Assembly (NCBI GenBank): GCA_015065615.1
Contig: SVPY01000003.1
Coordinates: 62,001-126,000 of the forward strand
DNA length: 64,000 nt
Reading direction: 5' to 3'
Origin: Oscillospiraceae bacterium
GTDB lineage: Bacteria; Bacillota; Clostridia; Oscillospirales; Acutalibacteraceae
How positions within the stretch are numbered: the stretch's first letter is position 1; each line of letters opens with the position of its first letter. The translations under genes were made by a program, and so were the position numbers. Under the pieces are notes generated by a model. The model worked only from the letters and a program-made list of their open reading frames with translations, was not told the DNA's origin and did not search any database. Shown here one piece after another: positions 1 through 64,000 of the stretch.

Positions 1-2
1 GA

Positions 3-80
3 GACTGTATGATTGCAATCAAGCAGAGAAAAGCAGCCCAGCTTCTTGAGGAAATGGATTTAGAGGATTGGGATTTATAA
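3..80 (+). CDS. C-terminal end of an upstream CDS (partial)
   Basis: Frame 3 is open from the window edge to TAA at 78-80 (..MIAIKQRKAAQLLEEMDLEDWDL*). Confidence 0.5.
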   Translation, partial: DCMIAIKQRKAAQLLEEMDLEDWDL

Positions 81-161
81 TTTAATTAAAATTAATGAAG
101 CAGCGAGAGAAAAATTTCTTTCGCTGCTGTTTATAATTATGAAATGGAGGAATTTATTATG

Positions 162-995
162 AAAAGATACTTAACCTTATTTTTTGTTTTTATTATGATT
201 TTAACTTTTTGTGCTTGCGGTAATACAGAAGATAGTGCATCAAACAGTTCTTCGAAAAGTTCTATGAATGCCACTCTCGCTGGAGGCGAAAAGTCAGAAA
301 ATGAAAACGTAAACAGCTGGGTGTTAGGTGGATGGAAATTTGATGATTTCGATGGTAAATTCGACTCTGCAGACGAAATTGGCGCTCCCCTTTCCTTTAT
401 TTTTACGGAAGATAATGTTGAAGTTCTGTATGAAGATAAGAGCGAAAAGGGTACTTACGAGGTAGTTGATATAGAAGAAGGCGAGAAAAAAGTTATATGT
501 ACTTTTGTAAGCGAGACTATAGAGCTTTTTCTTAGTAAGGGTGGGTATTTAGCATATCCCGGCAATCCTTATGGCGCTATACTTGCTTACTGTGCATCTG
601 ATTACGTTGAGAATGTAGAGAACTCAGATATTAAGGATGATAAGCCCGTGCTTTCAAGCAGCGAGGCTAAGAAGTTAGCAAGTGACTTTGCAAAGAATTT
701 TGATGGCGTACTTGAAGCTGCTGCCAAAGATTATGACGGCGATATAAACAGTGTTAATAGGATTAACGTTGAATCGGTTTCAGTAAGTAAAAAGAATGCA
801 TATACCGATGGTCCTAATTACTATGAGATTATAGCAAAAGGAAGTTTCACTGCTAAAGATGACTACGGTAAGAGCTTGGGTACATATTATTTTGATTGGA
901 CTCTTGTAATTGATTATCGTGCTGAAGGCAACAAATGGATCAGTTATCACTGGGCGGATGGCACATGGAAGGATGACGTAAAAATTCATAAATAA
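162..995 (+). CDS. Putative lipoprotein of unknown function
   Basis: Signal peptide with lipobox-like LTFCACGN; SD ggagg before ATG at 162; the ORF track start at 144 is less likely. Confidence 0.7.
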   Translation, partial: KRYLTLFFVFIMILTFCACGNTEDSASNSSSKSSMNATLAGGEKSENENVNSWVLGGWKFDDFDGKFDSADEIGAPLSFIFTEDNVEVLYEDKSEKGTYEVVDIEEGEKKVICTFVSETIELFLSKGGYLAYPGNPYGAILAYCASDYVENVENSDIKDDKPVLSSSEAKKLASDFAKNFDGVLEAAAKDYDGDINSVNRINVESVSVSKKNAYTDGPNYYEIIAKGSFTAKDDYGKSLGTYYFDWTLVIDYRAEGNKWISYHWADGTWKDDVKIHK

Positions 996-1017
996 AGCTG
1001 ATTTGGCTATCATAAAA

Positions 1018-1048
1018 ACCTCTGAGTTTAATAGCTCAGAGGTCTTTT
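1018..1048 (+). terminator. Rho-independent terminator
   Basis: ACCTCTGAG-tttaatag-CTCAGAGGT followed by ctttttA. Confidence 0.8.
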
Positions 1049-1055
1049 TATATGC

Positions 1056-1973
1056 TTATTCCGTGATCTTTTTAATTAAATCATTCATCAAATTATCGCG
1101 GTTGATGTGATAAACGTAGCACATTAATTTACCCTTGGGGTTCATTCCGTAGTGGTCGTCGTATTCGGGAATGGGTGTGGCGCAAAGGTAGCTTTGCATA
1201 AATCTATCGTTATCGTTTAAAAGCCATGCAATAGCGGTAACGTCCCATATAACTCTTGTCCAGGGTTTATTTAAAGCGTAGGAATCAGCTTCAGCGATGG
1301 AATTTTCCGCAAGGTAGGTTGCAAGTTTGTTTTTACCGTGGAACCAATATAAAAGCTCGGGCTTAGAGATTGTAAAGATATCAACAACACCTGCGCAGGG
1401 AAGCTGAACGAATGCCGCTTCACTGCCCATTACCACTCTTGCGGCGGCAACGTCCTGATACATATTAAATTCTGCAGAATCTGTCCAGTGAAGCGCCGTA
1501 CCGCCAAGCCATACTACTACCGTGTTTTCGGCAATTTCGGGGGCTTTGATAAATGCGGAAGCCACGTTTGTGATAGCTCCTATAGCCACGATGTATAAAG
1601 GATTTTCGGGGCTATAATTTTTAGCAAGCTTAACTATATATTCGGCGGCGTCGCTTTCTACGGGAGTTTTTTCGTCAGTTAAGAAATTTTCACTGCCTCT
1701 GTAAGTTTTTTCTTTAAACTCATCCATATCCGCTAAACTGAGAAGCTTTAAAATTTCATTGTAGCTTTTTTCCATACCGTCCTTAGGGCTTTCTGATTTA
1801 GCGTTTAAAAAAGGTGCGGCTAAAATAGCTTTGATATTAAGTTTATCCTGATTTTTAAGCATATAGGAGATGGCAAACTGATCGTCGATTTCATTATATG
1901 CGTCGGTATCCAGTATAACGTCTATTTTACCTTTTGGTACTTCCAAATTTTTAATAAGCTGTTCTGTTGTCAT
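1056..1973 (-). CDS. Nucleoside hydrolase family protein
   Basis: N-terminal VILDTDAYNEIDDQFA (IUNH DxDxxxDD-like motif); VAIGAITNVASA. Confidence 0.85.
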   Translation of the reverse strand: MTTEQLIKNLEVPKGKIDVILDTDAYNEIDDQFAISYMLKNQDKLNIKAILAAPFLNAKSESPKDGMEKSYNEILKLLSLADMDEFKEKTYRGSENFLTDEKTPVESDAAEYIVKLAKNYSPENPLYIVAIGAITNVASAFIKAPEIAENTVVVWLGGTALHWTDSAEFNMYQDVAAARVVMGSEAAFVQLPCAGVVDIFTISKPELLYWFHGKNKLATYLAENSIAEADSYALNKPWTRVIWDVTAIAWLLNDNDRFMQSYLCATPIPEYDDHYGMNPKGKLMCYVYHINRDNLMNDLIKKITE

Positions 1974-1990
1974 AATTATATGGTCCTTTC

Positions 1991-2923
1991 TTATAATAAT
2001 TTTAAGGTATCAAGAGCACTTATAACTTCATCCCAGGTTGGAATTGAGGGTGCGGCGCCCATTTTTGTAATGGCAAGGCTTGAAGCAGCGGAAGCTATTT
2101 TAATTGCTTCCTCGGGAATTAAGCCCTTTGAAATGCCCGAGAGGAAAAATCCCGTGAAGGTATCACCTGCGGCGGTGGTATCAACGGGGGTTACGTCGAA
2201 AATTCCGTGGCTGTGGCGCTGGTTTTTGTAGCTGTAAATACAGCCCTTACTGCCTAAAGTGAGCATCACTATCATTTCGGGGTACTTTACTTTCATTTCG
2301 TTTAAGAAATCTTCGGGTGAAAGTCCGCCTGAAAGGTCAGATGCCTCGGTTTTATTTAAAATAAGGCAGCTTACTTTATTTAAATCAATTTCCTTTATGC
2401 TTTCGTCAAAAGGCGAAGGGTTAAGCACGGTAAAAAGTCCCTTATCAAAGGCTTTTTCTATTATATAAGGGACTAAATTTATTTCGTTCTGAATCAATAG
2501 GATGTCGCCTTTTTCAAAATGGGATAAAACCCCGTCGATATAATCTTTAGTAAAAGCGTAATTGGTGCCGTGGAAAAGGAAAATTGAGTTTTCGCCTTTT
2601 TTATCCACTTGAATTATGGCGTGACCCGTTTTATCCTTGGTTACTTTTAAGTAATCAAGCTTTGCCCCTGCATTTAAAAGCTCGTCCTTTAAAAATAAGC
2701 CGTCCTCACCGATTATTGCGGCAGGGTAAACTTCCATACCTGCTCTTGAAAGGGCGACAGTTTGGTTTAAACCTTTACCGCCTGGGAAAAGCTCCAATTT
2801 CTCGCTGCCCTCGGTTTCACCCGGGCGCACGATATGGTCTAAAGAGTAAACGTAATCTATATTGCAGGAAGCAAAATTTACCGTTTTCATAATATTCCCT
2901 CTCTTTTTAATCTGTAGTTTCAT
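1991..2923 (-). CDS. rbsK: PfkB family carbohydrate kinase, ribokinase-like
   Basis: GGKGLNQTVALSRAG and DTTAAGDTFTGFF motifs; adjacent to the nucleoside hydrolase. Confidence 0.8.
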   Translation of the reverse strand: MKLQIKKRGNIMKTVNFASCNIDYVYSLDHIVRPGETEGSEKLELFPGGKGLNQTVALSRAGMEVYPAAIIGEDGLFLKDELLNAGAKLDYLKVTKDKTGHAIIQVDKKGENSIFLFHGTNYAFTKDYIDGVLSHFEKGDILLIQNEINLVPYIIEKAFDKGLFTVLNPSPFDESIKEIDLNKVSCLILNKTEASDLSGGLSPEDFLNEMKVKYPEMIVMLTLGSKGCIYSYKNQRHSHGIFDVTPVDTTAAGDTFTGFFLSGISKGLIPEEAIKIASAASSLAITKMGAAPSIPTWDEVISALDTLKLL

Positions 2924-2997
2924 TATAATAAAGTTTTAATTTACTTGCAATAGAAAATAGATATTTCATACAAATATAACGGGGGGGATTACGGGTA

Positions 2998-3026
2998 TTG
3001 ACAAAATACGAAATGTTGATTATAAT
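2998..3026 (+). promoter_or_regulatory. Sigma-70 type promoter
   Basis: TTGACA-N17-TATAAT. Confidence 0.75.
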
Positions 3027-3059
3027 ATAAGTGAAGATAAAATAAGGAGGGTAAAAATT

Positions 3060-3497
3060 ATGAATAAAAGAAAAGTTATTTTAATAGGAGTTTTGATACT
3101 TATTTTACTGATTATAGTTTCTCTTTTGTTATTCCTTTTTAACCCTTCTCTTTCGTTAAGTCTGATGGGAAACGATATTTTATTTACAGACAGATACGAA
3201 ACCGAATACGGAAATTATACTGTTTACGTAACAGAGAAGGACGGAACGCTGGGCATAAAAATTTACCTTGACGACGGTTTTTTTGGAAGTTTAAGAGAAG
3301 CTGGTATAGGTTCGGGTGATAATAATACTGCACACGGTGTGATAGTTTTAACGGGCGTAAGAAACGGAAAACCGTTTACAGAGAACATTGACGTTTATGC
3401 AACAGAAGCGGACACCAATATTATCGACGATAAAATTATCTGTTCTGAAGAATTTAAATTTAAGGACAAAAATTACAAATTAGTATATTCCCATTAA
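3060..3497 (+). CDS. Hypothetical membrane-anchored protein
   Basis: Strong SD aaggaggg; N-terminal TM segment; no family recognised. Confidence 0.65.
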   Translation: MNKRKVILIGVLILILLIIVSLLLFLFNPSLSLSLMGNDILFTDRYETEYGNYTVYVTEKDGTLGIKIYLDDGFFGSLREAGIGSGDNNTAHGVIVLTGVRNGKPFTENIDVYATEADTNIIDDKIICSEEFKFKDKNYKLVYSH

Positions 3498-3504
3498 ATA
3501 AATT

Positions 3505-3541
3505 AAAGCAAGAGAGATATAAAAATCTTTCTTGCTTTTCT
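3505..3541. terminator. Bidirectional terminator
   Basis: AAAGCAAGA..TCTTGCTTTT inverted repeat between converging genes. Confidence 0.65.
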
Positions 3542-3556
3542 TTTACCGTTTAATGT

Positions 3557-4339
3557 TTATAAGCTGATATCAAGCACCATCATAATCAAAAATCCCAAAG
3601 AGGCGCCTATACTTCCTAAGGTGCTTCCTTTTTTGTCGCAGTTTTCACTGGCTGCAGGGATCAATTCCTTAACTACCGCCAAAAACATAGCTCCTGCCGC
3701 AAAGGAGAGAAACCACGGAATGTAGGATGCAATAAATGACGCGATAATTACAGTTAAAACTCCGAATATGGGTTCAACTATGCCCGACATACTGCCAAGA
3801 AAAAAGGCTTTAAGCCTTTTTTCTCCCATTTGCCTTAAGGGCAGTGCCACCGCCGCGCCTTCGGGAAAATTCTGTATGCCTATGCCTATTGCCAGAGCTA
3901 TTGCGGAGGCAAAAAGAGCAGGGTCGTTTTGCTTTGCCGCCGTAGCGAAGCTTAAGCCTACCGCCATTCCTTCGGGGATATTATGAAGAGTGATGGCGGA
4001 TATCAGAAGGGCGCTGCTTCTGTTATTTTTCGTAAGGGACAGACGGTTTATCAGGTTATCGAAAATAAGAATGAAAAGCACGCCGAGAATAAAACCGCCT
4101 GCGGAGGGCAAAGCGGGATGAACACCGTTATCTTCCGCGTATTCCATGGAAGGTATAAGTAAACTCCAAACTGCCGCCGCCAGCATAACGCCCGAAGCAA
4201 AGCCGTAGAGGATATTTTTCAGCTTAACGGAATTGTTTTCTTTGAATATAATTACCACCGCGGCTCCCAGCGCGGTCATAAAAAATGTAAATAAGCACCC
4301 GAGAAGGGCGTATAATAAAGCTTTTTCGATATATATCAC
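3557..4339 (-). CDS. ZIP family metal transporter
   Basis: TM-rich; HNIPEGMAVG and QNFPEGAAVALPL metal-site motifs. Confidence 0.9.
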   Translation of the reverse strand: MIYIEKALLYALLGCLFTFFMTALGAAVVIIFKENNSVKLKNILYGFASGVMLAAAVWSLLIPSMEYAEDNGVHPALPSAGGFILGVLFILIFDNLINRLSLTKNNRSSALLISAITLHNIPEGMAVGLSFATAAKQNDPALFASAIALAIGIGIQNFPEGAAVALPLRQMGEKRLKAFFLGSMSGIVEPIFGVLTVIIASFIASYIPWFLSFAAGAMFLAVVKELIPAASENCDKKGSTLGSIGASLGFLIMMVLDISL

Positions 4340-4682
4340 CTCAGATTTGAGTCTTAATTCATTTTATGCAGGAAAAAATTTTTTGACATCGGGCAAAACA
4401 AAATCTCCCGCAATATAAACCGAAAATCTTGCAAAATTAATTATAAAAAACCTTGATTTTTATACAATTTAGGACTAAAATGAATAATGGTAAAAAATTG
4501 CTTCAAAATTAAAACGTTTGCAGAGGTTAAAAAGTTTGAAAGTAAATTTTCATACCTTTGCTTTTGCACTTGCGGTATTTTAGGATACAAAATTATGATA
4601 AAATGCCCCGAAAAATAAGAATAAGGAATTGCTTTGCCGAAGTAAAGCAGAGCAATCAAATCAATAATAAAGGTCTGATAAT

Positions 4683-5555
4683 ATGAACGCACAGCTTTCA
4701 GAAAGAATTAAATCAAAAGAGAAAAAGTTTTCCAAGGGTCAGAGGCTCATTGCTTTATATATAATGGAGCAGTACGATAAGGCTGCTTTTATGACTGCAT
4801 CCAAACTCGGCGTTACCGTAGGTGTAAGTGAATCCACCGTAGTCCGTTTTGCCACAGAGCTTGGCTACAGCGGTTACCCCGAGCTTCAGCAGGCAATGCA
4901 GGAGATGATAAGAAATAAGCTTACAAGTGTACAGAGGCTTGAAAGTACCTATAATAATTATAAGGTAGAGGATCTTTTGGAGGCTTCTTTAAATCAGGAT
5001 ATCGATATAATCAGAAAAACCAAGGATTCCGTGGATAAAGAGGAGTTCTACAGCGCAGTAAATGCCCTTATGAAAGCCGATACCATATTTATTTTAGGTG
5101 CGGGCAGTTCTTTGGCGCTTGCAACCTTCTTAAACCATTACCTCCGCCTTATTTTCCCTAACGTTGAAATGCTCGACTCCACAAGTGAGGCTGAAATATT
5201 CCAGCAGATGGTAAGAATAGGCGAAAAAGACGCGGTTATAGGCATAAGCTTCCCCCGCTACTCAAAAAGAGCGGCAAAAGCCCTTCGCTATGCAAGCGAC
5301 CGCGGCGCCGAGACTATTGCAATTACCGATACCGTCCTCTCACCCCTTGCGCAGTGCTCAAAATATAAGCTCCTTGCAAAGAGTGATATGGTGTCCTTCG
5401 TTGACTCCCTCGTTGGCCCTTTAAGCCTTATAAATGCTTTGATAGTTACAATTGCCATAATAAAAAAAGAAGACGTCGCAAAAACCCTAACTACGTTGGA
5501 GCACATCTGGGATGAATACGGCGTTTATGAGAAGATAGATGACAGAACGAAATAA
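4683..5555 (+). CDS. MurR/RpiR family transcriptional regulator (HTH + SIS)
   Basis: VSESTVVRFATELGYSGYPELQQAM HTH; SIS domain FILGAGSSLA. Confidence 0.9.
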   Translation: MNAQLSERIKSKEKKFSKGQRLIALYIMEQYDKAAFMTASKLGVTVGVSESTVVRFATELGYSGYPELQQAMQEMIRNKLTSVQRLESTYNNYKVEDLLEASLNQDIDIIRKTKDSVDKEEFYSAVNALMKADTIFILGAGSSLALATFLNHYLRLIFPNVEMLDSTSEAEIFQQMVRIGEKDAVIGISFPRYSKRAAKALRYASDRGAETIAITDTVLSPLAQCSKYKLLAKSDMVSFVDSLVGPLSLINALIVTIAIIKKEDVAKTLTTLEHIWDEYGVYEKIDDRTK

Positions 5556-6795
5556 TAAAAACGAAAATTACGACGTTATAATAATAGGCGCAGGCGCCGC
5601 AGGTCTGATGGCGGCGGGGTCTGCCTTAGAGCGCGGTATGAGCGTTTTGATGTTTGATAAAAACGAAAAGCTCGGCAGAAAATTAAGAATTACAGGTAAA
5701 GGCAGATGTAACGTAACGAATAACTGCACGAAAGAAACCGTAATTGCATCTACCGTAAGTAACCCACGGTTTTTATACAGCGCTCTTAACTTTTTCAGCC
5801 CCGAAGATACCATGAATTTTTTCGAAAATTTAGGTGTACCTTTAAAAACAGAGCGAGGAAACCGCGTTTTCCCGGTTTCAGATAAGGCGGATGATATTGC
5901 AGAGGCTCTTGTAAATTACTGCTCAGGCGCTAAAATCGTAAGAAATACCGTTAAAGAGGTGTTTGCCGAAAACGGCGAAATTAAAGGTGTGAAAACCGAG
6001 AATAAAACATATTACGGTAAAAACGTGCTTATAGCCACGGGCGGCGCCTCCTATAAAGCTACGGGCTCCACCGGTGACGGCTATAAATTTGCAGAGAGTT
6101 TAGGTCACGAGGTTACAAAACTTTCACCTTCATTGGTTGCATTGAGCTGCAGCGATAAGGATATCCCCTTAGCGCAGGGCTTATCCCTTAGAAATATAGG
6201 CTTTAAAATTACCGATAAAGTTAAAAACAAGGTAATTTACGAGGATTTCGGTGAACTTTTATTTACCCATTTCGGTATCAGCGGTCCTGTTGTATTAAGC
6301 GGCAGCGCTCACCTGAAGGATATGGAAAAAAACAGATTCACAGCTTCAATTGATTTAAAGCCCGCTCTTGATAAGGAGAAGCTTGACCAAAGGCTTTTAA
6401 GGGATTTAAACGAAAATAAAAACCGCGACCTTGTAAATTCCTTACAGGCGCTTCTGCCCCAGAAGCTTATTGAGGTTGTAATAGAAAGAAGCGGAATCGA
6501 CGGCAGAACCAAATGTAATTCCATAACGAAAAAACAGCGCGAAGCTCTTTTAAGCGTGCTTAAAAATTTTACCGCAGAAATAGTGGATTTCCGTTCCCTT
6601 AACGAAGCTATAGTTACAAGAGGCGGAGTGGCTGTTAAAGAAATCAACCCCAAAACTATGGAATCAAAGCTTATAAAAGGACTTTTCTTTGCTGGCGAAG
6701 TAATAGACGTGGATGCTTACACAGGGGGCTTTAACCTGCAGATAGCATTCTCAACGGCAAAACTTGCCGCAGAAAATTTTTATTACGGCGAATAA
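5539..6795 (+). CDS. NAD(P)/FAD-dependent oxidoreductase (HI0933/YhiN-like)
   Basis: DVIIIGAGAAGLMAA; KLGRKLRITGKGRCNVTN; C-terminal AGEVIDVDAYTGGFNLQIAFSTA. Confidence 0.92.
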   Translation: MTERNNKNENYDVIIIGAGAAGLMAAGSALERGMSVLMFDKNEKLGRKLRITGKGRCNVTNNCTKETVIASTVSNPRFLYSALNFFSPEDTMNFFENLGVPLKTERGNRVFPVSDKADDIAEALVNYCSGAKIVRNTVKEVFAENGEIKGVKTENKTYYGKNVLIATGGASYKATGSTGDGYKFAESLGHEVTKLSPSLVALSCSDKDIPLAQGLSLRNIGFKITDKVKNKVIYEDFGELLFTHFGISGPVVLSGSAHLKDMEKNRFTASIDLKPALDKEKLDQRLLRDLNENKNRDLVNSLQALLPQKLIEVVIERSGIDGRTKCNSITKKQREALLSVLKNFTAEIVDFRSLNEAIVTRGGVAVKEINPKTMESKLIKGLFFAGEVIDVDAYTGGFNLQIAFSTAKLAAENFYYGE

Positions 6796-6817
6796 TATAC
6801 GAAAGGATAGTTTAAAT

Positions 6818-7489
6818 ATGAAATACGCAGTAGCTATTGACGGTCCTGCAGGCGCAGGTAAATCCAGTATAGCAAAGGAAGTGTCAAAGCGCCTTGGCTT
6901 CATTTACGTGGATACGGGTGCTTTATACAGAACCGTGGCGCTGTACCTTTTAAATAACGGCATTAAAGCAGACGAGATCGATAAAATTGAAGAAGCTCTC
7001 AAGCATATTGAGGTTTCTATGGAGCATAAGGAGGACGGCCAGCACGTATTTTTATGCGGTGAGGACGTTTCTCATTTAATAAGAACCGAGCCCGTTTCCA
7101 TGATGGCATCCACCACAAGCGCTTTACCTGTAGTAAGAAAGTTCCTTTTTGACCTGCAGGTTCAGATGGCGGAAAAATATAACGTTATTATGGACGGCAG
7201 AGATATCGGCACGGTGGTACTTCCCAACGCTCAGGTTAAAATTTTCTTAACCGCTACAGCCGAGGACAGAGCAAAAAGAAGAATGCTTGAATACAAGGCG
7301 AAAGGACAGGAAGCGGATTTTGATAAAATTTTGGAAGATATCATCAAGCGCGACTACCAGGATATGAACAGAGCCACTTCACCCTTAAAAAAGGCAGAGG
7401 ACGCTATTTTGCTCGATACTACGGGCAACGAGTTTTCACAGTCTGTGGAGCTTATGATGAATACGATAAAATCCAGACTTTCTATATGA
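6818..7489 (+). CDS. cmk: Cytidylate kinase
   Basis: AIDGPAGAGKSSIAKEVSKRLGFIYVDTGALYR; MDGRDIGTVVLP. SD gaaaggat supports ATG at 6818. Confidence 0.95.
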   Translation: MKYAVAIDGPAGAGKSSIAKEVSKRLGFIYVDTGALYRTVALYLLNNGIKADEIDKIEEALKHIEVSMEHKEDGQHVFLCGEDVSHLIRTEPVSMMASTTSALPVVRKFLFDLQVQMAEKYNVIMDGRDIGTVVLPNAQVKIFLTATAEDRAKRRMLEYKAKGQEADFDKILEDIIKRDYQDMNRATSPLKKAEDAILLDTTGNEFSQSVELMMNTIKSRLSI

Positions 7490-7528
7490 TTTAATATAGT
7501 CTAATCTAATCTGAAAAGGAATTACAAA

Positions 7529-8266
7529 ATGAAAAAAGAGAGAAGACCTCTTATAATCAAGCTTGCAAATTTAGTTATGCCGCTTTTTTATAAGCTTAAG
7601 TACGGTTTAAGTATTAAAGGCAAGGAGAATTTGCCAGAAAGCGGTCCTGCAATTATTTGCTCCAGTCACGTAACAGCTCACGACCCCATTATGATAGGCT
7701 GCTACAGTAAGCGCTACATCCGTTATATGGCTAAGGACAGCCTTTTTAAAAACAAATTTATAGGTGCGTTTTTACGCCATGTAGGTGCCTTCCCTGTTGC
7801 AAGAGGCAAAGGCGATATGGACTCTATCAACGAAGGTATGGATTACATTAAAAACGGCGGAGTAATGTGTATTTTCCTTGAAGGTACGCGCAGTAAGGAT
7901 GGCGTACCCGGCAAGCCCAAGTCCGGCGTAGGCTTGATTGCCGCCCAGACCAAAGTCCCCGTTATTCCCATTGCCATTATAGGTCAGAACGGCAGGAATC
8001 CCAAAAACGCCAAAAAATCTATGCTCAATATCGGCAAGCCTATTGCTTTCGAGGAACTTCAGGTAGATGAGAGCAACGTACGAAGCTACAAAAAAGCCGC
8101 GATGTATATAATGGATAAAATTTTAGAGCTTCGCAGCGAGGCTATTGAAATTATGGGCGGCGAGGATTTAGCCACAAAAGAATACGAAGAAAAGAAGGCT
8201 CTTGAAAAGGCAGAAAAAGAAGCAAAACGCGCAGAAAAACTTTTGCAGGAAAAGGAAGCTGAGTAA
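7529..8266 (+). CDS. plsC: 1-acyl-sn-glycerol-3-phosphate acyltransferase
   Basis: HVTAHDP (HX4D) and FLEGTRS motifs; cmk-plsC-ispH context. Confidence 0.9.
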   Translation: MKKERRPLIIKLANLVMPLFYKLKYGLSIKGKENLPESGPAIICSSHVTAHDPIMIGCYSKRYIRYMAKDSLFKNKFIGAFLRHVGAFPVARGKGDMDSINEGMDYIKNGGVMCIFLEGTRSKDGVPGKPKSGVGLIAAQTKVPVIPIAIIGQNGRNPKNAKKSMLNIGKPIAFEELQVDESNVRSYKKAAMYIMDKILELRSEAIEIMGGEDLATKEYEEKKALEKAEKEAKRAEKLLQEKEAE

Positions 8267-8269
8267 ATA

Positions 8270-10210
8270 ATGAAAAGTGAAATTATTCTTGCCAAAAGCG
8301 CAGGCTTCTGCTTCGGTGTTAACCGCGCCGTTGAAACCGTTTATGATCTTATAAGCGAAAATAAGAAGGTTTACACCTTGGGTCCCATAGTTCACAACCC
8401 ACAGATAGTTGAGGACCTTGAAAGCAAGGGCGTGAAAATAATTGAGGATCCCAAAGAAGCCGAGGATGGCAGTGTTATAGTTATAAGAGCTCACGGCGTT
8501 TCCCCCGACGTGAAAGAAGCCATAAACGAAAGCGGCTGTGACTGCTGCGACGCTACCTGCCCCTTCGTACAGAACATTCATAAGCTCGTTAAAAAAGGCA
8601 GCGAAGAAAATAAGGTGCTTTTAATGGCGGGCGATAAGGAGCATCCTGAGGTAAAGGGCATTTTAGGTGAGGCCAAAAACGAGTATTTTACCTTCCAGAA
8701 TGAAAAAGAACTCCTTCAAATTATAGAAAATCACCCCGAACTTTATGAAAAAGAGATATTTTCCTGCGCTCAAACAACATTTAATGTGGCAGAATGGAAA
8801 AATTGTTTAAAAACTATAAAAAAAGTCTATACAAACGCTTCAATTTTTGATACAATATGTAATGCTACTGCGAAAAGACAAGCTGAGGCTGAAGAGCTTG
8901 CAAAAGAGTGCGACGTTATGATAGTTGTGGGCGGTAAAAACAGCTCCAACACCCAGAAGCTGCGGGACGTTTGCCAAAAGCACACCGAAACCTACCTTGT
9001 GGAAACAGCAGCGGAACTGCCTAAGCTAAAGGGCAAAAATAAAATTGGCATTACTGCGGGAGCTTCAACTCCTGCGGGGATTATAAAGGAGGTACTGGTT
9101 ACCATGACAGAAATTTTTGAAAAGGAAATGAGTTTTGAGGAGATGCTTGAAGAGTCTCTCAAGAGCTTAAATACAGATGAAAAGGTACGCGGCATAGTTA
9201 GCAGAATAACAGCTACAGAAGTGTATGTAGAGGTTGTTGGACGTAAGCAGACAGGTTACATTCCCGCTGATGAAATTAGCGCTGACCCCTCTGCTAAGCC
9301 CGAGGACGTAGTTAAGTTAGGCGATGAGCTTGAGCTCCTCATTATGAAAACAAACGATCAGGAAGGCACAATTATGCTTTCCAAAAAGCGTGTTGACGCA
9401 GGCAAGGGTTGGGATATTCTTGCTAAGGCTAAGGAAAACGACGAAACTCTTACAGGCAAGGTTACTGAGGTTGTTAAGAGCGGTATCGTTGTTATGTCCA
9501 ACGGCATCAGAGTATTTATCCCCGGTTCTCACGCTACAAGCAACAGAGGCGAAAACCTCGACGGCTTCAAGGGTAAGGAAATCAGCTTCAAGGTTATTGA
9601 CGTTGACAGACCCAAGAGAAGAGCAGTTGGCTCTATCCGTGCTATCTTAAGAGAAGAAAGAAAAGCTCAGATCGCTAAGTTCTGGGAAGAAGCTGAAGAA
9701 GGCAAGGCTTACACAGGTAAGGTTAAGTCCTTAACAAGCTTCGGCGCTTTTGTTGATCTCGGCGGCGTTGACGGTCTTGTACATATCACAGAACTTTCCT
9801 GGAACAGAATCAAGAACCCTGCTGAAGTTGTAGCAGTTGGCGACGAGCTTGAAGTTTACATCAAGTCCATCGACAAGGAAGCTAACAAGATCTCTCTCGG
9901 CCACAAGAAGGCAGAGGATAATCCTTGGGAAATTATGAAGAATCAGTATCCTGCAGGCACAATCTGCGAGGCTACTATCGTAAGCATGACAACATTCGGC
10001 GCATTCGCAAGAATCATCCCCGGTGTTGACGGTCTTATCCACATCTCTCAGATCGCTGATAAGAGAATCGAGAAGCCCCAGGATGTATTAAAGGTTGGCG
10101 ATAAGGTTCAGGTTAAGGTTATCGACATCGACTTCGAGAAGAAGAGAGTTTCTCTCTCCATCAAGGAAGCAGCTAAGGCTGAGGAAGCTACTGAAGAAGC
10201 AGCTGAATAA
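8270..10210 (+). CDS. ispH: Bifunctional IspH (HMBPP reductase) / S1 RNA-binding protein
   Basis: N-terminal AKSAGFCFGVNRAV, RAHGVSP, CDATCPFVQ; C-terminal tandem S1 domains (GKVKSLTSFGAFVDLGGVDGLVHITELS). Confidence 0.95.
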   Translation: MKSEIILAKSAGFCFGVNRAVETVYDLISENKKVYTLGPIVHNPQIVEDLESKGVKIIEDPKEAEDGSVIVIRAHGVSPDVKEAINESGCDCCDATCPFVQNIHKLVKKGSEENKVLLMAGDKEHPEVKGILGEAKNEYFTFQNEKELLQIIENHPELYEKEIFSCAQTTFNVAEWKNCLKTIKKVYTNASIFDTICNATAKRQAEAEELAKECDVMIVVGGKNSSNTQKLRDVCQKHTETYLVETAAELPKLKGKNKIGITAGASTPAGIIKEVLVTMTEIFEKEMSFEEMLEESLKSLNTDEKVRGIVSRITATEVYVEVVGRKQTGYIPADEISADPSAKPEDVVKLGDELELLIMKTNDQEGTIMLSKKRVDAGKGWDILAKAKENDETLTGKVTEVVKSGIVVMSNGIRVFIPGSHATSNRGENLDGFKGKEISFKVIDVDRPKRRAVGSIRAILREERKAQIAKFWEEAEEGKAYTGKVKSLTSFGAFVDLGGVDGLVHITELSWNRIKNPAEVVAVGDELEVYIKSIDKEANKISLGHKKAEDNPWEIMKNQYPAGTICEATIVSMTTFGAFARIIPGVDGLIHISQIADKRIEKPQDVLKVGDKVQVKVIDIDFEKKRVSLSIKEAAKAEEATEEAAE

Positions 10211-10246
10211 TCTTATTGAAGCTAAATTTAAAATTTAAATGAAATT

Positions 10247-10275
10247 GCGGAGCGCCTATGCGTCTCCGCTTTTTT
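10247..10275 (+). terminator. Rho-independent terminator
   Basis: GCGGAG..CTCCGC followed by TTTTTT. Confidence 0.75.
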
Positions 10276-10276
10276 A

Positions 10277-10306
10277 TTGACAAAAAATAAGCCCCTGTAA
10301 TATAAT
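10277..10306 (+). promoter_or_regulatory. Sigma-70 type promoter
   Basis: TTGACA-N18-TATAAT upstream of the 10344 ORF. Confidence 0.65.
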
Positions 10307-10343
10307 TAAATTGAAAAAAGGATAAACGGAGGGATAAGATAAT

Positions 10344-11045
10344 ATGAAAAATAAGCAGAATATTTTTATTGTTTTCGAGGTTTTGGCGCTTTTATTGCTT
10401 ATTCTCTGTTTTATGCCTCACGGTGAAGAACGCTTAAGCGAAGAGGAGATTGAAAGCTTAAGAACGAAATATGTTTTATATGACCAAGAAAATCCACTGG
10501 TTGAATTTACATCCGAGTATTATAATAAAACAATCAGGGATTACGTAAAAAATAACCACACCTTCGTGTACTGTGAAGTTTTAAGAGATGCTTATGAAGA
10601 ACTTAGCGGACTGGATAGGATAACGTACGTTAAAGTAAAAGTAATAAGCGATACCGAGGGCTTTTTCGAAGAAGGGGACGAGTTTGCTTTCAGATACGGA
10701 ATTATGGACAGTTACTATTCTCCCCAGCCTAAAAAAGGCGACAGAATAGTTGTTCCCGTTGGTTTCAGTATATATAACAAAATTTTTGATATATACGGCG
10801 ATAGAAACGGGTGTTACTACGTAACCGAGGATGATTTTGTAATTTCCGCATTTTTTGAGCGCGGAGATATAAAGTATTCGGGTATTAAAATAGACAGTTT
10901 AATGAAAAAATTAAAAAAGACCTACCTCGAAAGTACAGAGTACTTAAAACTTATGAAGGAAGAGTATAATCATAGCAGCGGCAGACGCGGTTTTGAAAAT
11001 TTAAACGAATATAAAAAGCTTATAAGAAGTAAAATAACGGAATAA
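10344..11045 (+). CDS. Hypothetical protein with N-terminal TM/signal
   Basis: SD ggaggg; intact ORF. Confidence 0.65.
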   Translation: MKNKQNIFIVFEVLALLLLILCFMPHGEERLSEEEIESLRTKYVLYDQENPLVEFTSEYYNKTIRDYVKNNHTFVYCEVLRDAYEELSGLDRITYVKVKVISDTEGFFEEGDEFAFRYGIMDSYYSPQPKKGDRIVVPVGFSIYNKIFDIYGDRNGCYYVTEDDFVISAFFERGDIKYSGIKIDSLMKKLKKTYLESTEYLKLMKEEYNHSSGRRGFENLNEYKKLIRSKITE

Positions 11046-11123
11046 CAGGCTCATTTTGAGGCATAATATTTACGTCAAAAGCTATAAATTAATTTTGACG
11101 TAAATATGAAAGGAACTGATAAA

Positions 11124-11450
11124 ATGAACAAACTTTCCTGTAGTGTAAAAGATTGCGTAAATAACGCTTCCGGTCTTTGCAGTCTTGAAAAAATTATCGT
11201 GGAAGGTCCTTCCGCTGTAAAGTGCGAGGGTACAAGCTGTGTTTCCTTCGTTGCCAAAAGAGGCGGCGCACAGAATTCCTGCGCAAAGGGTAACTGCGCA
11301 AGTGAGGAGACAAATATCGTATGTAAGGCTGAGCATTGTGTTTACAATGCAAACACCAAGTGTACCGCTTCAAAGGTTAACGTGGGCTGTGTATGCAGCG
11401 GTGTGTGCGTTTCAAGCGAAACAGAGTGCGAAACTTTTAAAGCAAAGTAA
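11124..11450 (+). CDS. Cys-rich protein with two DUF1540-like repeats
   Basis: Repeated CSVKDCVNNASGLCSLEKI / CKAEHCVYNANTKCTASKV; SD aaagga before ATG 11124. Confidence 0.8.
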   Translation: MNKLSCSVKDCVNNASGLCSLEKIIVEGPSAVKCEGTSCVSFVAKRGGAQNSCAKGNCASEETNIVCKAEHCVYNANTKCTASKVNVGCVCSGVCVSSETECETFKAK

Positions 11451-11457
11451 AAAATAG

Positions 11458-11489
11458 TTGACATTATAACTTTATGGTGGTATTATAAT
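11458..11489 (+). promoter_or_regulatory. Putative promoter
   Basis: TTGACA 11458-11463 and TATTATAAT 11481-11489. Confidence 0.55.
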
Positions 11490-11506
11490 CACCCAGCCTT
11501 AAAAAA

Positions 11507-11541
11507 GTGCCGGACAGGTTAAGCCCTGCCCGGCTTTTTGC
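11507..11541 (+). terminator. Rho-independent terminator
   Basis: GCCGGACAGG-ttaagC-CCTGCCCGGC followed by TTTTT. Confidence 0.8.
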
Positions 11542-11718
11542 GCCGTTTATTTAAATCACAAAGCCTCTTTATTACCCAAAATAGAGGATACAGATTAAGT
11601 TGCAAATTTGTATCAGGTCAGTTTTTTAGGTAGCCGTTAGCGGTGAAAACGGGTTAGGGATAAATTATTTCTGATTCATTACCGTGAAAGTGAATCTATG
11701 ATTGAAAGGAGCTATAAA

Positions 11719-12708
11719 ATGATAGAACTTAAAAACGTATGTAAGACCTACAAAATAGCAAAACGCGGAAGCTCTTTTAAAGAGACTTTCAAATCCTTCT
11801 TTTCTAAGAATTACACAGAAATAAAAGCCCTTAATAATGTAAGTTTCAAGATAAACGAGGGCGAAATAGTCGGCTACATAGGACCTAACGGCGCAGGCAA
11901 AAGCAGCACAGTTAAGATAATGAGCGGAATTTTAACTCCCGACAGCGGTGAATGTCACGTCTGTGGCATGGTACCCTGGAAGGAAAGAAAAGATTACGTA
12001 AAAAATATCGGTGTTGTTTTCGGGCAGCGTTCACAGCTTTGGTGGGACGTGCCCGTTATTGACTCTTTTGAGCTTTTAAAGGATATCTATGCAGTTGACA
12101 GCAAAACTTACAATAAAAACTTAAGCGACTTAACTGAGCTTTTGGACTTAAAGGAGATTTTAAAAACTCCCGTAAGGCAGTTAAGCTTAGGTCAAAGAAT
12201 GCGCTGTGAAGTTAGCGCCGCTTTGCTTCATGACCCCAAGGTGCTTTTCCTTGACGAGCCCACTATCGGTCTTGATGCAGTTTCCAAAATTGCAGTAAGG
12301 AATTTTATCAAAAGAGTGAATGCCGAGAAAAAGACAACGGTCATTTTAACCACCCACGATATGCAGGACATTGAAGCTTTAACCGACAGAATCCTGTTTA
12401 TAGGTAAGGGTCAAATTTTGCTGGACGGCACACTTAACGAGCTTAAAAAGCACGGCGGACATAATAAAAAGCTCACCGTGGAATTTTCAGGCGGTAAGCT
12501 TGAAAGGGAGAATTATTTAAGTCTTGAGGGTTTAAGCCTTATAGATGAATTCAGTGAAAGAGCTGTATTTTTAATTGACAGCGAAAAAATGTCCATTCCC
12601 GAGGCGGTAAATATTATTTCAAAGGACCTTAATATAACGGACCTTTCCGTGGAAGCGGACAGCATCGAAAATACTGTTGCCGCCCTTTACAGAAAGTTCG
12701 GAGTATAA
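11719..12708 (+). CDS. ABC-2 type transporter ATP-binding protein
   Basis: Walker A GPNGAGKSS, signature LSLGQRMR, Walker B VLFLDEPTIGLD. Confidence 0.92.
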   Translation: MIELKNVCKTYKIAKRGSSFKETFKSFFSKNYTEIKALNNVSFKINEGEIVGYIGPNGAGKSSTVKIMSGILTPDSGECHVCGMVPWKERKDYVKNIGVVFGQRSQLWWDVPVIDSFELLKDIYAVDSKTYNKNLSDLTELLDLKEILKTPVRQLSLGQRMRCEVSAALLHDPKVLFLDEPTIGLDAVSKIAVRNFIKRVNAEKKTTVILTTHDMQDIEALTDRILFIGKGQILLDGTLNELKKHGGHNKKLTVEFSGGKLERENYLSLEGLSLIDEFSERAVFLIDSEKMSIPEAVNIISKDLNITDLSVEADSIENTVAALYRKFGV

Positions 12709-12725
12709 GCGGAGGGAGAATATAA

Positions 12726-13529
12726 ATGAAAAAATATTTTACCTTTTTCAAAATACGCTTTCAGTCCACACTTCAGTACCGCACAGCCGCATGGGCAGGT
12801 GTTGCCACCCAGTTTGTGTGGGGCGGTATGCGAATTTTAATGTTTATGGCTTTTTACGAGGCGGACAAAAGCAGATTCCCAATGGAATTTACTGAGCTTA
12901 GCTCCTATATCTGGCTGCAGCAGGCGTTTTTAGCACTTTTTGCAGTATGGACTTTTGACAGCGAGATAATAGAAAGTATAACCTCAGGTAGTGTAGCAAA
13001 CGACCTTTTGCGCCCTATGGATGTTTATACCATGTGGTTCACTAAGGATATGACGTCAAGAATGGCGAAAGCCTTACTTCGCTGTGTGCCTGTTATAGCA
13101 ATTACTTCATTTTTACCCAAGCCCTACGGCTTAAGCCTGCCCAAAAGCTTTGAAGCCTTCCTGCTGTTTTTAATTACCCTTTTCCTTGGTGTGGCGGTAT
13201 TGGTTTCAATGGGTATGTACATTTACATATTAACGATGAAATTTATGTCCGCTATGGGTGTAAGGATACTTTTTGCCAATATTGCGGAATTTTTGGCAGG
13301 CTCCATAATTCCCTTGCCCTTTATGCCCGACGGCATCAGATTCTTCCTTGAAATGCTGCCCTTTGCTTCAGCAGGCAACCTGCCATTAAGAATTTACAGC
13401 GGCAATATCTCAGGAAGTGAGATGTGGTTTTATATCGCGGTGCAAATATTCTGGCTTTTATTCTTGCAAATCACAGGCAGAATCTGGCTTAAATCCAAAA
13501 TGAAAAAAGTTGTGGTGCAAGGAGGCTAA
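12726..13529 (+). CDS. ABC-2 family transporter permease
   Basis: Six-TM type protein directly downstream of the ATPase. Confidence 0.85.
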   Translation: MKKYFTFFKIRFQSTLQYRTAAWAGVATQFVWGGMRILMFMAFYEADKSRFPMEFTELSSYIWLQQAFLALFAVWTFDSEIIESITSGSVANDLLRPMDVYTMWFTKDMTSRMAKALLRCVPVIAITSFLPKPYGLSLPKSFEAFLLFLITLFLGVAVLVSMGMYIYILTMKFMSAMGVRILFANIAEFLAGSIIPLPFMPDGIRFFLEMLPFASAGNLPLRIYSGNISGSEMWFYIAVQIFWLLFLQITGRIWLKSKMKKVVVQGG

Positions 13530-13544
13530 AATTGAAAACTTCGT

Positions 13545-13841
13545 TTTCAATTTATCGTATTTCTTTTCGATATTCGAAGAATATCGATTTTCTAAAGAAA
13601 ACCAAGAAAATACGCCCACAGAGTAAACTAAGAGGAATTTTAAAACGTTAGTTTCAATTTATCGTATTTCTTTTCGGTATTCGAAGAATATCGATTTTCT
13701 AAAGAAAACCAAGAAAATACGCCCACAGAGTAAACTAAGAGGAATTTTAAAACGTTAGTTTCAATTTATCGTATTTCTTTTCGATATTCGAAGAATATCG
13801 ATTTTCTAAAGAAAACCAAGAAAATACGCCCACAGAGTAAA
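13545..13841 (+). repeat. Tandem repeat, 107-bp period, about 2.8 copies, with nested inverted repeats
   Basis: Copies start at 13545, 13652 and 13759 (tttcaatttatcgtatttcttttcg...); nearly identical. Confidence 0.95.
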
Positions 13842-13876
13842 TTGTTTACTAAAAATTTAATAGAAGGAAGAAAGTA

Positions 13877-14668
13877 ATGAAACAGAATAAATTTAAGATT
13901 TACGGAAAATTCTTTTCCATAAATTTAAAAACTCAGCTTCAGTATAAAGGTTCCTTTGTGATGATGTTTTTCGGTCAGTTTTTAACTGCTTTTTCAGGCT
14001 TTATGATGATTTATTTCCTTTTTGACCGTTTTAATGCAGTTAAGGATTTCAGCATAAATGAAGTTTTACTGTGCTACTCCGTGTCCCACATAAGCTTTTC
14101 ACTTTCTGAGGTATTTGTAAGAGGCTTTGATGCCTTTGGTTCAACAGTAAGAACGGGTGACTTTGACAGAATTTTACTGCGCCCGGGCAGTACTATTTTC
14201 CTTATCCTCTGTTCGAAAATGGATTTTACAAGGCTGGCAAAGGCTTTAAACGGCGTTATTATAATGATTTTTGCTGTAATTAACGCAGGAATTATATGGG
14301 ACGGGATGAAAATATTCACCCTGGTGCTTATGGTGCTTTGCGGTATGGCACTCTATTCAGCCCTCTTTTTAATTTACGCCGCCCTTTGTTTCTACACAAC
14401 TCAGGGATTGGAGGTTATGAATATATTTACTGACGGCGGCAGAGAATTCGGTCAGTACCCCTTAAGCGTTTACGGTGAAAACGTACTGAAATTCCTCACT
14501 TTTGTGGTACCTATGGCGCTTTTCCAATATTACCCATTTCTGTATTTAACGGGCAGGGTAAACAGCATGGTTTACTGCTTCCTGCCTTTAGGCACGCTTC
14601 CCTTTATGATTCCTGCCTATATTATATGGAGAGTGGGACTTAAGCATTATAAATCAACTGGTTCCTAA
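13877..14668 (+). CDS. ABC-2 family transporter permease
   Basis: Hydrophobic; same family as 12726-13529 context. Confidence 0.85.
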   Translation: MKQNKFKIYGKFFSINLKTQLQYKGSFVMMFFGQFLTAFSGFMMIYFLFDRFNAVKDFSINEVLLCYSVSHISFSLSEVFVRGFDAFGSTVRTGDFDRILLRPGSTIFLILCSKMDFTRLAKALNGVIIMIFAVINAGIIWDGMKIFTLVLMVLCGMALYSALFLIYAALCFYTTQGLEVMNIFTDGGREFGQYPLSVYGENVLKFLTFVVPMALFQYYPFLYLTGRVNSMVYCFLPLGTLPFMIPAYIIWRVGLKHYKSTGS

Positions 14669-14676
14669 ATAAAATG

Positions 14677-14811
14677 ACCTTCTGTGAACACACATTTAAT
14701 CTTTTTAAACCCCTCCTATTTTGCTGTGCAAAATTTTCCTCCCCTTACAGGGGAGGCGAGGAGTTCCCCCGAGAAGAAATAAAGGGGAAAGATGTGGTGT
14801 TTACAGAAGGT
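14677..14811. repeat. Inverted-repeat-bounded element (MITE-like or compound terminator)
   Basis: accttctgtgaacacacat .. atgtggtgtttacagaaggt at the ends, internal cctcccctt/aggggagg hairpin. Confidence 0.6.
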
Positions 14812-15586
14812 TTTCTTTTTTAATGCGGAATATGTTTTTTCTGCCCTCTTTGCCCACGTTTTCGCAAAGACCCAAATAACAGAGGGTGTTTATGGCGCTG
14901 TAGCTGTTGCGGCTGTTGCACTTTGAAAGCTTCTGTAAATCGGAAGCGCTGAAAATTTCGGGTAAATCTTCGGGCAAAAGCTTTAATAAATCCCTCGGTG
15001 TGTTTATTATAAAAATATCGATAAGCTCGCGGGGGTATCTCTCAATTCTGGTAGCCCCTTTTTTCCTATCCTTACTTTTGCCGTCCAGCATCTTAAAATC
15101 GTCGGTATCAATATGCATTAACGTGATAGTTAACCGCGGGTTATTAAGCTTATCTTTTATGCCGTAAAGCTCCCCGAATACGTCAATAAGTCTGCCTATT
15201 TTGGGGCTTCTGTGGGCTTTGCTTGTTTCTCCTGTTTCGGGGTCAAGCCAGCTTACGTATTTGTGAAAGGGGATGGGATGAATTAAATTGACGTCGGTTA
15301 CGGCAAGAAAATACATAAGCTTTTTTGATAAATTTTTAAAGCTTCGCGTCTGCACTTCCACAATGCCCTCTTCGTTAATTGCATCTGCATAGAAGCTGCC
15401 AAGCTTTACTTCGTGGTCGCTGCTGTAAGGGGAAAAGTAGAATTTCAAAGTTAAGTGCATTATTTTTTCGGAGAGTATACCTATGGTGGGGTTTTCGCTG
15501 CAGTAGGTTTTGGCTTTTTCAAAAGCTTCCGCAAATTTTTCTTTTTCATATAAACTTAAATTTAAATTTAAATTTAAATTATCCAC
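14801..15586 (-). CDS. Hypothetical protein: possible PD-(D/E)XK-like N-terminal region plus C-terminal winged helix
   Basis: E..YADAI..GIVEVQT pattern; FSASDLQKLSKCNSRNSYSAINTLCYLGLCENVG helical/wing segment. Confidence 0.45.
   Translation of the reverse strand: MDNLNLNLNLSLYEKEKFAEAFEKAKTYCSENPTIGILSEKIMHLTLKFYFSPYSSDHEVKLGSFYADAINEEGIVEVQTRSFKNLSKKLMYFLAVTDVNLIHPIPFHKYVSWLDPETGETSKAHRSPKIGRLIDVFGELYGIKDKLNNPRLTITLMHIDTDDFKMLDGKSKDRKKGATRIERYPRELIDIFIINTPRDLLKLLPEDLPEIFSASDLQKLSKCNSRNSYSAINTLCYLGLCENVGKEGRKNIFRIKKENLL
15556..15580 (+). repeat. Hexanucleotide microsatellite (TTAAAT)4 in the N-terminus of the minus-strand gene
   Basis: Four exact TTAAAT units encoding NLNLNLNL. Confidence 0.9.
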
Positions 15587-15647
15587 GGTATCACTCCTTT
15601 CGGATATTAATTATATAACACAAGTATAAATATTGCAACAAAAAGGG

Positions 15648-15676
15648 AAGGAAACCAATAAGGTCTCCTTCCTTTT
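15648..15676. terminator. Terminator hairpin
   Basis: GGAAGGA..TCCTTCC with A and T tracts. Confidence 0.6.
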
Positions 15677-15678
15677 TA

Positions 15679-16251
15679 CTACGGTTTGAGTTTAAGTATA
15701 ATTTTATGAGAGAGAAATGCAAGATAGTGTCCAACTAAAATTCCCAGTGAGTTTAAAATAAAATCGTCAATATCGAAACTTCTGCCGATTACAGGCTGAA
15801 AAAGCTCAATAAACAGAGGGATAATAAGTGAAACCGTGCAGATATTCTTAAACTGAAGTTTGCCTGAAATCAAATAGACGAAAATACCGTAGGGCACAAA
15901 CATCAGCATATTTAAAGTGAGCATGGTTTTTACCCAACTGCCGAAAGTAAATTCACCCGTAAGCCACTTGCAAATTGAAGGAATAAAGTTAAAGCCGCCC
16001 GAAAATATGGGAGCAAGGGTCTCATTACAGTAGCCGTTTTTTACGTGAAAATAAAAGTAAGTCCAGAAATTTTGCGGCAGTAAAGTAAGGCTTATAAGCC
16101 CCGTGACGTAAACCGTAAAAAGAATTCGTATAATTTCCTTTTTTACAGGGAGTTTTTCCTGCAGTTTTCGGTATTTATTCAGTTTATAAAGTGTGTAAAT
16201 AAGTCCTGCAAGTAAAGAAACAGGCAAAACTTCAAGGAATAAACTAAGCAT
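15679..16251 (-). CDS. VanZ family protein
   Basis: VYVTGLISLTLLPQNFW; NFIPSI; LIIPLFIELFQPVIGRSFDIDDFILNSLGILVG. Confidence 0.85.
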   Translation of the reverse strand: MLSLFLEVLPVSLLAGLIYTLYKLNKYRKLQEKLPVKKEIIRILFTVYVTGLISLTLLPQNFWTYFYFHVKNGYCNETLAPIFSGGFNFIPSICKWLTGEFTFGSWVKTMLTLNMLMFVPYGIFVYLISGKLQFKNICTVSLIIPLFIELFQPVIGRSFDIDDFILNSLGILVGHYLAFLSHKIILKLKP

Positions 16252-18292
16252 TTTCTTTCTCTTTAATCTGAACTGTTTTAAAAATTATTTCCGCTTTGAA
16301 AACGTCGTCCTCAATTTTTATATTAAAGATTCCGTTCATATTTTTTACGAAGGTATCGGCTATTGAAAGTCCCAAACCCGAGCCCTCACTGCTTCTGGAT
16401 TCATCACCGCGCTTGAATCTTTCCAGTATTTCGCTTTCGGTGAAATTCATCTCGTATGATGAAACATTCTTGATTTCAAACACAGCTTCGCCGTTTGTTT
16501 CAGCAAGCTTAAGGAAAATTCGCGTACCGTTGAGGGAATATTTTAAAGCGTTATCTATTAAATTCTGCAGCACCCTGAAAAGCTTTTTGCCGTCTCCCTT
16601 AATATAAATCTCGTTTTCGGGCAATAAAACCTTAATGGGAGAGGGGCTGTTTTCAATTTTATCGCTCAATTCCGTTAAAGTCTGGTTAATAAGTTGCTTT
16701 AAGCCTAAGGTTTCGCTTACTGAAAGCTCAGTTTGGCTTGAAGCTTTTGAAAGGTCGAAAATATCCGCGATCATATTTTTAAGCCTTAAGCTTTTCTGCT
16801 TGATTATTTTCACATAGTCGCGGCTTTCGTCCGAGAGGTTTTCGTCGTCGTTTAAAAATTCCACGTAGCTTAATATGGAAGTTAGAGGGGTTTTTAAATC
16901 GTGGCTTACGTTACTTATCAGCTCGGTTTTCATTTTTTCGGAGGATACTGCTTTTTTAACAGCCTTATCCATACCTTCGCCTATAGAGTTTAAATTTTCG
17001 GGAAGCTTGCCGAAAATCGGATTCATATTTGAAGGGAGTTTACTTTCAAAGTCGCCCTCGCGCATTTTTCTTGCGGCTTCTTTTACTTCTTCCATTTCAA
17101 GGCTTAAATTAGCGGCAGCTTTAAAGCAAACAAAGGCGATAAATAAAAAGTAAATAAGGGTAACAAATATGCCGAAGTATAAAGATCTTGTTAACAGGGT
17201 TGAGAATATGAATATTATGCCGCCTATAAAGAGGGACAAAATTAAAGCCGTAAAGAAGAATATAACATAGCCTGTTAAAGTGGATTTTAAAGCTTTGGAA
17301 ATTTTAATAAATCCCTTTTTTAAATACCTATACAGTGCGGCAACGGTTGTATGAGCAAAAAGCTCGTTTCTTTTCGCTCTTTTTACTAAGTTAACAAACA
17401 CCTTGTAGCTGAAAAGGGAGAAACACGCCCCTGCCGTAATTTCCGTAAACCAATAAAAACCTACGGAGTAAGTGCCGTTGACTCTGAAAAATTTTACGGA
17501 GAAATAAATAAGGAAATAAGAGAAAATAAGATAAATTAAAACTAATATATCGTTATAAATTTTCTCGTGATATAAAATTTCCTTTAATTTATTTTTGTCC
17601 TTAGTTCTTATATGGGAAGTTATTCCCGAAAGAATGAAACCGCCGATAATAAGGAATACACCGCCGCAGAAAGCACCGAAATACTTCTTGCCTTGTGACT
17701 GGGAGTAAATTTCCCATGAACGGATATTATTTTCCGCCTCGTCGGTAAGCCAAACGTAAATATAATAATTTTCTGTAGCGTACTCTATATAGTTTCCTTC
17801 TATTGCTTCGCTGTCAGTTTCGTTCTCCGCTATATAAGGCTGATAATCGTAGCCGTAGCTTGTTTCATAGTGATAATTTTTCGAATAAATATAGCTTAAG
17901 CTGGTGCTATCGGCAAATTTATCCTTCAAAATATCCTTCATATTTTCGCCACTATCTTTAATTACGTAGCGGTAGCCCTGCTTTGCAAGTTCATCAAGAT
18001 TTTTTTCTAAGTAACTTAGCTCTTCCTTTGTGTGTTCTGTAATGAAAACCCCGTCGGTTTTACCTATTTCTTTTATATCGTTATAAAAAGAACAGTAAGA
18101 AAAAAGCAGGTCCATAACTTCGCTTTGTTTATTATGGGAAGAATAATTGACCGTGTCTCCGCTATTTAAGTAAGAAAGTACGCTTTTTCCGTTAAGAAGC
18201 GCAAGTGAGAGAAACATATAACCTATAAAGATTATAAGTACTGAGAGTGCGCTTAGTATTTTTGTTTTTTTAGCCTTCGATTTTGTATCCAA
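16244..18292 (-). CDS. Sensor histidine kinase
   Basis: HisKA NVSHDLKTPLTSILSYVEFL; HATPase NLIDNALKYS, GSGLGLSIA. Confidence 0.92.
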   Translation of the reverse strand: MDTKSKAKKTKILSALSVLIIFIGYMFLSLALLNGKSVLSYLNSGDTVNYSSHNKQSEVMDLLFSYCSFYNDIKEIGKTDGVFITEHTKEELSYLEKNLDELAKQGYRYVIKDSGENMKDILKDKFADSTSLSYIYSKNYHYETSYGYDYQPYIAENETDSEAIEGNYIEYATENYYIYVWLTDEAENNIRSWEIYSQSQGKKYFGAFCGGVFLIIGGFILSGITSHIRTKDKNKLKEILYHEKIYNDILVLIYLIFSYFLIYFSVKFFRVNGTYSVGFYWFTEITAGACFSLFSYKVFVNLVKRAKRNELFAHTTVAALYRYLKKGFIKISKALKSTLTGYVIFFFTALILSLFIGGIIFIFSTLLTRSLYFGIFVTLIYFLFIAFVCFKAAANLSLEMEEVKEAARKMREGDFESKLPSNMNPIFGKLPENLNSIGEGMDKAVKKAVSSEKMKTELISNVSHDLKTPLTSILSYVEFLNDDENLSDESRDYVKIIKQKSLRLKNMIADIFDLSKASSQTELSVSETLGLKQLINQTLTELSDKIENSPSPIKVLLPENEIYIKGDGKKLFRVLQNLIDNALKYSLNGTRIFLKLAETNGEAVFEIKNVSSYEMNFTESEILERFKRGDESRSSEGSGLGLSIADTFVKNMNGIFNIKIEDDVFKAEIIFKTVQIKEKENA

Positions 18293-18968
18293 GTCCCCAC
18301 ACCACCTTTAAATATTTTGGTTCCCTCGGATTTATCTCAATTTTTTCTCTTATTCTCCTTATATGTACCATTACCGTGTTATCGGTGCCGAAAGCATCCT
18401 GATTCCATACGGCGGAGTAAATCTGCTCGGCTGAGAACACGTGGTTTTTGTTGAGCATAAGGAAGTGGAGAATATTGAATTCGGTAGGGGTAAGCTTGAC
18501 CTTTTCGCCGTTTACGGTTAAAGTTTTTGCGGCGGTATTAATGGAAAGACCGCTTACCGTAATTACGTTTTTATCCTCGCTTACTTTGCCGCTGCCTAAA
18601 ATTTTATACCTTCTTAGCTGACTCCTTACTCTTGCCAGAAGCTCCTGGGGGTTATATGGCTTGGTTACGTAATCGTCTGCGCCTATTGAAAGACCTAAAA
18701 TTTTGTCGCTGTCCTCACTTTTTGCCGAAAGAATTATAATGGGGATATTGTTTTTCTCCCTTATTTTCATTGTGGCGGAAAGTCCGTCCAGCTTCGGCAT
18801 CATAATATCGAGGATGATAAGGTCAATTTTATCCGTAACCAGCTTATCGAGAGCTTCAAGACCGTTATTTGCTGTTACCGTCTCGTAGCCTTCGTCTTTT
18901 AGAAGTTTTGAAATGGCGAAAGCTATCTCGCGGTCGTCATCCACTACCAGAATTTTTTCTTTTTCCAC
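18270..18968 (-). CDS. OmpR/VanR-like response regulator
   Basis: Receiver KILVVDDDREIAF..LIILDIMMPKLDG; winged-helix C-terminus VMVHIRRIREKI. Confidence 0.93.
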   Translation of the reverse strand: MEKEKILVVDDDREIAFAISKLLKDEGYETVTANNGLEALDKLVTDKIDLIILDIMMPKLDGLSATMKIREKNNIPIIILSAKSEDSDKILGLSIGADDYVTKPYNPQELLARVRSQLRRYKILGSGKVSEDKNVITVSGLSINTAAKTLTVNGEKVKLTPTEFNILHFLMLNKNHVFSAEQIYSAVWNQDAFGTDNTVMVHIRRIREKIEINPREPKYLKVVWGLGYKIEG

Positions 18969-19204
18969 TTTTTTGAGCCTCCTTGGGATTGCAGGTTTAT
19001 TATATACACGAAATCTTACGTATTTACTTATAAAATTCTTAATATTTTCTTAAATATATACGAATTTTAAGGGGTAAATGTTACAGCAAAGCGCAAATTT
19101 TCAATAGACAATTAAAAAATACCTTGCTATAATAATTATAGTATAAAAAAGCATCAAAACGGTAACAAAAAACGGCAAAAAATAAAAAAGCGAGGGAATT
19201 TTTT

Positions 19205-20332
19205 ATGAAAAATGAAAAATGGGTGAGTATATGGGGCAACGCGGTAAGCATAGCAGAAAACCGCCCCGAAAGGTATGCGAAAAATATAACCATCCGCTAC
19301 CCTATACATATTCCTTTTTCGGGTAATTCCTTAAGGCTCACTTTTGATAATTACTGCGGCAACGAACCCATTACTTTAAATAAGATAACGGTTTTTTACG
19401 GCGGCGAATTTTATAAGGTTTTATATAATGGATGTGAAAGCGTTACTATAGAAGCCGGCGAGAATATAGTAACCGACCCTCTTGCTATTGAGCTCAGGGC
19501 AGAAGAGCTTATGCAGGTAAGCTTTTATTTAAAGGATTTCACTTTAATGCGAAGCGTTGTTTATACCTGCGGCCCTCTTTCCGAAGGTCTTTACGCTAAC
19601 GGAGACAGAACCGAGGACAGAGACATAGACATTATTACTTCAAGAAAAACACACCTTTTCTATTTCTTAAGCAACGTATCGATTTTAACAGAGAAGGAAA
19701 ACCGCACTGTGGTTTGCTACGGCGATTCCATAACCGCTCAGGATTGGCCCGATTTTCTCTCTCTTCGCTGTTACAAAGAGGGCTATAAAAACACCGCGAT
19801 TATAAGAAGGGCAACCAGCGGCTCCAGAATTTTAAGGCAGTACGAGTGCATCACCTACGAAAGCTACGGTTTAAAGGGCGATAACCGCTTCAGTCACGAA
19901 GTACCCACCGACGGCGCCGATACCGTAATAATTCAGCAGGGTATAAACGACATTATCCATCCTGTAGGAGTGGAAGTGAACGTATATAGACCAATGAGCG
20001 ATTTGCCTACCGTGGATGAATTGATTGAAGGTTTAAAAATTTATATCAATCAGGCTAAAAGCTACGGATATAAGGTTTACGTAGGCACACTTTTACCTAT
20101 GGGTGGCTGGAGGACCGACGCGCCTTTCAGGCAGGAGATGCGCCATAAATACAATGAATTTATAAGAACTACCGATATTATCGACGGCTGCATCGATTTT
20201 GATAAGGCTCTGAGGGATGAAAACAATACCGATTTCTTTAAAAAGGAATACGATTCCGGCGACCATTTGCACCCAAGTAAACTTGGCTACGAGAGAATGG
20301 CAATGGAAATACCCCGTGAAATATTAAAATAA
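19205..20332 (+). CDS. SGNH/GDSL hydrolase family protein
   Basis: YGDSITAQ, QQGINDI, SGDHLHPSKLGYERMA. Confidence 0.88.
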   Translation: MKNEKWVSIWGNAVSIAENRPERYAKNITIRYPIHIPFSGNSLRLTFDNYCGNEPITLNKITVFYGGEFYKVLYNGCESVTIEAGENIVTDPLAIELRAEELMQVSFYLKDFTLMRSVVYTCGPLSEGLYANGDRTEDRDIDIITSRKTHLFYFLSNVSILTEKENRTVVCYGDSITAQDWPDFLSLRCYKEGYKNTAIIRRATSGSRILRQYECITYESYGLKGDNRFSHEVPTDGADTVIIQQGINDIIHPVGVEVNVYRPMSDLPTVDELIEGLKIYINQAKSYGYKVYVGTLLPMGGWRTDAPFRQEMRHKYNEFIRTTDIIDGCIDFDKALRDENNTDFFKKEYDSGDHLHPSKLGYERMAMEIPREILK

Positions 20333-20336
20333 ACTT

Positions 20337-20374
20337 TAAAGGGAAAAGCTGATATTTCGGTTTTTCCCTTTTTA
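20337..20374 (+). terminator. Terminator hairpin
   Basis: AAAGGGAAAA..TTTTTCCCTTTTT. Confidence 0.7.
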
Positions 20375-20487
20375 TTTGTGTTTTTGTTATATAAAAAATT
20401 TCCCTGAAACAACATAAGTTTATTGCACTTTGGAAAAATTTGTGAGATAATATAAGCTGTGAAAAGATTGATAAGAGAGGTTAATAT

Positions 20488-21981
20488 ATGCAGAACGTTT
20501 ACATAAAAGCTCTTGTGGATTACGCTTTAAGAGAGGGACTTATCGAGAAAGAGGATAAAATTTATGCCATAAATTCTATTCTTGCAGTACTTGATTGCAA
20601 CGAATACAATAAGCCTGAATTTGTTCCCGAAATGGAATTGAAAGAAATTTTAGAGGGTCTTATCACCTATGCCGTAGATAAAAAGCTTATAAACGACAGC
20701 ATCGTGGAGAAGGACCTTTTCGATACGAAAATTATGTCCTGCATTACACCCAGACCTTCCACAGTTGTAAATACTTTTAATGCGCTTAAAAAAGAGGACG
20801 CAAAAAAAGCGACCGATTATTTCTATAAATTAAGCTGTGACTGCGATTATATAAGAAGATACAGAATCAAAAAAGATATCAAGTGGGTTTACGAAAGCGA
20901 ATACGGCGATTTGGATATTACAATAAACCTTTCAAAACCCGAGAAGGATCCCAAAGCCATTGCCGCTATGAAAAATATGAAGCAGTCAGGTTACCCCGTA
21001 TGCCAGCTTTGCAAGGAAAACGTAGGCTACAGAGGCAGGCTGGATTTCCCCGCACGCCAGACTCTGCGCACCATTCCTTTGAATCTGGGCGGAGAAAACT
21101 GGAGAATGCAGTATTCCCCCTACGTTTACTACAACGAGCACTGCATCGTGTTTAACGAAAAGCATATCCCCATGAGAATAGACAGACGCAGTTTCGTTAA
21201 GCTTCTCGATTTTATCACCGAATATCCCCACTATTTTATCGGCTCCAATGCAGACCTCCCCATAGTAGGCGGTTCAATTCTCTCTCACGACCATTTCCAG
21301 GGCGGTAACTATACTTTTGCCATGGCAAAGGCTCCCATTGAGAAGGAAGTAAGCTTCGAAGGCTTCGGCGATATCAAGGCGGGCATAGTTAAGTGGCCCT
21401 TATCGGTTATCCGTCTTGAAAGCGAAAATAAGGAAAAGCTTGTGGAGCTTGCCGATAAAATACTTACGAAATGGCGCTCCTACAGCGACCGCGAGGCGTT
21501 TATCTTTGCGGATTTAGGAAACGAACCTCACAACACCATTACTCCCATTGCAAGAAGAAACGGCGAAAAATTCCAGCTGGATCTGGTTCTTAGAAATAAC
21601 GTATGCACCAAGGAGCATCCTTTGGGCGTTTACCATCCCCATGCAGAGCTTCATCATATCAAAAAGGAAAATATCGGTCTTATCGAAGTTATGGGTCTTG
21701 CGGTACTTCCTCCAAGACTTAAGGACGAGATGGAAATTTTAGCCGAGCATCTTGTAAACGGTAAGGACGTAAGCAAGAATAAGCAGATAAAAGACCATGC
21801 GCCCTGGGCGAAGGAGCTTATAAAGAAGTACGGCAGCTTCAGTTTCGATACCGTTAACGATATCATCAAAAAGGAAGTCGGCGCAGTTTTCAAGGAAGTT
21901 TTAGAGCACGCAGGCGTATATAAGTGCACAGAGGAAGGCAGACTTGCCTTTATGCGCTTTATAAATGCAGTAAATCAGTAA
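20488..21981 (+). CDS. galT: UDP-glucose--hexose-1-phosphate uridylyltransferase
   Basis: GalT family: SNADLPIVGGSILSHDHFQGG; EHPLGVYHPHAELHHIKKENIGLIEVMGLAVLPPRLK. Confidence 0.94.
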   Translation: MQNVYIKALVDYALREGLIEKEDKIYAINSILAVLDCNEYNKPEFVPEMELKEILEGLITYAVDKKLINDSIVEKDLFDTKIMSCITPRPSTVVNTFNALKKEDAKKATDYFYKLSCDCDYIRRYRIKKDIKWVYESEYGDLDITINLSKPEKDPKAIAAMKNMKQSGYPVCQLCKENVGYRGRLDFPARQTLRTIPLNLGGENWRMQYSPYVYYNEHCIVFNEKHIPMRIDRRSFVKLLDFITEYPHYFIGSNADLPIVGGSILSHDHFQGGNYTFAMAKAPIEKEVSFEGFGDIKAGIVKWPLSVIRLESENKEKLVELADKILTKWRSYSDREAFIFADLGNEPHNTITPIARRNGEKFQLDLVLRNNVCTKEHPLGVYHPHAELHHIKKENIGLIEVMGLAVLPPRLKDEMEILAEHLVNGKDVSKNKQIKDHAPWAKELIKKYGSFSFDTVNDIIKKEVGAVFKEVLEHAGVYKCTEEGRLAFMRFINAVNQ

Positions 21982-21986
21982 AATTT

Positions 21987-22016
21987 AAACTCCGCCGTTT
22001 CAAAGCGGAGTTTTTT
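21987..22016 (+). terminator. Rho-independent terminator
   Basis: AAACTCCGC-cgtttcaaa-GCGGAGTTTTTT. Confidence 0.8.
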
Positions 22017-22072
22017 ACTGATTTCAGGTATAATATAATGTAAATGTAAATTAAACGCAAGGAGTTGACTTT

Positions 22073-23101
22073 ATGAAAATAGCATTTTTTGATGCAAAAC
22101 AGTACGATAAACCTTCTTTCGATAAGTTTTCGGAGGAAAGAAATATAAAAATAAAATATTTTGAAACTAAATTAAATGAAGATACTGCCGACCTTCTGGA
22201 AGGCAAGAATTACGACGGCGTTTGTGTTTTCGTTAACGACACGGTAAATAAAGAGGTAATTGACCGTCTTTCTGAAATGAATGTAAAATATATCGCCCTT
22301 CGCTGCGCAGGTTACAACAACGTGGATATGAAAGAAGCCGCAATAAAAAATCTTAAAGTAGTTCACGTGCCCGCATATTCCCCTTACGCTGTAGCTGAGC
22401 ACGCCATGGCTCTGCTTTTAACATCAATAAGAAGAATTCACAAGGCTTATATCCGTTCCCGAGACTTTAATTTCAGCTTAAATAATTTAACAGGCTTCGA
22501 TTTGCACGGCAAGACAGTAGGTATTTTAGGTACGGGCAAAATAGGCAGAGTGTTCCTTGATATCTGCCGCGGCTTCGGTATGAAGGTGCTTTGCTACGAT
22601 AAATTCCCCGATAAGAGTATTGAAAACGAAAACGTAAGATATACTGACTTAAATGAAATTTTTGAAAAGTGCGATATTATTTCCCTTCACTGCCCTTTAA
22701 CGGAAGAGACCTATCACATAATTGACGAAATTTCCATAGAGAAAATGAAAAAGGGTGTTGTGATTATAAATACTTCTCGCGGAGCTCTGGTGGATGCAGA
22801 GGCGCTTTTAAACGGCATAAAGATGAGAAAGATAGGCGCCGCCTGCCTCGATGTTTACGAGGAAGAGGGGGATTTATTCTTTGAGGATAAGTCCGGTCAT
22901 ATTCTGGAGGACGATACTCTGGCAAGACTTATCTCAATGCCTAACGTAATAGTTACTTCCCATCAGGCTTTCTTAACCGAGGAAGCTTTAGAGAATATTG
23001 CCGAAACTACTATTAATAATTTAATCGAGCTTAAAGAAACAGGCAAAAGCGTTAACGAGCTGTGCTTTAAAAAAGGCGAAGCCTCAAGATGCAAAGGCTG
23101 A
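22073..23101 (+). CDS. D-isomer 2-hydroxyacid dehydrogenase (D-lactate dehydrogenase-like)
   Basis: GKTVGILGTGKIGRVFLDICRGFG; INTSRGALVDAEAL; SHQAFLTEEAL. Confidence 0.9.
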   Translation: MKIAFFDAKQYDKPSFDKFSEERNIKIKYFETKLNEDTADLLEGKNYDGVCVFVNDTVNKEVIDRLSEMNVKYIALRCAGYNNVDMKEAAIKNLKVVHVPAYSPYAVAEHAMALLLTSIRRIHKAYIRSRDFNFSLNNLTGFDLHGKTVGILGTGKIGRVFLDICRGFGMKVLCYDKFPDKSIENENVRYTDLNEIFEKCDIISLHCPLTEETYHIIDEISIEKMKKGVVIINTSRGALVDAEALLNGIKMRKIGAACLDVYEEEGDLFFEDKSGHILEDDTLARLISMPNVIVTSHQAFLTEEALENIAETTINNLIELKETGKSVNELCFKKGEASRCKG

Positions 23102-23347
23102 AAATCAGAAACCTAATTAAGATAATGGGGGACACTTCGTAAAGAAGCAGTCTCCTTTTTTGTTTACAAAAAGTTAAAAACGGTGAAACATTACCGTAAT
23201 TTTTGAAAAGTAAATTACTTTACACAATGATTAAAAATTAACAAGTATAAATTTGGGTAAGAAAACGAAAAAACAGTAGACTTACAGTTGACTCTATGAT
23301 AAAATGATATTCAGTATTGTGCAAAATTTTGATTTACAGGGAAAACT

Positions 23348-23752
23348 ATGGCAAAAATAGATAAAGTTGTTTTAAAGGAAACAAAATATATAGCTTTGTG
23401 GGTGATTATTTTCAGCCTTATAATGGAAGCTGTATTTTTAATTATAAATAAATGGGATTACACCGTGCTTCTGGGAAATCTTTTAAGCGCAACTGTAGGA
23501 GTGCTCAATTTCTTTTTAATGGGTCTTGGAGTGCAGAAAGCGGTAATGCAGGAGGAAAAAGAAGCTAAGCAAACTATGAAGGTTTCGAATCTTATGAGAA
23601 CGTTCCTTCTTTTTGTTGCGGCTGTTATCGGTGTTACAGTAAGTGTGTTTAATAATTGGGCGGTTATTATTCCGCTTTTCTTCCCGAGAGTTGCAATACT
23701 TTTAAGACCTTTATTCGATAAACGAAAGGATGAAAATAAAAATGCAGAGTGA
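23348..23752 (+). CDS. ATP synthase subunit I-like membrane protein
   Basis: Four TM segments, position directly upstream of atpB. Confidence 0.7.
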   Translation: MAKIDKVVLKETKYIALWVIIFSLIMEAVFLIINKWDYTVLLGNLLSATVGVLNFFLMGLGVQKAVMQEEKEAKQTMKVSNLMRTFLLFVAAVIGVTVSVFNNWAVIIPLFFPRVAILLRPLFDKRKDENKNAE

Positions 23753-24632
23753 TATAAAAAAGTTTAAACTCTTTGATATAGTTTTTATTTCAATGATGGT
23801 TATCCCCGTAATATGTTTAATACTTTTAAGAATTCTGGTTTATCCCGTAAGTGAAGGAATAAACGTGACGGGTGCGCTTATTTATTTTACCATTCCAATG
23901 CCTATACAGGATTTCCCCGTAACCGAATCTCAGGTTAATTCTCTGGCGGTATTGATTATGCTTTGCGGGCTGTGCCTTTACTTAACTCACGGTATAAGAA
24001 AAAACGTAAGCGTAAAAAGAACCGTACTTGCAGAATGGATAGTTGAAAAGGTAGAGGGTCTGGTAAAAGATAATATGGGTGAATTTTTCAGCACCTTCGG
24101 CCCTTTTATTGCAGCAGTTATGGGTCTTTCCGGTTTTTCAAGCTTGCTTGCTCTTTTCGGTTTGTACGCTCCTACTTCCGATATTAACATAGTAGGCGGT
24201 TGGGCGATACTTGTTTTCTTCCTTATTACTTATTATAAGGCTATTTGCGGTCCGGTTCAGTACCTAAAGAGCTTTACGGAACCTGTGGCGCTTTTAACTC
24301 CTATCAATTTGATCAGTGAAATTGCAACTCCTATTTCTATGGCTTTCCGTCACTACGGCAACGTGCTTTCAGGCAGTGTTATTTCCGTTCTTTTGGCAGC
24401 GGGTCTTCAGGGATTATCTGCAATGGTTTTAGGTTGGCTTCCGGGCTTCCTTGGCGATATTCCTCTTTTCAGAGTAGGTATCCCCGCGGTGCTCTCTATT
24501 TATTTCGATATATTCTCAGGTTGTTTGCAGGCATTCATTTTTGCTACGCTTACTATGATGTACGTAAGCAGCGGTTTCCCGCAGGATGAGTACGAAAAAC
24601 GCAGGTTAAAAAAGGCTCAGAAAGCTAAATGA
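23730..24632 (+). CDS. atpB: F0F1 ATP synthase subunit a
   Basis: SFTEPVALLTPINLISEIATPISMAFRHYGNVLSG motif; operon position. Confidence 0.93.
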   Translation: MKIKMQSDIKKFKLFDIVFISMMVIPVICLILLRILVYPVSEGINVTGALIYFTIPMPIQDFPVTESQVNSLAVLIMLCGLCLYLTHGIRKNVSVKRTVLAEWIVEKVEGLVKDNMGEFFSTFGPFIAAVMGLSGFSSLLALFGLYAPTSDINIVGGWAILVFFLITYYKAICGPVQYLKSFTEPVALLTPINLISEIATPISMAFRHYGNVLSGSVISVLLAAGLQGLSAMVLGWLPGFLGDIPLFRVGIPAVLSIYFDIFSGCLQAFIFATLTMMYVSSGFPQDEYEKRRLKKAQKAK

Positions 24633-24692
24633 TTTCTGTCCTTTAATAAATATATAAAGTATCAACATTCAATAATAAATTTTTGGAGGTAA

Positions 24693-24980
<288 letters not shown>

Positions 24981-25022
24981 TGAATAAGAATAATATTTAA
25001 CGAGAAAGGCAGATAAAAATTT

Positions 25023-25532
25023 ATGCAGACATTAGATGTTATTTCCGTCAATTTGTGGCATATTTTGGTCTCCCTTTTAAATCTGGTAATTTTGTTTTTC
25101 CTTTTCAAGAAATTTCTTTTCAAACCCGTTAAAAAAATGGTGGCGGATCGCGAAGCAGCGGTAAACAGTAAGTATGAAGCTGCAAAAGAGGCAGAAACCA
25201 AGGCTAAAGAAAATGAAGAAAAGTGGAACGAAACACTGAAAGAAGCAGGCGTTAAGGCAGACAGCATTATTAAAAATGCTACCGATATTGCCAAAAGCCG
25301 TGCCGAAGGTATTATCAGGGATGCCGATATTAAGGCAGACGGAATAGTTGAAGCGGCTAAGAAAGAGGCCGAGCTTGAGAGACTTAAGGCAACTGACGGT
25401 ATCAAGCGTGAGATCGTAGACATATCTGCGGCTATTGCCGAGAAGATGCTGGAGCGCGAAGTTAACACAGAGGACCACCGCGCTATGATCGATTCTTTTA
25501 TAAACAATATAGACGAAAAAGGTAATAATTAA
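25023..25532 (+). CDS. atpF: F0F1 ATP synthase subunit b
   Basis: N-terminal TM then KKFLFKPVKKMVADREAAV coiled coil; operon position. Confidence 0.93.
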   Translation: MQTLDVISVNLWHILVSLLNLVILFFLFKKFLFKPVKKMVADREAAVNSKYEAAKEAETKAKENEEKWNETLKEAGVKADSIIKNATDIAKSRAEGIIRDADIKADGIVEAAKKEAELERLKATDGIKREIVDISAAIAEKMLEREVNTEDHRAMIDSFINNIDEKGNN

Positions 25533-26062
25533 TGACAGAAGTCATTAAGGAATACGCCGAAGCTTTATTTATTCTCGCCCTTGAAGGGAATAAGGAAAAG
25601 GAATATATGAAGGCGCTGGAAGAAGCTCTGAACGTTTTTGAAAGCGAGCCCGATTATACGGACTTTTTAAGCGCGCCAGGAATTCCTTTAGGGGAGAGAG
25701 TGGGTGCTATAGAGGCTGTTTTCGGCGGCAACTTACCTTCCGACGTGGTTTCCTTTATGCAGCTTCTCTGTGAAAAGGGAAGAATAGTTTCCTTTAAAAG
25801 CTGTGTCAATGAATACCGAAACCTTCTTTTAGCGAAGGAAAATATTACGAGCGCCTTTGTTACAAGTGCAACCCGGTTAACAGAGGACGAAAAAACTGCT
25901 TTAAGACGAAAACTTGAAAAAATCAGCGGCAATACCGTAGAGCTTCATTTATCCGTGGACGAAAGCCTTCTTGGCGGTCTTATGGTTGAGATGAACGGTA
26001 TGGTAATGGACGGTACTCTCCGCCAGCGCCTGCGTGAAGTAAAGGAAGTGATGAACCAATGA
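25532..26062 (+). CDS. atpH: F0F1 ATP synthase subunit delta
   Basis: [11 protein letters not shown]..; [26 protein letters not shown]. Confidence 0.93.
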
Positions 26063-27558
26063 GCATTAACTCAAGACCTGAAGAGATAAGCAGTATAATT
26101 AAAGAACAGATTAAAAACTACCGCTCCCGCCTTGAAATGAAGGAAACGGGTACCGTTATATTGGTTGGCGACGGTATTGCAAGAGTTTACGGCCTTCGTG
26201 AGTGTATGGCAAGTGAGCTTTTGGAGTTCGAGGATGGCAGCGTTGGTCTTGCACAGAACCTCGAGGATGAAACTGTTTCCGTTGCTTTGCTTTCCAACGA
26301 AAACAATATCCGTGAAGGCTCTATGGTAAAAAGAACGGGCAGAGTTCTTTCCGTTCCCGTCGGCGAGGCACTTTTAGGCAGAGTCGTTAACGCTTTAGGT
26401 GAACCTATTGACGGCAAGGGTCCTGCAATGTGCACCGCTACCCGTCCCGTTGAGAGCGAGGCTCCCGGCATTATCGAGCGTAAAAGCGTTAATAAGCCCT
26501 TACAGACAGGTATCAAAGCTATCGACAGTATGATTCCCATCGGCCGCGGTCAGCGTGAGCTTATTATCGGCGACCGCCAGACAGGTAAAACCGAAATGGC
26601 TATCGATACGATTATAAATCAGAAAAATACAGGTGTTCTCTGCATCTACGTTGCCATAGGTCAGAAGAGCTCCAGCGTTGTTCAGCTGGTTAACGAGCTT
26701 ACCGCGGCAGGCGCAATGCCATATACAATAGTTGTTGCGGCTTCCGCTTCCGAGTCGGCTCCTTTGCAGTACGTTGCTCCCTATGCAGGCTGCGCAATGG
26801 CTGAGTATTTCCGTGAAAAAGGTAAGGACGTTTTGATTATTTACGACGACCTTTCCAAGCACGCCGTAGCTTACCGTGCACTTTCACTTCTTATTCGCCG
26901 TCCTCCCGGCCGTGAAGCATACCCCGGCGACGTTTTCTACCTGCATTCGAGACTTCTCGAGAGAGCTGCCTGCGTAAGCGAGGAGTACGGCGGCGGTACC
27001 ATTACTGCTCTCCCCATTATTGAAACACAGGCGGGCGACGTTTCCGCTTATATCCCCACAAACGTTATCTCCATTACAGACGGTCAGATATTCCTTGAAA
27101 CCGAGCTTTTCCATTCAGGTATTATGCCTGCCATCAACCCCGGTATCTCCGTTAGCCGTGTTGGCGGCAGCGCTCAGCTTAAGGCTATGAAAAAGGTTTC
27201 GGGTGAACTGAAGCTTCTTTACTCACAGTACCGCGAGCTTCAGTCATTTGCTCAGTTCGGCAGCGACCTTGACGCCGACACTAAGGCAAGACTTGCTCTG
27301 GGTGAAAGAATTGTTGAAGTTTTAAAGCAGAACCGCAATTCTCCCGTAAGAGTAGGCTGTCAGGTTGCCATAGTTTATGCAGCTACCAAGGGATATCTTA
27401 ACAGCGTTCCCGTAAATAAGGTTAAAGAATACGAAGCAAACCTTTACGAGCATCTTGAAAATAAATATAACGACCTTCTTATCCGTTTCGAATCAGGCTA
27501 TTTTGACGACAGCGACATAGAAACGTTAAAGCAGGCTCTCAGTGATTTAGAGAGATAA
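26059..27558 (+). CDS. atpA: F0F1 ATP synthase subunit alpha
   Basis: [35 protein letters not shown]. Confidence 0.98.
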
Positions 27559-27585
27559 TTTTAAAATAAGAAAGGCGTGTATTAA

Positions 27586-28401
27586 ATGGGTGCGGATATC
27601 AAGAAATTAAGAAACCGCATTAAAAGCGTGGATTCCACCCTGCATTTAACAAAAGCTATGGGTCTTGTGGCAAGCAGTAAAATGCGCAGAGCCTTGGACG
27701 GTATGCTTAAAGGCAGGGAGTACGAAAACGCCGTAAGAAATGCCATTGAGCCTTTATTGGGTTCAGCCGAGTGCAGAAAAAGCCCCTATATGCGTAAAAC
27801 CGAGGGTGAAATTGCACCCGAGAGAACTTTGCTTATCGTAATAGCAGGCGACAGAGGCTTAGCAGGCGGTTACAACGCCAATATATTCAGAGCTATGAGA
27901 GAATTCCCCGGTGTGGACGTAATTCCCATCGGTAAAAGAGCTTGCGACAGATACAAAAAAGCTCCCTTATATGCCGAAACTTTCGATTTCGCTTCTTCTC
28001 AGGACTTAGCCGCAAGAATTTGCAGAGAATTCTCGGAGAAAAAGTACGACAGAGTAGGTATTGTAAGCACTAAGTACGTATCTGTTATGACTCAGGAAGC
28101 TTCGGTAAAGTGGATTTTACCCCTTACCGAACCGGAAGAAGTTAAGCCGACGGGTGTAATTTTCGAACCTGACGAAATAACAATACTCAACGCGGCTGTT
28201 CCCGAGTATATTGCAGGTATAATCGTAAGTGCTACAAGAGAGAGCTTCTGCAGTGAGATTGCGGCAAGAAGAACCGCTATGGACAGCGCAGGCAAGAATG
28301 CTCAGGAAATGATAGATGATTTAAGTATTAAGTATAACCGTGCACGTCAGGGCGCGATCACACAGGAAATTACCGAAATCGTCGCAGGCAGCGGCGCATA
28401 A
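27586..28401 (+). CDS. atpG: F0F1 ATP synthase subunit gamma
   Basis: LRNRIKSVDSTLHLTKAMGLVASSKMRRA; C-terminal KYNRARQGAITQEITEIVAGSGA. Confidence 0.97.
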   Translation: MGADIKKLRNRIKSVDSTLHLTKAMGLVASSKMRRALDGMLKGREYENAVRNAIEPLLGSAECRKSPYMRKTEGEIAPERTLLIVIAGDRGLAGGYNANIFRAMREFPGVDVIPIGKRACDRYKKAPLYAETFDFASSQDLAARICREFSEKKYDRVGIVSTKYVSVMTQEASVKWILPLTEPEEVKPTGVIFEPDEITILNAAVPEYIAGIIVSATRESFCSEIAARRTAMDSAGKNAQEMIDDLSIKYNRARQGAITQEITEIVAGSGA

Positions 28402-28436
28402 TTGATGCGGAAATTTTAGTAATCCCAAATCCGATT

Positions 28437-30166
<1,730 letters not shown>

Positions 30167-30172
30167 AAAATT

Positions 30173-30204
30173 AAGGTGTAAGAATTAATCTTACACCTTT
30201 TTCT
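30173..30204. terminator. Terminator after atpC
   Basis: AAGGTGTAAG-aattaat-CTTACACCTTTTT. Confidence 0.85.
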
Positions 30205-30217
30205 TTTTATAGATTAA

Positions 30218-31255
30218 TTATTTTAAATTTATAAGCTTCATAGCTTCTTCGCGCACTCTGTCACGCTCTTTGTTTAAAATTCTTAAGTTGGCGTCGCCTA
30301 TCTTATTCCATATAATATCGGGGTTTTGGGCGCGGTAGTCGTTGCCTTCACTGCCTCTGAAGCCCCAGTAAAGAATATTTCTTGCGCCTGCATCGTAGGC
30401 AGCTTCGGCGGCGTATACTACGTCCTCTTCAAGTCCTTTGGGATTACTGTAGCACTGAATCCATATATTATGGTTTTTGCCGTATGTATCGCTTGTTATA
30501 ATATTTTTTCTTGTGTTTTCGTAAACAAATTTATAAACTTCGGCACCTGTTAAGTTTAAACCTACCCAGTATGGGTCGCTGCCGATGTTATCAAGAGTAT
30601 CAAGTGTACCGAGGGCATCGGCGTTATCAAGGCTAATACCAAGGTGGCCGCCAAGCATAACGCAAACGATATTTTCCATACCTTTTGCTTTTGAATAAGA
30701 GGTTACCTTATCAAAATAATTTCTTATGGTGTAAACCTGAAAATCGTAAGCATCTTTATTGGGAATTATAGGCATTTCGTAGCCGTATCTCTCTTTAAAA
30801 AGCTTCTTACATACAGGGCAGGCGCAGGAGAATCTATCTTTGTTGGAGTTTAAAGCAGGCTCATCCCAAAATATCTTTCTGCCGCCGCACTCGTAAACCT
30901 TATCTATCCACTCTTTTGTCCAATTCAAAAAGCTTTCGTGATTAAAGCATACGTTTACAGGGCGCATAGTGCCATCGGAAAAATACTGGTGTGCTTCGGG
31001 GTGGTAACTTAAAAAGTGGGATTTATCGCCGGGAGTGCCGCCAAGTCCCCAGTTATCTACCCATATATCAAGACCTTTTTGGTAGGTCATGTCGAAAATT
31101 TCCTTCATTATATTTGCGCTTCTGTCCCAGTCGTTGTGGGAAAACATATGAACGACCGTATTAAAGCGGTGGTCGATGATATCGTTTAAATCCTTTTCTA
31201 CGTGGGAGAGAAGTCTGTTTCCATGGTAGGCTATACCTAAACTTAATTTATCCAT
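30218..31255 (-). CDS. Putative glycoside-hydrolase-like TIM barrel protein, unknown substrate
   Basis: GLDIWVDNWGLGG, KIFWDEPALN, ILYWGFRGSEG; barrel-like pattern but no definite family. Confidence 0.5.
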   Translation of the reverse strand: MDKLSLGIAYHGNRLLSHVEKDLNDIIDHRFNTVVHMFSHNDWDRSANIMKEIFDMTYQKGLDIWVDNWGLGGTPGDKSHFLSYHPEAHQYFSDGTMRPVNVCFNHESFLNWTKEWIDKVYECGGRKIFWDEPALNSNKDRFSCACPVCKKLFKERYGYEMPIIPNKDAYDFQVYTIRNYFDKVTSYSKAKGMENIVCVMLGGHLGISLDNADALGTLDTLDNIGSDPYWVGLNLTGAEVYKFVYENTRKNIITSDTYGKNHNIWIQCYSNPKGLEEDVVYAAEAAYDAGARNILYWGFRGSEGNDYRAQNPDIIWNKIGDANLRILNKERDRVREEAMKLINLK

Positions 31256-31360
31256 GCTGCACCTCTTACAGTTTTTAGTGTAATATAGTATATCATGGCA
31301 AAAAGAAGGTTACAATTAACAATATTAATATAAAGAGTGAATTATTTTACTTTTAAAATA

Positions 31361-31387
31361 TTGACAAATACCCCTTGGGGGTATAAT
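31361..31387 (+). promoter_or_regulatory. Promoter with CsoR-type operator
   Basis: TTGACA .. TATAAT with embedded ATACCCCttgGGGGTAT (31368-31384). Confidence 0.8.
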
Positions 31388-31407
31388 ATTTAAGTGATGA
31401 GTGATAA

Positions 31408-31731
31408 GTGGAGGTAAATATGGAAGATAAATGCTACTGTAATATTGAAAGCGAAAAAAAGACCCTTCGCTCCGAAGACGAAAAGAAAAAACTTCTTAAC
31501 CGCTTAAACCGAATAGAGGGGCAGATAAGGGGCATAAAGAATATGCTTGAAAACGACGGCTACTGTAATGATATTCTTATTCAGTCCGCGGCTGTTAACG
31601 CGGCGGTAAACGCCTTTAACCGCGAGCTTATTTCCCTTCACATAAAGGGCTGTGTTACAAAGGATATAAAAGAGGGCAAGGAAGAGATAGTGGATGAGCT
31701 TGTAAATACCCTCCAAAAGCTTATGAAATAA
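31408..31731 (+). CDS. csoR: Metal-sensitive repressor, CsoR/FrmR family
   Basis: RLNRIEGQIRGIKNMLENDGYCNDILIQSAAVNAAVNAFNRELI with C..H..C pattern; adjacent copA. Confidence 0.92.
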   Translation: MEVNMEDKCYCNIESEKKTLRSEDEKKKLLNRLNRIEGQIRGIKNMLENDGYCNDILIQSAAVNAAVNAFNRELISLHIKGCVTKDIKEGKEEIVDELVNTLQKLMK

Positions 31732-31770
31732 TATTTATATTAAAAAGCGATACGGAAAGGAGAATAAATT

Positions 31771-34347
31771 ATGCAGGAATATAAATTCAACGTAACGGGA
31801 ATGAGCTGTGCCGCCTGCAGTGCAAGGGTGGAAAAAGCCGTAAAAGAGCTTGAAGGTATAGACGAAGTATCGGTAAACCTTCTTACAAATTCTATGATTA
31901 CAAAGGGAAGCGTTCCCCCGGAAAATATAATAAAGGCTGTGGAAAACGCAGGCTATGGCGCCTTTTTAAAAAATGAAGAAAATAAAGCATCTGAAAGGAA
32001 TACCGATGCTCTGGAAGATAAAGAGACGCCCAAACTTAAAAGAAGGCTTATTGCATCTTTAGGCTTTCTTTTGGTGCTTATGTATTTTTCTATGGGACAC
32101 ATGATGTTCGGTTTCCCCGTGCCCGAATTTTTCGAAGGAAACTTAATGGCTCTGGGCATTTTACAGCTTGTGCTTTCCGCCATAGTGATGATAATCAACC
32201 AGAAATTCTTTATAAGCGGCTTTAAAGGTGTTATTCACAGAGCACCCAATATGGATACTCTGGTGGCTTTAGGCTCGGGCGCCTCCTTTATATACAGTTT
32301 AGTTGCTCTGTTTTTAATGACTGCGGCGGAAAATTCTGAAGCTATGCACGAATTTTACCATGAATTCTATTTTGAGTCCGCGGCTATGATTTTAGCGCTT
32401 ATTACGGTAGGTAAGATGCTTGAATCAAGAAGCAAAGGCAAAACCACCGATGCATTAAAGAGCCTTATGAAGCTCAAGCCCGAAAGCGCCACGCTTTTAA
32501 TTGACGGCGCGGAAAAAAAGGTAAAAATTGATGAAGTAAAAAAAGGCGATATATTCGTAGTGCGCCCCGGTGAAAATATTCCCGTGGACGGAATTGTTCT
32601 GGAGGGCGAGAGCGCCGTAAATGAATCTGCCTTAACGGGCGAGAGTATTCCCGTGGATAAAAAGGCGGGAGACAGAATTTCTGCCGCTACCATAAACCAA
32701 TCGGGCTTTATAAAGTGCGAAGCCGAAAAGGTGGGCGAAGATACGGCTCTGAGTAAAATAATTCAGATGGTAAGCGACGCTTCCGCCACAAAGGCTCCTA
32801 TTGCAAAAATTGCGGATAAGGTTTCGGGCGTGTTTGTTCCGTCAGTTATATTAATTGCTTTAATTACCATTGTTATATGGCTTCTCTGCGGTGCTGAGTT
32901 TGGCTACGCTTTGGCAAGAGGTATTTCCGTTCTGGTTATTTCCTGCCCCTGCGCTTTGGGTCTTGCTACTCCCGTTGCCATTATGGTAGGCTCAGGTAAG
33001 GCTGCGAAAAACGGAATTTTATTTAAAACCGCAGTATCTTTGGAGGAGACAGGCAAGGCTCAGATAATCGCTCTGGATAAAACGGGCACCATCACAAAGG
33101 GTGAGCCTGCCGTAACCGACATAATTCCCGTAAAGGTAAGCGAAAAAGAGCTTCTTTCATTTGCCTACTCCCTTGAAAGAAAGAGCGAGCATCCGCTGGC
33201 AAAGGCGGTAATTAATAAAGCTATAGCGGAAAATGCTGAATATTTTGAAACGGCGGATTTCAAGAATTTACCCGGCAGCGGCGTTGAAGCAAGCTTTAAA
33301 AACAATATGCTTTACGGCGGCAGTTTTGATTTTATAGGCAAAAAGCTTAAAATCACTTTAAAAATAAAAGAAACTATCGAAAATCTTGCAAACGAAGGCA
33401 AAACCCCTCTCTTATTTGCGAAAAACAATGAGCTTTTAGGTGTTATCGCCGTGGCGGACATAATTAAAGAGGATAGCGCCGAGGCAATAAACGAGCTTAA
33501 AAATATGGGCATCCATACGGTAATGCTTACGGGCGACAATCAGCGCACAGCAAAGGCTATAGGCAGGCTTTCAGGTGTTGACGAAGTTATTGCAGGGGTT
33601 CTTCCTGAGGGAAAAGAGGCGGTTATCAAGGCTTTAAAGGAAAAAGGCAAGGTTATAATGGTGGGCGACGGCATCAACGATGCTCCCGCCTTAACAAGCG
33701 CCGATATCGGTATCGCCATTGGAGCCGGCACCGACGTTGCCATAGATGCGGCGGATATAGTGCTTATGAAAAATAGCTTAAAAGATGCGGCGGCGGCTAT
33801 AAGGCTCAGCCGTGCTTCCCTGAGGGTAATTCATCAGAATCTTTTCTGGGCGTTTATTTATAACGTTTTGGGTATTCCTTTGGCGGCAGGCGCCTTTATA
33901 GCCCTGCTTGGTTGGGAGTTAAACCCCATGTTCGGCGCGGCGGCTATGAGCTTATCGAGCTTCTGCGTGGTATCAAACGCTTTAAGGCTCAATCTTTTTA
34001 AGGTTTATGAGAGTAAAAATGACAGACCGCGAAAAAAATCCCTGAGAAAAGAAGGGGAAATATTGCTTCCCGCAAACGAAAACTGCGGTGAAAACATAAG
34101 CTGTGAATTATCGGAAACAGCCGATAAAAATATAAACGAAGGAGAAAACGAAATGAAAATTATTGAAATCGAAGGTATGATGTGCAAGCACTGCGTTGCT
34201 CACGTTAAAAAGGCATTGGAGGCTATAGGAGTTAATGCTGAAGTCAGCCTCGAAACAAACTCCGCTACAGTTCCTGCAGATAGCGATATCGAAGCCTGCA
34301 AGGCTGCTATTATTGATGCCGGATACGAAGTAACGGGCGTTAAATGA
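31771..34347 (+). CDS. copA: Copper-translocating P-type ATPase with N- and C-terminal HMA domains
   Basis: [36 protein letters not shown]-terminal [15 protein letters not shown]. Confidence 0.95.
34153..34347 (+). CDS. Possible internally initiated CopZ-like copper chaperone (in frame with copA)
   Basis: AAGGAG 34139-34144, 8 nt, ATG 34153 encoding [14 protein letters not shown]..; full HMA domain to the copA stop. Confidence 0.45.
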
Positions 34348-34371
34348 TTAAAAGAAAAATATACTTTTCTG

Positions 34372-34402
34372 CACCGACGGTAAAAAACTGTCGGTGTATT
34401 TT
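34372..34402 (+). terminator. Terminator after copA
   Basis: CACCGACgg..ctGTCGGTG then TATTTTT. Confidence 0.75.
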
Positions 34403-34433
34403 TATAAAACATTTTATAAATTTTCGTTTTTTA

Positions 34434-34489
34434 TTGATTTTTTTTAAAAAAAGTGGTATAATGCAGATACAACTGTTGCAAGTGCAACA
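34434..34489 (+). promoter_or_regulatory. Promoter with MarR-type palindrome
   Basis: TTGATT-N17-TATAAT, then TGTTGCA-AG-TGCAACA at 34474-34489. Confidence 0.6.
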
Positions 34490-34522
34490 ATGAACAAAAC
34501 ACCAAAAGCGGAGATAAAATAA

Positions 34523-36235
34523 ATGCAGGAAAAGAAAGTTACAGGATATATAAAACCCTATATACCCAGAATGTGCGGCGGTTTTGCCGTGAAGCTTACG
34601 GGCACGCTTTTCGACTTGGGTATACCATGGGTTCTTTCAATGATAGTAGATACGGTGCTCCCCAGCGGCAATTTCAACCTTGCCATAATGTGGGGCGTAA
34701 TTATGATAATATTCTGTATAGGCGCGTGGCTGGGTAACGTTACCGCCAACAGAATGGCTTCGTCGGTATCTAAGGATATAACAAGAAAACTTCGCGGTGA
34801 TACTTTCAGGAAAATCACCACCCTTTCAAACCGTCAGGTAGATAAACTTACAATTCCTTCGCTTATCTCCCGAATGACATCCGATACTTACATAATTCAC
34901 CAGACCTGCTCAATGCTCCAGAGAATGGGTATAAGAGCTCCCATAATTCTTATAGGCGGTATTGCAATTACCCTTACCATGGACCCCGTGCTTACCTTAA
35001 TTATGATAACTATGCTGCCTATTGCCGCAATTATCAGCTTTAAGGTAAAAAATAAAGGCCGTAGTCTTTTCAGAAAAGTGCAGAGCTCTTCCGACGATAT
35101 GCTTATGACGGTAAGAGAAAACGTTACGGGCGTAAGAGTTATAAAAGCTCTTTCAAAGGCAGAGTATGAGAGAAAGCGTTTCGATAAGGTAAACACCACC
35201 CTTATGGAAAAAGAAAAAACAGCCGAAGTATTTATGGCTGTGGTTAACCCCATGATGGGCGCGATTCTTAACTTAGGCTTGGTTACGGTTATTGCCGTAG
35301 GCGCAATAAGAGTATATAACGGCGACAGTGAAATAGGTAAGATAATAGCTTTTATGAACTATTTCACGCTGATTCACCAGTCTTTAATGGCTATCACGAG
35401 AATATTCACTTCTCTTTCAAGAGCAAGTGCATCCTCCGGCAGAATTGAAGAAGTTTTAAACAGCCCCGAAGATTTGAAGATGGAAATTACAGAGGGAAGT
35501 AAAGAAGCAGACCCCTTGGCTCCTCATATTGAATTCAGAAACGTAAGCTTCAAATATGAGAAGAGCAATTTTGAGATGCATAACCTGAATTTCGTAGTCA
35601 ACCGCGGCGAGACCTTGGGTATTATCGGTGCTACGGGCAGCGGTAAAAGTACCATTATTCAGCTTTTAATGCGTTTTTACGACGTTACAGACGGCGAAAT
35701 TTTAATTGACGGCAAAAATATCAAACAGTACGAGGAATCCGAACTGAAAAGAAAATTCGGCGCCGCATTCCAGAACGATACTATTTTCAAGGATACCATA
35801 AGAGAAAATATCGTGTTCGGCAGAGAAAACGCGGATATCGATTTAGCGGTGGAAATTGCCCGCGCAAAAGAATTTATTGATGAAAAAGGCGGCTACGACA
35901 GCGAAGTTGCCATTAAGGGTGCCGACCTTTCAGGCGGTCAGAAGCAGAGGCTTCTTATTTCCCGCGCAGTTGCGGCTAACCCGGATATTTTGGTTCTTGA
36001 CGACTCCTCCAGCGCCCTTGACTATAAGACCGACGCTATGATGCGCGAAAAGCTCAGAGAGCACCACGCAAATACCACAAAGGTTATTGTTACACAGCGA
36101 GTTTCCTCCATAAAACACGCTGAAACCATATTGGTTCTTGAAAACGGTGAGATCATCGGTATAGGTAATCACGATTTCCTTCTTGAAAACTGTGAGATTT
36201 ACCGCGAGATAGCCGATTCTCAGATGAGACTTTGA
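34523..36235 (+). CDS. ABC transporter, fused permease/ATPase (exporter subunit 1)
   Basis: GATGSGKSTIIQLLMRFYD; LSGGQKQRLLISRAV; VLDDSSSALD. Confidence 0.94.
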   Translation: MQEKKVTGYIKPYIPRMCGGFAVKLTGTLFDLGIPWVLSMIVDTVLPSGNFNLAIMWGVIMIIFCIGAWLGNVTANRMASSVSKDITRKLRGDTFRKITTLSNRQVDKLTIPSLISRMTSDTYIIHQTCSMLQRMGIRAPIILIGGIAITLTMDPVLTLIMITMLPIAAIISFKVKNKGRSLFRKVQSSSDDMLMTVRENVTGVRVIKALSKAEYERKRFDKVNTTLMEKEKTAEVFMAVVNPMMGAILNLGLVTVIAVGAIRVYNGDSEIGKIIAFMNYFTLIHQSLMAITRIFTSLSRASASSGRIEEVLNSPEDLKMEITEGSKEADPLAPHIEFRNVSFKYEKSNFEMHNLNFVVNRGETLGIIGATGSGKSTIIQLLMRFYDVTDGEILIDGKNIKQYEESELKRKFGAAFQNDTIFKDTIRENIVFGRENADIDLAVEIARAKEFIDEKGGYDSEVAIKGADLSGGQKQRLLISRAVAANPDILVLDDSSSALDYKTDAMMREKLREHHANTTKVIVTQRVSSIKHAETILVLENGEIIGIGNHDFLLENCEIYREIADSQMRL

Positions 36236-36251
36236 AAGGAGGAATAAAGCT

Positions 36252-38060
36252 GTGAGTAAAAATAAAAAAGAAAAGACCTTCGAAAAAGAACGCGACGAAG
36301 GCAGAGCTTTAATGCCTCAGGTTCACGAGAAAAGAAGTAAGCTTTTAAGAAGACTGCTTATTTACATAATGGAGCATAAATACTGGATGCTTCTTGCCAT
36401 AGTTACCACTATTTTCTCCAACGTTTTCGCTTTAATAGGCCCCGACCTTTCAGGTAAGGCTGTTGACTGTATTTTAGGAAAGGGTAACGTGGATTTCGGC
36501 GGTGTTACGTATTACTGTATATGGATGGCTGTTTTCTACGTATCTTCCGCGGCTCTTTCTTACGTGCTTTCAAGAATTCTTATCAGAGTAAGCCGCAGGG
36601 TCGTTTTTAAAATGAGAGCTCAGGTTTTTAATAAGCTCTCCGTTTTACCCGTAAGCTACTACGATACCAATACCACGGGCGATATTTTAAGCCGTATCTC
36701 CTACGATATCGATACTATCAACGCCTCCCTGACTAACGATGTTGTTCACGTTTTCTCAAGTGCAGTTACAGTTATCGGTGCACTTTTTATGATGCTTCGC
36801 ATATCTCCCGTAATGGTGCTTGTGTTCGTTTTCACAATTCCCGTATCGGTTTGCCTTACGAAGTTTATCACAAGCTTCACAAAGCCCCTTTTCAGGCGCA
36901 GGTCCGCTAAGCTGGGTGAGCTTAACGGCTTTGTAGAGGAGATGATAGGCGGTCAGAAAACTATTAAGGCGTATAACCGCGAAAATCAGATATCCGATAA
37001 GTTCGATGAGAAAAATGAAGAGGCTGTTATGGCTTACTATAAGGCAGATTACTACGGCAGTACCGTAGGCCCCACGGTTAACTTTATGAATAACCTCTCC
37101 CTTTCTCTTGTAAGCTTTTTCGGCTCCCTTCTCTATTTTGCAGGCAGCATAAGCGTAGGTAACATAAGCACCTTCGTTTTATACTCCCGTAAATTCAGCG
37201 GTCCTATCAACGAGATAGCTAACTTGGCAGGTGAATTGCAGTCCGCTTTCTCGGCGGCTGAAAGAGTTTTCCGTCTCCTTGACGAAGCTCCCGAGCCCGA
37301 GGATAAGCCCGAGGCGGTTTCACTCAGTAAGGTTGAGGGTGAAGTTGAGCTTAAAAACGTTAAATTCGGCTATAATAAGGACGTAACAATTATAAACAAT
37401 TTAAGTTTCAAGGCTCCCAAAGGCGCGCTTGTTGCTATTGTAGGTCCTACGGGCGCAGGCAAAACCACCATAATCAATCTTTTAATGCGCTTCTACGATA
37501 TTGATTCGGGCAGCATAACTCTGGACGGCACCGAGATAAGCGATATAAAGCGCCGCGATATGAGGCTTGCTTACTCTATGGTTTTACAGGATACCTGGCT
37601 TTTCAGCGGCAGTGTTTACGATAATATTGCCTACGGTAAAGAGGGCGCCACAAAAGAAGAGGTTATTAACGCCTGCAAGTCCGCAGAGATTCACGACTTT
37701 ATTATGACTTTACCCGACGGCTACGATACTGTTCTTACAGACGACGGCAGCAGTATCAGTAAAGGTCAGAAACAGCTTTTAACCATAGCAAGAGCTATGA
37801 TGCTTGAAGCTGAGCTTTTGATTCTTGACGAAGCTACAAGTAACGTAGATACGAGAACAGAGATGAAGATCCAGAAAGCAATGAGAAGGCTTATGGAGGA
37901 TAAAACCTGTTTCGTTATTGCTCACCGACTTTCCACAATACGTGAAGCGGATAAGATACTCGTTGTGCGCGACGGAGATATAGTCGAGCAGGGTACCCAC
38001 GAAGAGCTTATGAAAGCGGAAAGCTTCTATGCTCACCTTTATAATTCACAATTCAGTTAA
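36252..38060 (+). CDS. ABC transporter, fused permease/ATPase (exporter subunit 2)
   Basis: GPTGAGKTTIINLLMRFYD; ISKGQKQLLTIARAM; ILDEATSNVD. GTG start with SD aaggagg. Confidence 0.94.
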   Translation: MSKNKKEKTFEKERDEGRALMPQVHEKRSKLLRRLLIYIMEHKYWMLLAIVTTIFSNVFALIGPDLSGKAVDCILGKGNVDFGGVTYYCIWMAVFYVSSAALSYVLSRILIRVSRRVVFKMRAQVFNKLSVLPVSYYDTNTTGDILSRISYDIDTINASLTNDVVHVFSSAVTVIGALFMMLRISPVMVLVFVFTIPVSVCLTKFITSFTKPLFRRRSAKLGELNGFVEEMIGGQKTIKAYNRENQISDKFDEKNEEAVMAYYKADYYGSTVGPTVNFMNNLSLSLVSFFGSLLYFAGSISVGNISTFVLYSRKFSGPINEIANLAGELQSAFSAAERVFRLLDEAPEPEDKPEAVSLSKVEGEVELKNVKFGYNKDVTIINNLSFKAPKGALVAIVGPTGAGKTTIINLLMRFYDIDSGSITLDGTEISDIKRRDMRLAYSMVLQDTWLFSGSVYDNIAYGKEGATKEEVINACKSAEIHDFIMTLPDGYDTVLTDDGSSISKGQKQLLTIARAMMLEAELLILDEATSNVDTRTEMKIQKAMRRLMEDKTCFVIAHRLSTIREADKILVVRDGDIVEQGTHEELMKAESFYAHLYNSQFS

Positions 38061-38076
38061 GGATAATATCCTCCTT

Positions 38077-38110
38077 AAGGCAGGTCCTTTCAGGGCTTGC
38101 CTTTTCTTTT
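38077..38110 (+). terminator. Terminator after the ABC pair
   Basis: AAGGCA..TGCCTTTTCTTTTT. Confidence 0.75.
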
Positions 38111-38133
38111 TGAAAATAACAAAATTTAAAAGC

Positions 38134-38160
38134 TTGACAAAAAGGATTTTGTGTTATAAG
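38134..38160 (+). promoter_or_regulatory. Promoter for corA leader
   Basis: TTGACA 38134 and TTATAAG near 38154-38160. Confidence 0.55.
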
Positions 38161-38206
38161 CTAAAAGGTGGGGAATAATCCCTAATAAGATAGAGATTCA
38201 AATAAA

Positions 38207-38231
38207 AAGGAGATCTTTGCGAGGGCAAAGA
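38207..38231 (+). promoter_or_regulatory. Split RBS hairpin (GAGG loop) of corA leader ORF
   Basis: AAGGAG then TCTTTGC-GAGG-GCAAAGA; same module precedes der and plsY. Confidence 0.55.
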
Positions 38232-38246
38232 AAAGTCTATAGGACT

Positions 38247-38285
38247 ATGGAACCTTTACCTGAACCTAACGCGACAAGTAAATAG
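38247..38285 (+). CDS. Putative Mg2+-sensing leader peptide MEPLPEPNATSK
   Basis: ATG GAA CCT TTA CCT GAA CCT AAC GCG ACA AGT AAA TAG directly upstream of corA; acidic/proline alternation like MgtL. Confidence 0.6.
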   Translation: MEPLPEPNATSK

Positions 38286-38326
38286 CGGTACGTTTGGGTA
38301 GCTCCTTGCGTACTGCACGAAAGGAG
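38285..38326 (+). promoter_or_regulatory. Mutually exclusive hairpins controlling corA SD
   Basis: GCGGTACGT(38285-38293)/GCGTACTGC(38308-38316) competes with CTCCTT-g-CGT/ACG-a-AAGGAG (38302-38326). Confidence 0.6.
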
Positions 38327-38334
38327 TATTTATT

Positions 38335-39279
38335 ATGATCAGAATCATCAAATCCGAAGCTAATTTAATCGAAGAGCTGGAGCAGATTGAGGCAGGCGCA
38401 TGGATCGCTCTCACTTCACCCTCTCAGGATGAGCTTGAGTGGGTAAGCGAGAATTTAAGCGTTGAAATCGAAGATTTAAAAGCCGCTCTGGACGACAACG
38501 AAAGATCCCATATTGAAATTGAGGATAATTATACCCTTATCCTTGTGGACATTCCAATTATCGAGGAACGAAACGAAAAGCAGTGGTACGGCACCATTCC
38601 TATGGGTATTATCGTGACAAAAGAAAACATTATAACAGTTTGCCTTAATGATACCCCCGTTCTTACGGGTTTAATGAAGGGCAAGGTTAAAAATTTCTAC
38701 ACAGGCTGGAAAACAAGATTCATCCTCCAGATTCTTTACAGAAACGCCGCGCTCTTCCTTCAGTACCTGCGCGGTATTAACAAGAGAACTGAAATTATTG
38801 AAAAAAGGCTTCAGCAATCACCTCAGAATAAGGAGATTATTCAGCTTCTTGAGCTTGAAAAGAGCTTGGTTTACTTTACCACCTCTCTTCGTTCCAATGA
38901 AATGGTGCTCGAAAAGCTTATGAAAATTGAGACTATAAAGAAATATCCCGAGGACACCGAGCTTCTTGAGGACGTTATTATCGAGAATAAGCAGGCTATT
39001 GAGATGGTTCACATCTACAGCGGCATCATAAACAGTATGATGGATGCAGTTTCCTCGGTTATCAACAATAACGTGAACAACGTAATGAAAGTGCTTGCCA
39101 TTATCACTATCGTTCTTTCCGTGCCTACCATGATATTCAGCGCCTACGGTATGAACGTAAACGGGGCAGGTATGCCTTTTGCAAGCGAGCCATGGGGCTT
39201 TATAGCCGTTATAGGTATGTCTATTTTAATGGCGGTTATAGTTGCTATTGTATTCCTTAAATCAAAAATACTTAAATAA
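38335..39279 (+). CDS. corA: CorA family magnesium transporter
   Basis: C-terminal YGMNVNG (GMN motif) between TM segments; CorA soluble domain. Confidence 0.94.
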   Translation: MIRIIKSEANLIEELEQIEAGAWIALTSPSQDELEWVSENLSVEIEDLKAALDDNERSHIEIEDNYTLILVDIPIIEERNEKQWYGTIPMGIIVTKENIITVCLNDTPVLTGLMKGKVKNFYTGWKTRFILQILYRNAALFLQYLRGINKRTEIIEKRLQQSPQNKEIIQLLELEKSLVYFTTSLRSNEMVLEKLMKIETIKKYPEDTELLEDVIIENKQAIEMVHIYSGIINSMMDAVSSVINNNVNNVMKVLAIITIVLSVPTMIFSAYGMNVNGAGMPFASEPWGFIAVIGMSILMAVIVAIVFLKSKILK

Positions 39280-39290
39280 AAGGTGATACT

Positions 39291-41279
39291 ATGAGCGGAA
39301 TATATGAACTTTTAAGAAATAAGAACGAATTTTACGCTGCTGAAATTTTATCCAATACTGAAAAAGAACCGATTTTCCGTTATTCAAAGGCAGTTGCCGA
39401 ATATCTTAAAAACGCTAAGCTTACCCCCTATGACGGAGGTAGGCTTTACCCTTGTGGTCTTAATATAAATAAAAACCGCGAAAACCGGGATGTTGCTATG
39501 CGTCCCGAGTTCTCTTATACCTATTCCTTTGATTATGGCCAGATGAAGGAAAAATGTCCCGAAGCTGCAGAGCTTCTTTTGGCTGAACATAAAAAGGTAG
39601 CCGAAATCAATACTCCCCACACTGTTGGCGGTGCAGGATATACTCACTCCTTTATTAATTACCGTAGAATTTTAAAGGACGGTCTTAAAACCTACAGAGA
39701 AAGAGTTATGGCTTTAAAGGAGTGTGATTTTAAGGAAGCTATGCTTATTCTGCTTGATGGTATTGAGGCTTTCCGTGTAAGATGTATAAAGCACCTTGAA
39801 GAAATGAATGGCGATAAGGCTTTAATAGAAGCTTTAAACTATGTGCCTGAAAATTCACCCCGAAATATTTACGAGGCTTTGGTTCTTTGGAACTTTGTAT
39901 ATTATATAGACGGCTGTGATGATATAGGCGGACTTGACCGAGGCTTACTTCCTTACTTTAAGGGTGAGGATATAAGACCTTTACTTAAAGAGCTTTACAC
40001 TCACGTGGATGCAAATGACGGCTGGAGCGAGCCCTTAGGCCCTGATTATAACGAGCTTACGGTACAATGTATAGATGCAATACATAATATAAGGCGCCCC
40101 AGTATTCAGCTTCTTGTTACAAAGGATATGCCCGAAGAAGTTTGGCAGGCTTCTTACCGTGCTATTGAGACAAGCTGCGGTCAGCCTGCACTCTATAATT
40201 GGGAGATATTTAAAAACGAAGTTTTAACCCGTTGCCCCGAAGTAAAGGAAGAGGATATTAAATTTATGGCTTTCGGCGGATGTACAGAAACTATGATAGA
40301 AGGTCTTTCTAACGTAGGCAGTGACGACGCAGGCATAAACACAGCCCTGGTTTTCGACAGATTTATGAGGGAAAATCTTACTAAATGTGCGTCTTTTGAG
40401 GAGTTTATGACTTCTTATGCAAAAGAAGCAGAGAAGGTTGTGGCAGAAACCTGCGGTATTCTGGAAGAGTACCGCAAAACAAGGGCAAAGTTCCGTCCCC
40501 AGCCTGTAAGAACTCTTTTTATAGATGATTGTATTGATAAAATGCAGGACTTTAATGCAGGCGGAGCAAGGTACAACTGGAGCGTTATGAACGTTGCAGG
40601 TTTAATAAACGTTATTGATTCAATGTCTGCAATTAAAAACCTTGTTTATGAAAGCAAAAAATACACAGCTGAGGAATTTTTAACTAAGCTTGAAGAAGGC
40701 GACAGCCAGCTTCTTCTTGACTGCGAAAAACAGCCTAAGCACGGTAACGATATTGAAAGCGTTAATGAAATAGCATCCTATTTATCGGACAGAATTTACG
40801 GCGAGTTTGAAAACCACAGCTGTACTCCTGCAGGCAGATATTTCCCTGTTTCAAACCAGTTTACTACTTACGTGGATGCAGGCAGAAAAGTTAAATCTAC
40901 CCCCGACGGCAGACGCGACGGCGATCCCTTGTGCGATTCCTGCGGTGCTGTTTACGGCAGGGACAAATTAGGACCCACTGCCCTTTTGTCAAGTGTTGCT
41001 GCATTGAAGCTAAATAAGGTTTTGGGCACACCCGTTACAAATATAAGAATATCCAAAAACAACGTTGAATCTTTATTAAAGCCTCTTACCGAAGGTTTCT
41101 TTGATATGGGCGGTATGCAGCTGCAGGTTACCTGCGCATCAAAAGAAGAGCTTCTGGACGCAAAAGAAAACCCCGAAAAATACCCCCATCTTATTGTAAG
41201 AGTGGGAGGATTTGCAGAATATTTCAACCGCTTAAGCCCTGAGCTTAAGGAAACAGTTATAGCAAGAACAGAATATTGA
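39291..41279 (+). CDS. Pyruvate formate-lyase-like glycyl radical enzyme, unknown substrate
   Basis: FGGCTETMIEG (Cys331) and C-terminal VRVGGFAEYFNRLSPELKETVIARTE (Gly640). Confidence 0.85.
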   Translation: MSGIYELLRNKNEFYAAEILSNTEKEPIFRYSKAVAEYLKNAKLTPYDGGRLYPCGLNINKNRENRDVAMRPEFSYTYSFDYGQMKEKCPEAAELLLAEHKKVAEINTPHTVGGAGYTHSFINYRRILKDGLKTYRERVMALKECDFKEAMLILLDGIEAFRVRCIKHLEEMNGDKALIEALNYVPENSPRNIYEALVLWNFVYYIDGCDDIGGLDRGLLPYFKGEDIRPLLKELYTHVDANDGWSEPLGPDYNELTVQCIDAIHNIRRPSIQLLVTKDMPEEVWQASYRAIETSCGQPALYNWEIFKNEVLTRCPEVKEEDIKFMAFGGCTETMIEGLSNVGSDDAGINTALVFDRFMRENLTKCASFEEFMTSYAKEAEKVVAETCGILEEYRKTRAKFRPQPVRTLFIDDCIDKMQDFNAGGARYNWSVMNVAGLINVIDSMSAIKNLVYESKKYTAEEFLTKLEEGDSQLLLDCEKQPKHGNDIESVNEIASYLSDRIYGEFENHSCTPAGRYFPVSNQFTTYVDAGRKVKSTPDGRRDGDPLCDSCGAVYGRDKLGPTALLSSVAALKLNKVLGTPVTNIRISKNNVESLLKPLTEGFFDMGGMQLQVTCASKEELLDAKENPEKYPHLIVRVGGFAEYFNRLSPELKETVIARTEY

Positions 41280-41287
41280 GGTTTAAA

Positions 41288-41938
41288 ATGGAAATTAAAG
41301 GTAAAAAAATAAATTTTCTTGGCGATAGTATCACCGAAGGTGTTGGCACAAGCTGCAAAGAAAATATGTACGTGAATATAATCGCTGAAAAGTACGGCGC
41401 AATCTGCCGAAACTACGGTATAAGCGGCACTGAAATTTCAAGGCAGATAGGTATGCCCTATGAAAACTGTCAGGATTTCTGCAAAAGATATCAGGCTATG
41501 GACGGGGATGCGGATATAGTTGTGGTTTTCGGCGGTACCAACGATTACGGCCACGGCAATACCCCTTTAGGCGAAATGAGCGACCGCACGGTTTATACTT
41601 TTTACGGCGCCTGCCACACTCTTTTTGGGGGGCTTTTAAATAAATATCCCGAATCTCAGCTTATTGTGCTCACTCCCTTCCACCGCTTATACGAGGAGGA
41701 CCCCAGAGGCGAGCACGCAAGAGATTTTGATACCGCTCCTTTAAAGGTTTACAAGGATATTTTAAAGGAAGTAGCCGAATATTACTCCATTCCCGTTCTT
41801 GATATTTTTGCAAATAGCGGTGTTCAGCCTGCCGTGGATATTATGAGGGAAAAATATATGCCCGACGGCTTACATCCAAATGATAAGGGCAACGAGATAA
41901 TAGTAAGAATGCTTACAAAATTTATTGAGAATTTATAA
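41288..41938 (+). CDS. SGNH/GDSL hydrolase
   Basis: FLGDSITEGVG, GGTNDYG, DGLHPNDKG. Confidence 0.88.
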   Translation: MEIKGKKINFLGDSITEGVGTSCKENMYVNIIAEKYGAICRNYGISGTEISRQIGMPYENCQDFCKRYQAMDGDADIVVVFGGTNDYGHGNTPLGEMSDRTVYTFYGACHTLFGGLLNKYPESQLIVLTPFHRLYEEDPRGEHARDFDTAPLKVYKDILKEVAEYYSIPVLDIFANSGVQPAVDIMREKYMPDGLHPNDKGNEIIVRMLTKFIENL

Positions 41939-41956
41939 GAACTGTAATTAACAAGA

Positions 41957-41988
41957 GCCCGATAGACTTATAGCTGTCGGGCATTATT
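41957..41988 (+). terminator. Terminator hairpin
   Basis: GCCCGATAG..CTGTCGGGC; weak T tract. Confidence 0.55.
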
Positions 41989-42004
41989 ATTAGGAGGAAA
42001 TATT

Positions 42005-42589
42005 ATGGATTATGAAATTGTTTTCTTGCCGAAAGAGGAATGGAAAGGCACGGTTGTTCCCATAAGATATACTACCGAAGAATATTTTGATTTGGAAACG
42101 GTTACGCAGAGGGATTCTTTTAAGGTGGAAATGGTAAAAAAGAAATTTGAAACGCCTGTCACCCACACACCTGAGGAGTATGATTTCCCCGATTCTTTAT
42201 ATCAGCCTCATTGGGAAAATGCAGAAGCCTATGGTATAGTAACGGAAGAAGAGGGCGAAAAGAAGCTCCTTGCCTGCATTGAAATTTGTCCTGAGGGTTG
42301 GAGCAACCGCCTTATGGTAACGGAGTTGTGGGTTTCGGACCAACTTCACAGGCAGGGAATAGGTACCAAACTGATGGATTTAGCAAAGGAGAAGGCTAAG
42401 CTTAAGGGTAACAGAGCCATTATATTGGAAACTCAGTCCTGCAACGTACGTGCAATTGCTTTCTACTTGAGTCAGGGCTTTGAGCTTATCGGCTTTGACA
42501 GCTGTTGTTATACAAACCGAGATATAGAAAGGCACGAGATTCGCTTCGATTTCGGTTATTTCCTCGATAAAAGATCAGGCAGATGGTAA
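42005..42589 (+). CDS. GNAT family N-acetyltransferase
   Basis: VTELWVSDQLHRQGIGTKLMDLAKEKAKLKG; ETQSCNVRAIAFYLSQGFELIGF. Confidence 0.88.
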   Translation: MDYEIVFLPKEEWKGTVVPIRYTTEEYFDLETVTQRDSFKVEMVKKKFETPVTHTPEEYDFPDSLYQPHWENAEAYGIVTEEEGEKKLLACIEICPEGWSNRLMVTELWVSDQLHRQGIGTKLMDLAKEKAKLKGNRAIILETQSCNVRAIAFYLSQGFELIGFDSCCYTNRDIERHEIRFDFGYFLDKRSGRW

Positions 42590-42628
42590 TTAAGCCTATA
42601 AAACGCTTGTATGGTATAATCATAAATT

Positions 42629-42691
42629 AATCCGCTTTAGCATAATTATTACCACTAAGTTTTGGAAGGTAATTTATGAAGCGGATTTTTT
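42629..42691 (+). promoter_or_regulatory. Nested hairpin over the dacF-like start codon
   Basis: AATCCGCTT(42629-42637)/AAGCGGATT(42679-42687)+TTTT; inner ATTACC/GGTAAT; includes SD and ATG. Confidence 0.55.
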
Positions 42692-43896
42692 ATATTCTTT
42701 TTTCGTTTTTCTTTGCGTTTTTATTTTTTGTAAACCCACTTACCTCTATGGCGTCGGATGGGTATATCCCCGATGTTGAAGAAGCCGACAGCGCGGAAGT
42801 AAATGTGGAGGCTTCGGCGGCAGACGAGAATGCCGTGCTTACTTTAAATGCGCCCTCCTGCATATTAATGGAAAAAGGCGGCACCGTGCTTTTTGAAAAA
42901 AATCCCGATGAAAAAAGAGCCTGCGCCTCAATTACAAAGGTTATGACTTTGATTCTCACCTTTGAAGCAATCGAGCAGGGTAAATTTACCTATACCGATA
43001 TGCTCACTGCCTCGGCTCACGCCTCAAGTATGGGCGGCAGTGATATATGGCTTAAAGAGGGGGAGAGTATGAGTGTGGATGATTTAATTAAAGCTACGGT
43101 AGTTATGAGCGCCAACGACGCAGCGGTAGTGCTTGCGGAAGCCGTGGCAGGCAGTGAAGAGGCTTTCGTTAATATGATGAACGAAAAAGCAAAGCTTCTC
43201 GGTATGAATAATACCGTTTTCAAAAACTGCAACGGTCTTGACGAGGAGGGGCATCTTACCACCGCAAGAGACGTTGCAATAATGAGCTGTGAGCTTTTAA
43301 AGCATGAGAAAATTTTCGATTATACCTCCATCTGGATCGATTACGTCCGCGGCGGCGAGACTCAGCTTGTCAATACAAATAAGCTTATAAAGAGCTACAA
43401 GGGCATTACGGGGCTTAAAACGGGCACTACGGGCCAGGCTAAAAGTTGTATCACCGCTTCTGCCCAGCGGGATAATTTATCCCTCGTTGCCGTTGTGCTG
43501 GGGGCAGACAACACGGATTACCGCTTTAAGGATGCCGCGGCGCTTTTAAATTACGGCTTTGCAAATTATAAAATAAATTCTCCCGAAGTTCCCGTAATTG
43601 AAAACGTTCCCGTGCTTTCGGGTATGAAAAAAGATGTTCCCGTGAAAATCGTGGGAACACCTGAAATCTTAGTATCTAATAACGAGCAAAATGAAATTAA
43701 GTGTGATATTAAACTGAATGAAAATATTAAAGCGCCCATAAAAGAGGGGGATAAATTAGGCGACGTGGTTTATCTCTTGAATAACAAAGAAGTCTGCAGA
43801 CTGCCCGTTGAAGCGGCAGGCAGCGCGGAAGAAATAAGCTTCACGGCGGTATTTTGCAAGATAATGGAGGTGCTTTTTACACCGCAGCGGCAATAA
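42676..43896 (+). CDS. D-alanyl-D-alanine carboxypeptidase (DacF-like)
   Basis: SxxK CASITKVM; SAN VVMSANDAAV; KTGTTGQA. Confidence 0.92.
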   Translation: MKRIFYILFSFFFAFLFFVNPLTSMASDGYIPDVEEADSAEVNVEASAADENAVLTLNAPSCILMEKGGTVLFEKNPDEKRACASITKVMTLILTFEAIEQGKFTYTDMLTASAHASSMGGSDIWLKEGESMSVDDLIKATVVMSANDAAVVLAEAVAGSEEAFVNMMNEKAKLLGMNNTVFKNCNGLDEEGHLTTARDVAIMSCELLKHEKIFDYTSIWIDYVRGGETQLVNTNKLIKSYKGITGLKTGTTGQAKSCITASAQRDNLSLVAVVLGADNTDYRFKDAAALLNYGFANYKINSPEVPVIENVPVLSGMKKDVPVKIVGTPEILVSNNEQNEIKCDIKLNENIKAPIKEGDKLGDVVYLLNNKEVCRLPVEAAGSAEEISFTAVFCKIMEVLFTPQRQ

Positions 43897-44602
43897 GATA
43901 GAGAAATGCAAGATGCAAGGGGTAGAAGAGGTAAAAGGCGTATTTGTAAGCTTTTTTACCTCTTTTTCCGTTATATAAAAGAAGCAGGGGGATAACCGCC
44001 AGTGAAAACCAGGTATAAGGGAGATTTGGCATAAGATAAATATTGAAAATAACGAGGGCCAAAGAGAAAGAGAGAAGCTTTTTAAACTTATCTTTAAATA
44101 TAGCCGCAGAAAAAGGAAGTAAAATTCCCATAAGCCCATAGTCGGTTTTTACCGAAATCCCCGTTAAAGCTACGGAGTTTTTGCTGAATGCCTCAAAAAA
44201 TACCGAAAAGGAAAGGGCGAGAATGAATAAAAGAAAATAAGGGGCAGCTTTCTTTATTCCCTTCCCGTTATAAACTTCCTTCATTTTTAAGAAGGGGAAG
44301 ATGATTAAAAGGGAAAAGCTGAAAGTGAGAAGTATATTCAAATACACAGAGCGTATGCCGAAAGAAAAAAGCTCTTCTATTATATATACGCTCTGGCAGA
44401 AAGTTCCCATCAGAAAAATTTCAAGAAAATATTTAAGCTTATTCCTTGTATAGAATGCCCCTTCAGAAATAAGGTAAGCATATAAGGGCATGGCAAGGCG
44501 GCCTATATAGCGGAAAAGAAGAATATGGGGGAATAAAAGAAGCCCCATGTGGTCAATAAACATGGTTAAAGCCGCTATGAATTTAATCCTGTTGCCGTTC
44601 AA
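43877..44602 (-). CDS. TraX family protein
   Basis: KFIAALTMFIDHMGLLLFP..FRYIGRLAMPLYAYLISEGAFYTRN. Confidence 0.88.
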   Translation of the reverse strand: MNGNRIKFIAALTMFIDHMGLLLFPHILLFRYIGRLAMPLYAYLISEGAFYTRNKLKYFLEIFLMGTFCQSVYIIEELFSFGIRSVYLNILLTFSFSLLIIFPFLKMKEVYNGKGIKKAAPYFLLFILALSFSVFFEAFSKNSVALTGISVKTDYGLMGILLPFSAAIFKDKFKKLLSFSLALVIFNIYLMPNLPYTWFSLAVIPLLLLYNGKRGKKAYKYAFYLFYPLHLAFLYLIAAAV

Positions 44603-44815
44603 AATCGCACCTTCTTAAAGTTTATGTGCTTTAATATTAACATAACTGTGCCCATTTAACAAGAAAAAGCTTATCTTTAATAAAATTTAACTGTGTTTTA
44701 AAAAATAAATAGTAAAATTCGTCAGTTTTTTATTGCAATCTTCACATAATTATTGTAGAATAAGTACAAGAAAAGCTTCATAAAGTACAAAATAAAAAAT
44801 GAAAGGAAGATGTAT

Positions 44816-46156
44816 ATGTCTTTAAAGCTTGAATGCGGATACCTTTCAAACTTCATCCGAGATGATGAATACAGCGCTATTCAGAATAACGTTAATGCAG
44901 CTCACGAGCTTCTTGCTTCACGCAAAGGCCCCGGTAACGATTTCTTAGGTTGGATAAACCTCCCTACAGATTACGATAAAGAGGAATTTGCAAGAATTAA
45001 GGATGCAGCTGAGAGAATCAAGAAAAATACCGACGTATTTATCGTTATCGGTATAGGCGGTTCCTATCTTGGCGCAAGAGCAGCTATCGAATTTTTAAAG
45101 TCCGAAAATTACAACGCTCTTAAGAAGGATACACCTCAGATTTATTTCACAGGTAACAGCATCAGTTCAACTGCACTTGCTGAGCTTGTTGAGCTTTGCG
45201 AAGGCAAGGATATCAGCATCAATATGATCTCCAAGTCAGGTACTACCACAGAGCCCGCTATCGCCTTCCGTGTATTCAGAGATATTATAGAGAAAAAGTA
45301 CGGTAAGGAAGAAGCTAAAAAGCGTATTTTCTGCACAACAGATAAGGCAAAGGGTACTTTAAAGCACTTGGCAGACGAAGAAGGCTACGAGACATTCGTA
45401 GTTCCCGATGACGTTGGCGGCAGATTCAGCGTTTTAACAGCTGTTGGTTTACTTCCCATTGCCGTTGCAGGCGCTGATATCGATGCTCTTATGGCAGGCG
45501 CAAAGAAGGGTCAGGAAATGTATGACTGCCCCGATATCGAGAAGAACGATTGCTATAAGTACGCAGCTATCAGAAACATCCTCTATTCCAAGGGCAAAAC
45601 AATGGAGATAAGCGTTTCCTACGAGCCCTGCTACACAATGATGAACGAGTGGTGGAAGCAGCTTTACGGTGAATCCGAAGGTAAGGACCAGAGAGGTTTA
45701 TTCCCTGCATCCGTTATTTTCTCCACAGACCTTCATTCTTTGGGTCAGTATATTCAGGACGGCAGACGCCAGATGTTCGAAACAGTAGTTCTTTTCGAAA
45801 AGCCCAAGCGTGAGGTTATTATCGGTAACGACCCCACCGACGTAGACGGCCTTAACTTCCTTGAAGGCAAGAGCATGGCTTACGTTAACCGCAAGGCATT
45901 TGAGGGTACTGTTTTAGCTCATAACGACGGCGGTGTTCCCAACGTTGTTATCAACTGCGCCGATTTCTCCGAGGAGACTTTAGGTCAGCTTATTTACTTC
46001 TTCGAAAAAGCTTGCGCAATTTCCGGCTATATGTTAGGTGTTAACCCCTTCAACCAGCCCGGTGTTGAGAGCTACAAGAAGAATATGTTTGCACTTTTAG
46101 GCAAACCCGGCTACGAGGGCGAAAAGGCAGCTCTTGAAGCAAGACTTTCAAAATAA
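44816..46156 (+). CDS. pgi: Glucose-6-phosphate isomerase
   Basis: [52 protein letters not shown]. Confidence 0.95.
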
Positions 46157-46211
46157 AAGGTTTTTATTACCGAAAAGGTAAATCCAATAAATAATCAGGA
46201 GGAGCAATATT

Positions 46212-46625
46212 ATGATTACTCTTTTAACAGGTAAAAAAGGTTCAGGCAAAACAAAAAGACTTATTGAGGCTACAAACGCAGCCGTAGCAACATCTAAGGG
46301 CAACGTTGTTGTTATCGCTAAGGGTTCAAGCCTTACATACGACATCACATCTCAGGCTCGTCTTATCAACATCGAGAATTACGGTATCGCAGGTGTTGAA
46401 GCTATGACAGGTTTCGTAAAGGGCATTTGTGCAGGTAACTACGACGTTACAGATATTCTTATCGATTCCACACTTAAGATTATCGGCACAGATTTACTGG
46501 CTCTTGAAGCTATGGTTCAGACTCTTGAAGTTTTAGCTGAAAAGTCTAACGTAAAGATCGTTCTTTCCGTTTCCGCTGCTGACGACGATGTCCCCGCTGC
46601 TATCGCTCAGTATATCGCTAAATAA
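46212..46625 (+). CDS. P-loop-containing protein of unknown function
   Basis: Walker A-like GKKGSGKT at N-terminus; SD aggagg. Confidence 0.65.
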   Translation: MITLLTGKKGSGKTKRLIEATNAAVATSKGNVVVIAKGSSLTYDITSQARLINIENYGIAGVEAMTGFVKGICAGNYDVTDILIDSTLKIIGTDLLALEAMVQTLEVLAEKSNVKIVLSVSAADDDVPAAIAQYIAK

Positions 46626-46637
46626 TTTGCTTAATTT

Positions 46638-46666
46638 CAGCCGGCTTAAAAGTCGGCTGATTTTTT
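46638..46666 (+). terminator. Rho-independent terminator
   Basis: CAGCCGgcttaaaagtCGGCTGATTTTTT. Confidence 0.8.
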
Positions 46667-46770
46667 GTGTAAAAATTTAAAATTCTGCTTTAAATTATTT
46701 TTTATTTATGGTATAATACTTTTTGCGCCGATTGTTAATGGAAAAATTTCGCTTAAAACCGAATAAAACC

Positions 46771-46799
46771 TTGACAAATCGGGCTAAAGTTATTATAAT
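46771..46799 (+). promoter_or_regulatory. Consensus sigma-70 promoter
   Basis: TTGACA-N17-TATAAT. Confidence 0.85.
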
Positions 46800-46858
46800 T
46801 AATCAGTACGGTATTAAACCGAATGTTGCGGTTTGGTTTTAGAAGTGAGGTTTTTGTT

Positions 46859-47356
46859 ATGCGTCTGGATTTAAAGAAGTTCTTTTTCGGCGATGACGTG
46901 ATGCAGGATATTGACTACAGCTTCAATATGAGCGAAACTGAGTGGGATGGCTTCAGACCTTTCGTAAGTGACGTGCTCGTAAAAGGAAAAATATGGTCCT
47001 TCGCAGGCTCTGCTATGCTTGAGTGTACTTTGGATTATGATTTTTCAATGCCGTGTAGCAGATGTGCGGAAGAAACTTTAAAGCACTTCACCTTAAAGGT
47101 AAATCACAACCTTGTAAGGGAAGTAAGCGACGAGGATAATGATTCCTATATAGTTGTTGAGAACGAAAGCATTGATCTGGATGAGCTTTTCTATTCAGAT
47201 ATCGTGCTTGAGATCCCGATAAGCTACGTCTGTAAGGAGGATTGTAAAGGTCTTTGCCCTCAGTGCGGTAAAAATCTTAACAAAGGTTCCTGTGATTGCA
47301 AAACAAATCAGATAGATCCTCGCCTTGAGGTTCTAAAAAAGCTGATAGATAACTAA
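46859..47356 (+). CDS. DUF177/YceD family protein
   Basis: CSRCAEETLKHFTLKVNHNLV; CKGLCPQCGKNLNKGSCDC; directly precedes rpmF. Confidence 0.9.
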   Translation: MRLDLKKFFFGDDVMQDIDYSFNMSETEWDGFRPFVSDVLVKGKIWSFAGSAMLECTLDYDFSMPCSRCAEETLKHFTLKVNHNLVREVSDEDNDSYIVVENESIDLDELFYSDIVLEIPISYVCKEDCKGLCPQCGKNLNKGSCDCKTNQIDPRLEVLKKLIDN

Positions 47357-47381
47357 AAAGGATAAGAGGAGGTGCTAAGCC

Positions 47382-47564
47382 ATGGCAGTACCTAAGGCTA
47401 AAGTATCAAGTGCAAGACAAAACAAGAGACGTTCCAACGTTTGGAAATTGAGTGCTCCTGCTCTCATGAAGTGCCCTCAGTGTGGAGAATACAAGACACC
47501 TCACAGAGTTTGCGGCAGTTGCGGTTATTACAACGGCAAGCAGGTTGTTAATAAGGAAGCATAA
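47382..47564 (+). CDS. rpmF: 50S ribosomal protein L32
   Basis: MAVPKAKVSSARQNKRRSNVWKL; CPQCGEYKTPHRVCGSCGYYNGKQV. Confidence 0.97.
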   Translation: MAVPKAKVSSARQNKRRSNVWKLSAPALMKCPQCGEYKTPHRVCGSCGYYNGKQVVNKEA

Positions 47565-47579
47565 TTTTGTTCTGCATGA

Positions 47580-47613
47580 TAGAGAAGGGGTTTCCTCTTC
47601 TCTATTTTTTTTG
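47580..47613 (+). terminator. Terminator hairpin
   Basis: ATAGAGAAG..CTTCTCTATTTTTTTT. Confidence 0.75.
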
Positions 47614-47661
47614 AAATTCCCCTTAAAGGGTGTATATAAATAAAAAAGGAAGGAAATAAAA

Positions 47662-48972
47662 ATGGCAGTAAGAATCGACAGCGTACAGAAAGGCAGCCGC
47701 GCCGAGGCTCTGGGAATTGAAAGCGGTGATATTTTGGTATCCATTAACGGTCACGAAATAAACGACGGTCTTGACTACCGTTTTTATGAAACAGAAAGCC
47801 AGCTTGATTTAATGATGCTTGATGAAAACGGCAAAGAGCATCAGTTCAAAATAAGAAAAGGCACCTACGAGCCTATAGGCTTTGAATTTAATTCATACCT
47901 TATTGATGAACAGCGCTCCTGCAGGAATAAATGTATTTTCTGCTTTATTGACCAGCTGCCAAAGGGTATGCGCGAAACTTTATATTTTAAAGATGACGAC
48001 AGCCGCTTAAGCTTCCTTTTCGGCAACTATATAACTTTAACGAATATTGATGAAAAAGAAATTGAGAGAATTATCTCAATGCATATAAGCCCCATAAACA
48101 TCTCCGTTCATACCATGAATCCCGCTCTTCGCTGCAGGATGATGAACAACCGCTTTGCAGGGGAGAAGCTTGAGTATATAAAAATGCTTACAGAGGGCGG
48201 TATAAAAATAAACTGCCAGCTGGTGCTTTGCCCGGGCTTTAACGACGGCGACGAGTTAAAATTCACTTTGGAGGAATTAAGTAAACTCGGCGAAAATCTG
48301 CAGAGCGTTGCCTGCGTGCCCGTAGGATTAACCAAATACCGCGAAGGTCTTGAAAAATTGGAACCCTTTAACGAGAAGAGTGCAGGGGCAGTTATTGATA
48401 TTATCGAAGCTTTCGGCGAAAAGATGCTTAAAGAAAGAAACAGCCGCGTCTGCTATCCTTCCGATGAATTCTACCTTATTGCAGAAAGAGAGCTTCCGCC
48501 TTATGAATTCTACGAGGATTTCCCCCAGATAGAAAACGGTGTGGGTATGTTCAGGGATTTAGAGGATGAATTCTTATTTGCCCTTGAAGATTATCTTGAT
48601 GAATGTAAAGAGGCTTCCGGTAAATTAACCATAGCTACAGGCGAAGGAATTTACCCCCTTTTAAATATGCTTCTTGACGAACTGAGAAATAAATGCGATA
48701 ATTTATGTATAGAGCTTGTGCCCATAAAGAATAATTTCTTTGGCGGTAACGTTAACGTAACCGGGCTTTTAACTGGGCAGGATATAATAGCACAGCTTAA
48801 AGGCAGAGATTTGGGCGAAAGATTACTGCTTTCCGAATGTATGTTAAAAGCAGACGAGGATATTTTCCTTGACGATATAAAACTTGAAGAAGTTGCCGAG
48901 GCGCTTAACGTGAAAGTTAAAAAGTGCAAAAACGGCGGCGAAAATCTGATTAAAACTATTCTTGATATTTAG
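47662..48972 (+). CDS. DUF512 family protein (PDZ plus radical-SAM-like)
   Basis: N-terminal PDZ-like; CRNKCIFCFIDQLPKGMRETLYFKDDDSRLSFLFGNYITLTN; genomic link to der. Confidence 0.9.
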   Translation: MAVRIDSVQKGSRAEALGIESGDILVSINGHEINDGLDYRFYETESQLDLMMLDENGKEHQFKIRKGTYEPIGFEFNSYLIDEQRSCRNKCIFCFIDQLPKGMRETLYFKDDDSRLSFLFGNYITLTNIDEKEIERIISMHISPINISVHTMNPALRCRMMNNRFAGEKLEYIKMLTEGGIKINCQLVLCPGFNDGDELKFTLEELSKLGENLQSVACVPVGLTKYREGLEKLEPFNEKSAGAVIDIIEAFGEKMLKERNSRVCYPSDEFYLIAERELPPYEFYEDFPQIENGVGMFRDLEDEFLFALEDYLDECKEASGKLTIATGEGIYPLLNMLLDELRNKCDNLCIELVPIKNNFFGGNVNVTGLLTGQDIIAQLKGRDLGERLLLSECMLKADEDIFLDDIKLEEVAEALNVKVKKCKNGGENLIKTILDI

Positions 48973-48985
48973 AGTATATTATAAA

Positions 48986-49011
48986 AAGGAGAGCCTTTGC
49001 GAGGGCAAGGG
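48986..49011 (+). promoter_or_regulatory. Hairpin-split RBS of der
   Basis: AAGGAG-ag-CCTTTGC-GAGG-GCAAGGG, 12 nt, ATG 49024. Confidence 0.5.
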
Positions 49012-49023
49012 CAGGTAAAAGGA

Positions 49024-50352
49024 ATGAGCAAACCTATTGTAGCTGTTGTGGGCAGACCTAACGTAGGTAAATCCACACTTTTCAATAAGCTTATAGGCCA
49101 GCGCCTTTCTATCGTGGAGGATACTCCCGGTGTAACCAGAGACCGTATTTTCGGTGACTGCGAATGGCAGCAGCGAAAATTCACTTTAGTGGATACAGGC
49201 GGTATCGAGCCTAAAAGTAACGACGTTATTTTATCTCAGATGCGAAATCAGGCACAGCTAGCCATAGACTCAGCGGACGTTATCATAATGGTAACGGATA
49301 TAAGAACCGGTGTTGTAGCTACCGATATGGAAGTTGCAAGTATGCTTTTAAAGAGCCGTGTTCCCGTAATTTTATGCGTAAATAAGTGCGACAGCATCGG
49401 TGAGCCTCCCGTGGAATTCTACGAGTTCTATAATCTGGGTTTAGGCGACCCCGTAGCGGTTTCCTCCGTACACGGTCACGGTACAGGCGATTTGCTTGAA
49501 AGGGTTTTGGAGTACCTTCCCGAAGATAATGAGGAGGAAGAGGATACGGAAAACATCAAGGTTGCTATTATCGGTAAGCCTAACGTAGGTAAATCCTCCC
49601 TTGTTAATAAGGTTTGCGGCGAGCAGAGATGTATTGTTTCCGATATTGCCGGTACCACAAGAGACGCTATTGAGATAACCGTTGAAAATAAACACGGTAC
49701 CTTCACTTTTATTGATACCGCAGGTCTGAGAAGAAAGAACAAGGTAGAAGATAATATTGAAAAGTACAGCAATATCCGCGCTGAAATGGCTGTTGATAAG
49801 GCTGACGTATGCGTAATTATGATAGATGCTACGGTTGGCTTTACTGAGCAGGACAGCAAAGTGGCGGGCATAGCTCACGAAGCGGGCAAAGCTTGTATCG
49901 TAGCTGTAAATAAGTGGGATGCCGTTGAAAAGAACGATAAAACAATGCAGGAAATGCGCGAGAAGCTCGAAAAAGATTTCTCCTTTATGTCCTACGCTCC
50001 CATTATATTTATCTCCGCACAGACAGGTCAGCGCCTTGACCAGCTTTTTGAGACTATAAAAACCGTAGCAAACAATAACTCCATGAGAATCAGCACAGGC
50101 GTTCTGAATGATATTTTAGCTCAGGCTGTTGCAAGAGTTCAGCCTCCTACGGATAAGGGCAAGAGACTTAAAATTTACTATATGACTCAGGCTTCCACAA
50201 AGCCCCCGGCATTCGTATGCTTTGTAAACTCAAAGGAGCTTTTCCATTTCTCTTACCAGCGTTATTTGGAGAACAGAATAAGAGAAGTATTCGGTTTGGT
50301 AGGTACCCCCGTTCACTTTATTATCAGGGAGAAAAATCAGGATAACCCGTAA
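49024..50352 (+). CDS. der: Ribosome biogenesis GTPase Der
   Basis: Two G domains: GRPNVGKSTLFNKLIGQR and GKPNVGKSSLVNKVCGEQR; MSKPIVAVVG start (upstream in-frame TTG at 48997 also possible). Confidence 0.96.
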   Translation: MSKPIVAVVGRPNVGKSTLFNKLIGQRLSIVEDTPGVTRDRIFGDCEWQQRKFTLVDTGGIEPKSNDVILSQMRNQAQLAIDSADVIIMVTDIRTGVVATDMEVASMLLKSRVPVILCVNKCDSIGEPPVEFYEFYNLGLGDPVAVSSVHGHGTGDLLERVLEYLPEDNEEEEDTENIKVAIIGKPNVGKSSLVNKVCGEQRCIVSDIAGTTRDAIEITVENKHGTFTFIDTAGLRRKNKVEDNIEKYSNIRAEMAVDKADVCVIMIDATVGFTEQDSKVAGIAHEAGKACIVAVNKWDAVEKNDKTMQEMREKLEKDFSFMSYAPIIFISAQTGQRLDQLFETIKTVANNNSMRISTGVLNDILAQAVARVQPPTDKGKRLKIYYMTQASTKPPAFVCFVNSKELFHFSYQRYLENRIREVFGLVGTPVHFIIREKNQDNP

Positions 50353-50365
50353 GTTTATCTTTTTT

Positions 50366-50390
50366 GGGAGAGTCCTTGCGAGGGCAAGGA
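50366..50390 (+). promoter_or_regulatory. Hairpin-split RBS of plsY
   Basis: GGGAG-ag-TCCTTGC-GAGG-GCAAGGA, 12 nt, ATG 50403; no SD near ATG. Confidence 0.55.
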
Positions 50391-50402
50391 TAAGAAAAAA
50401 AT

Positions 50403-51107
50403 ATGACATTCTTTTTGAATTCGGTTTTACCGGTAATTTTACTTACAGTCGTGCCTTATTTACTGGGCAGTATAAGCTTTTCGATTATCTTTTCCAAGCT
50501 TTTCGGTAAAGGTGATATAAGAAATTACGGCAGCGGCAATGCAGGCGCCACAAACGTTTTAAGGTCTGTGGGCGCTTTACCTGCGGCTTTAACCTTCCTT
50601 TTCGACTTTTTAAAATGCGCGTTTTCCGTTTATTTGGGCTATATGGCGGCGCACCATTTCTGTGTGATGAATAACTGGGATATTATTATGAGCGAGTGCG
50701 GCAAGTATATTGCAGGTTTTATCTGCATGGTTGGTCATATGCACCCCATATTCTTCGGCTTCAAGGGCGGTAAAGGCGTTACTACCTTGGCTGCAATGGC
50801 TATACTTATCGATATTCGTACAGCCGCAATTTTACTTGCAATATTTATTATTATAGTTGTAACTACCAAATACGTATCACTGGGCTCCTGCGTGGTTTCC
50901 GCGCTTTTCCCCGTTATGACTTTCGTTATTTCCTATTTCTTCGGCTCACTTCAGAGCGGTAGCGATATCACACCTACCTATCTTATTACGGTTACTTTGG
51001 CTGCCGCAGCCATAGGCGGAATTATAGTTTACAAGCACCGCGCCAACATTAAAAGGCTTATAAACGGTACGGAATCAAAATTCTCCGTAGCAAAAAAGGA
51101 TAAGTAA
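50403..51107 (+). CDS. plsY: Glycerol-3-phosphate acyltransferase PlsY
   Basis: GSISFSIIFSKLFGKGDIRNYGSGNAGATNVLRSVG; GFKGGKGVTT. Confidence 0.95.
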   Translation: MTFFLNSVLPVILLTVVPYLLGSISFSIIFSKLFGKGDIRNYGSGNAGATNVLRSVGALPAALTFLFDFLKCAFSVYLGYMAAHHFCVMNNWDIIMSECGKYIAGFICMVGHMHPIFFGFKGGKGVTTLAAMAILIDIRTAAILLAIFIIIVVTTKYVSLGSCVVSALFPVMTFVISYFFGSLQSGSDITPTYLITVTLAAAAIGGIIVYKHRANIKRLINGTESKFSVAKKDK

Positions 51108-51127
51108 AATTTAAAATTAAATTTCCT

Positions 51128-51162
51128 GCACGGAAATAAAAGCAATATTTCCGTGCTTTTTT
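51128..51162 (+). terminator. Rho-independent terminator
   Basis: GCACGGAAATA-aaagcaa-TATTTCCGTGCTTTTTT. Confidence 0.88.
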
Positions 51163-51327
51163 GCGTTTTTAAGTGCTATAAGAATTTAATTATGTTGACT
51201 TTTCTTTTATCTTGTATTATGATAAATGCGGTAAATAATATATTTACAAAAGTTAGATTTTTTCTTTAGTTTTAATATAGATTTCTATTTACATTCTGCT
51301 TACGGCAGATGAAAGGTTTGTGACAAA

Positions 51328-52593
51328 GTGGATAAGTTTGTAATAAAGGGCGGTACGCCTTTAAAGGGTGAAGTAACTATAAGCGGTGCAAAAAATGCGG
51401 CTGTAGCTATTATGCCTGCGGTTATTCTTTCCGACGGCCCTTGTATACTTGAGAATTTACCCGATATTTCCGACGTTCATACGGTTAAGCGTATACTTGC
51501 CGAGATGGGCGCCGTGGTAAAAAACATTGATAAGAATACTGTGGAAATTGACCCCAGACCCGTGGATACAGATATTGTGCCCTGTGAGCTTGGCAGAAAA
51601 ATGCGCGGTTCTTATTATTTTATCGGCGCACTTTTAGGCAGATATAAAAGAGCTGTGTGTCCCCTTCCCGGCGGATGCGATTTTGGTGTGCGTCCCATTG
51701 ACCAGCATTTAAAGGGCTTTGAAGCTTTAGGCTGTGAATGTATGGTAAAAGAAGAGGGTATGATAGAGGTTTCTGCCGATGAGCTTGTTGGCGATAACGT
51801 TTATATGGACCTCGTTACCGTAGGTGCTACCATCAACACTATGCTTGCGGCTGTAAAGGCAAAAGGTCTTACGGTTATTGAAAACGCCGCAAGAGAGCCT
51901 CATATTGTTGACCTTGCCAATTTCCTTAATACAATGGGCGCGGATATCCGCGGCGCAGGTACCGACGTTATTAAAATCAGGGGCGTTGAGCATTTAAAAG
52001 GCTGTACCTATTCCATTATTCCCGACCAGATCGAAGCGGGCACTTATATGGTTGCCGCAGCTGCATCGGGCGGCGACGTTCTTATTAAAAACGTTATCCC
52101 AAAGCACCTTGAGTCTATTTCCGCAAAACTTGAGGAAATGGGCGTAATTATAGAAGAATTTGACGACGCGGTAAGAGTTGTAAGAAACCGCCCCGTTAAG
52201 CGCTGCAGCGTTAAAACACTTCCTCATCCCGGTTTCCCCACGGATATGCAGCCTCAGATTACCGTGCTTCTTTCAATCGGTAAGGGTACAAGCATTGTAA
52301 ACGAGAGTGTCTGGGATAACCGCTTCCAGTACGTTGACGAGCTTGTAAGAATGGGCGCTAAAATAAGAGTTAACGGCAGAATAGCCGTTATCGAAGGCGT
52401 GGACTATTTAACGGGCGCATCGGTACGCTCCACCGATTTGAGAGCAGGTGCCGCAATGGTTATTGCAGGTATTATTGCTAAGGGTACAACCTACGTTGAA
52501 GATATTAAGTATATTCAGCGCGGCTACGAAGATATAGTGGAAAAACTGCAGGCTCTTGGCGCCGATATCCGTTTAAGCAGTACACCCGACTGA
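51328..52593 (+). CDS. murA: UDP-N-acetylglucosamine 1-carboxyvinyltransferase
   Basis: GGTPLKGEVTISGAKNAAVAIMPA; PLPGGCDFGVRPIDQHLKGFEALG; GTG start. Confidence 0.96.
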   Translation: MDKFVIKGGTPLKGEVTISGAKNAAVAIMPAVILSDGPCILENLPDISDVHTVKRILAEMGAVVKNIDKNTVEIDPRPVDTDIVPCELGRKMRGSYYFIGALLGRYKRAVCPLPGGCDFGVRPIDQHLKGFEALGCECMVKEEGMIEVSADELVGDNVYMDLVTVGATINTMLAAVKAKGLTVIENAAREPHIVDLANFLNTMGADIRGAGTDVIKIRGVEHLKGCTYSIIPDQIEAGTYMVAAAASGGDVLIKNVIPKHLESISAKLEEMGVIIEEFDDAVRVVRNRPVKRCSVKTLPHPGFPTDMQPQITVLLSIGKGTSIVNESVWDNRFQYVDELVRMGAKIRVNGRIAVIEGVDYLTGASVRSTDLRAGAAMVIAGIIAKGTTYVEDIKYIQRGYEDIVEKLQALGADIRLSSTPD

Positions 52594-52631
52594 TTAAACC
52601 GTAAATAAAAAACAAAAAAACAATAATTTAT

Positions 52632-52673
52632 TTGCTCCTTATATCTTTTTTAAAGGTATTCGGAGCATTTTTA
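52632..52673 (+). terminator. Terminator hairpin
   Basis: TGCTCC..GGAGCATTTTTA. Confidence 0.6.
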
Positions 52674-52727
52674 TGGATATACCTTCAAATTAAACTGTGT
52701 ATTTAAATAAAGAAAGGTTGAGAAAAA

Positions 52728-53519
52728 TTGGCAAGGCTTATACCTCTTTTCAGCGGCAGCAGCGGAAACAGCTATTTCGTGGGCTCAAAGAAAAACGGAA
52801 TACTTATCGATGCAGGCAGAAGCGCAAAGCAGATGAAAGATAAGCTTACTTCCCTTGATATCGATTTATCTGCCGTTAAGGGTATTTTTGTAACTCATGA
52901 GCATATCGACCACGTTAAGGGCTTAAGAGTTTTTGCTTCAAAGTATAAAATTCCCGTGTTTACTTCACAGAAAACTGCGGCCGCTTTAAAGGATATGGGC
53001 GTTTACGATAAAAGCTTTGAAGTTTACGATATTGAAAATAAAATAGAGATATCAGGGCTTACAGTTAAAAATTTCTCAATTTCTCACGACTGCGCCGACG
53101 GCAGGGGATTTAAAATATACACAGAGGATGAAAGGGTTTTAGCTTTTGCCACGGATTTAGGCTACGTTTCCGACGAGGTTTTCGAAAATCTTTCAGGTTG
53201 TGACTATGCTGTAATAGAATCCAATCACGACGTAAATATGCTTTTAAACGGTCCTTATCCCTACTATCTGAAAAAAAGAATTTTAGGCAGCTGCGGCCAC
53301 CTTTCAAACGAAACTGCGGCGGCGCTTTTAGCCGAGCTTATGAATAAGGGCACAAGGCGCTTTATGCTTGCCCACTTAAGCAGCGAAAATAATACCAAGG
53401 ATTTATGCTACCAGACTTCCCTTTGCAGCCTTAAAATGGCAGGATTTGAGGAAGTGAGGGATTTTACTTTAAATATTGCCCCCAAAGAAAACATCAATCT
53501 TGAAAGTGTGATTTTTTAA
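52728..53519 (+). CDS. MBL fold metallo-hydrolase (YycJ/WalJ-like)
   Basis: FSGSSGNSYFVG; VTHEHIDHVKGL; GHLSNETAAALL. TTG start. Confidence 0.9.
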   Translation: MARLIPLFSGSSGNSYFVGSKKNGILIDAGRSAKQMKDKLTSLDIDLSAVKGIFVTHEHIDHVKGLRVFASKYKIPVFTSQKTAAALKDMGVYDKSFEVYDIENKIEISGLTVKNFSISHDCADGRGFKIYTEDERVLAFATDLGYVSDEVFENLSGCDYAVIESNHDVNMLLNGPYPYYLKKRILGSCGHLSNETAAALLAELMNKGTRRFMLAHLSSENNTKDLCYQTSLCSLKMAGFEEVRDFTLNIAPKENINLESVIF

Positions 53520-53995
53520 TGTTAACCGTAAAAATAATTTGCGTAGGAAATTTAAAGGAAAAATATTGGGTGGATGCAGTTAAGGAATATTCAAAGCGTC
53601 TTTCTGCCCACTGTAAATTTCAGATAATTGAACTAAGTGAAGCAAAATGCGATAAAAATCCCTCCGAAGCTTTAATTAATAAGGCTTTAGAAGAGGAAGC
53701 AAAGCAGATTTTGCAGGCGGCTGCAGGCAGTACGGTTATCTCTCTTTGCATAGAGGGAAAGCAGATTAGCAGTGAGGAACTAAGTAAAAAGCTTGATAAT
53801 CTTGCAGTAATGGGCGAAAGCGCCGTTTCCTTTATTATCGGCAGTTCCTTCGGCTTAAGTGAAACCGTGAAAAAAGCAGGGGAGAGAATGAGTATGTCCA
53901 AAATGACCTTCCCCCATCAGCTTGCAAGGGTTATGCTCTGTGAGCAGATTTACCGCGCCTTCCAGATAAGCGCAGGAACAAGGTACCATAAATAA
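53519..53995 (+). CDS. rlmH: 23S rRNA (pseudouridine1915-N3)-methyltransferase
   Basis: VGNLKEKYWVDAVKEYSKRLSAHCKFQIIEL; FIIGSSFGLSETV; MTFPHQLARVMLCEQIYRAFQISAGTRYHK. Confidence 0.95.
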   Translation: MLTVKIICVGNLKEKYWVDAVKEYSKRLSAHCKFQIIELSEAKCDKNPSEALINKALEEEAKQILQAAAGSTVISLCIEGKQISSEELSKKLDNLAVMGESAVSFIIGSSFGLSETVKKAGERMSMSKMTFPHQLARVMLCEQIYRAFQISAGTRYHK

Positions 53996-54001
53996 TTAAA
54001 A

Positions 54002-54030
54002 GCTCAGGAAAATTCCTGAGCCTTTCTTTT
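54002..54030. terminator. Bidirectional terminator
   Basis: GCTCAGGAAaaTTCCTGAGC + T tract. Confidence 0.75.
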
Positions 54031-55847
54031 TATTGGTGGCTTATTATAAATTCTACTTCAAAGCTTTCTTCCCCTTTGGCGTTAAAATCAAGCAGCCTGA
54101 CTTTTTTAATTTCGCCGTAGGTGTTTACAAAGCTTTCGGTATTTATTTTCACGCTGAATTTACTTTTATCGTAACAGATATATAAAGCTTCAGTACCTAC
54201 TGAAATTTTAACTCTGCCTTTGTCTTTATCAATACCGATTTCGCCGTAAGTGATAAATCTTTCGGTAATTTCGTGATTTTTATCCGTGAATTCAAAAGAA
54301 TCACAAATTTTAGTCTCTCCGTTTTCGGAATTGAAGCTAATTTTGCGGAGAAGCTTACTAAGCTTATTTATACCGTAAGCGGGAGCGATATCCGCTTCAA
54401 TGCCTTCATCATTGATTGTTACCTTCGAAGCTTTATACTCTGCGCCGAATTTCTGGGTTTCGCCGTCTATTATAGGCAGATTATGTCCCTGAGAGCCGTG
54501 ACCCAAAATTTTGTAGCGGAATTCAGGCAGACCCGAATCACGGGTATATTCCATTGAGCCTAAATCGCAAAGAATTTCTTCGCCGTTTTTGAAAATCTGG
54601 AAAGAACCCACGTCGTTGTGGTTGTGGGGCTCGTTGTTGTTACCGCCTTTTGCGGCAATACCGACGCCGTTTTTACTGCTTGCAATAAAAATTTCGGAAC
54701 AAGGCAGTATATAATACTTTATATTATCCTCATTTTCCAATTTATCGGTCCATATAAGGTCGCGCAGGTTTGCGGCGAAACGGTAGCAGACATCCATATT
54801 AAAGTCGCCTGCGGCTTCTGTCGGCGGCATAAAAACGCTGTTAAATTTACGGCTTAAAAAGGATGCAAGACCGATGTGAAATTCCATGTGGCTGCTGCTA
54901 TCGGAAAAACTAAGGCTCCTGCCGCCTTTAAAGTAACATTTCTGCTGAAATTCCGCGATTTTTTGGACTTTAGAATCTGAAAGCAAATCAATAGCGCCGT
55001 TTGTTCTGCGGTATAAAAGCTCTGCAAAATAAACGTAGTAGCCAAAGCCGTAGTCCCAGTATTTTATACCTTCAAGGCAGCCGCCGTCCTCGGGAATTCC
55101 CTTTAAATATGCTTCGAAAGAAGGGAGCAGCCTGTTTATTATTTTTGCAAGGAGTTCGTTATCTTCTGTGTCTGTGTCCGTGTATGTATATATGGCGGCA
55201 ATACCGATATTGCCCGCGCAGACTGCCGCCCAGTTATTTTCTGCGGTCATCCACCAGTAGTCGTTACTAAGCACCCTTTTTAAAACTCTCTCGTTTAAAA
55301 GATGATTGACGCGCTTTTTTACAATGGGAGGGATTTTATCCCCCAGAAGCATCAGTATTTCAGCAAGGATTTCACTTGTTTCGGAGGCGAAAAGATCTAC
55401 GGTGTAGTCGCCGTCCTCAAGGCGGTTTATAAAGCTGTTATCCTTATCGTTTACAATAAGATGCGGCGGCAACGCCCAGGTGTATTCATCGCAAATCGCC
55501 CAGATAATATCGTCTAATTCTTTTATATCCTCTTCTTTTTCATAAAGCCAGGCAGAAAGAGCGAAAGCGGCAAGCCTTTCGCGGCGAGGGAAGTAACCGC
55601 CCTTTTCGCTGAACTGAAATTCATTTCGGTTGCCGTTTTCATAAAAAAGCTTAAAGAGTGAATAGGGAACAGAAGGTATTACACTGCCGCGATGTTTTGC
55701 GGCGGTTTTTTCTATAGAATCAAGGTAAAATTTAAGCGACGGGTTATTTAAAACCTGTTGTCTTTTACTTTCGGGGACGGATAAATCTACTTTTCCTGTT
55801 TTATTAAGTATTTCGGCTATTTCGGCTGCGGATAAATTAAAATTCAT
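54030..55847 (-). CDS. Heparinase II/III family protein
   Basis: WWMTAENNWAAVCAGNIG; GGNNNEPHNHNDVGSFQIFKNGEEILCDLGSMEYT. Confidence 0.88.
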   Translation of the reverse strand: MNFNLSAAEIAEILNKTGKVDLSVPESKRQQVLNNPSLKFYLDSIEKTAAKHRGSVIPSVPYSLFKLFYENGNRNEFQFSEKGGYFPRRERLAAFALSAWLYEKEEDIKELDDIIWAICDEYTWALPPHLIVNDKDNSFINRLEDGDYTVDLFASETSEILAEILMLLGDKIPPIVKKRVNHLLNERVLKRVLSNDYWWMTAENNWAAVCAGNIGIAAIYTYTDTDTEDNELLAKIINRLLPSFEAYLKGIPEDGGCLEGIKYWDYGFGYYVYFAELLYRRTNGAIDLLSDSKVQKIAEFQQKCYFKGGRSLSFSDSSSHMEFHIGLASFLSRKFNSVFMPPTEAAGDFNMDVCYRFAANLRDLIWTDKLENEDNIKYYILPCSEIFIASSKNGVGIAAKGGNNNEPHNHNDVGSFQIFKNGEEILCDLGSMEYTRDSGLPEFRYKILGHGSQGHNLPIIDGETQKFGAEYKASKVTINDEGIEADIAPAYGINKLSKLLRKISFNSENGETKICDSFEFTDKNHEITERFITYGEIGIDKDKGRVKISVGTEALYICYDKSKFSVKINTESFVNTYGEIKKVRLLDFNAKGEESFEVEFIISHQ

Positions 55848-55933
55848 AAAATCCCCTCCTTATTAAATTAATATAACACATAAAAGTTTTCAGAGCAATA
55901 AAAAAAGGACTCAGCTGAGCCCCTTTTTACTGT

Positions 55934-56950
55934 TTATACGTTAATTTTCATATCGCCGTCTTTTACCCAGCCAAGCTTGCGGAAGATAAAATCAAAGCCT
56001 AAACTAAGTATTGCAGGAAATATAAAATGCATAAGTGCTACAAGCAAAAGTGTGTACCAGGGGTCTGTGCCGGACATAGCGGCAAAAGCGCCGAACTGAC
56101 CTACTAAACCGCTGGTGCCCATACCTGCGCCCGAGGGTGTGTTTGTCATACCGAAAACAGCGGTGGATATAGGGCCTAAAACCGCGCCTGCCAATGTGGG
56201 GGCAAGCCATATAGCGGGCTTTTTCATAATATTGCCGAACTGAAGCATACTTGTGCCAATACCCTGAGAGATAAGTCCGCCCCAGCCGTTATCTTTAAAG
56301 CTTGTTACCGCAAAGCCTATCATCTGCGCACTGCATCCTACTACTGCGGCGCCGGCTGCAAGACCGTCAAGACCCAGCATAATGCACAGGGCGGCGGAGC
56401 TTATGGGAGCTGTTAAAGCAAGACCCACAAGAACGCTGACGAGAATTCCCATAGGTACGGGAGAGAGGGTGGTGGCTGTGTTGATGAGTGTGCCTAAACC
56501 GTTCATAAAGCTCTGAATGGGAGGACCTACAAACATACCTGCCACACCGCCTGTAACTATTGTAACAATGGGGGAAACAACGATATCCACCTTAGTCTTG
56601 CCTGCTGCTAAAGAGCCTATTTCCTCGCCAACCAAAGCGGCAACGTAAGCGCCTACGGGGCCGCCTAAAGAGTAACCCACAGCACCGGTAACAACGCTGC
56701 TGAATATAACCAGCGGCTTTGCCTTAAGACCCCAGGCAATAGCAGCGCCTATAGCACCGCCAACTACGGGAGATGAAGCGGATACGGTATCGCTTATGGT
56801 CTTTAAAAATTCAAGGTAAGGTATCTGTGCAAGCTGTGAGAGTATGAGACCTATAATGAGGGATGAGAATAAACCCAGAGCCATGGCGCTCATAGCGTCC
56901 ACAAAATACCGTTTTGCGTATTTCTTAATAACTTCGAAAACCTTATTCAT
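55934..56950 (-). CDS. PTS sugar transporter subunit IIC (PTS_EIIC_2-like)
   Basis: Hydrophobic; GGVAGMFVGPPIQSFMNGLG; APTLAGAVLGPISTAVFGMTNTPSGAGMGTSGLVGQ. Confidence 0.85.
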   Translation of the reverse strand: MNKVFEVIKKYAKRYFVDAMSAMALGLFSSLIIGLILSQLAQIPYLEFLKTISDTVSASSPVVGGAIGAAIAWGLKAKPLVIFSSVVTGAVGYSLGGPVGAYVAALVGEEIGSLAAGKTKVDIVVSPIVTIVTGGVAGMFVGPPIQSFMNGLGTLINTATTLSPVPMGILVSVLVGLALTAPISSAALCIMLGLDGLAAGAAVVGCSAQMIGFAVTSFKDNGWGGLISQGIGTSMLQFGNIMKKPAIWLAPTLAGAVLGPISTAVFGMTNTPSGAGMGTSGLVGQFGAFAAMSGTDPWYTLLLVALMHFIFPAILSLGFDFIFRKLGWVKDGDMKINV

Positions 56951-57168
56951 AATTAGTTCCTTTCAAAAACAGAGGTATTCATCTTTGAAATTACGAAAGC
57001 TTAGTTTACGTTAAAAAGTTTAACACCGAGGACATAATATTGCAATAGGATTGATAAAAAGTTAACAAGCTTCAACATATAAAATATTTCGGGAAAATAT
57101 AAAATGTTGTGGTAAATCACCGAAATATCTGCTATTATATTATTATCTATATGCTTTGGAGGTATAAA

Positions 57169-57876
57169 ATGAATTTACAGGAACAAAAAGAATTATTATG
57201 TGATATATGCCATAAGATGTGGCAGTTAGGCTGGGTTGCAGCCAACGACGGCAACGTAAGCGTTAAGCTCCCTGACGGCACATTCCTTGCTACCCCCACG
57301 GGTATGAGCAAATCCTTCATTACTCCCGAGAAGATTTTAAGAATCGACGATAAGGGCAAAGTTATTGAAGGCGCCGAGGGTCTGAGAGTAAGTAGCGAAA
57401 TTAAAATGCACCTTAAATGCTACGAAAAGCGTCCCGATGTATTCAGCGTAATTCACGCTCATCCTCCGGGAGCAACAGGCTTTGCGGTAGCTCATAAGGC
57501 TATGGATATGTACAATATGATAGAGGATGTTGCCGTTATCGGTTCAGTGCCTCTTACTCCCTACGGTACACCTTCCACAGAGGAAGTACCCAATTCCATT
57601 GAGCCCTACTTAGAGGAGCACGACGTTATGCTTCTTGAAAATCACGGAGCTTTAGCTGTAGGCAGCGACCTTGTTACTGCTTTTTACAGAATGGAAAGCC
57701 TTGAATTATGGGCAAAAATCACTATTAACGCAGTTATTTTAGGCGGCAGCTTCGATATAAGCAAGGAAAATATCGAGAAGCTTATTAATCTGCGCCCCTT
57801 CTACCGCGTTACAGGCCGTCACCCCGGCCATAAGCTTATGAATCCCGACGACGAGATGCTTCATAAGAAAAATTAA
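57169..57876 (+). CDS. Class II aldolase/adducin family protein (L-fuculose-phosphate aldolase-like)
   Basis: GWVAANDGNVSVKLPDG; HAHPPGATGFAVA; LENHGALAVGSDLVTAFYRMESLE. Confidence 0.9.
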   Translation: MNLQEQKELLCDICHKMWQLGWVAANDGNVSVKLPDGTFLATPTGMSKSFITPEKILRIDDKGKVIEGAEGLRVSSEIKMHLKCYEKRPDVFSVIHAHPPGATGFAVAHKAMDMYNMIEDVAVIGSVPLTPYGTPSTEEVPNSIEPYLEEHDVMLLENHGALAVGSDLVTAFYRMESLELWAKITINAVILGGSFDISKENIEKLINLRPFYRVTGRHPGHKLMNPDDEMLHKKN

Positions 57877-57887
57877 AAGAAAGTTGT

Positions 57888-57933
57888 AAGGGGAAACCTT
57901 GCCCAAAGGGTCGAGGTTCGGGTTATTAAAATG
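57888..57933 (+). promoter_or_regulatory. Hairpin-split RBS of RCC1-like lipoprotein
   Basis: taAGGGGa then AACCTTGCCC-aaa-GGGtCGAGGTT, 12 nt, ATG 57931. Confidence 0.5.
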
Positions 57934-58851
57934 AAAATATTAAAAAAGTTTTCTGCCTTGTTTATTGCAGTTTTGCTTGTTGTATCGGTTTTCAGTGCCT
58001 GCAGCAGTAAATATGAAAATTACAGCGGCATAGCAGAGAGAAAAACAGTAAGCGCAGGCTATTACCACACCGTGGCTTTAAAGGAAGACGGCACGGTTGC
58101 GGCAGTCGGTGATAATAGCTTCGGTCAATGTGAAGTAGGCGAGTGGAAGGATATTATAGCTATAGAAACAGGCGCTTACTATACCTTGGGATTAAAGAAA
58201 GACGGCACCGTGGTTGCGGCAGGCGATAACGATTTCGGTCAGTGCGACGTAGAAGCTTGGCAAGATATTGTAGCCATTACTTCGGGCGGATATCACACGG
58301 TAGGTTTGAAAAGCGACGGCACCTTAGTTGCCTGCGGTTATAATATGTACGGCGAGTGCGACGTAGGCGGCGCCGAAAATATTGAGGCAATAAGCGCTCA
58401 TTTCGGCTATACTCTTGCGATTAATAAGGACGGCAAGGTGCTTTCTGCAGGCAATAACGAAAAGGGCAGAATGGATACCGCTTCATTTACGGGCGTCAAA
58501 TATATTGATGCCGGCAGGGAGTATAGCGTTGCAATTAAAAAAGACGGCACAGTTTTGTTCGCAGGTGAAAACGAGGAAATGAAAAATACGCTTACTTCAT
58601 GGAAGGACGTAAATAAAATCATTCTCTCCTTCGACCACGTTATCGGTATAAAAAACGACGGCACTCTGCTTTTTGCGGGTAATAATAATTTCGGTCAGTG
58701 CGACGTAAGCGGCTGGAATGAAATAGAGGACGTCACTCTGGGGTGTTACCATACCGTAGGTTTAAAGGAAGATGGTACCTTGGTTTCAGTCGGTCAGAAT
58801 AAATCAGGCGAATGCGAAGTACAGAATATAAGCGGAATTAAAATTAAGTAA
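57931..58851 (+). CDS. RCC1-repeat lipoprotein
   Basis: Lipobox SVFSACSS; repeats YHTVALKEDGTVAAVGDNSFGQCEVGEW. Confidence 0.9.
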   Translation: MKILKKFSALFIAVLLVVSVFSACSSKYENYSGIAERKTVSAGYYHTVALKEDGTVAAVGDNSFGQCEVGEWKDIIAIETGAYYTLGLKKDGTVVAAGDNDFGQCDVEAWQDIVAITSGGYHTVGLKSDGTLVACGYNMYGECDVGGAENIEAISAHFGYTLAINKDGKVLSAGNNEKGRMDTASFTGVKYIDAGREYSVAIKKDGTVLFAGENEEMKNTLTSWKDVNKIILSFDHVIGIKNDGTLLFAGNNNFGQCDVSGWNEIEDVTLGCYHTVGLKEDGTLVSVGQNKSGECEVQNISGIKIK

Positions 58852-58862
58852 GAGGGTTTAAA

Positions 58863-60695
58863 ATGGCGATTTTAAAATGTAAAATGTGTGGCGGCGATTT
58901 AAACGTAAACGAGGGCGCTACCACTGCCGAGTGCGAATACTGTGGGAGTTTACAGACAATTCCTACAGTAGATAATGAAAAGAAAATTTCTCTTTTCCAG
59001 AGGGCAAATAAGCTTCGCTCTGCCTGCGAATTCGATAAGGCTGCAGGTGTTTTTGAAAGCATAGTAGCAGAATTCCCCGAGGAAGCCGAGGCTTACTGGG
59101 GTCTGGTGCTTTGTAAATACGGTATCGAGTATGTGGATGACCCCGCAACAGGCAAGAAAATTCCTACCTGCCACCGCTCAAGCTTTGATAGCGTTATGGA
59201 TGATAATAACTTCGACCTTGCTATGGAAAATGCAGATGCAGTTGCAAGGAAGGTTTACCGTAATGAGGCTAAATATATTGAAGAAATACGTAAAGGAATT
59301 ATAAGCGTTTCTGAGTCTGAGGCGCCTTACGATATTTTTATTTGTTATAAAGAAACGGATGAGAATAACGAAAGGACAATTGATAGCGTTTTTGCCCAAG
59401 AAATATATAATTCACTTATTGAAAAAGGTTATAAGGTGTTCTTTGCACGTATAACATTAGAAGACAAACTTGGCTTGGAATATGAGCCCTATATTTTCGC
59501 TGCTCTTAATAGTGCTAAAGTTATGATAGTTGTTGGTACTGATTATGAATATTTTAATGCGGTATGGGTGAAGAATGAGTGGTCAAGATACTTGAGTTTG
59601 ATGTCAGTAGATAAAACTAAGCATATTATACCTTGTTACAAAGATGTAGATGCATACGATATTCCTAAAGAATTTAATAGATTTCAAGCAATTGATATGA
59701 ATAAAATAGGCTTTATGCAAGATTTGGCCAGAGGTATAGAAAAGTTAATTTCGGTTAAACAAGAAGTTCCGAATAAGGAAATTAGTGAACCCGTAGCAGA
59801 TAGCAGTAAAGCAGTTTCCTTGTTGGGGCGTGGTAAAATAGCCTTAGAGGATAGAGATTGGCAAAATGCAGATAAGTTTTTTGAAGAAGTTTTGAATATC
59901 AATTACAAAAACGCTGATGCTTATCTAGGCAAAGTTTTGGCAACTGAAAAATGTAGTGATTTATCAGAGTTTGTTAATAAAAGAAAGAATTCTTATTCTG
60001 ATGATAAATTTGATGAATATGAATTAGAACAAGATGTGGATTATATAAACAAACAGATTGAAAATTATGCTATCGAAGGTTATTTTAGCCGCTCTGAAAT
60101 TAGTAGCTTTTATGTTGAACGGGTTAAATATTTGTCATCTGTAAAAAATTGCGAAAAATATTTGTTGGATGAAAGTGATTACTGGAAAAATCACAAAGTT
60201 TTGGCAAGAGTTTATCAGTTTGCTTCAAATGAATTATTAGCAACTCTTAATTGTGCAAAAGAAGAGGTTTTCGAATATTTGAGGGAGCTAATTACGAAAG
60301 CCCGAAATTCTGAAACAATCAATATAAAAAATGCTAAAGATAAATATTTGCAGCTGATAAAGAATGCCGATATATCAGTAGAGTTGAGATATAAACAAAT
60401 TAGTGATAATAGAGAAATGACCTACCAACGCTTAGTCGAACAGTATAATACTGCTAAAAGCAAAATCGAGTATACTGAATTAATTGAATGGTTTAAGCGA
60501 TTAAATGGATACAAGGAGTCTAATGAATATATAGACAGCTGTAAAAAGCAGATAGATAAATATGAACAAGCAAGAATTATTGAGAATAAAAAAGGTGCTT
60601 GGAGATTAAGTGGTTTATGTCAGCATTGTGGTAGTAAATTTACAGGTTTGTTAGTGAAAAAATGCGTTAAATGTGGTAAACAAAAAGATTATTAA
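58863..60695 (+). CDS. TIR domain protein with N-terminal and C-terminal zinc ribbons
   Basis: CKMCGG..CEYCG; YDIFICYKETDE.., GYKVFFARITLEDKLGLEYEPYIFAALNSAKVMIVVGT; CQHCGSKF..CVKCGK. Confidence 0.88.
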   Translation: MAILKCKMCGGDLNVNEGATTAECEYCGSLQTIPTVDNEKKISLFQRANKLRSACEFDKAAGVFESIVAEFPEEAEAYWGLVLCKYGIEYVDDPATGKKIPTCHRSSFDSVMDDNNFDLAMENADAVARKVYRNEAKYIEEIRKGIISVSESEAPYDIFICYKETDENNERTIDSVFAQEIYNSLIEKGYKVFFARITLEDKLGLEYEPYIFAALNSAKVMIVVGTDYEYFNAVWVKNEWSRYLSLMSVDKTKHIIPCYKDVDAYDIPKEFNRFQAIDMNKIGFMQDLARGIEKLISVKQEVPNKEISEPVADSSKAVSLLGRGKIALEDRDWQNADKFFEEVLNINYKNADAYLGKVLATEKCSDLSEFVNKRKNSYSDDKFDEYELEQDVDYINKQIENYAIEGYFSRSEISSFYVERVKYLSSVKNCEKYLLDESDYWKNHKVLARVYQFASNELLATLNCAKEEVFEYLRELITKARNSETINIKNAKDKYLQLIKNADISVELRYKQISDNREMTYQRLVEQYNTAKSKIEYTELIEWFKRLNGYKESNEYIDSCKKQIDKYEQARIIENKKGAWRLSGLCQHCGSKFTGLLVKKCVKCGKQKDY

Positions 60696-60704
60696 TTGCA
60701 AAAG

Positions 60705-60839
60705 GTGATAATATGGCTATCTGCTTTCTTGGGTGAAAACGATGCCCGTGACCTTGGAGGTGCTAATTGGAGTTTCTGCTGTGTTTTACAGGGTTTAGTT
60801 GCCTTTATTATGCTTTTCTTCAAAAAGAAGGATGAATAA
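60705..60839 (+). pseudogene. Short ORF or C-terminal gene remnant with one TM segment
   Basis: Open frame VIIWLSAFLGENDARDLGGANWSFCCVLQGLVAFIMLFFKKKDE*; only a GTG start with overlapping SD. Confidence 0.35.
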
Positions 60840-60920
60840 TAAAAATCTCTGATTTTGATGCCGGGATGATGCCGTTTAGATGCATTCGTGTGCTAATATA
60901 TCTCCCGGCAGGAATTAAAA

Positions 60921-61538
60921 ATGAAAAAAATTATAAATTTTCTACCAAAACTTAAATTAAAAAACTGCCTTGTTATTATCTTAGGTAGCTTTATACTTGC
61001 CTTCGGGCTTTATAACGTACACTCGGTAGCGAAAGTTACCGAGGGTGGCTCTTTGGGCCTTTGTTTACTTCTTGATTACCATTTCGGTATTTCCCCTGCC
61101 GTGACGGGGTTTACCGTAAATGTAATATCCTACGTTATCGGGTTTAAGGTGCTCGGAAAAGATTTTTTAGGCTACTCCGCCGTTTCCACCGCGGCTTTTT
61201 CAGCCTTTTACGCATTGTGCGAAATTTTCCCTCCCATATACCCCGAAATTGCAAATTACCCCATAATCGCCTCCGTGACAGGCGCATTATTCGTGGGTGT
61301 GGGCGTAGGTTTATGCGTGAGGATGGGCGGAGCTCCCTGTGCGGATGATGCTTTAAGCATGAGCTTTTCCCGCGAGTTCAAATGTAAAATCGAGGTAATT
61401 TACCTCGTGAGCGACCTTACCGTGCTTTTACTTTCACTTTCCTATATACCCGTGGGAAAGATAATGTACTCCCTTTTAACTGTAATTCTCTCAGGCAGGA
61501 TAATTGGGTTTATCGAGAGATTTAGAAAGCAGGTATAA
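60921..61538 (+). CDS. YitT-like / DUF161-type membrane protein
   Basis: LGSFILAFGLYNVHSVAKVTEGGSLGLCLLL; multi-TM. Confidence 0.75.
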   Translation: MKKIINFLPKLKLKNCLVIILGSFILAFGLYNVHSVAKVTEGGSLGLCLLLDYHFGISPAVTGFTVNVISYVIGFKVLGKDFLGYSAVSTAAFSAFYALCEIFPPIYPEIANYPIIASVTGALFVGVGVGLCVRMGGAPCADDALSMSFSREFKCKIEVIYLVSDLTVLLLSLSYIPVGKIMYSLLTVILSGRIIGFIERFRKQV

Positions 61539-61627
61539 TTTTGATGTTTTGCTTTAAAATTCAGCTTTTAAGATAGTTACCCTCTTATAATGCGAAATTT
61601 TTAAGAGTAAAGCGATATTTTAGCAAA

Positions 61628-63412
61628 ATGAAAGAATTTTTATACGCAATCAAATATTTAAACGGTATTTCACCCAAAATACTGTGGGGCTCTGTTTTAT
61701 TAAGAGCTTTCGGCTCCGTGTTCAACACTTTTTACGGAGTATACTTTTTAAGAATAATACTCTATAACCTCGAAGCAGAGGCGCCTTTTTTCGACTCTGT
61801 GCTCGTAATAGCTATGCTTATGATTATAGAAACCGTTTATTGGTACGCTGAAAGGTATATGCACCAAAACGTTTTTATGCCCAAAATGGAAAACAGGGTA
61901 AACGAAAAGGTACTTTCGGATATTTTCGATTCGGTTAAAAAAATTCCTTATATGGAATTCAATAAACCCGAAACCTTGGATAAAGCTTCAAGAATTTCTG
62001 AAAATACCGCCGAAAACCTTATGAAAACCGTAAAGGCGGTGGCGCATATTCTGTCCGTTATTGTGGACGTTTTTATGATTGGCGCCTACGTTTTATTCAT
62101 CGACCCCTTTGCTTTGCTTATTTCCGTCGTGCCTATTGTGGCGCCCATTATTTTAGGTAAGTTTTCTTCAAAATTTAACTTTAAACTTAAAGAAGAAACC
62201 AGCCTCCCCATAAGAAAAAAGGAATATGCAAAAAGAATATTCTATCTCCCTGAATACGCTAAGGAAATTAAGCTCAGTAAAATTTCCGAAGAAGTTAAGA
62301 GAATTTACAGCGAAGGCACCAACGAGCATATAGAAAAGCACAAAACCATAGGTGTTAAAATTGCCTTTGTAAGCTTTCTTACCTCTATTTTCGAAAACGC
62401 CTTCAATATTTTCGCCGCATTTATCTATATGCTTATAAGGGTGATGATGGGCGCGGTTTACCGCTACGGCGACTTTTTGGGTATTTACAATTCAATTACC
62501 TATTTTGCCTGGGATATTCAGTGGGCAGGCGAAAACGTAAGAAACGCTATGGAGGCTGTGCCTCATATTAAGGAATTCAGGGAATTTATCGAAAGAGACT
62601 TCGACGAAGGCAAAATTAAGGACATAGGAACCAAAGATTATATTTTAGAGTTAAAAGACGCTTCGTTTTCTTATGATGGCATCGGCGGTAAGAATATCAT
62701 CGACGGCATTGATTTAATAATCAATAAAGGTGAAAAAATCGCTATTGTTGGTGAAAACGGCGCAGGCAAAACCACGCTTGTTAACCTTATTTTAGGTCTT
62801 TATAAGCCCACGTCAGGCAGGGTTACCTTAAACGGTGTAGACGTAAGCGATATTTATATCGAAAAACGTAATGAATTTTTCGTTTCGCTTTTTCAGGATT
62901 TTAACATCTATCCCTTTACAGTAAGGGAAAACGCCCTTATGGGTTTAAACGGCAGCGACGAAGAAATTATTAAAGGTCTTGAAGATTTAAATCTTTCCGA
63001 AAAGTTAAGCGATTTAAACCGCGGTATGACCAGTGAATTTGACAAAAACGGCTATAATTTATCGGGCGGTCAGAATCAGCGCCTTGCGTTTTTAAGGGTG
63101 TTAACTTCCAAAGGCTCCTTTATTATTCTGGATGAGCCCACTTCTGCCTTAGACCCCATCAACGAAGAAAAGCTCTATAAGCTTATAGGAGAAAAATTCA
63201 GAGAGGAAACAATTCTCTTTATTTCCCACAAGCTTTGTTCCACTTCCTTTGCTGAGAAGATTATTTTCCTTGAAAAAGGCAAAAAAAGCGAAATGGGCAC
63301 CCACACAGAGCTTATTTCAAAAGGCGGCGGCTACGCTTCTCTGTTTAATTTACAAAGCACCCAATATGCAAAAGGCACTTTGGCTATGGAAGGGGGCGAA
63401 GTAAATGAATAA
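61628..63412 (+). CDS. ABC transporter, fused permease/ATPase
   Basis: GENGAGKTTLVNLILGLYKPTSG; LSGGQNQRLAFLRVL; ILDEPTSALDP. Confidence 0.92.
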   Translation: MKEFLYAIKYLNGISPKILWGSVLLRAFGSVFNTFYGVYFLRIILYNLEAEAPFFDSVLVIAMLMIIETVYWYAERYMHQNVFMPKMENRVNEKVLSDIFDSVKKIPYMEFNKPETLDKASRISENTAENLMKTVKAVAHILSVIVDVFMIGAYVLFIDPFALLISVVPIVAPIILGKFSSKFNFKLKEETSLPIRKKEYAKRIFYLPEYAKEIKLSKISEEVKRIYSEGTNEHIEKHKTIGVKIAFVSFLTSIFENAFNIFAAFIYMLIRVMMGAVYRYGDFLGIYNSITYFAWDIQWAGENVRNAMEAVPHIKEFREFIERDFDEGKIKDIGTKDYILELKDASFSYDGIGGKNIIDGIDLIINKGEKIAIVGENGAGKTTLVNLILGLYKPTSGRVTLNGVDVSDIYIEKRNEFFVSLFQDFNIYPFTVRENALMGLNGSDEEIIKGLEDLNLSEKLSDLNRGMTSEFDKNGYNLSGGQNQRLAFLRVLTSKGSFIILDEPTSALDPINEEKLYKLIGEKFREETILFISHKLCSTSFAEKIIFLEKGKKSEMGTHTELISKGGGYASLFNLQSTQYAKGTLAMEGGEVNE

Positions 63413-64000
63413 GGAGAAAAATACAAAGTTAATTTTTAAAAATAACTTCTATTTCATTAAAAAAGCCTTTAAGTTCGAACCCGTTTATTTTGTAAGCAAA
63501 CTTCTGAAGTACATAATGTGTGAGCTTCGCGGCGCTTTTCTGTGGGTCTACTTAATGCAGATCGTGTTAAGCCGCTTCGAAAATAAAGAGGACCCCTTAA
63601 AAATAATTAACTTATTGGTAATTTCCTTTATTATCGTATCCTTAAGCTATATTCTTGACCATCTTTTGGATAAGGTTTACTTCCGTGTAAAAAACGAGAG
63701 ACTGCAGGAAAAATTGCAGCTTGAGATATTCGATAAGATAAAATCCATCGACTATATCTCCCACGGTGAAAAGGAGCTTTACGATAATATCACTCTTGCA
63801 AGCGCTGAGGCAAGCGAGAGAATATTAAAAGTAATGGATAACGTCTGCGACATGGTAGGTTCTTTTGCCGAAATAATTGCCGTTATGGCTCTTATATTCA
63901 CTATGGACGGCCCCATGATACTCATTTGTATTTTATCCGTTGTAATTTCTTATTTCCTCACTATGAAAATAAGTAAATTAAGCGTAAAGTACGATGATGA
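63405..64000 (+). CDS. ABC transporter permease/ATPase (partial, runs off window)
   Basis: ATG 63405 overlapping previous stop; MNKEKNTKLIFKNNFYFIKKAFKFEPVYFVSKLLKYIMCELRGAFLWVY.. open to the end. Confidence 0.8.
   Translation, partial: MNKEKNTKLIFKNNFYFIKKAFKFEPVYFVSKLLKYIMCELRGAFLWVYLMQIVLSRFENKEDPLKIINLLVISFIIVSLSYILDHLLDKVYFRVKNERLQEKLQLEIFDKIKSIDYISHGEKELYDNITLASAEASERILKVMDNVCDMVGSFAEIIAVMALIFTMDGPMILICILSVVISYFLTMKISKLSVKYDD

Follow-up and report, generated by a model that had tools for sequence, protein, structure and literature searches.

Translation of a short leader peptide with acidic and proline residues probably controls the magnesium transporter gene corA by attenuation in the bacterium studied here, with the ribosome itself sensing Mg2+, a reading to which we give a probability of roughly 70%. 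The leader lies in a 64,000-nucleotide stretch of genomic DNA (the window) and appears to belong to a widespread group of short acidic/proline leader peptides in the Bacillota (Firmicutes) that is apparently undescribed. Sequence comparison brings out the ORF itself, the conservation of its motif, its association with genes for Mg2+ transporters, alternative RNA pairings and the covariation of one helix, designated 1:2 below.

In the window, the leader ORF (38247-38285) runs on the forward strand, as do its putative promoter, SD, hairpins and pairing segments and corA itself, from an ATG at 38247 to a TAG at 38283-38285, comprising 12 codons that encode MEPLPEPNATSK. The downstream gene (38335-39279) encodes a CorA-type Mg2+ transporter (Pfam PF01544, E=3.8e-55), and its ATG at 38335 stands 88 nt 3' of the leader ATG. 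The ORF, peptide and 88-nt distance given by a first-pass annotation of this DNA match the sequence exactly, and the promoter-like TTGACA that it placed ahead of the ORF is present at 38134-38139, followed by TATAAG at 38155-38160. These putative -35 and -10 boxes, both kept in the congener locus L339, are separated by a 15-nt spacer, shorter than the 16-18 range of the promoter scan. An intrinsic terminator-like hairpin at 38077-38103 belongs to the preceding gene and would separate two transcription units; because TTGACA/TATAAG sits past this hairpin, corA appears to have both a promoter of its own and a leader some 170 nt long.

The best Shine-Dalgarno (SD) sequence of the leader, AAAGGAG at 38206-38212, lies 34 nt ahead of the ATG, and the gap is bridged by two predicted hairpins, TCTTTGC-GAGG-GCAAAGA at 38214-38231, which has 20 genome copies at <=3 mismatches, and the smaller AGTCT-ATA-GGACT at 38234-38246, which abuts the ATG. 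That initiation would depend on hairpins bridging to a remote SD counts against the attenuation model. An in-frame TTG at 38217, situated after a good SD, would lengthen the peptide by 10 residues (MRGQRKVYRT-MEPLPEPNATSK); we rejected it in favour of ATG 38247 because the same-genus relative keeps the ATG ORF and has lost the TTG frame, and because the same SD-hairpin-start module elsewhere in the genome (before groEL and rplI, for example) precedes starts located after the hairpin. That relative (G917, locus L339) is the sole same-genus genome found with corA, and its corA is 92% identical. Its leader reads MEPLPEPNATI followed by a stop, with the codons ATG GAA CCT TTA CCT GAA CCT AAC GCG ACA unchanged to the letter, and the hairpin at its ATG (GTCAA-AA-TTGAC) has changed in sequence and retained its pairs. 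A third genome of the genus (G132), 99% complete, has no CorA match, and given this absence the distribution of corA and its leader within the genus is patchy.

Across the family, an SD-led upstream ORF with the motif M-x-[PSA]-[DE]-P precedes 37 of 57 corA genes (window included, mostly one genome per genus); the expectation from dinucleotide shuffles averages 0.05, and the reverse strand has none. Some members deviate, among them the window itself (MEPLPEP), L004 (MEPDSYPEP) and L002 (MNSQPDP), and roughly ten of the family's corA genes lack a clear leader; that the window peptide carries E2 and E6 and not a tight EPDP counts against the attenuation model. A scan of 150 family genomes with the DNA pattern of the motif, blind to corA, yielded 25 places, 22 of which are corA leaders directly upstream of the gene. 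Searched in 150 family genomes, the leader DNA of the window returned just its own locus and short hairpin-type matches, so that homology of the leaders is visible only via corA.

The motif also extends beyond the family. Two corA leaders from other families of the class (L110 and L111) read MNPDPCGKR, and among 80 named corA loci, which overlap partly with the family set of 57, 49 carry M-x(1,2)-[DE]-P at -50 to -175, including those of Anaerotruncus colihominis DSM 17241, Acetanaerobacterium and Acetobacterium tundrae and, in the Erysipelotrichia, Longicatena and Thomasclavelia. This motif is missing from that interval in all listed corA loci of Coriobacteriia and Geobacillus. A phylum-wide pattern scan of 399 genomes matched 39 of them, mostly by single matches across unrelated families; none of the newly fetched loci (L301-L328) codes for a CorA or MgtE relative, and we take these matches as background and not as leaders. 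The check set beforehand, conservation of the ORF and its E/P pattern in homologous leaders, thus came out positively in the family, the class and the Erysipelotrichia, and also on mgtE genes. Variant corA leaders in other Clostridia (L167, L187, L190, L193, L162 and L178) have acidic-Gly-Pro or similar starts, such as MGDGPYSSSLK followed by a stop, MDEGPSLARK, MDVGPSYRRS, MADDVGRKR and MSADGNWR, which suggests that the motif is broader than MxPDP. A further element, CGAAGTA(G), whose CGA AGT would be translated as Arg-Ser, turns up in many corA leaders (L002, L008, L013, L016, L023, L027, L028, L052 and L056) some 6-14 codons from their start and is kept in nucleotides as well as in peptide.

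Comparison of the leader sequences indicates that they are constrained both as peptide and as RNA. The 81 leaders chosen for M-x-x-[DE]-P have D (71) or E (10) as residue 4 and between them write codon 5 with all four CCN codons; the codons for residues 4-5 lie mostly outside the paired, covarying stem. Across leaders that stem, helix 1:2, joins the leader SD, start and first codons with part of the ORF body. It is paired in 80% of cells, compared with 31-50% when slid, and double-change cells number 51 against 20 in shuffles (0/500). Such strong covariation, in a stem that spans the leader SD and start, and a leader RNA nearly unchanged in the congener would also be expected if the ORF were incidental and selection acted on RNA structure alone, as an uncharacterised Mg2+ riboswitch or a protein site. 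We regard this as very unlikely: start codons interchange between ATG, GTG and TTG, outside the stem the D/E and CCN codons show synonymous or conservative changes only, and the peptide motif is common to mgtE leaders of otherwise different sequence.

Two other explanations accept the peptide and give it a different role. The leader might respond to uncharged tRNA-Pro by amino-acid attenuation, with Mg2+ not a direct signal, as could be argued from the invariance of P5 in the 81 selected leaders, from several leaders with 3-4 Pro codons and from Salmonella mgtP, described as responding to charged tRNA-Pro (PMC8092293). Typical corA leaders, however, have one or two prolines only, and residue 3 is A, S, T or I instead of Pro in 34/81 selected leaders while the acidic residue is kept, a residue that has no role in tRNA-Pro sensing. 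The genes downstream are moreover Mg2+ transporters, not proline genes, and we judge proline sensing unlikely. A conserved short ORF adjoining a membrane transporter gene could alternatively encode a functional micro-protein acting on CorA, as MgtR and MgtS act on their partners. This is highly improbable: the leaders are alike only in their first 5-10 residues, both their length (11 to >40) and their C-terminus differ freely from one to the next, and inspection of the listed peptides by eye shows no hydrophobic segment that is conserved.

A sister type of leader ORF, M-D-x-x-P-(L/G), precedes mgtE, a gene for an Mg2+ transporter unrelated to corA. It was found at 29 of 90 mgtE genes of Clostridia (for example MDPEPLSG, MDSDPLPG, MDSSPLPE and MDAYPGR), a post hoc count in that the regular expression was written after the motif had been read by eye from the data. 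A scan of the class for the pattern MDxxPLP, made without regard to which gene follows, located 13 places, with 7/13 immediately upstream of mgtE; it too was written after the data had been seen and covers partly the same genomes. In another family of the class, the mgtE leader L104 (MSPDPDSKPKG) has the corA-type MSPDP start. The M-box, scanned with its Rfam covariance model, is present in 17/60 mgtE loci, and in six mgtE leaders (L201, L207, L212, L217, L240 and L242) an ORF of MDxxPLP or MDSGP type stands between the M-box and mgtE. By their sequence, leaders with both an M-box and an acidic/proline ORF may equip a single mRNA with two different kinds of Mg2+ sensor. We think it slightly better than an even bet that the ribosome, by way of acidic/proline leaders, serves as an Mg2+ sensor in a general strategy of the Bacillota, used on at least two unrelated transporter genes (MxPDP on corA, MDxxPLP on mgtE), acting on the transporter ribosome-binding site and sometimes stacked behind an M-box.

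The leader RNA of the window folds better than its shuffles (z -3.3) and is predicted to form three helices of similar energy, -11 to -12 kcal/mol each. Segment 1 (38257-38272, within leader codons 4-9) pairs with segment 2 (38285-38300) as helix 1:2. In helix 3:4, the stretch 38301-38311 of segment 3 (38301-38316), which holds the anti-SD GCTCCTT and CGTACTGC, pairs with segment 4 (38317-38327), which contains the corA SD AAAGGAG (38320-38326). These two helices can coexist (OFF), and both are excluded by helix 2:3 (ON), in which 38285-38293 pairs with 38308-38316. Segments 1 and 3 are identical in the congener and segment 2 nearly so. The predicted folds thus reproduce the layout of Salmonella mgtQ, with 1:2 plus 3:4 set against an exclusive 2:3 and the transporter SD in segment 4.

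Beyond the window, all three helices are supported by cross-leader tests, in which pairing within leaders is compared with pairing between leaders and the reversed sequence serves as control, and 1:2 covaries clearly. With non-overlapping segments, z was -1.25 for 1:2 (control -0.17, n=74), -1.46 for 3:4 (control -0.51, n=30) and -1.12/-1.55 for 2:3 (control -0.31, n=30); segment 3 was thereby tested at the level of the class. The same part of segment 3 is contested by segments 2 and 4 in 30/30 leaders; in a region as short as the one searched, this outcome is partly inevitable. Placing a modelled ribosome on codons 1-5 raised the accessibility of the window corA SD from 0.42 to 0.95. Across 41 leaders, modelled occupancy of the first codons gave a mean shift of +0.07, compared with -0.02 in body-shuffled controls (p=0.006), a modest effect with SD accessibility up in 17/41 leaders and down in 9. 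In the free state, hiding of the SD was no stronger than in body-shuffled controls (p=0.19).

The motif, its association with Mg2+ transporter genes and the switch-like RNA lead us to infer that the corA leader senses Mg2+, by ribosome-mediated translational attenuation as follows. Without leader translation, helices 1:2 and 3:4 would form and hide the corA SD. At low Mg2+, ribosomes would pause on or fall off the early acidic and proline codons (E2-P3-L4-P5-E6-P7), and aborting ribosomes would repeatedly occupy segment 1, leaving segments 2 and 3 free; segment 2 would then pair with segment 3, exposing the corA SD and allowing CorA synthesis. With sufficient Mg2+, ribosomes would reach the stop codon at 38283-38285 and cover segment 2, and helix 3:4 would shut off corA. 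Both the Mg2+-dependent destabilisation and the regulatory sign are borrowed from the biochemistry of MgtL and MgtQ: low Mg2+ would cause abortion on MEPLPEP and turn corA on because mgtQ and MgtL (EPDP) behave so. Asp/Glu codons in Salmonella mgtQ have been shown experimentally to lower leader translation, which lets 2:3 form and exposes the mgtB SD (PMC8092293), and the EPDP motif of MgtL leads to ribosome drop-off at low Mg2+ (PMC11282234).

The opposite sign would follow from simple translational coupling, in which leader translation opens 3:4 and feeds ribosomes to corA, so that low Mg2+ turns corA down. In many relatives the leader ends at the anti-SD, with 12-30 nt left to the corA start, and in some it enters corA; where the two ORFs overlap in this way coupling would be possible, which counts against the attenuation model. 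In the window, by contrast, there are 49 nt between the leader stop and corA, and a modelled ribosome at that stop leaves 3:4 formed. Segments 2 and 3 furthermore pair in a leader-specific manner, of which coupling has no need, and transporter expression in E. coli and Salmonella varies inversely with leader translation (PMC11552253). We therefore hold coupling to be fairly unlikely, and attenuation by aborting ribosomes remains our preferred reading.

Several known systems resemble the corA leader in part. Control of mgtA, corA and mgtB by upstream ORFs (uORFs) has been reported in enterobacteria (PMC11552253). Like MgtL, the predicted ORF in the window is short, has an SD of its own and lies in the 5' leader of an Mg2+ transporter gene, with an N-terminal acidic/proline motif (EPDP in MgtL, MxPDP in the corA-leader family, MEPLPEP in the window) and mutually exclusive leader folds. 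The target of MgtL is, however, mgtA, a P-type ATPase gene of Enterobacteria, in place of corA or mgtE in Bacillota, and MgtL acts by Rho-dependent termination, whereas the structure here points to sequestration of the transporter SD as the output. MgtQ is closer in mechanism, sharing an Asp/Glu-bearing leader, the alternation of 1:2 plus 3:4 (SD hidden) with 2:3 (SD free) and a translational output; it is an intergenic 8-codon ORF between mgtC and mgtB in the mgtCBRU operon of Salmonella, unlike the window leader, which lies 5' of corA with its own putative promoter. CorL and the corA RNA motif likewise combine a uORF in the corA 5' region with two alternative structures, yet the motif is restricted to Gammaproteobacteria (PMC6429828), the system is reported only from there and uses Rho, and CorL has few acidic or proline residues (PMC11552253, PMC6429828).

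The M-box (ykoK, RF00380) also provides Mg2+-responsive control of Mg2+ transporters in Bacillota, although as a direct RNA aptamer without an ORF; it is absent from the window, and several mgtE leaders carry both. An M-box with a uORF has been described in mycobacteria (PMC12810186), and an mgtE motif is confined to Thioalkalivibrio (PMC11109978). An Rfam scan of the window leader, in a version that may lack a corA-motif model, returned nothing at the gathering threshold and nothing credible at E<=10. An M-box or other Rfam family in this leader was discarded on that ground, the same scan finding M-boxes at mgtE loci, and the first-pass annotation, which had recognised no M-box in the window, is borne out by the RF00380 covariance model. 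That annotation knew of no described case in a Gram-positive lineage. In the open-access literature we found no description of an acidic/proline corA/mgtE leader family, and on this coverage the novelty of the Bacillota family is provisional.

By analogy, the leader probably makes the ribosome the Mg2+ sensor, as in E. coli and Salmonella, but the transporters differ, and so does the kind of switch. Within the open-access literature covered, Mg2+-sensing leader peptides have been described in enterobacteria only. If the reading is true across Clostridia and Erysipelotrichia, nascent-chain destabilisation would be a phylum-wide way of reading cytoplasmic Mg2+, would suggest how gut anaerobes without a corA M-box could control corA, and would offer about 100 natural leaders whose comparison could pinpoint ribosome-destabilising residues.

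The SD-hairpin-start module of the leader is itself a repeated element, consisting of AAGGAGA, a hairpin GCCTTTGC-GAGG-GCAAAGGC, which also occurs in compensating variants, and, about 5-18 nt further on, a start codon. It occurs in the window at 38206-38247, 48985-49025 and 50365-50405 and at 20 places in the whole genome (G000), and among 60 relatives it was found only in this genus (G000 and G917). The form CTTTGC-GAGG-GCAAAG stands at eight other places in the genome between the SD and the start of an ordinary gene. The genes behind the module, named from their translations, include groEL, rplI, ftsX, a RarA-like ATPase gene and a der-like GTPase gene at 48999, and may number up to 20. Structured SD-to-start spacers on such a scale look unusual.

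Follow-up and report, generated by a model that had tools for sequence, protein, structure and literature searches.

The corA gene of an Oscillospiraceae bacterium is preceded by a short leader ORF and four RNA segments that can pair in two competing arrangements. This leader probably constitutes a leader-peptide-driven translational attenuator with four segments, for which low intracellular Mg2+ is the most likely signal. The analysis covered a stretch of 64,000 nucleotides of contig SVPY01000003.1, called the window below, and all coordinates are positions within it. The features that make up the proposed attenuator are the following:

38247 to 38285, + strand: leader ORF MEPLPEPNATSK, encoding an EP-type regulatory peptide, with ATG at 38247 and TAG at 38283-38285
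38257 to 38272, + strand: segment 1, leader codons pairing with segment 2, most pair probabilities being about 1.0
38285 to 38300, + strand: segment 2, partner of segment 1 or, with its part 38285-38293, of segment 3 (from folding, the helix chain, and swap tests)
38301 to 38316, + strand: segment 3, the anti-SD CTCCTT plus GCGTACTGC (from the helix chain, swap tests, and folding)
38317 to 38327, + strand: segment 4, ACGAAAGGAGT, which holds the corA SD AAGGAG at 38321-38326 (from sequence, folding, and column comparison)
38335 to 39279, + strand: corA, encoding a CorA-family Mg2+ transporter of 314 amino acids (PF01544, E 3.8e-55)

Segment 3 has two potential partners: segment 4, which it contacts through 38301-38311, and segment 2, which it contacts through 38308-38316. 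Helix 3:4 joins CTCCTT (38302-38307) to AAGGAG (38321-38326). Pairing of CGT (38309-38311) to ACG (38317-38319) and the single pair 38301:38327 lengthen it. Helix 2:3 joins GCGGTACGT (38285-38293) to GCGTACTGC (38308-38316) in 9 pairs, two of which are G-U. Both hairpins had been proposed in an initial annotation of this DNA, and their coordinates and pairings proved correct, as did the remark that the first arm of the alternative hairpin begins on the last base of the leader stop codon: G38285 is both the final base of that codon and the initial base of the segment 2 arm. The same annotation had the two hairpins sharing 38308-38316; they do exclude each other, but only 38309-38311 are paired in both, and the rest of the conflict is topological.

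When segments 2-4 are folded by themselves, helix 2:3 wins and the SD is free, which made a reading with three segments look sufficient. A further helix, absent from the initial annotation, pairs segment 1 (38257-38272) with 38285-38300, with a probability near 1 for most pairs in the ribosome-free fold. With this helix included, the logic involves four segments, the corA SD being hidden when 1:2 and 3:4 coexist and exposed when 2:3 forms. The chain of helices in the window has a z of -2.1 relative to 40 dinucleotide shuffles. A pseudoknot joining 2:3 with CTCCTT:AAGGAG was rejected as a candidate. Such a structure, of a type that RNAfold does not model, is formally possible and strained, as the version in the window needs a 4-nt loop over a 9-pair stem; in many homologues, the two helices compete for identical bases of segment 3.

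To follow how SD access depends on leader translation, a simple model of the ribosome footprint was stepped along the leader ORF, and the openness of the corA SD was calculated by folding at each P-site codon. The predicted openness in the window is 0.09 when no ribosome is present. It rises to about 0.9 when codons 3-8 occupy the P site (0.92-0.94 at codons 3 and 5, 0.81 at codon 7), falls to 0.43 at codon 9, and is about 0.1 at codons 10-12 (0.11 at codons 11-12, where the probability of 3:4 is 0.94). The peptide starts with MEPLPEP, and the range in which the SD is open coincides with its codons 3-8, PLPEPN. These results agree with the earlier proposal that a ribosome at the leader stop leaves the SD sequestered. 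They do not support its counterpart as worded, that ribosome drop-off releases the SD: without a ribosome, segment 1 captures the arm and 3:4 forms, and opening is predicted only with a ribosome positioned over codons 3-8. The constrained folding that had been suggested as a check thus recovers the two hairpins and an SD hidden by a ribosome at the stop, but not its opening by drop-off alone.

We infer that the leader is translated, that ribosomes slow down at its EP codons, and that the sign of regulation is as follows. On a leader free of ribosomes, 1:2 and 3:4 would form and the corA SD would be buried (OFF). A ribosome that is slowed, stalled, or repeatedly failing at the EP codons, with its P site on codons 3-8, would cover segment 1, allowing 2:3 to form and leaving the SD free (ON). 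A ribosome that reads through to the stop would cover segment 2, so that 3:4 would re-form (OFF). Low Mg2+ may be what destabilizes ribosomes on such acidic and proline-containing N-termini, as it does in Escherichia coli MgtL; the identity of the transporter and the parallel with MgtL both point to Mg2+ as the probable signal.

For a wider comparison, 80 corA loci were taken from one genome scan and more were added by searching related genomes, giving 181 in total, with corA starts curated for the locus analyses. A leader ORF of the EP-related kind was found at 126 of these 181 loci, in Lachnospiraceae and Oscillospirales, the typical forms being MESGPxP and M(S/N/K)(P/A)(D/E)Px(S/G)R, respectively. 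Many corA genes in class- and phylum-level samples carried leaders of the MDxDP type (MDADPKRTN, MDCDPGGSS, and MDSDPGGSR). Leaders without prolines also exist, such as MDSGSSYHAE. At the corA loci of the Hungatella/Enterocloster group and of Bifidobacterium, no leader of any of these types was seen.

The strict leader pattern was present at 55 of 73 Oscillospirales loci gathered later, versus 3.6% of mononucleotide-shuffled upstream regions. The leader ORFs in the dinucleotide-shuffle tests described below had partly been chosen by motif, and the signature was therefore retested on small ORFs for which SD and length were the sole selection criteria. Residue 5 was proline in 78% of these ORFs and residue 4 was aspartate or glutamate in 66%, with extra peaks at residue 2 (acidic) and at residues 3 and 7 (proline), and none at later residues. 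The codons of the acid-proline pair differ between loci (GAC, GAT, GAA, or GAG, followed by CCT, CCG, CCC, or CCA), and this variety of synonymous codons indicates that selection acts on the peptide. The positional signature of prolines and acidic residues at corA loci bears out the initial assignment of the ORF as an EP-type leader peptide tied to Mg2+ transport.

At 11 loci (L158, L162, L168, L181, L183, L103, L091, L109, L083, L147, and L150), the leader ORF does not end until 10 to 112 nt beyond the start codon of corA. At these loci, a ribosome that completes the leader ought to obstruct initiation on corA, which fits a repressive role of completed translation. In a number of Oscillospirales-type leaders (L089, L094, L095, L097, L098, L101, and L107), segment 1 takes in the SD and/or start codon of the leader itself, so that 1:2 would also shut down leader translation; in L095, for example, GGATATAGTGAGCTCTGA pairs with TCAGGGCGCGCTATGTCC. 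Two small ORFs of a different context, with the N-termini MEPGGSS (L219) and MEPSSGS (L220), are found about 100 nt 5' of where a profile match to an MgtA-type ATPase begins, and overlap it. They may be EP leaders for a second kind of Mg2+ transporter.

The alternative helices recur across these loci. Scored as a chain, the overlapping helices 3:4, 2:3, and 1:2 reached p <= 0.05 against dinucleotide shuffles in 42 of 56 loci, and a second set of 56 loci, gathered later, gave a Stouffer z of -12.7; loci inside each set are related and hence statistically dependent, so that p-values here and below are indicative. In a swap test, segments were exchanged between loci, asking whether complementarity is locus-specific. 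Helices 3:4 and 2:3 each gave p = 5e-5, meaning that both stems of the initial annotation pass the check for co-variation across homologous leaders that it had called for. Helix 1:2 gave p = 2.5e-4 and showed the weakest co-variation of the three, with p = 0.018 in the Lachnospiraceae-type loci. Among 66 loci whose SD is GAAAGG, columns immediately 5' of the SD switch among all pair types together with their partners.

The dependence on ribosome position was also visible in averages over loci. In the first 56 loci, mean SD openness was 0.335 without a ribosome, 0.419 when one occupied codons 2-6, and 0.334 when it was near the stop, compared with 0.478, 0.476, and 0.526, respectively, in their shuffles. 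The EP-minus-end difference was +0.080, versus -0.037 in shuffles (p = 0.0018), and EP-minus-none gave p = 0.0023. The second set yielded p = 0.0007 for EP-minus-none and p = 0.0036 for EP-minus-end, with a ribosome-free openness of 0.367 versus 0.532 in shuffles. Individual loci are noisy, and many are without the three-state pattern in RNAfold, such as L007, L021, and L063.

Genus-wide, the locus was present in only one other genome, L082 (also gathered as L002, a single contig contained in two collections), whose corA protein is 92% identical to that of the window. The leader ORF is identical at 37 of 39 bases, segment 1 at 16 of 16, and segments 2-4 at 42 of 43. Elsewhere, identity amounts to 51 of 66 bases at the corA start, 31 of 74 in the upstream spacer, and 2 of 7 between SD and start. 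Conservation of the leader beyond that of the corA start and the flanking spacers supports a probable function, as judged from this sequence comparison. As the leaders within the genus are nearly identical, they provide little co-variation, and the evidence for co-variation comes from the more distant loci.

Upstream of the leader ORF, the following features were recognized:

38134 to 38160, + strand: probable promoter, read from the sequence, with TTGACA (38134-38139), a 15-nt spacer, and the extended -10 element TGTTATAAG (38152-38160)
38207 to 38212, + strand: AAGGAG, the sole good SD 5' of the leader ORF, read from the sequence
38214 to 38246, + strand: two hairpins, 38214-38231 and 38234-38246, between this SD and the leader ATG, from folding

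The promoter would place the transcript start at approximately 38166. It is identical to that of L082 at 21 of 27 bases, and is absent from the list of a strict promoter scan, which demanded a spacer of 16-18 nt. No SD lies at a normal distance from the leader ATG: AAGGAG is 34 nt 5' of it, and 4 nt 5' of an in-frame TTG at 38217. Either the hairpins may bridge the SD to the leader ATG, or TTG 38217 may initiate in this species only. The fold with two hairpins is retained in L082 despite just 26 of 40 identical bases over 38207-38246, and the TTG frame is interrupted by a stop in L082. A scan of the 64-kb window for further SD-led ORFs of the EP-leader type returned no other.

Within its own genome, corA of the window was the sole match in a search for close CorA proteins, no MgtE was found, and the M-box covariance model (RF00380) had no match in either the window or the genome. 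A glycyl radical enzyme gene (PF02901/PF01228; 39291-41279) begins 12 nt past corA and is probably on the corA transcript; its distance from corA and its start are unchanged in L082. At 31771-34347, the window also contains an ORF resembling heavy-metal P-type ATPases, with metal-binding-like sequences at both ends. No intrinsic terminator (a GC hairpin followed by a U-run) was found between the leader ORF and corA, and the sole terminator on the + strand, at 38077-38103, belongs to the end of the upstream gene. This favors the translational attenuation of the initial annotation over a terminator-based kind, although Rho may still have a role.

One competitor of the four-segment attenuator is the drop-off scheme, in which ribosome loss induced by the EP codons empties the mRNA, 2:3 is the default fold, and corA is switched on, with segment 1 idle. 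Drop-off of the MgtL type is established in E. coli (PMC11282234), and the fold of segments 2-4 by themselves leaves the SD free as this scheme requires. Once segment 1 is included, however, 1:2 dominates and the ribosome-free SD is closed in the window; in addition, 1:2 co-varies across loci, and the ribosome-free SD is buried beyond the level of shuffles in both sets of loci. We therefore consider this scheme unlikely. Drop-off could still switch corA on through re-initiating ribosomes that re-cover segment 1, or through co-transcriptional timing. The four-segment and drop-off models make opposite predictions for a knockout of the leader start codon.

EP and PxP codons are slow in general, which would suit a leader that senses the state of translation (the supply of EF-P, of an ABC-F factor, or of charged tRNA-Pro) rather than Mg2+. 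Precedents are the action of EttA on MgtL (PMC11282234) and the response of mgtP to charged tRNA-Pro (PMC8092293). The gene downstream is that of a Mg2+ transporter throughout, however, and acidic residue 4 is conserved besides the proline, leaving this reading a small chance of being right. Transcriptional control has even less in its favor: the nearest known corA leaders do work via Rho (PMC11552253), and leader translation might expose or hide a Rho site as in enteric corL-corA and mgtL-mgtA, with the SD pairing secondary, but the conserved 3:4 pairing is centered on the corA SD, no intrinsic terminator lies downstream of the leader ORF, and a leader of about 170 nt probably gives little room, which makes this quite improbable. 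That a structured leader precedes a Mg2+ transporter gene could also be explained by a metal-binding riboswitch with an incidental peptide. This is the least credible of the alternatives, given that there is no Rfam match, M-box included, that the primary sequence varies outside the leader start while peptide positions 2-5 are conserved with varied codons, and that the pairing relies on leader codons.

Mg2+ sensing through ribosome destabilization has been worked out in a few enteric bacteria. MgtL-like leaders before corA across Clostridia, including those of the gut bacteria Blautia and Oscillibacter, would suggest a general or repeatedly evolved Mg2+ gauge. We would put at roughly even odds the broader proposition that Gram-positive anaerobes widely sense Mg2+ through ribosome destabilization by acidic-proline N-termini of nascent peptides. 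M-x-x-[D/E/G]-P leaders would then control corA at the scale of a phylum, with the ribosome serving as the gauge, the residue positions of MgtL, a translational output, and, in the source genome, no M-box. If true, the leader would explain control of Mg2+ uptake in bacteria without a detected M-box and MgtE, like the source genome. The clostridial leaders also offer many natural variants for probing which residues and RNA pairings matter.

The M-box (ykoK) riboswitch RF00380 exerts cis-acting Mg2+ control in Gram-positive bacteria as an RNA that binds its ligand directly and has no leader peptide. The corA leader would share the cis-acting control by Mg2+, and differs in having a leader peptide in place of direct ligand binding. 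An Rfam search of the leader, at gathering and relaxed thresholds, returned matches at chance level only and no family. The published corA RNA motif has been described from gammaproteobacteria only (PMC6429828), and the open-access literature, which leaves subscription journals mostly uncovered, yielded no article on leader ORFs of clostridial corA.

The closest parallel in mechanism is mgtQ-mgtB of Salmonella, where mutants show that 1:2 and 3:4 compete with 2:3, and mgtB needs translation of mgtQ (PMC8092293). Both systems have a short ORF with early acidic residues, competition of 1:2 plus 3:4 with 2:3, the SD of a Mg2+ transporter gene hidden in 3:4, and an ON state, predicted in the case of corA, in which the ribosome covers segment 1 (PMC8092293); in the clostridial leaders, the early ORF is acidic and proline-containing and CorA replaces MgtB. 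On the other hand, mgtQ is an 8-amino acid ORF with Asp2 and Glu5 that lies intergenically in mgtCBRU of gammaproteobacteria, before a P-type ATPase gene (PMC8092293), whereas the clostridial ORF is located in the 5' leader of corA and mostly has Asp, Glu, or Gly at residue 4 and Pro at residue 5. The peptide itself is closer to MgtL, the mgtA leader of E. coli and Salmonella, whose MEPDP start has an acidic residue at 4 and proline at 5, the consensus positions of the clostridial leaders; in E. coli, ribosomes dissociate more readily at EPDP when Mg2+ is low, and the output is Rho-dependent transcription termination, not SD access (PMC11282234). CorL, the corA leader of E. coli and Salmonella, likewise combines a uORF before corA with alternative RNA structures, and its efficient translation lowers corA expression, but it acts via Rho and its conserved N-terminus has a single proline (PMC11552253). 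As with MgtL and CorL, a uORF with destabilizing acidic and proline codons precedes a Mg2+ transporter gene in the window. The likeness to mgtL and mgtQ concerns logic and peptide, and common descent is not claimed. The corA leader combines an mgtQ-like way of working with an MgtL-like peptide, but stands before corA, in a different phylum, and with a sequence of its own.
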